Source of the DNA: Candidatus Omnitrophota bacterium
Lineage (GTDB): Bacteria > Omnitrophota > Gorgyraeia > Tantalellales > Tantalellaceae
NCBI GenBank assembly: GCA_018814505.1
Contig: JAHIZQ010000266.1
Span: 1-16,561, forward strand
DNA length: 16,561 bases
Reading direction: 5' to 3'
Both the position numbers and the translations under genes were made by a program. The notes beneath the pieces are model-generated. The model ran no database searches, had not been told where the DNA came from, and saw only the letters and a list, made by a program, of their open reading frames with translations. Below are positions 1 to 16,561 of the stretch, piece by piece (the first letter of the stretch is position 1; every line of letters begins with the position of its first letter).

Positions 1-3000
1 CTGTTGAAGAATCCCGCGTTTATTTGGCTGGTTAAGAGTTTTAATATTTCAGCTTTGTCTTCGGAAGTGAGAACATTAGACGCAAACGCGCGTTCATTAA
101 TAATGTTTTGCGCGCTAGTAAAATCCAAACCGTTAAGTTCAAATTCTTTTGTTAAAATGGTAGTAGCAACTTTTTTAATGTGTTCCGGAGAAAGAGATAT
201 TATCGCGATAAAATTATTTTCTTCAAGAAGGCTTCGCATTTCTGAGGGCACGCGAACATTTGTTTTTTCGAGTTCTATAAGTTTTTCAGTCAGAGAACTG
301 AATAGTTCGACTATTTTGTCAGCGTATCGCGAATCGTCCATGAGAGTTACAGCTTGCCGGAGATATCGGAAACCGCGCTGAATTCCCTCAGTGTCACCCG
401 TTGTCGTACTTATTTTTGCGAGAAGAAGATAAAGCTTGATCATTTCATAATTAGAAAGTTCGCCAGCTTTAAGTTGGATAGATCTTTCAAGCTTAGTCTC
501 TATAAGATTTTTAGATTCAAGTTCCGATATTTCTCGTTTTTCTTCTTCAAGTTTTTTAAGTGTTTCTCGAGCGTTGTTAATCCGAGTTTTGGGAGTTTCT
601 GTAACATCTTTGCCTACAAGCAGTTCCGCTAAAATAAGTTTCGTGCTGTTTTGATAATTACCCAACAGCCGGCTTTTTTGGTTGATGAGCCAGTTTAAAA
701 GCGCGATTCTATGTTCAGGTTTTACAGTATCAGGCAACTCATCTTTTAACATATAAACCAGCCGGAAATTTTCATCGGGAGTATTTGGGATTGCACCCGC
801 GAGATTAGTGATTTCATTGTCAAGTTCTCGTATTTTGGTGTTTAACGCGACGTGTTCCTTGCTTATAACGTTTCTAATGTACTTCTTTTGAGGCATATTG
901 GCGTATTTAGCTAGAAGTTTCTCCTGCCGATCATATTTAGCCCGAAGACGTTCAATCTTTTCAGCTTTTTCTGACATTTTTAATAACACGTTTCGTTTAA
1001 GAGCTTCAGTTCGTTTAATAGTTTTTAACGGTCGGTATTTCTCTGTTTTCGGATCTTTTTTTGTTTCCAAGTCATTTAGTTTTTTTCTGTGTTCAGTTGT
1101 TTTCAAAGGATTTTGGACATTTGGTGTGCTACCTTCATATATTTCAATTAGTTTTTTGCGCGTTGTTATAGCAGTGTCATCTTCAAGACCTTCGCCGGTA
1201 AGAGCCTTTTCCAGGTCATCGATTATTTCACGTTTTTTATACACATAGGAATTGTCGTATAACAAGGCTCTTCCAAAATATGCTTTTCCGTTTATTGGGT
1301 CTAGTGCTATGGCTTTTTCGTAGCAATATTCCTGGCGTTCTTGTGGGATAATTGCCATTTCTGCTAGCAAGACGTAGGCGGTTGATAAAGTTTTAGCAAC
1401 ATCCGGCGCGTTTTCCCTATTTCTAAGAAGTTCCATAATGCTAATTGCTTCATTTAAAGAGGCTTCCTTTTTAGTGTCGTCAGGAAGAGATTTTGCATAT
1501 TCTACAAGTGCCTTTGCTAGTTCAAACCGCGCGGGATATCGGTATTTGGCTCGCAGTATACTAAAGGGTGCTTTATCCCACCTATTTTCTCTTACAATTT
1601 TCGCGTTTAGCTTTATGTTGAGCTCATCTAACGGAGCTAAAAGCCGGTTACGAGAGGATTCATCAGTTAGATTGTTTGTATATGCTTTTGCTGATTCAAT
1701 TTCACTTAGTATTCCCCTTAGTTCCGGCAAGAGTATTGAAGGCGGCATATAACTGCTTCTTAGTTTATGCAGTACAGTGCCTGGACGATACGTAAGTTTG
1801 TTTTTTATACGAACTGTAAGTGCTTCTATAAGCTCTATTTTGATGGTTTCCTGCCTTTTTTGCGTGTCGTCTCTTTTATCGCTACCAATAATTTCGTTGA
1901 GGTTTATGTCTCTTACCGCCTGGTCGGCGAACATAATAACTGTTTCGTTATCTTTCAATTCACGTGCAAAGTCCAGAGCTTCTTCATAAAGCGCGATATC
2001 CTGGGGGTCAGCTTTAATGGCTTTACGAAAATAATCAATTGCTTTATTTTTATCATCTTGCGGCATAAAAAGCATATACTTATAGAGGAAGTGTCCCATA
2101 ATACACCCCGCTAAAATTATCCCCAATATGCCTAGAAGTGTAGTTGTATAGGGCATGTATTTAACCATAATATTAGCGACAGGGCGTATGAATTTGCCGT
2201 CGAACGGCAACAGATTCGCGAGTACCAGTTTTTTTATGTTTACTATGAGTAAAGCTAATGCTGTTAGTATGCCGAATGGTAGAAAACGGCTAATCTCAAT
2301 ATCCCGGTAATATTTTTGTCTATAACTTCTGGCGAGGTCTGTATAGATTTCTTTCGAATTATCGCCTAGTTTTTCGCACTTTGCGAGGTCGGGAAGAGCT
2401 TTTATGAACTGGTTGTTTTCTGTCAGGAGTTTTGACCTTACGCGGCGCAGGCGCTGTTCGACAGTGTCCAGTGCATCTGGTGTTCGTTTTTTTCGCCTGA
2501 ACGATAAAAACTTTCTTAGCTTGGAAAATTTTAGCCATTGTAGCGCAGAGTCTAATTCCGGCAGGATTATATTATCCAGACCGCCGAGCTGTTCATAAAT
2601 TTCTACTTTTAGTGCCAATGTTTCAGCTTTCAGAGGCATTATGATTTCAGCGTTTGTGACTGCCTGGCGCGCCTTTTCAAGTTGTTCGATTGCTTTATTT
2701 TGGTTATCCTTTTCTTTTTCTTCTTCGGCTTTTTTCGTATGCGCCTTTGCAAGCGCCATATATGCCTTGTGGAGTTCTGTTGGCTGGTATTGTTTTCTGT
2801 GCGCGTCAATTAAAATTTGATGCGCTTTAAAATCATAAGGGTCTTTTTCAATGGCTTTTTTACTTTCACTTAACGCGTTTTCGAAATCTTTGAGAGCAAA
2901 ATGTATTTCAGCGAGTTTCCGATGAGTTTCAGCGTTATCCGGATCCAGTTCTATGGCTTCCTTGCCGTATTCAAGAGCGTTAAGCAATTGTTCAACTTTC

Positions 3001-4856
3001 CAATTTTTATCAAGGTCGCTTTCTTTAAGGTAATCCTCTATATGGTTTTGCCAGATAGAAATATCTATTTCGTCAAGCAATTGTTGTGATTCCCTTTCGA
3101 AAAATTCATATTGGTTTATTTCGTCTTTAGCAATTTCTTTATCGGTCGCGGACACTATTTTCTTTTCGTCAGCCAGGAAAAGTTTCTTTTCTTCATTTTG
3201 CATCTCATGCCATGAATCTTGCTTTTTGTTTATATGTCTTTCTTTTAGTGTTTTATAGAGCGTTTCAAAGCTGTCCATGAGTTGGTTGATTTCATTTTTG
3301 TTTTCATCGGTTTTTATCGCGTTTAATAGCTCTCTTTTTGGATCTTGAAGTTCGGACATCCGGGAAAGCCTGAATATGTCTTTCAAGACGCTTCGCAGGG
3401 CAGAGTCAAATTCCGGTAACTCTTTTTCTTTGTCTAAAGACAATTTTTCATATATAAGATCAACGAAATCTCTCATTGCCGTAACGCGTAAATTGTAATC
3501 CAGTTTTTTATTCATAAACACGTTAAGAAGGAGTTTCGCGAGTTCCGTGGGTTTATTTTCAATCCGCAGTTTAGTGACTACATATGTAAAAAGTTCCATG
3601 TTGGTAAATTCAACGTTTTCTATTACGGAAGTTTTTCCTTGTGCTTCTATAAGTTTCTTTTTCATGATGTCAAACCCAACAAAATGATCGGTTAATTTAA
3701 GTTTTAGGTTTTTAAACTCATCTTCAAGTTCTTTACGTTTTTTTCTGTCAGTTTGCGTGAATCTTATTTTCTCAAGCCGCGTGTCTATTGATGTTATCAA
3801 TTTTTCAAAGCTCCAACTGTCTTTATAAGCGTACGATTGCAGTTTCTCCGTAATAGCTTTTATTTCTTCTTCTTTTTTGTCTGGGGAAACAACTGTCATT
3901 TCAATCGCGTCAAGATACTTTTCAATAGCGTCATCCAGCATTTCATGTTGTTCGTTTGGAGTTTTCCCAAGTTCTTTTTGTCTTGCGTTTTCTTTAACAG
4001 TCTTTTCCGCACGCTCCTTTTTGAGTTTTTCGATTTTTGTTTCTAATTCCGTTTTTTCGGTTTTTAGTTCTTTTAATTTTCCTTCCTTTTCCTGTGTGTT
4101 GGACTCTTTTTCTTTTATGCTTTTTTCAAGTTCCTTAATCTCCTTGCTAAGTGGGATTAAACTGGAGGTAACAGCTTGCGCGTCTTCGCCTTCTGCCTCT
4201 TTTCTTTCACGTTCAGCGTTTAATTCATCTTTTTTGCGAAGTAATGCGTTAAGCGTGGATTTTGCCGCGGTTAAATCATTCTTGGCAGTTTTCTTTTCTG
4301 ATTCAAGGCCGGATATTTTTTCGTTTAAGCATTTTTTGTCATCTGCCGTTTTGCTTATTTCGCTTAAAGATTTCTCGGCTGTATCTACTTTTTCGTTTTC
4401 TTTTCGTTGAGACACTTTCGCGTCAATGTAAGCGCCGGCGATTGTATCGGCGTATTGTTTGCGGATAGAAGCCTTATCAGAACTTTCTATTATCATGTGT
4501 TCCAAGGCTTCTCGATAAGCCTCCCAGGGTTCGCCTCTAAAGTCTGAAATTGTTTGAGCAGGATGAAGTGCTATCCATCTGTTGCTTTTTGCGTTTGACA
4601 TGTCAGTTTCAGAGGTTTTGCCCAGTTTGGAATAAAGGCGTTCTTCGGTCTTATAAGAGACAATAGCACGGTTATTAAGCAAAACGAGCCGATGTGCCAA
4701 TTCTTGGATATTCGTGGGCAGGGCATATATTTCATCCTGTACAAACGTTATTTGGTCAAGATCTTCAGGCTTGTGTTTTATTCGTTCCAAGAAACCTTCA
4801 AGTTTTTCATCTTTTTCAAGGTCGTCTATGTCTTCCGTGAATAGTTCTATGATTTT
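1..4856 (-). CDS. Giant coiled-coil/TPR membrane protein, probable continuation of protein B (protein C, 3' partial)
   Basis: At least 1,618 codons lie in the same frame as B, and the frame runs off the left edge with no stop. Residues below count the codon after the TAA as 1. No ATG or GTG occurs until ATG at 4601 (residue 86). The only earlier candidate is TTG at 4790 (residue 23), with at best a weak GAAGG four bases before it. A separate gene would lose protein-like sequence, so I read this as part of B. Residues 150-300 are a Lys/Glu coiled coil. TPR-like motifs lie at about 619-690 (two), 934-985 and 1173-1225. Two membrane helices lie at about 858-874 and 903-928. The rest is helical and charged, with more coiled coil near 1290-1350 and 1425-1450. 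TPRs usually mediate protein-protein contact, so a scaffold role is likely. Expression depends on readthrough, internal initiation or the stop being an error. Confidence 0.8.
1182..1340 (-). other. TPR-like motif, distal part of protein C
   Basis: Residues about 1173-1225 contain YEKAIALDPINGKAYFGRA, a clear TPR junction, followed by a degenerate helix pair. It continues the solenoid-like character of this region. Confidence 0.65.
1902..2057 (-). other. TPR-like motif following the hairpin in protein C
   Basis: Residues about 934-985 contain AIDYFRKAIKADPQDIALY and then a second, weaker helical pair. It begins six residues after the membrane helix, as in many membrane-anchored TPR proteins. 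Confidence 0.7.
2073..2291 (-). other. Membrane hairpin in protein C
   Basis: Residues about 856-928 contain two hydrophobic helices (PFGILTALALLIVNI and TLLGILGIILAGCIMG) with a loop of about 30 residues. TPR motifs lie on both sides, so the two TPR regions would face the same side of the membrane if both helices span it. Confidence 0.75.
2787..3002 (-). other. Two tandem TPR motifs in protein C
   Basis: Residues about 619-690 contain AIELDPDNAETHRKLAEIH followed by a second unit ending AIEKDPYDFKAHQILID. The A-I-E-x-D-P repeat ends and the 34-residue spacing are characteristic of TPR. Confidence 0.8.
3957..4415 (-). other. Long coiled coil in protein C
   Basis: Residues about 148-300 are almost entirely Lys, Glu, Leu, Ser and Asn with leucine/isoleucine at heptad spacing (for example KLKELKTEKTELETKIEKLK). 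There is only one proline, near residue 235, which probably marks a break between two helices. It is likely a rigid spacer or oligomerisation stalk. Confidence 0.75.
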
Positions 4857-4928
4857 TTATTCTTCAAGCGTGGCTTCTTTATAGTTCCCTTCTACTTCAA
4901 ATGATCGGGATTTATAAATATGCGCCCA
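4821..4928 (-). other. TPR motif split by the TAA at 4857
   Basis: B ends WAHIYKSRSFEVEGNYKEATLEE and C opens KIIELFTED. Set against the TPR consensus, the G-x-Y-x-E-A turn and the second helix align without a gap if the stop occupies one helix-B position: GNYKEATLEE-stop-KIIEL. The stop codon thus stands in place of a single residue of a repeat. Confidence 0.65.
4857..4859 (-). other. In-frame TAA interrupting the B-C reading frame
   Basis: The coding strand reads GAA GAA TAA AAA ATC ATA GAA. Coding-like sequence continues on the next codon in the same frame for at least 1,618 codons. GAA, AAA or CAA would each become TAA by one base change. An indel error is unlikely, because the frame is the same on both sides. 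Confidence 0.9.
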
Positions 4929-7900
4929 GTATTTTTGTTCTTTGGATTCTTTTAAAAGCCTTTCGGTTTCTTTTTTCTGTGATTCTTTAAGTTTTTTTAG
5001 AGCATCTTTATAGTCGTTATATAGGTTTGTCAGGTTTATAAAAACCGCGTCATTATCGTTTTTAACTGCCAATTGTTTTGGGTCGTCCTTTGTCTCTTCA
5101 AAAAGCACTTTCGCGAGCATGTTTCTTGTAGATATGATGATGTTTTCTTTTTGGATTTTTATTTTTTCACTATCATCTTCATTAATTTCAAGCATGTCTA
5201 CGGTATAAAGCCCCGTCATAAATGACCAGAATATTTCGAGTGATTGTATGGCTTTTGTGTAATTATCTGCGTTTTCAATGTTAGCGGTAAGTTTTTCGCA
5301 AAGTTTTATAATTTGTTCAATCTTGTCAAGGTTTTCTCCGGTAATTGCGGTTATTTCCGTTGAGACCAGCATCGATTTATCAATCAAAGGAATGTGTGTA
5401 TTAACAAGAACTTTTTCCAGCATGTCACAAATTTCAGGAAAAGTAAAATGGATATCCCCCTCGCCTATTAAGGTGCTTTTGTCATCTGCGATATGCTTAA
5501 TAATCGTGGTAATAATTTGCGCAGATACGCGTTCACCTAAACCCATTTCCCGGCTAAATAAGCCTGTCAGAAAGTGTTTGGATAACTTAAGTTCATTGTC
5601 GGACAAAAGAAAGCTTATTTTTTCAAAGCGTTTATCTTTATCTGAGATAAAGTCATAAATAAATCCGACGAGCTTATTCTCGTATTCTTTCTTTTTTTCA
5701 ATAGGAAGTTCTTTTATGAGAAGAACACATTTATCTATCAAAAAGTCCAGCTCTGCCGGATCATATTTGCCTTCTTCATCTTTTATTGTTTTTTCTAAAC
5801 AAAGTATTGTCACCGTAAGAAGCAGTTTGTTCTTGGGTTTTGTTTGTAAATCTGCTAATGCTTTGCTCAATATATCCTCAATAGTTTCTTTGGTGATTCT
5901 TGGATCATTTAAGAGTTTCGCGAGTTTTTTTACTGCTGATTCCTGAATTCCGAAAGGATCTTCTAAGAAGGGCAAAACCGTGTTGTCATAAATGTTTTTA
6001 ATGTTTTGGGCGTTGTTTATCCATTTTTTTTGCCTTTTTGCGTAATCCACAGAACTTTCGTTTTCGTCTTGCTGTAATTTTAAAAAACTATTTTTTTCAA
6101 TCCATGCTTCGCTGAGACAATTATAAATTTCATTTTTTAGGTCGATTTTAGCTGTACTATTTAAATCTGAGGGTTTGATGTTTTTAAAAATTTCGTCTAA
6201 AATTGCGCTTATTACCGGCGAATTTACCTCTGTTTGAAAATTTAAAAGAGGCGCCGACGCGCCAGTATCAGAGGATTCTATTAGTTCCCTTTTTCTCAGA
6301 ATAAGAGAATCAAAAAGCGGGACAAGAACTACTGATATATTGTCTTTCGCGTTTTCGCCTGTCTGGAGGATAAGGGCATTAGCGATGGGAGCAATATAAT
6401 CGTTGATAATGTCGCCCACATCCTCATTTTTAAAGTTTTCGAGGGTGTTAATCTGTATGGAGATATCATTTTTTATAATCGGCTTTAGTGTTGTTTCTAT
6501 GATTTTTTTAATTGTCCCGGGATTTTGATTTCTATCAAGCCGCGCGGATATTTCTTTTAAGGCTTTCTCTTTATAAGCGTTTAAGAGGCGTATTTGTTCT
6601 TCTTTTAGGGTACGGTTGTTTCTCTCCAGCAAAATTTCAGCTGTATGGGTTTTGCTTTTTAACTCTGAAGTGGCAGACCCAAGCGCGGTTTCCACTTTTT
6701 TTAGACGACCTTCCAAACGATTTACTTTATTTGTAGCTTTTTGTTTTCTTTCTTTTTGTTTTACAACTTTGCGGTTTTGATACCACGCTGAAAGTCTTGC
6801 TTTCCATAGCGCGAAAAAGGCGTGCTGTTCAGTGAGCCCTGAGAGCCGGGTTATTATCTCCGTGTCTAACCCGGACAATTCACTTGCCGCTTTTTCCTGT
6901 TTAAGTTCTTTAAATTCTTTTTGGTTTTTATCGAGCCACGCGGATAAAACGTTAAGATATGCGCGTCGGGATTTTTTTCGCCAGTTCCAAATTGGCACGC
7001 CTCTATACAAGGTTTTATACCCGCGTAATTTTAAAAGCTCTGATGTCAACTCATTCAGGTTTTTTATCGCGAGGTTAAGATTATCTTTGAGTTCTTTTTT
7101 TTCTTCGCCCGTTTCTGCGGCATTTAATTTTGTCCGCAATAGTTCCATATCCTTCTGCGTTAGAAGAGAAGCTTCTTTTAGAAAACGTTCTTTAAGATAA
7201 ATTCCCTCATAGAGTTTTTTGCGCGCTAATTTTATTTCTGTTAGATTTCTGTAAATGTCGTTCCATAAAGCTTTATTTTCGTTCGTAAGGCTTGCCCAAC
7301 CCTTTTCTGATATATTTTTTTGTGTAAGCGCGTAGCCCAGAAGTTGTTTGCCAATGACCGCGTTAATATTGAATATAAGCATGTCAAGCGTGGCATGAAT
7401 TAATACTGCCGCGATAAAGATTACCGCGACTTCAGTAAAAACTCCGCTCGTAATAAACGCCCACGGCAGAAAAACGCTTAAAAACGAGCTTAAAACGTCA
7501 GGAGAATAGCGCGTTGCCCATTTTTTTGAAGGAGCGGCGAAACTCTCCTCTTTGTGGGAACGAATAAAAAATATCGCGCTGACTGCAATTATCGCGAAAA
7601 ACAAAACCTGAAGTAGCGGTACTTCGCCTAAAATTAAAATAGGAACTTTGTATTGCGCGGTTGTAATGCCGAAATATTTTAAGGCGCATATAACGCTTGA
7701 TAGAAAAAACGCCGGCAGGCCGCGATATAGAGCCTCTTCCTTAAATATACCCATGCCGGATGCTACCAGTTTTTGAGTCGTGTTTCTGCCCTTGGAAAGA
7801 AGCGCGGATTGTGCCTGCGAGAGGTAAAATTCGGCCTGGCGCATTTCTTCACTGTCAGGCTTTTCGCTTTTTTCTTTATACGCGCTGGCTAGTTTATAAT

Positions 7901-10900
7901 AAAGTTCCGCTAAGCGCGAAGAGTCGGGAAATCCCGGGCCTTCTTTCTCTTTTGTAATCTTTTTGATTAGTTCCTTTATTCTTGTATCAGGTTCTTTTGT
8001 CTTTTCTTTTTCTTTTTGCGGGATAGATGCGGAGTCGATAGGCGCTATGCTGTCTTTTTCAATCGCGGTGATATTGTCTTTTAGCAGATCGAGGTCATTT
8101 TTGTGCTTATCCTTTTTGCCTGCCAATATGTCCATTATTTTGTGTAACTTGTCCAAATTCTGGGATTTATTATCTTTTTCAAAGGTATATCTTGGTGTTA
8201 TCGGACGATCCTTAGGTTCCGATAAAGTTTCGTTCGTATATTCGTCAGAAGCAAGTAAATTTTCCTGCTGTTTTATTAATTTCACGTTTAGTAGTTCAAT
8301 AGTTTCTTTCCAGTCTTCCGGAACTGTTATTACGTCAGCGATAATGACTAATAGACTTCGCGGATTATCCGTAACCTGAAGGTTCTCGTCATTAAGTTTC
8401 GATATATAATTTTTTATAGTCTCGGCAATATTTTTTTCCATTGCTTTAAGTTCGTCTTCGTCTTCGTTTTCAATACGCGCGATTCGTAAGCTTGCGGATG
8501 AGACTTGTAGCCATTCAAGAAGTTCAGACAAATTGTTGCTTTCCTTCATCGCGTCCAATTTTCGTAGTCTTCTTCTTTTCTTAAGGCGATTAGCCGTTTT
8601 TTTAGCGTTAGCAAAGTGGGTCTTTTTTAAATTTTCGTCACTTTCTTTATCATAGAGGTCAAGATGACGGTTTATTATTCGCGCGGCGTCAGAAAAACTG
8701 GATAATTTGAAACCCCACCACGGAAAACATTTTTTCATATTCTGTTGTTCCAGAAGTTGAGAAACTTTGGTTAGTTCCTGTTTTTCCCGGCGGTTAAGCA
8801 TGAAATGATCAATTGCCGCGGTTATTTCCACTAACAGGATTATTGATAACACAATTAGGGCTATTCCCCACATTGGGAGAACAACTCCGGCAAAAGGGAT
8901 GGATACAGACGTTGTAACAAACATTGAAATAGTTTTAAAAGTTTCTGCCATTGGGACTATTAAAAATTTTGTAATAACTTTCCCTGCCGTATTAGACATT
9001 ATCCATCCGGGCATTTTTTTGCCGACTGCTTTGGCAACGGTGCCGCCGAATGTTTTCCTAAAAACATATGCTGACGTGATTACAATTGGCAAAATGTATT
9101 TGGCGAACGTTGGAAATTTTGAAAGTATGACTGTTTTATATTGTTTACTTTTATCCTCTTTTTGCGTTTTTGCTTTATCCTCTTTTTGCTCATCTTCTTT
9201 TACAGAAAGGAATCCACGCAGTTCTTTTCGCAATTTGGTTTTCGTGTCCGCATTGTCTGACAGTATGCGGCTTATATGTTCTGACGCGGCTTTTTTATCG
9301 TCTGATGATAACGCAAGTTCGGCAAGTATTATATGCATTTCATCATTATTCGTTCGTTCGGCCTTGTTATATAATTCGAATTTTCTCACAAATGGAAGGC
9401 CGATACCTTCGCTTATTAGGCGGAGGTATAAACGAACTAAGGGATTCCGGCCACTGCCAAGCGCCGCGTTTGCCGCCTCTTTAATTTCAGCGTCGATGTC
9501 TTTTGCCGCAGAAGGCAATGGTTTCGCGTCTTTTATGCCATGGTCTTTTATGTCTGAAATTTGTTTTCCTGTCCGGGCAATCTCGGCATAAATAATTCTT
9601 TTATCCGCGCCTTTCATTAAAAGGCGGTGCCTGTTGAGATAAATGGCAAATTCATAAAGTTTTATGGCTTTGTCAGGGTCGGGTTTGCCGCCCTCCGTGC
9701 CTTGTCCGCGTAGTTTGGCTTGTTCTTTAAATTTATCCGCGAGTTCTTTTATGAGCGCGTCGGTTTTTTTATCAGCTAAAGATACGTTAATAAAACCGTC
9801 TATCAGGCTAAAATCCAAAGTTTCGTTATCTGAGAGACCAATCTGCCGTCTCAGAATTTTCTCTGCTTTTTCTTTAACAAAAATGGAGCGCTGTGACCTG
9901 GAAATATCGGTGTCATCGGGAAGGTTAAAACGTTCTCGCACAAGTTTCGCGTTCTTTTTCATGGAATCATCGTATGCTTTTTTTGCGGCGTTAAAACCTA
10001 TTATTTCTTCCGATACTTCAACCGTTCTTTTCTTCTTGGGTTTGATGAGATGATCCCAAACCCAGTTTTTCCCTGAAATAAATCCTTTCTTTAAAAGTTT
10101 AAAACTCGCAATAACGATTACCGCGTATTTCATTATGGGCATTAGGACTGGTTTTAGGCGCATTACATTGAGCCATGAGGGCAAGGATAATGATCCCAAA
10201 ATTTCTAAAAGTGGAAGAGCCGCGAAATATGCGCCTATTGCCACCAATACGGCAGTTATGCCGAGAAAAATTAGTTTGTTTCGGATTGCGTGTTCTGATG
10301 ACCCCAGATTAAGATACAAACGTTCAAAAATCTTCATAGCCGGAATAGATATTAGAGCCGTTGATATCATTATACCGCTAGTTGCAATAGTAGCGCCAAA
10401 TAACGGCAAAGCCAGACATGATAAAATACCTGCCGCGCTTACCACAAAAATCATGCCTCTTACTTTTGGATTTGGCGCTAGCATTATCCACAAAAGTAAA
10501 GGTTGCAAGCGGCGCAGGAAATTTCTCCAGAGCCGGCTTCCTTTCAAAAACGGTTCTGATTCCGGAACTGTTTCAGCATATTCGTCAATAGCATCTTCTT
10601 GAAAAGAAACTTCACCTACTTTAAGGATGATTTTTCCGTTTTCCTCTTCAATGGTAATGTTTTCAGGGCACACGCTTCCGGGTTCTCTTGACCCAAACGG
10701 AAGAACATCCTTAAAAAGAGGGTCTTCGTCTGAAATGACTGAGGACGCCGGCATTTTTATGCCTCCCGGCATAAATTGAGACACATCCAGACCTGGAATA
10801 GACGGCATTGCCGCGTTGCCGCAAGCCGCGTTTATCCAACTGTTTAATCTGCGAACATACAGCAAAACATCGCCGGAAAACCTGCCCGTACCCAGGTCTT

Positions 10901-11291
10901 CAATTATGGTAAGATTCTCTTTTTTCTTAACAATCCTTCTGCGGGATTCAATGTTTCCCACATTGTTTCGTCTAACTAAATTAAACGCGTCAATATTAGT
11001 TTTTTCAGACGCGCGCGACAGACGGCTGGCAAGTTCTTCATCATTTATACCAGGGTTTATAGCCAGAATATCCCTAACAATGTTTCTGTCAATTTCAAAA
11101 CTTTCAGCAATTTGAGAAATCTTTATGCCGGTTATTCTCTTTTGTTTTAAATCAAAGTCGTTTACGCCCAGGACGGTTACTTTGTTCGGGTCGGATTCGG
11201 ATCCGGCGGTTTCGATTAACGCGGGCATATGTTCACTTTTGATTTTGCCGTTTACGAAGAGTATTACCTGTCCGTTCGAAAGCTTGGGCAC
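4857..11291 (-). CDS. Giant multi-pass membrane protein with CPBP-like protease domain (protein B)
   Basis: The 2,144-residue product is rich in Lys, Glu and Leu, with membrane blocks between long helical regions. The GTG at 11291 is the first start after the upstream stop. A GGTGAG lies 21 bases before it, too far for an ordinary ribosome site, so coupling to A or a start at the ATG at 11228 is possible. Residues 57-83 are LysM-like or helix-turn-helix-like. Membrane blocks lie at about 258-402 and 728-828. Residues 540-690 and 1125-1170 look like helical-repeat solenoid. Residues 1180-1312 carry EEALYR, FIRSH and HATLD, the three motif types of the CPBP (CAAX/Rce1) protease family. The remainder, to 2144, is helical with no family I recognise. 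The end falls inside a TPR repeat that continues past the stop into C, so this C-terminus is probably not the ancestral one. The coding reality is certain; the function is not. Confidence 0.9.
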   Translation of the reverse strand: MPKLSNGQVILFVNGKIKSEHMPALIETAGSESDPNKVTVLGVNDFDLKQKRITGIKISQIAESFEIDRNIVRDILAINPGINDEELASRLSRASEKTNIDAFNLVRRNNVGNIESRRRIVKKKENLTIIEDLGTGRFSGDVLLYVRRLNSWINAACGNAAMPSIPGLDVSQFMPGGIKMPASSVISDEDPLFKDVLPFGSREPGSVCPENITIEEENGKIILKVGEVSFQEDAIDEYAETVPESEPFLKGSRLWRNFLRRLQPLLLWIMLAPNPKVRGMIFVVSAAGILSCLALPLFGATIATSGIMISTALISIPAMKIFERLYLNLGSSEHAIRNKLIFLGITAVLVAIGAYFAALPLLEILGSLSLPSWLNVMRLKPVLMPIMKYAVIVIASFKLLKKGFISGKNWVWDHLIKPKKKRTVEVSEEIIGFNAAKKAYDDSMKKNAKLVRERFNLPDDTDISRSQRSIFVKEKAEKILRRQIGLSDNETLDFSLIDGFINVSLADKKTDALIKELADKFKEQAKLRGQGTEGGKPDPDKAIKLYEFAIYLNRHRLLMKGADKRIIYAEIARTGKQISDIKDHGIKDAKPLPSAAKDIDAEIKEAANAALGSGRNPLVRLYLRLISEGIGLPFVRKFELYNKAERTNNDEMHIILAELALSSDDKKAASEHISRILSDNADTKTKLRKELRGFLSVKEDEQKEDKAKTQKEDKSKQYKTVILSKFPTFAKYILPIVITSAYVFRKTFGGTVAKAVGKKMPGWIMSNTAGKVITKFLIVPMAETFKTISMFVTTSVSIPFAGVVLPMWGIALIVLSIILLVEITAAIDHFMLNRREKQELTKVSQLLEQQNMKKCFPWWGFKLSSFSDAARIINRHLDLYDKESDENLKKTHFANAKKTANRLKKRRRLRKLDAMKESNNLSELLEWLQVSSASLRIARIENEDEDELKAMEKNIAETIKNYISKLNDENLQVTDNPRSLLVIIADVITVPEDWKETIELLNVKLIKQQENLLASDEYTNETLSEPKDRPITPRYTFEKDNKSQNLDKLHKIMDILAGKKDKHKNDLDLLKDNITAIEKDSIAPIDSASIPQKEKEKTKEPDTRIKELIKKITKEKEGPGFPDSSRLAELYYKLASAYKEKSEKPDSEEMRQAEFYLSQAQSALLSKGRNTTQKLVASGMGIFKEEALYRGLPAFFLSSVICALKYFGITTAQYKVPILILGEVPLLQVLFFAIIAVSAIFFIRSHKEESFAAPSKKWATRYSPDVLSSFLSVFLPWAFITSGVFTEVAVIFIAAVLIHATLDMLIFNINAVIGKQLLGYALTQKNISEKGWASLTNENKALWNDIYRNLTEIKLARKKLYEGIYLKERFLKEASLLTQKDMELLRTKLNAAETGEEKKELKDNLNLAIKNLNELTSELLKLRGYKTLYRGVPIWNWRKKSRRAYLNVLSAWLDKNQKEFKELKQEKAASELSGLDTEIITRLSGLTEQHAFFALWKARLSAWYQNRKVVKQKERKQKATNKVNRLEGRLKKVETALGSATSELKSKTHTAEILLERNNRTLKEEQIRLLNAYKEKALKEISARLDRNQNPGTIKKIIETTLKPIIKNDISIQINTLENFKNEDVGDIINDYIAPIANALILQTGENAKDNISVVLVPLFDSLILRKRELIESSDTGASAPLLNFQTEVNSPVISAILDEIFKNIKPSDLNSTAKIDLKNEIYNCLSEAWIEKNSFLKLQQDENESSVDYAKRQKKWINNAQNIKNIYDNTVLPFLEDPFGIQESAVKKLAKLLNDPRITKETIEDILSKALADLQTKPKNKLLLTVTILCLEKTIKDEEGKYDPAELDFLIDKCVLLIKELPIEKKKEYENKLVGFIYDFISDKDKRFEKISFLLSDNELKLSKHFLTGLFSREMGLGERVSAQIITTIIKHIADDKSTLIGEGDIHFTFPEICDMLEKVLVNTHIPLIDKSMLVSTEITAITGENLDKIEQIIKLCEKLTANIENADNYTKAIQSLEIFWSFMTGLYTVDMLEINEDDSEKIKIQKENIIISTRNMLAKVLFEETKDDPKQLAVKNDNDAVFINLTNLYNDYKDALKKLKESQKKETERLLKESKEQKYWAHIYKSRSFEVEGNYKEATLEE
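7356..7754 (-). other. Possible CPBP (CAAX/Rce1-type) intramembrane protease domain in protein B
   Basis: Residues about 1180-1312 hold four hydrophobic segments. EEALYR (1185-1190, codons 7722-7739) fits the EExxxR motif, FIRSH (1242-1246) fits FxxxH, and HATLD (His1299 codon 7395-7397) fits HxxxN/D. In the known family the glutamates and histidines form the active site within the membrane. The first two motifs are about 56 residues apart and the last two about 53, somewhat wider than I expect, and FIRSH sits at the end of a helix rather than within it. The domain may be active, degenerate, or a chance resemblance. Confidence 0.5.
8808..9110 (-). other. Membrane block 2 of protein B (about 3 helices)
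   Basis: Residues about 728-828 have hydrophobic stretches near 732-746, 788-805 and 806-826 (IALIVLSIILLVEI is the clearest). The stretch between contains Gly/Lys-rich loops. Long charged helical regions lie on both sides. Confidence 0.7.
9150..9189 (-). repeat. 16-bp direct repeat, 24-bp period, in a Lys/Glu linker
   Basis: The plus-strand word tttatcctctttttgc occurs at 9150-9165 and again at 9174-9189. It encodes a duplicated octapeptide unit (QKEDKAKT / QKEDKSK, residues about 702-717 of protein B) in a charged linker just before membrane block 2. It looks like a recent slippage duplication and is probably neutral. Confidence 0.85.
10086..10520 (-). other. Membrane block 1 of protein B (about 4 helices)
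   Basis: Residues about 258-402 contain hydrophobic runs near 262-274 (short), 279-299, 300-318, 339-362 and 383-400. They are bounded by basic residues (GSRLWRNFLRR before, KKGFISGK after). I recognise no family motif. The basic flanks suggest both ends face the cytoplasm, but this is inference. Confidence 0.75.
11042..11123 (-). other. LysM-like or helix-turn-helix-like segment in protein B
   Basis: Residues 57-83 contain SQIAESFEIDRNIV followed by LAINPGI. An IA pair, an aromatic, then NPG fits the longer LysM variants, in which 16 residues separate IA from N. The same stretch also resembles a helix-turn-helix (IAESFEIDRNIVRDIL). I cannot decide between them. Confidence 0.3.
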
Positions 11292-11306
11292 ATTAAGCGC
11301 GTTTTT

Positions 11307-11309
11307 TTA
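11307..11309 (-). other. In-frame TAA separating protein A from protein B
   Basis: The coding strand reads GAG TGT TAA AAA AAC GCG CTT AAT GTG. The stop is followed by five sense codons (KNALN) and then the GTG start of B, all in the same frame. The residues before the stop (TNGVDASPITDGEC) could be a natural C-terminus. A normal gene boundary is the simplest reading, although continuity of the frame leaves readthrough or loss of a sense codon open. Confidence 0.85.
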
Positions 11310-14300
11310 ACACTCACCGTCAGTGATGGGAGAAGCGTCTACTCCGTTTGTAATTTCTTGCACAACAAGAACGCCGTTTTCTTCAAAAACCGCGCGCATT
11401 CTTTTTGGGATAAGAAATATTTCGCCATTGCGAAGTTCTTCTTTTATTTCTTCAATAATAATCCGCGCCCCGGGTTTAACATTATTTTCTTTTGCTAAAA
11501 ATTTCGCGGATTTATAAAGCTGTCCTTTCTCATTTTCGTCGTCAAGCGCCACGTACATATCGAATTCGTATGGTGGTTCCGGTATCGGCTCTGACGCGCT
11601 CATGGCGTTGTTAAACGCTTTGGAAATGCACCTATCAACATCCTTTGCTTTTGTTTTACGTCTTTCTTTTATTTTTTCTTGAATTTTTTTTGCTTCTGTT
11701 TCCTGCGCGCGTTCATTCAGGTTTTCTTCAATACTGGGAGTTACTGCATTTGCTTTCATTATTATGCCGCCAGAGGGAAAGGCGACTTGTTCCCCAGTCC
11801 AGTCGGTTGTTTTTTTTGTGCCGTATTCCACCTGCCGGATTGTTTCACTACTCTGCCCTAATGCCATAACTGGGGGTGGGTCAATCCATCTTTCACTGTT
11901 TGTCGGTTTTGTTATTTCTCCAACCTCGAGACCTTTTTCAAATATTCTTCTTTCAAGATTTCTCAAAAATTTCTGGAATCTAACCTTAAAATTGTCTTGA
12001 GGCTGTTCCTGGTCCGCTTTCGTAGCGGCCTCTTTTGTAGCAAGTGCCATTTCGATTTGGTTAACCGCTTCAACTCGCGTTTTACCGGGCAGTTTTTCTT
12101 TGTTATTTTCAAGCGCTTCTATTAAGAAGGCTCTGGCAAGATTTTGCGTGTAGTCAGTTAAAAAAGTTTCCGTAGTTTCAGTAAGTTTATTCTCAAAGTC
12201 TTTCGCTACTGGTTTTTTGTTTGAGGCATTGATTCTATGTTGGTATTGCGCCATAAGGCTTTGTTCTTCTTCAATAATATCTGATTTTACTCTGCCTCGG
12301 GCTACTTCAAGATATACTAGATTGAATAGCAGATGTTGACCGAGTTCTTTTTTTAATTGTTTCCGCAATTTTTTGAGCGCTTTTTTAAACGCCCTTTTGT
12401 TTTTCGCAAGTTCCTCAAGGCGGGTTTTCTTGTAGCCAAGCTTTTGCATGAGAGCGTCAATTGTTATCCCGCTTTTACTCAGTGTCAAAGTAATTTCAAG
12501 GACGGCGCGCAAACGTTTCGTATGTTCGTCAAAATCTTTCGCGTCTTTCCAAGCTTTTTTTAGAGTCTTCGTTTTTTGTTTTTTATCCTTAATTGTTTTA
12601 CCAGTAATGGCATAATCCAAAATTTCGTCAATTATATTTTCTGTTAATTCTTTTGAATTCGCGAGTTGTACAGGATCTTTGCTCTCTTCTTCAATTGTCA
12701 CGCCATGTTTGGTTATTTTTTCGTACTCCTTTTTTTCGAAAGGTCGGCGCTTCACTGCCACGCGATACATAACATTTGTTAAAACGCCGCGCAAGATACG
12801 TGACTCAGAATCAATTTTATCGCGGTTACATTGACCGATATAAAAATACAAATCCATTTTTTCGCGTATTTCTTCATTCTTTTCGCGGTTTTGTTGAAAA
12901 GCTTCTTTGGTTTCCTTCATCGCGCGTATTCTTTGCTGTGCTGTTTTTTTAAGATCGTTTTGGATTTCTTGGCGGTCTTTAATGATTTCTGTCCGAGAAA
13001 GCTTGATATAAAGCAAATCTTCCTCGATTTGGCGAATTTCTTCATCCAATATAAAATTGGAGATCTTTAACGCCGCAAGGCGGTTTCTTTCGATCTTTTT
13101 GTGACTAAGTCTTATTTTTAACTGCTCTTCCTGTTTTATTTTTTTTGTGTTGAACTTATAACGCCCTTTTAACGACATATACCAATGCGATTCGATTTTC
13201 ATGATGCGTTCTACGAGCTCTTTACGGTAACCGTCAGCATATTCAAAAACGCGTTTTCTTCTTTTTTGATACTCTTTTTGTTTGTCTGCCGGTAATGGAA
13301 GAGCTGAGTCATACCAACCCGGAACGCCTATGGTAGCAAAATCACTGTTCTGATCGATGGTTTTAGCGTTATCCAGGTCAGGTACGCCCAAAACTCGCCA
13401 GACACGTTTACTTCCCGGATCCAAGACACGCGCGGCTCTTCCTCCAACCTGGGCGCTTAACCGTGCCGTTTTCATGTCTTCCTGCTCAAGTTCTAGACCG
13501 TTCACGCGCGAGGCGATAATAATTTCAAACGCGTGAAGAAATAATTGCTTGTTGAAATCTTCTTTGTGTTTTCCTTCGCCTCGTTTCGCGTTAAGCTGTT
13601 CTTTTAGAAGCTCTTTTTTGTCATAAGCTTCTTTGATGCCTTCCGCGTCACGGTTGTCGCACGCGGTTTTCCAAGCTTGTTCAGCTTTAAAAAGTTCTAT
13701 GTGAAGTTTCCCTGGAAAAATAAAGCCTAAGAGGTCTTCCATTTCCTGGAGATATTTTTGAATTTCGTCGTGTTTTGTTGAAATTTGTGTTTGTAATTCT
13801 AGGGGCACCTCTTTATGTAAAATTGCTTTTTCTTTAAGGTTTCGAAGTTCTTTTTCAGCACGCCCAAGTTTTGTTTCAGCTGTAGCCCGTTCTTTTTTTG
13901 TGTCCGCAATGTTGACGTCAAGTAAATTTGAGAGATCGTTTAAAGCCGTTCTCAAGTCCTGTATTAGATAAAGTCTTTCTAAAGAGTTTTCATTGAGCGA
14001 ATCCATTTCCCGAGTTTTGTCAAGGCTTAGTATTGTTTCGATTATGATTTGTACAATTTTTTCGGCATTCCATCGGTCAAAACTGTCTGCCAAGGTTTCA
14101 TTTTCAATAATTTCACGCAGATATTTTACGCCGTTCTCCCATTTGGGAAGAGCCATATTAATACCTCTTCCCAAGAGTGACGTTCCAACCGAAATATGGC
14201 GCGGCAAACCCGCGAAGCATTCTGCTATTTCAATATCATCGTTTGCTAAAATTAGATGCATATATTCTTCAGGGATTTCCAGTTCATCCAGGATTACAGT

Positions 14301-16561
14301 AAACGCGTCCCTGGCATGACCGCCATCGCAAAGAATTATGGGTTTTGGAGAATTGTCGTTTTCGCGTCCTGCTTTTACTTCATCCGCGAGCCGTTCATAA
14401 AGTTCTTCAAAAGTAGCCACGTTCTCAGTTTCTTTTGTAATGACAGCTCTTTTATACATTCTTGCGAGCTGGATAATGTCATCCAGACCTTTGCCAAAGT
14501 TTTCCCGCATTTCATCGGCTATTTGTTCTTTGGGCATGGTACCACTGTCTCCGCCGAATTTCCCATGAAATCTGTTTATGACATCCTGTCCGCTCATCCT
14601 GCTTTTGGTAAGATTTTCTCCTGAAACGGGGGGCTGTTTTCCTTCCTTGTTAATTTCCGAGTAATCTAAGGCGATCATGGCTTCCAAATACGCGCCGTAT
14701 CTTTGTTCTCTTTGGTTGTTTAACGCGCCTGCCACGTCTTTAAGTTTAATGGAAATTCCTCCGTGTTCGTCTTCGATTACTTCAAAATGTTTGCCCCGTA
14801 CACGGCTAAAAATAACAGTTAACGCGCAGTGAATTCCTTCTTCAAAGTCTTCCATACTTTCCGCGCCCATTTTCTTTCCAAGATCCGAATATAACCCTTC
14901 AATTACTGCCCTACCGTGCCGGGTAAGAGTTATTTGCCGGTTTTTGTGGTCAATTGTGCAAATAGATTTATCATTGTGATCGCGCTTTTTTTGATTGAGA
15001 GGCGTGTCGTCAATCCAACCGACTTGAAGCTCATTAACGTCTAGAACGCCTTCGGAAACCTTTTCTTTAATCACTTTTGCTAACCTCGCGTAATTCAAAA
15101 GGCGATTTTTTTCGTTTGAGTCGGCATTAAAGGGTTTTCCGAATTCCGCTATGATGTAGTCGGTAAGAAACTGATCCATTAAAACTTCGTCAATTTCGTC
15201 TATGTTAGCAAAGTAAAAGTTAAGTTCGTCGTTCGCGTCAAGACTATTACCAAAGATTCGTTTACGCCGGTCATCATCATCTTCCTGCATTAAAAATCCA
15301 AGGTTCGCGATGCTGACGTATGTTACCCCGGGTGTGGTAAAAGCTTCCGTCAGCTTTTTTTCACTACTCTTGATATTGATATGCCGTACGGTAAAATTGT
15401 TACCCATAAGCCGTTCATACACTCTTCCCATACCTTCGCCTTCAGTGCTCGCGTTACGTTTCGCGAGACCATCAGTTGTTTCTATGGAAAAAACCGGTTT
15501 TCCGGTAAGGGCTCTTAACCACAATGCAAGACAAGTGGTTGAAGTTTTACCTTCACCTGTAGGAAACTCAAGAATTTTTCCTATCGCGAGTTTACTTCCG
15601 GCAAAAATACGCATGTTCTGACCTTTTACCCTAAAATCTTTTTCCATTAAAATGCCGAATATAAAAAGCCCGGTTCCTTTGATTATAAATTCGTTATGGC
15701 GCTTGTTGTTTTCGTTAAAAATGTCTTCGTCCGCGGCTAGTTCCAGTAACCCGTCTTCGCCATCGCGTATTTTTTCAATTATTTGCGTTTGAATTGCTCG
15801 TCCAAAAGCATTAAACCCTTTTTCAGTTTTACCTTTTACATATAAGTCCTGTTGTTGCAGTGCGAGCGGGTTTAATAAATCAGCCGCGGTCAACTCTTTT
15901 GGGACAGGGGCTTTCTCTTTAAGCGCTTTTTCTTTACGCGCTGTATTCATATCTGTTAGAAGTGTGTTGATTTCGAAGTCAGAAAAACTTTTAATAACAC
16001 TTTCCAGCTCGCGGTTCATAAAAAGTTCCACCTTATCTTGAAACAGAAAAGCTTCCATGTATCCGGCGGATTGTTCTTTTTGTCTGCGGTACTCTTCAGC
16101 CATTTTCCTGATAAGCATACTAATTTCCACGCGATGCTTATGTTTTTTATTGGAATCAAATAATTTTCCATACATGGTTTCTTGTTCATAATTAAACCGT
16201 TTATTCGTGTCGATTTGGTCAGCCAAGTGCATATTTTCTAATTGTGCGGTTTCGATTTTTTGTTTAAGTGTTTTGCAACGCGCGCCTAATTCTTTAAGTT
16301 TATTCAAAGACGCTTTTAAGCGTTCGGGAGAAATTTCCCCGTCGCGAATCATTTTTTCTAATGTGTTCCATTCACGTTTTACTTGAAGATATAGGCGAAT
16401 GTTCGATTTAATGTCACGCAGTTCCTTCTCAAATTTATCTATATGTTCAGAAACTTTGCCTTTCAGTTTTTTTCTTTCAGCATCTTTTCCAATGTAAGGG
16501 TTTTTAGCTATGTGATGCACAACTTCAAGAAGGCGGTAATAACTTGAGTCGCCGTATCCCA
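11307..16561 (-). CDS. Giant coiled-coil protein with divergent SecA-type motor (protein A, 5' partial)
   Basis: This is probably a cytosolic or membrane-peripheral ATPase; I see no signal peptide or membrane helix. The frame is open to the right edge, with 13 more codons before the GTG at 16520, so the true start lies outside the window. Residues below count that GTG as 1. Residues 1-270 are charged and helical. Residues 280-1045 hold a SecA-like motor: P-loop TGEGKT (321-326), DEID (441-444), a substrate-crosslinking-like segment (about 515-620), GRG (784-786) and GGRAAR (1026-1031). Residues 1090-1540 are Lys/Glu-rich coiled coil. Residues 1540-1600 are Gly/Pro-richer, and a compact tail ends in GEC. 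Known SecA proteins are about 800-1,000 residues, so this one is at least 1.7 times longer. The SecA zinc-binding tail is absent. It ends in TAA 15 bases before the next start, in the same frame, so the genes are surely cotranscribed. Family assignment is fairly sure; the substrate is unknown. Confidence 0.9.
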   Translation of the reverse strand, partial: GYGDSSYYRLLEVVHHIAKNPYIGKDAERKKLKGKVSEHIDKFEKELRDIKSNIRLYLQVKREWNTLEKMIRDGEISPERLKASLNKLKELGARCKTLKQKIETAQLENMHLADQIDTNKRFNYEQETMYGKLFDSNKKHKHRVEISMLIRKMAEEYRRQKEQSAGYMEAFLFQDKVELFMNRELESVIKSFSDFEINTLLTDMNTARKEKALKEKAPVPKELTAADLLNPLALQQQDLYVKGKTEKGFNAFGRAIQTQIIEKIRDGEDGLLELAADEDIFNENNKRHNEFIIKGTGLFIFGILMEKDFRVKGQNMRIFAGSKLAIGKILEFPTGEGKTSTTCLALWLRALTGKPVFSIETTDGLAKRNASTEGEGMGRVYERLMGNNFTVRHINIKSSEKKLTEAFTTPGVTYVSIANLGFLMQEDDDDRRKRIFGNSLDANDELNFYFANIDEIDEVLMDQFLTDYIIAEFGKPFNADSNEKNRLLNYARLAKVIKEKVSEGVLDVNELQVGWIDDTPLNQKKRDHNDKSICTIDHKNRQITLTRHGRAVIEGLYSDLGKKMGAESMEDFEEGIHCALTVIFSRVRGKHFEVIEDEHGGISIKLKDVAGALNNQREQRYGAYLEAMIALDYSEINKEGKQPPVSGENLTKSRMSGQDVINRFHGKFGGDSGTMPKEQIADEMRENFGKGLDDIIQLARMYKRAVITKETENVATFEELYERLADEVKAGRENDNSPKPIILCDGGHARDAFTVILDELEIPEEYMHLILANDDIEIAECFAGLPRHISVGTSLLGRGINMALPKWENGVKYLREIIENETLADSFDRWNAEKIVQIIIETILSLDKTREMDSLNENSLERLYLIQDLRTALNDLSNLLDVNIADTKKERATAETKLGRAEKELRNLKEKAILHKEVPLELQTQISTKHDEIQKYLQEMEDLLGFIFPGKLHIELFKAEQAWKTACDNRDAEGIKEAYDKKELLKEQLNAKRGEGKHKEDFNKQLFLHAFEIIIASRVNGLELEQEDMKTARLSAQVGGRAARVLDPGSKRVWRVLGVPDLDNAKTIDQNSDFATIGVPGWYDSALPLPADKQKEYQKRRKRVFEYADGYRKELVERIMKIESHWYMSLKGRYKFNTKKIKQEEQLKIRLSHKKIERNRLAALKISNFILDEEIRQIEEDLLYIKLSRTEIIKDRQEIQNDLKKTAQQRIRAMKETKEAFQQNREKNEEIREKMDLYFYIGQCNRDKIDSESRILRGVLTNVMYRVAVKRRPFEKKEYEKITKHGVTIEEESKDPVQLANSKELTENIIDEILDYAITGKTIKDKKQKTKTLKKAWKDAKDFDEHTKRLRAVLEITLTLSKSGITIDALMQKLGYKKTRLEELAKNKRAFKKALKKLRKQLKKELGQHLLFNLVYLEVARGRVKSDIIEEEQSLMAQYQHRINASNKKPVAKDFENKLTETTETFLTDYTQNLARAFLIEALENNKEKLPGKTRVEAVNQIEMALATKEAATKADQEQPQDNFKVRFQKFLRNLERRIFEKGLEVGEITKPTNSERWIDPPPVMALGQSSETIRQVEYGTKKTTDWTGEQVAFPSGGIIMKANAVTPSIEENLNERAQETEAKKIQEKIKERRKTKAKDVDRCISKAFNNAMSASEPIPEPPYEFDMYVALDDENEKGQLYKSAKFLAKENNVKPGARIIIEEIKEELRNGEIFLIPKRMRAVFEENGVLVVQEITNGVDASPITDGEC
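13386..14363 (-). other. NBD2 with large helical insertion between motifs V and VI
   Basis: Residues about 720-1045 of protein A. A strand reading KPIILCDGG (726-734) starts the domain, like 'QPVLVGT' in SecA. GRG codons are at 14163-14171 and the motif VI block is at 13410-13451. Between them, residues about 855-990 are rich in Lys, Glu, Leu and Gln with heptad-like spacing, which I read as an inserted coiled coil that does not disturb the flanking motifs. Confidence 0.75.
15111..15683 (-). other. NBD1 with Walker A and Walker B (DEID)
   Basis: Residues about 280-470 of protein A. The segment before the P-loop (GQNMRIFAGSKLAIG) sits where SecA has its nucleotide-sensing 'DVQLLGG' region; Gln301 is the probable counterpart of the conserved glutamine, but the surrounding match is weak. 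TGEGKT and DEID are both intact, consistent with ATP binding and hydrolysis. Confidence 0.8.

Follow-up and report, generated by a model that had tools for sequence, protein, structure and literature searches.

Giant open reading frames (ORFs) are known in the Omnitrophota from the accessible parts of two reports (PMC10066038, with ORFs of over 20 kb; PMC12057145). The accessible portion of the main text of neither report contains the word 'SecA', and that of PMC10066038 makes no mention of interrupted giant ORFs. The chance that a gene meets a stop codon rises with its length, according to the accessible part of PMC11573180, the only source found in the literature searched in which Omnitrophota and stop codons are treated together. 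Nothing was found in the literature searched on in-frame stops as an assembly error in metagenome-assembled genomes, and none of five words for interrupted genes was found in PMC12863079, which deals with the giant genes of lactic acid bacteria. As for the leakiness of stop codons, the accessible part of PMC5289835 gives UAA as the least read-through bacterial stop and describes a following U as strengthening the stop.

Here we describe a giant frame of the Omnitrophota that carries two in-frame stops. The window, that is, the whole stretch of DNA analysed, is the entire contig C164 of 16,561 bases, from a bin of 316 contigs that is 87.8% complete. The placement of the contig in the Omnitrophota rests on its relatives, as genome G002 belongs to the same family and the proteins P0002 and P0003 are named as Omnitrophota proteins. 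Over its whole length the minus strand is a single frame of 5,519 codons, interrupted by just two TAA codons, at codon 1751 (11307-11309) and at codon 3901 (4857-4859). The first piece (11310-16559; 1,750 codons) and the last piece on the contig (3-4856; 1,618 codons) each run off a contig end. The middle piece (4860-11306) has 2,149 codons, or 2,144 counted from a GTG at 11289-11291, which is the first start-like codon past the upstream TAA. Past the downstream TAA, the first start-like codon is a TTG at 4788-4790.

The preliminary description had reported the minus-strand TAA at 4857-4859 and 1,618 open in-frame codons after it, and both are present in the sequence, the open codons continuing up to the contig end. 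It had also stated that no ATG or GTG follows for 85 codons, which is correct, but a TTG lies only 22 codons on, at 4790. Its view of one protein split in two agrees with the homology described below in that a single protein is interrupted, but there are three pieces, with the second TAA at 11307-11309. Likewise, the 2,144-residue form does exist as an ORF, but its GTG follows the upstream TAA, so that this form is the middle of a larger frame.

The domain layout of the frame is a SecA DEAD-like domain in the first piece, no Pfam family in the middle piece, and TPR in the last piece. The SecA DEAD-like domain (PF07517) is at 14526-15617 on the minus strand (E 2.7e-19; 70 bits, cut-off 24.6). 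Only this model passes, and the full-length SecA model TIGR00963 gave 65.9 bits on the giant frame against a cut-off of 800. The TPR matches, also on the minus strand, include PF13428 at 2805-2930, some 640 codons past the downstream TAA, and PF13431 at 1251-1325 (E 8.1e-12), and the Pfam TPR matches in the window begin about 620 residues past that stop. A TPR motif had been proposed to run in register across the stop. However, no Pfam TPR with E ≤ 1 was found in the 316-residue read-through stretch, and the junction stretch of G002 has a single weak TPR-like match (PF23914; E 0.026, below the cut-off) that lies downstream of the stop site. Thus, it is homology, rather than TPR register, that supports the continuity of the protein across 4857-4859. 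Separately, a SecA DEAD-like motor domain was seen within giant proteins not only in the window but also in G002 (8,305 codons) and in a frame of 14,821 codons in G241, where the domain locus is L032 (G241:C10:2191-3591); L007 is also listed for such domains.

The counterpart in G002 is a single 8,305-codon ORF of about 24.9 kb in which the three pieces follow one another in collinear order. In the match to this ORF, the first two pieces adjoin with one codon between them, and one HSP crosses the 4857-4859 stop. P0002 (7,557 aa) is collinear and intact over both stop sites, with 29% identity over the junction region. P0003, a partial protein of 3,945 aa, aligns as one piece to window residues 1-2425; it crosses the upstream stop site intact and ends short of the downstream one. 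Chance does not produce a 5,519-codon frame, open but for two stops, that is collinear with a relative's 8,305-codon ORF. Both stops, in the three-way alignment, lie in ungapped columns where G002 and P0002 have one residue each, and the position of the stop is a sense residue in 2 of 2 relatives at 4857-4859 and in 3 of 3 at 11307-11309. At the upstream column, two residue types occur among the three relatives, and two of these relatives carry a residue that cannot be turned into TAA by a single base change. A comparison of homologues at the 4857-4859 codon, suggested in the preliminary description, thus found one ungapped sense residue each in G002 and P0002. These are the only two relatives that reach this site, both are intact at about 30-35% identity, and no homologue that also stops there with a start of its own was found among them. 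The suggestion that the stop is a recent nonsense mutation, a strain variant or a consensus error is supported by both relatives having sense at the site and by the constraint kept downstream.

Over the 81 columns centred on the 4857-4859 stop, identity to G002 is 0.44 (66 aligned pairs), and around the upstream stop it is 0.25 over 73 pairs, the contig mean being 0.34 with a standard deviation of 0.08. Over the columns aligned in all three proteins, the share of residues found in the window only is 0.164, 0.134 and 0.142 in the first, middle and last pieces, respectively. By this measure, the parts past the stops do not appear to drift faster, which is compatible with stops that are recent or erroneous and with translation that continues past them.

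The homologue search gave matches in 2 of 59 genomes of the relatives set, and in two of the same 19 genomes, the own genome included, for the family and order sets. At the class level, 18 of 384 sampled genomes matched, with full-length matches only in G000 and G002 and partial matches, E 2.5e-7 or weaker, in the other 16. The search of the species' genomes for junction homologues returned one locus, and none were found in viral contigs and phage records. The protein database matches, for which only the candidates sharing most words were scored, were P0001, P0002 and P0003. P0001, a predicted protein of 1,596 aa, is the window itself and begins at the TTG at 4790.

The remainder of the gene was sought elsewhere in the bin. 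Of the G002 protein, the N-terminal part is matched best on C298 (E 9.6e-109; a 787-codon ORF up to the contig end) and more weakly on C27, C150 and C135, and the C-terminal part finds its match on C53 (E 1.2e-255; 1,576 codons with no internal stop), where the ORF terminates in TAA at about the same place as the G002 C-terminus. Overlaps between the ends of C164 and those of C298, C53, C27, C150 and C135 were sought and none were found, so that C298 and C53 are linked to the giant gene by homology only. On this basis, C164 holds the middle of one giant gene of the Omnitrophota, some 8,000 codons long, with its ends probably on C298 and C53. We also observed related N-terminal modules running off contig ends at L060 (3378-5738), L026, L027 and L061 (on C298, C27, C150 and C135). 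Several giant paralogues, each broken by assembly, may therefore be present in the bin. Inspection by eye showed a hydrophobic stretch, signal-like in character, close to the start of the copy on C298. A TAA apparently inside the C135 match was considered as a further interruption and rejected, as it lies just before the matching ORF (3771-4823).

The use of TAA in this genome was determined from 71 readable other contigs with 497,897 bases, after 29 all-N contigs of 100 had been left out. The closed ORFs of at least 150 codons (n=336) end in TAA (189), TAG (79) or TGA (68), and RF1 and RF2 are both above the NCBIfam cut-offs in the bin. No TAA-reading tRNA was found among the 22 called anticodons of the 23 tRNA loci of this incomplete bin, one locus being cut by a contig end. 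The base after both giant-frame stops is A, as it also is for 32 of the 90 other TAA ends sampled. A shared TAA-AAA context was considered as a signal and rejected, as the window contains 30 copies of TAAAAAA against 31 expected; nor is AAA after TAA a special context, being found at 7 of the 90 TAA ends elsewhere. In G000, a tmRNA was predicted on contig C28 (L159, 1244-1627), with a tag peptide, APTMMGTGSLVSALGY, that ends in Tyr. Tag peptides of tmRNA usually end in Ala, and the reading of the L159 tag may be off.

Two TAA codons within one constrained frame could be taken to mean that this organism reads TAA as an amino acid. This is contradicted by the 189 long ORFs that close with TAA and by the presence of both release factors, and TAA accounts for only 2 of the 5,519 codons of the giant frame; we regard reassignment as practically inconceivable. 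Programmed or basal readthrough of UAA, giving a fraction of longer chains, would agree with a frame and a constraint that continue past both stops and with a next base that is not the strengthening U. However, that base is ordinary here, UAA is described as the stop least given to readthrough, the anticodons called include none for TAA, and the RNA past the stops (103 nt) folds no better than shuffled sequences (z 0.38 and -0.63). Moreover, the stop is not conserved, as the relatives have no stop there. We regard readthrough as very improbable, and the earlier proposal that it sets the ratio of two forms finds no positive support, TAA being the commonest stop, both release factors being present, no fold being found and the relatives being stop-free. 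Alternatively, the split gene may still be in use, its pieces made separately by reinitiation at the GTG and the TTG and acting together. The two codons lie 5 and 22 codons past their stops, respectively, and constraint is kept downstream. The anti-Shine-Dalgarno duplex energy of the TTG, -3.5 kcal/mol, is a middling one, within the middle half (-6.2 to -1.7; median -4.2 kcal/mol) of 128 presumed starts, taken as the first ATG of 128 long ORFs. But 15% of the window's 211 in-frame NTG codons (median -0.7 kcal/mol) equal or beat this value, and the GTG has no ribosome site (+1.9 kcal/mol). The GTG is thus a poor start, and the TTG is undecided. In the first sample, each of the other 15 same-frame neighbour pairs has a start no more than 14 codons away, and the gene is unsplit in G002 and P0002. 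We consider such use of the pieces unlikely, and distinctly improbable the stronger proposal that the SecA-like/TPR gene is kept split by the two UAA codons with its downstream parts made, by reinitiation or rare readthrough, in separate doses.

It is also possible, though we would not expect it, that the gene of the organism is intact and that a consensus, assembly or strain-mixture error has produced one or both TAA codons. The bin is fragmented and incomplete, the frame is otherwise perfect and constrained, and the genes of the relatives are intact. On the other hand, such stops are not bin-wide. We defined a comparable stop as one with 60 open, coding-like codons on either side, and found two in the window, which makes up 5.2% of the eligible codons, and 30 on the 71 other contigs; only one of these 30 (L177:8665, with flanks of 108 and 62 codons and no Pfam family) is also at least 20 codons from a start. 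A uniformly poor consensus in the bin is not seen. Because the window was chosen for the other stop, the second stop is only mild evidence for a gene-specific cause. Nor is the upstream stop explained by one miscalled base, since the residue of two of the three relatives is more than one change from TAA, unless the residue of this lineage itself had differed. Among the background stops, two at L111 lie between different known genes, and that at L062 has TPR before it and no family after it, in a stretch that looked non-coding by eye. At L077, L116 and L177, neither part has a family, and Pfam does not decide. As a control, G002 has 2 of 15 same-frame neighbour pairs (L120:8740 and L129:2582) and 2 of 19 coding-flanked stops (L005:7194, which is antisense to the giant ORF, and L006:5501) at least 20 codons from a start. 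Distance to a start is thus not unique by itself, and the case rests on comparing the frame with its relatives. The stop at L120:8740 (contig C117 of G002, minus strand) is a TGA with same-frame segments of 280 and 423 codons on its two sides, and the next start-like codon comes 66 codons later; this is possibly another interrupted gene, in G002.

We propose, with a probability of about 50%, that the stops are recent nonsense mutations in a giant accessory gene, one ancestral gene having been interrupted twice. The two stops, the intact collinear relatives and the ordinary use of TAA as a stop are direct observations. In this lineage or population, the giant frame would have acquired two in-frame TAA codons. 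A ribosome coming from the true N-terminus most likely halts at the upstream TAA, and such a chain would usually end before the 4857-4859 codon. Most probably, this is an accessory gene that was inactivated or truncated recently, or else a single allele from a mixed population. Two stops and zero frameshifts in 5,519 codons are unlike the usual mixture of old decay, and the decay, if such it is, would be recent because there is no frameshift and no loss of constraint; translation that continues past the stops would also account for the undiminished constraint downstream. We infer that the stops are genuine mutations of recent origin and that the organism can dispense with the gene.

Taken as it stands, the locus is nearly ordinary: one fragmented bin holds a copy of a giant gene that is interrupted by stops. 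The locus nevertheless calls for caution, as counts of giant proteins that are based on ORFs can split or miss such genes, and it offers a small test case for the dispensability of giant genes. Should the stops be maintained and the downstream parts made, this would be an unusual way of dosing the segments of a giant protein. Compared with the giant ORFs described in the accessible part of PMC10066038, the locus is from the same phylum, and its counterpart in G002, at about 24.9 kb, exceeds 20 kb, whereas the frame in the window is 16.6 kb, is cut by the contig ends and carries two stops. With programmed stop readthrough it shares an open, constrained frame past a stop, but UAA is not a leaky stop, the stop is unconserved and no stimulatory fold was found. 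Like ordinary nonsense-interrupted genes, it has in-frame stops where its relatives have sense codons; unlike them, it has zero frameshifts and is constrained alike in all three pieces.
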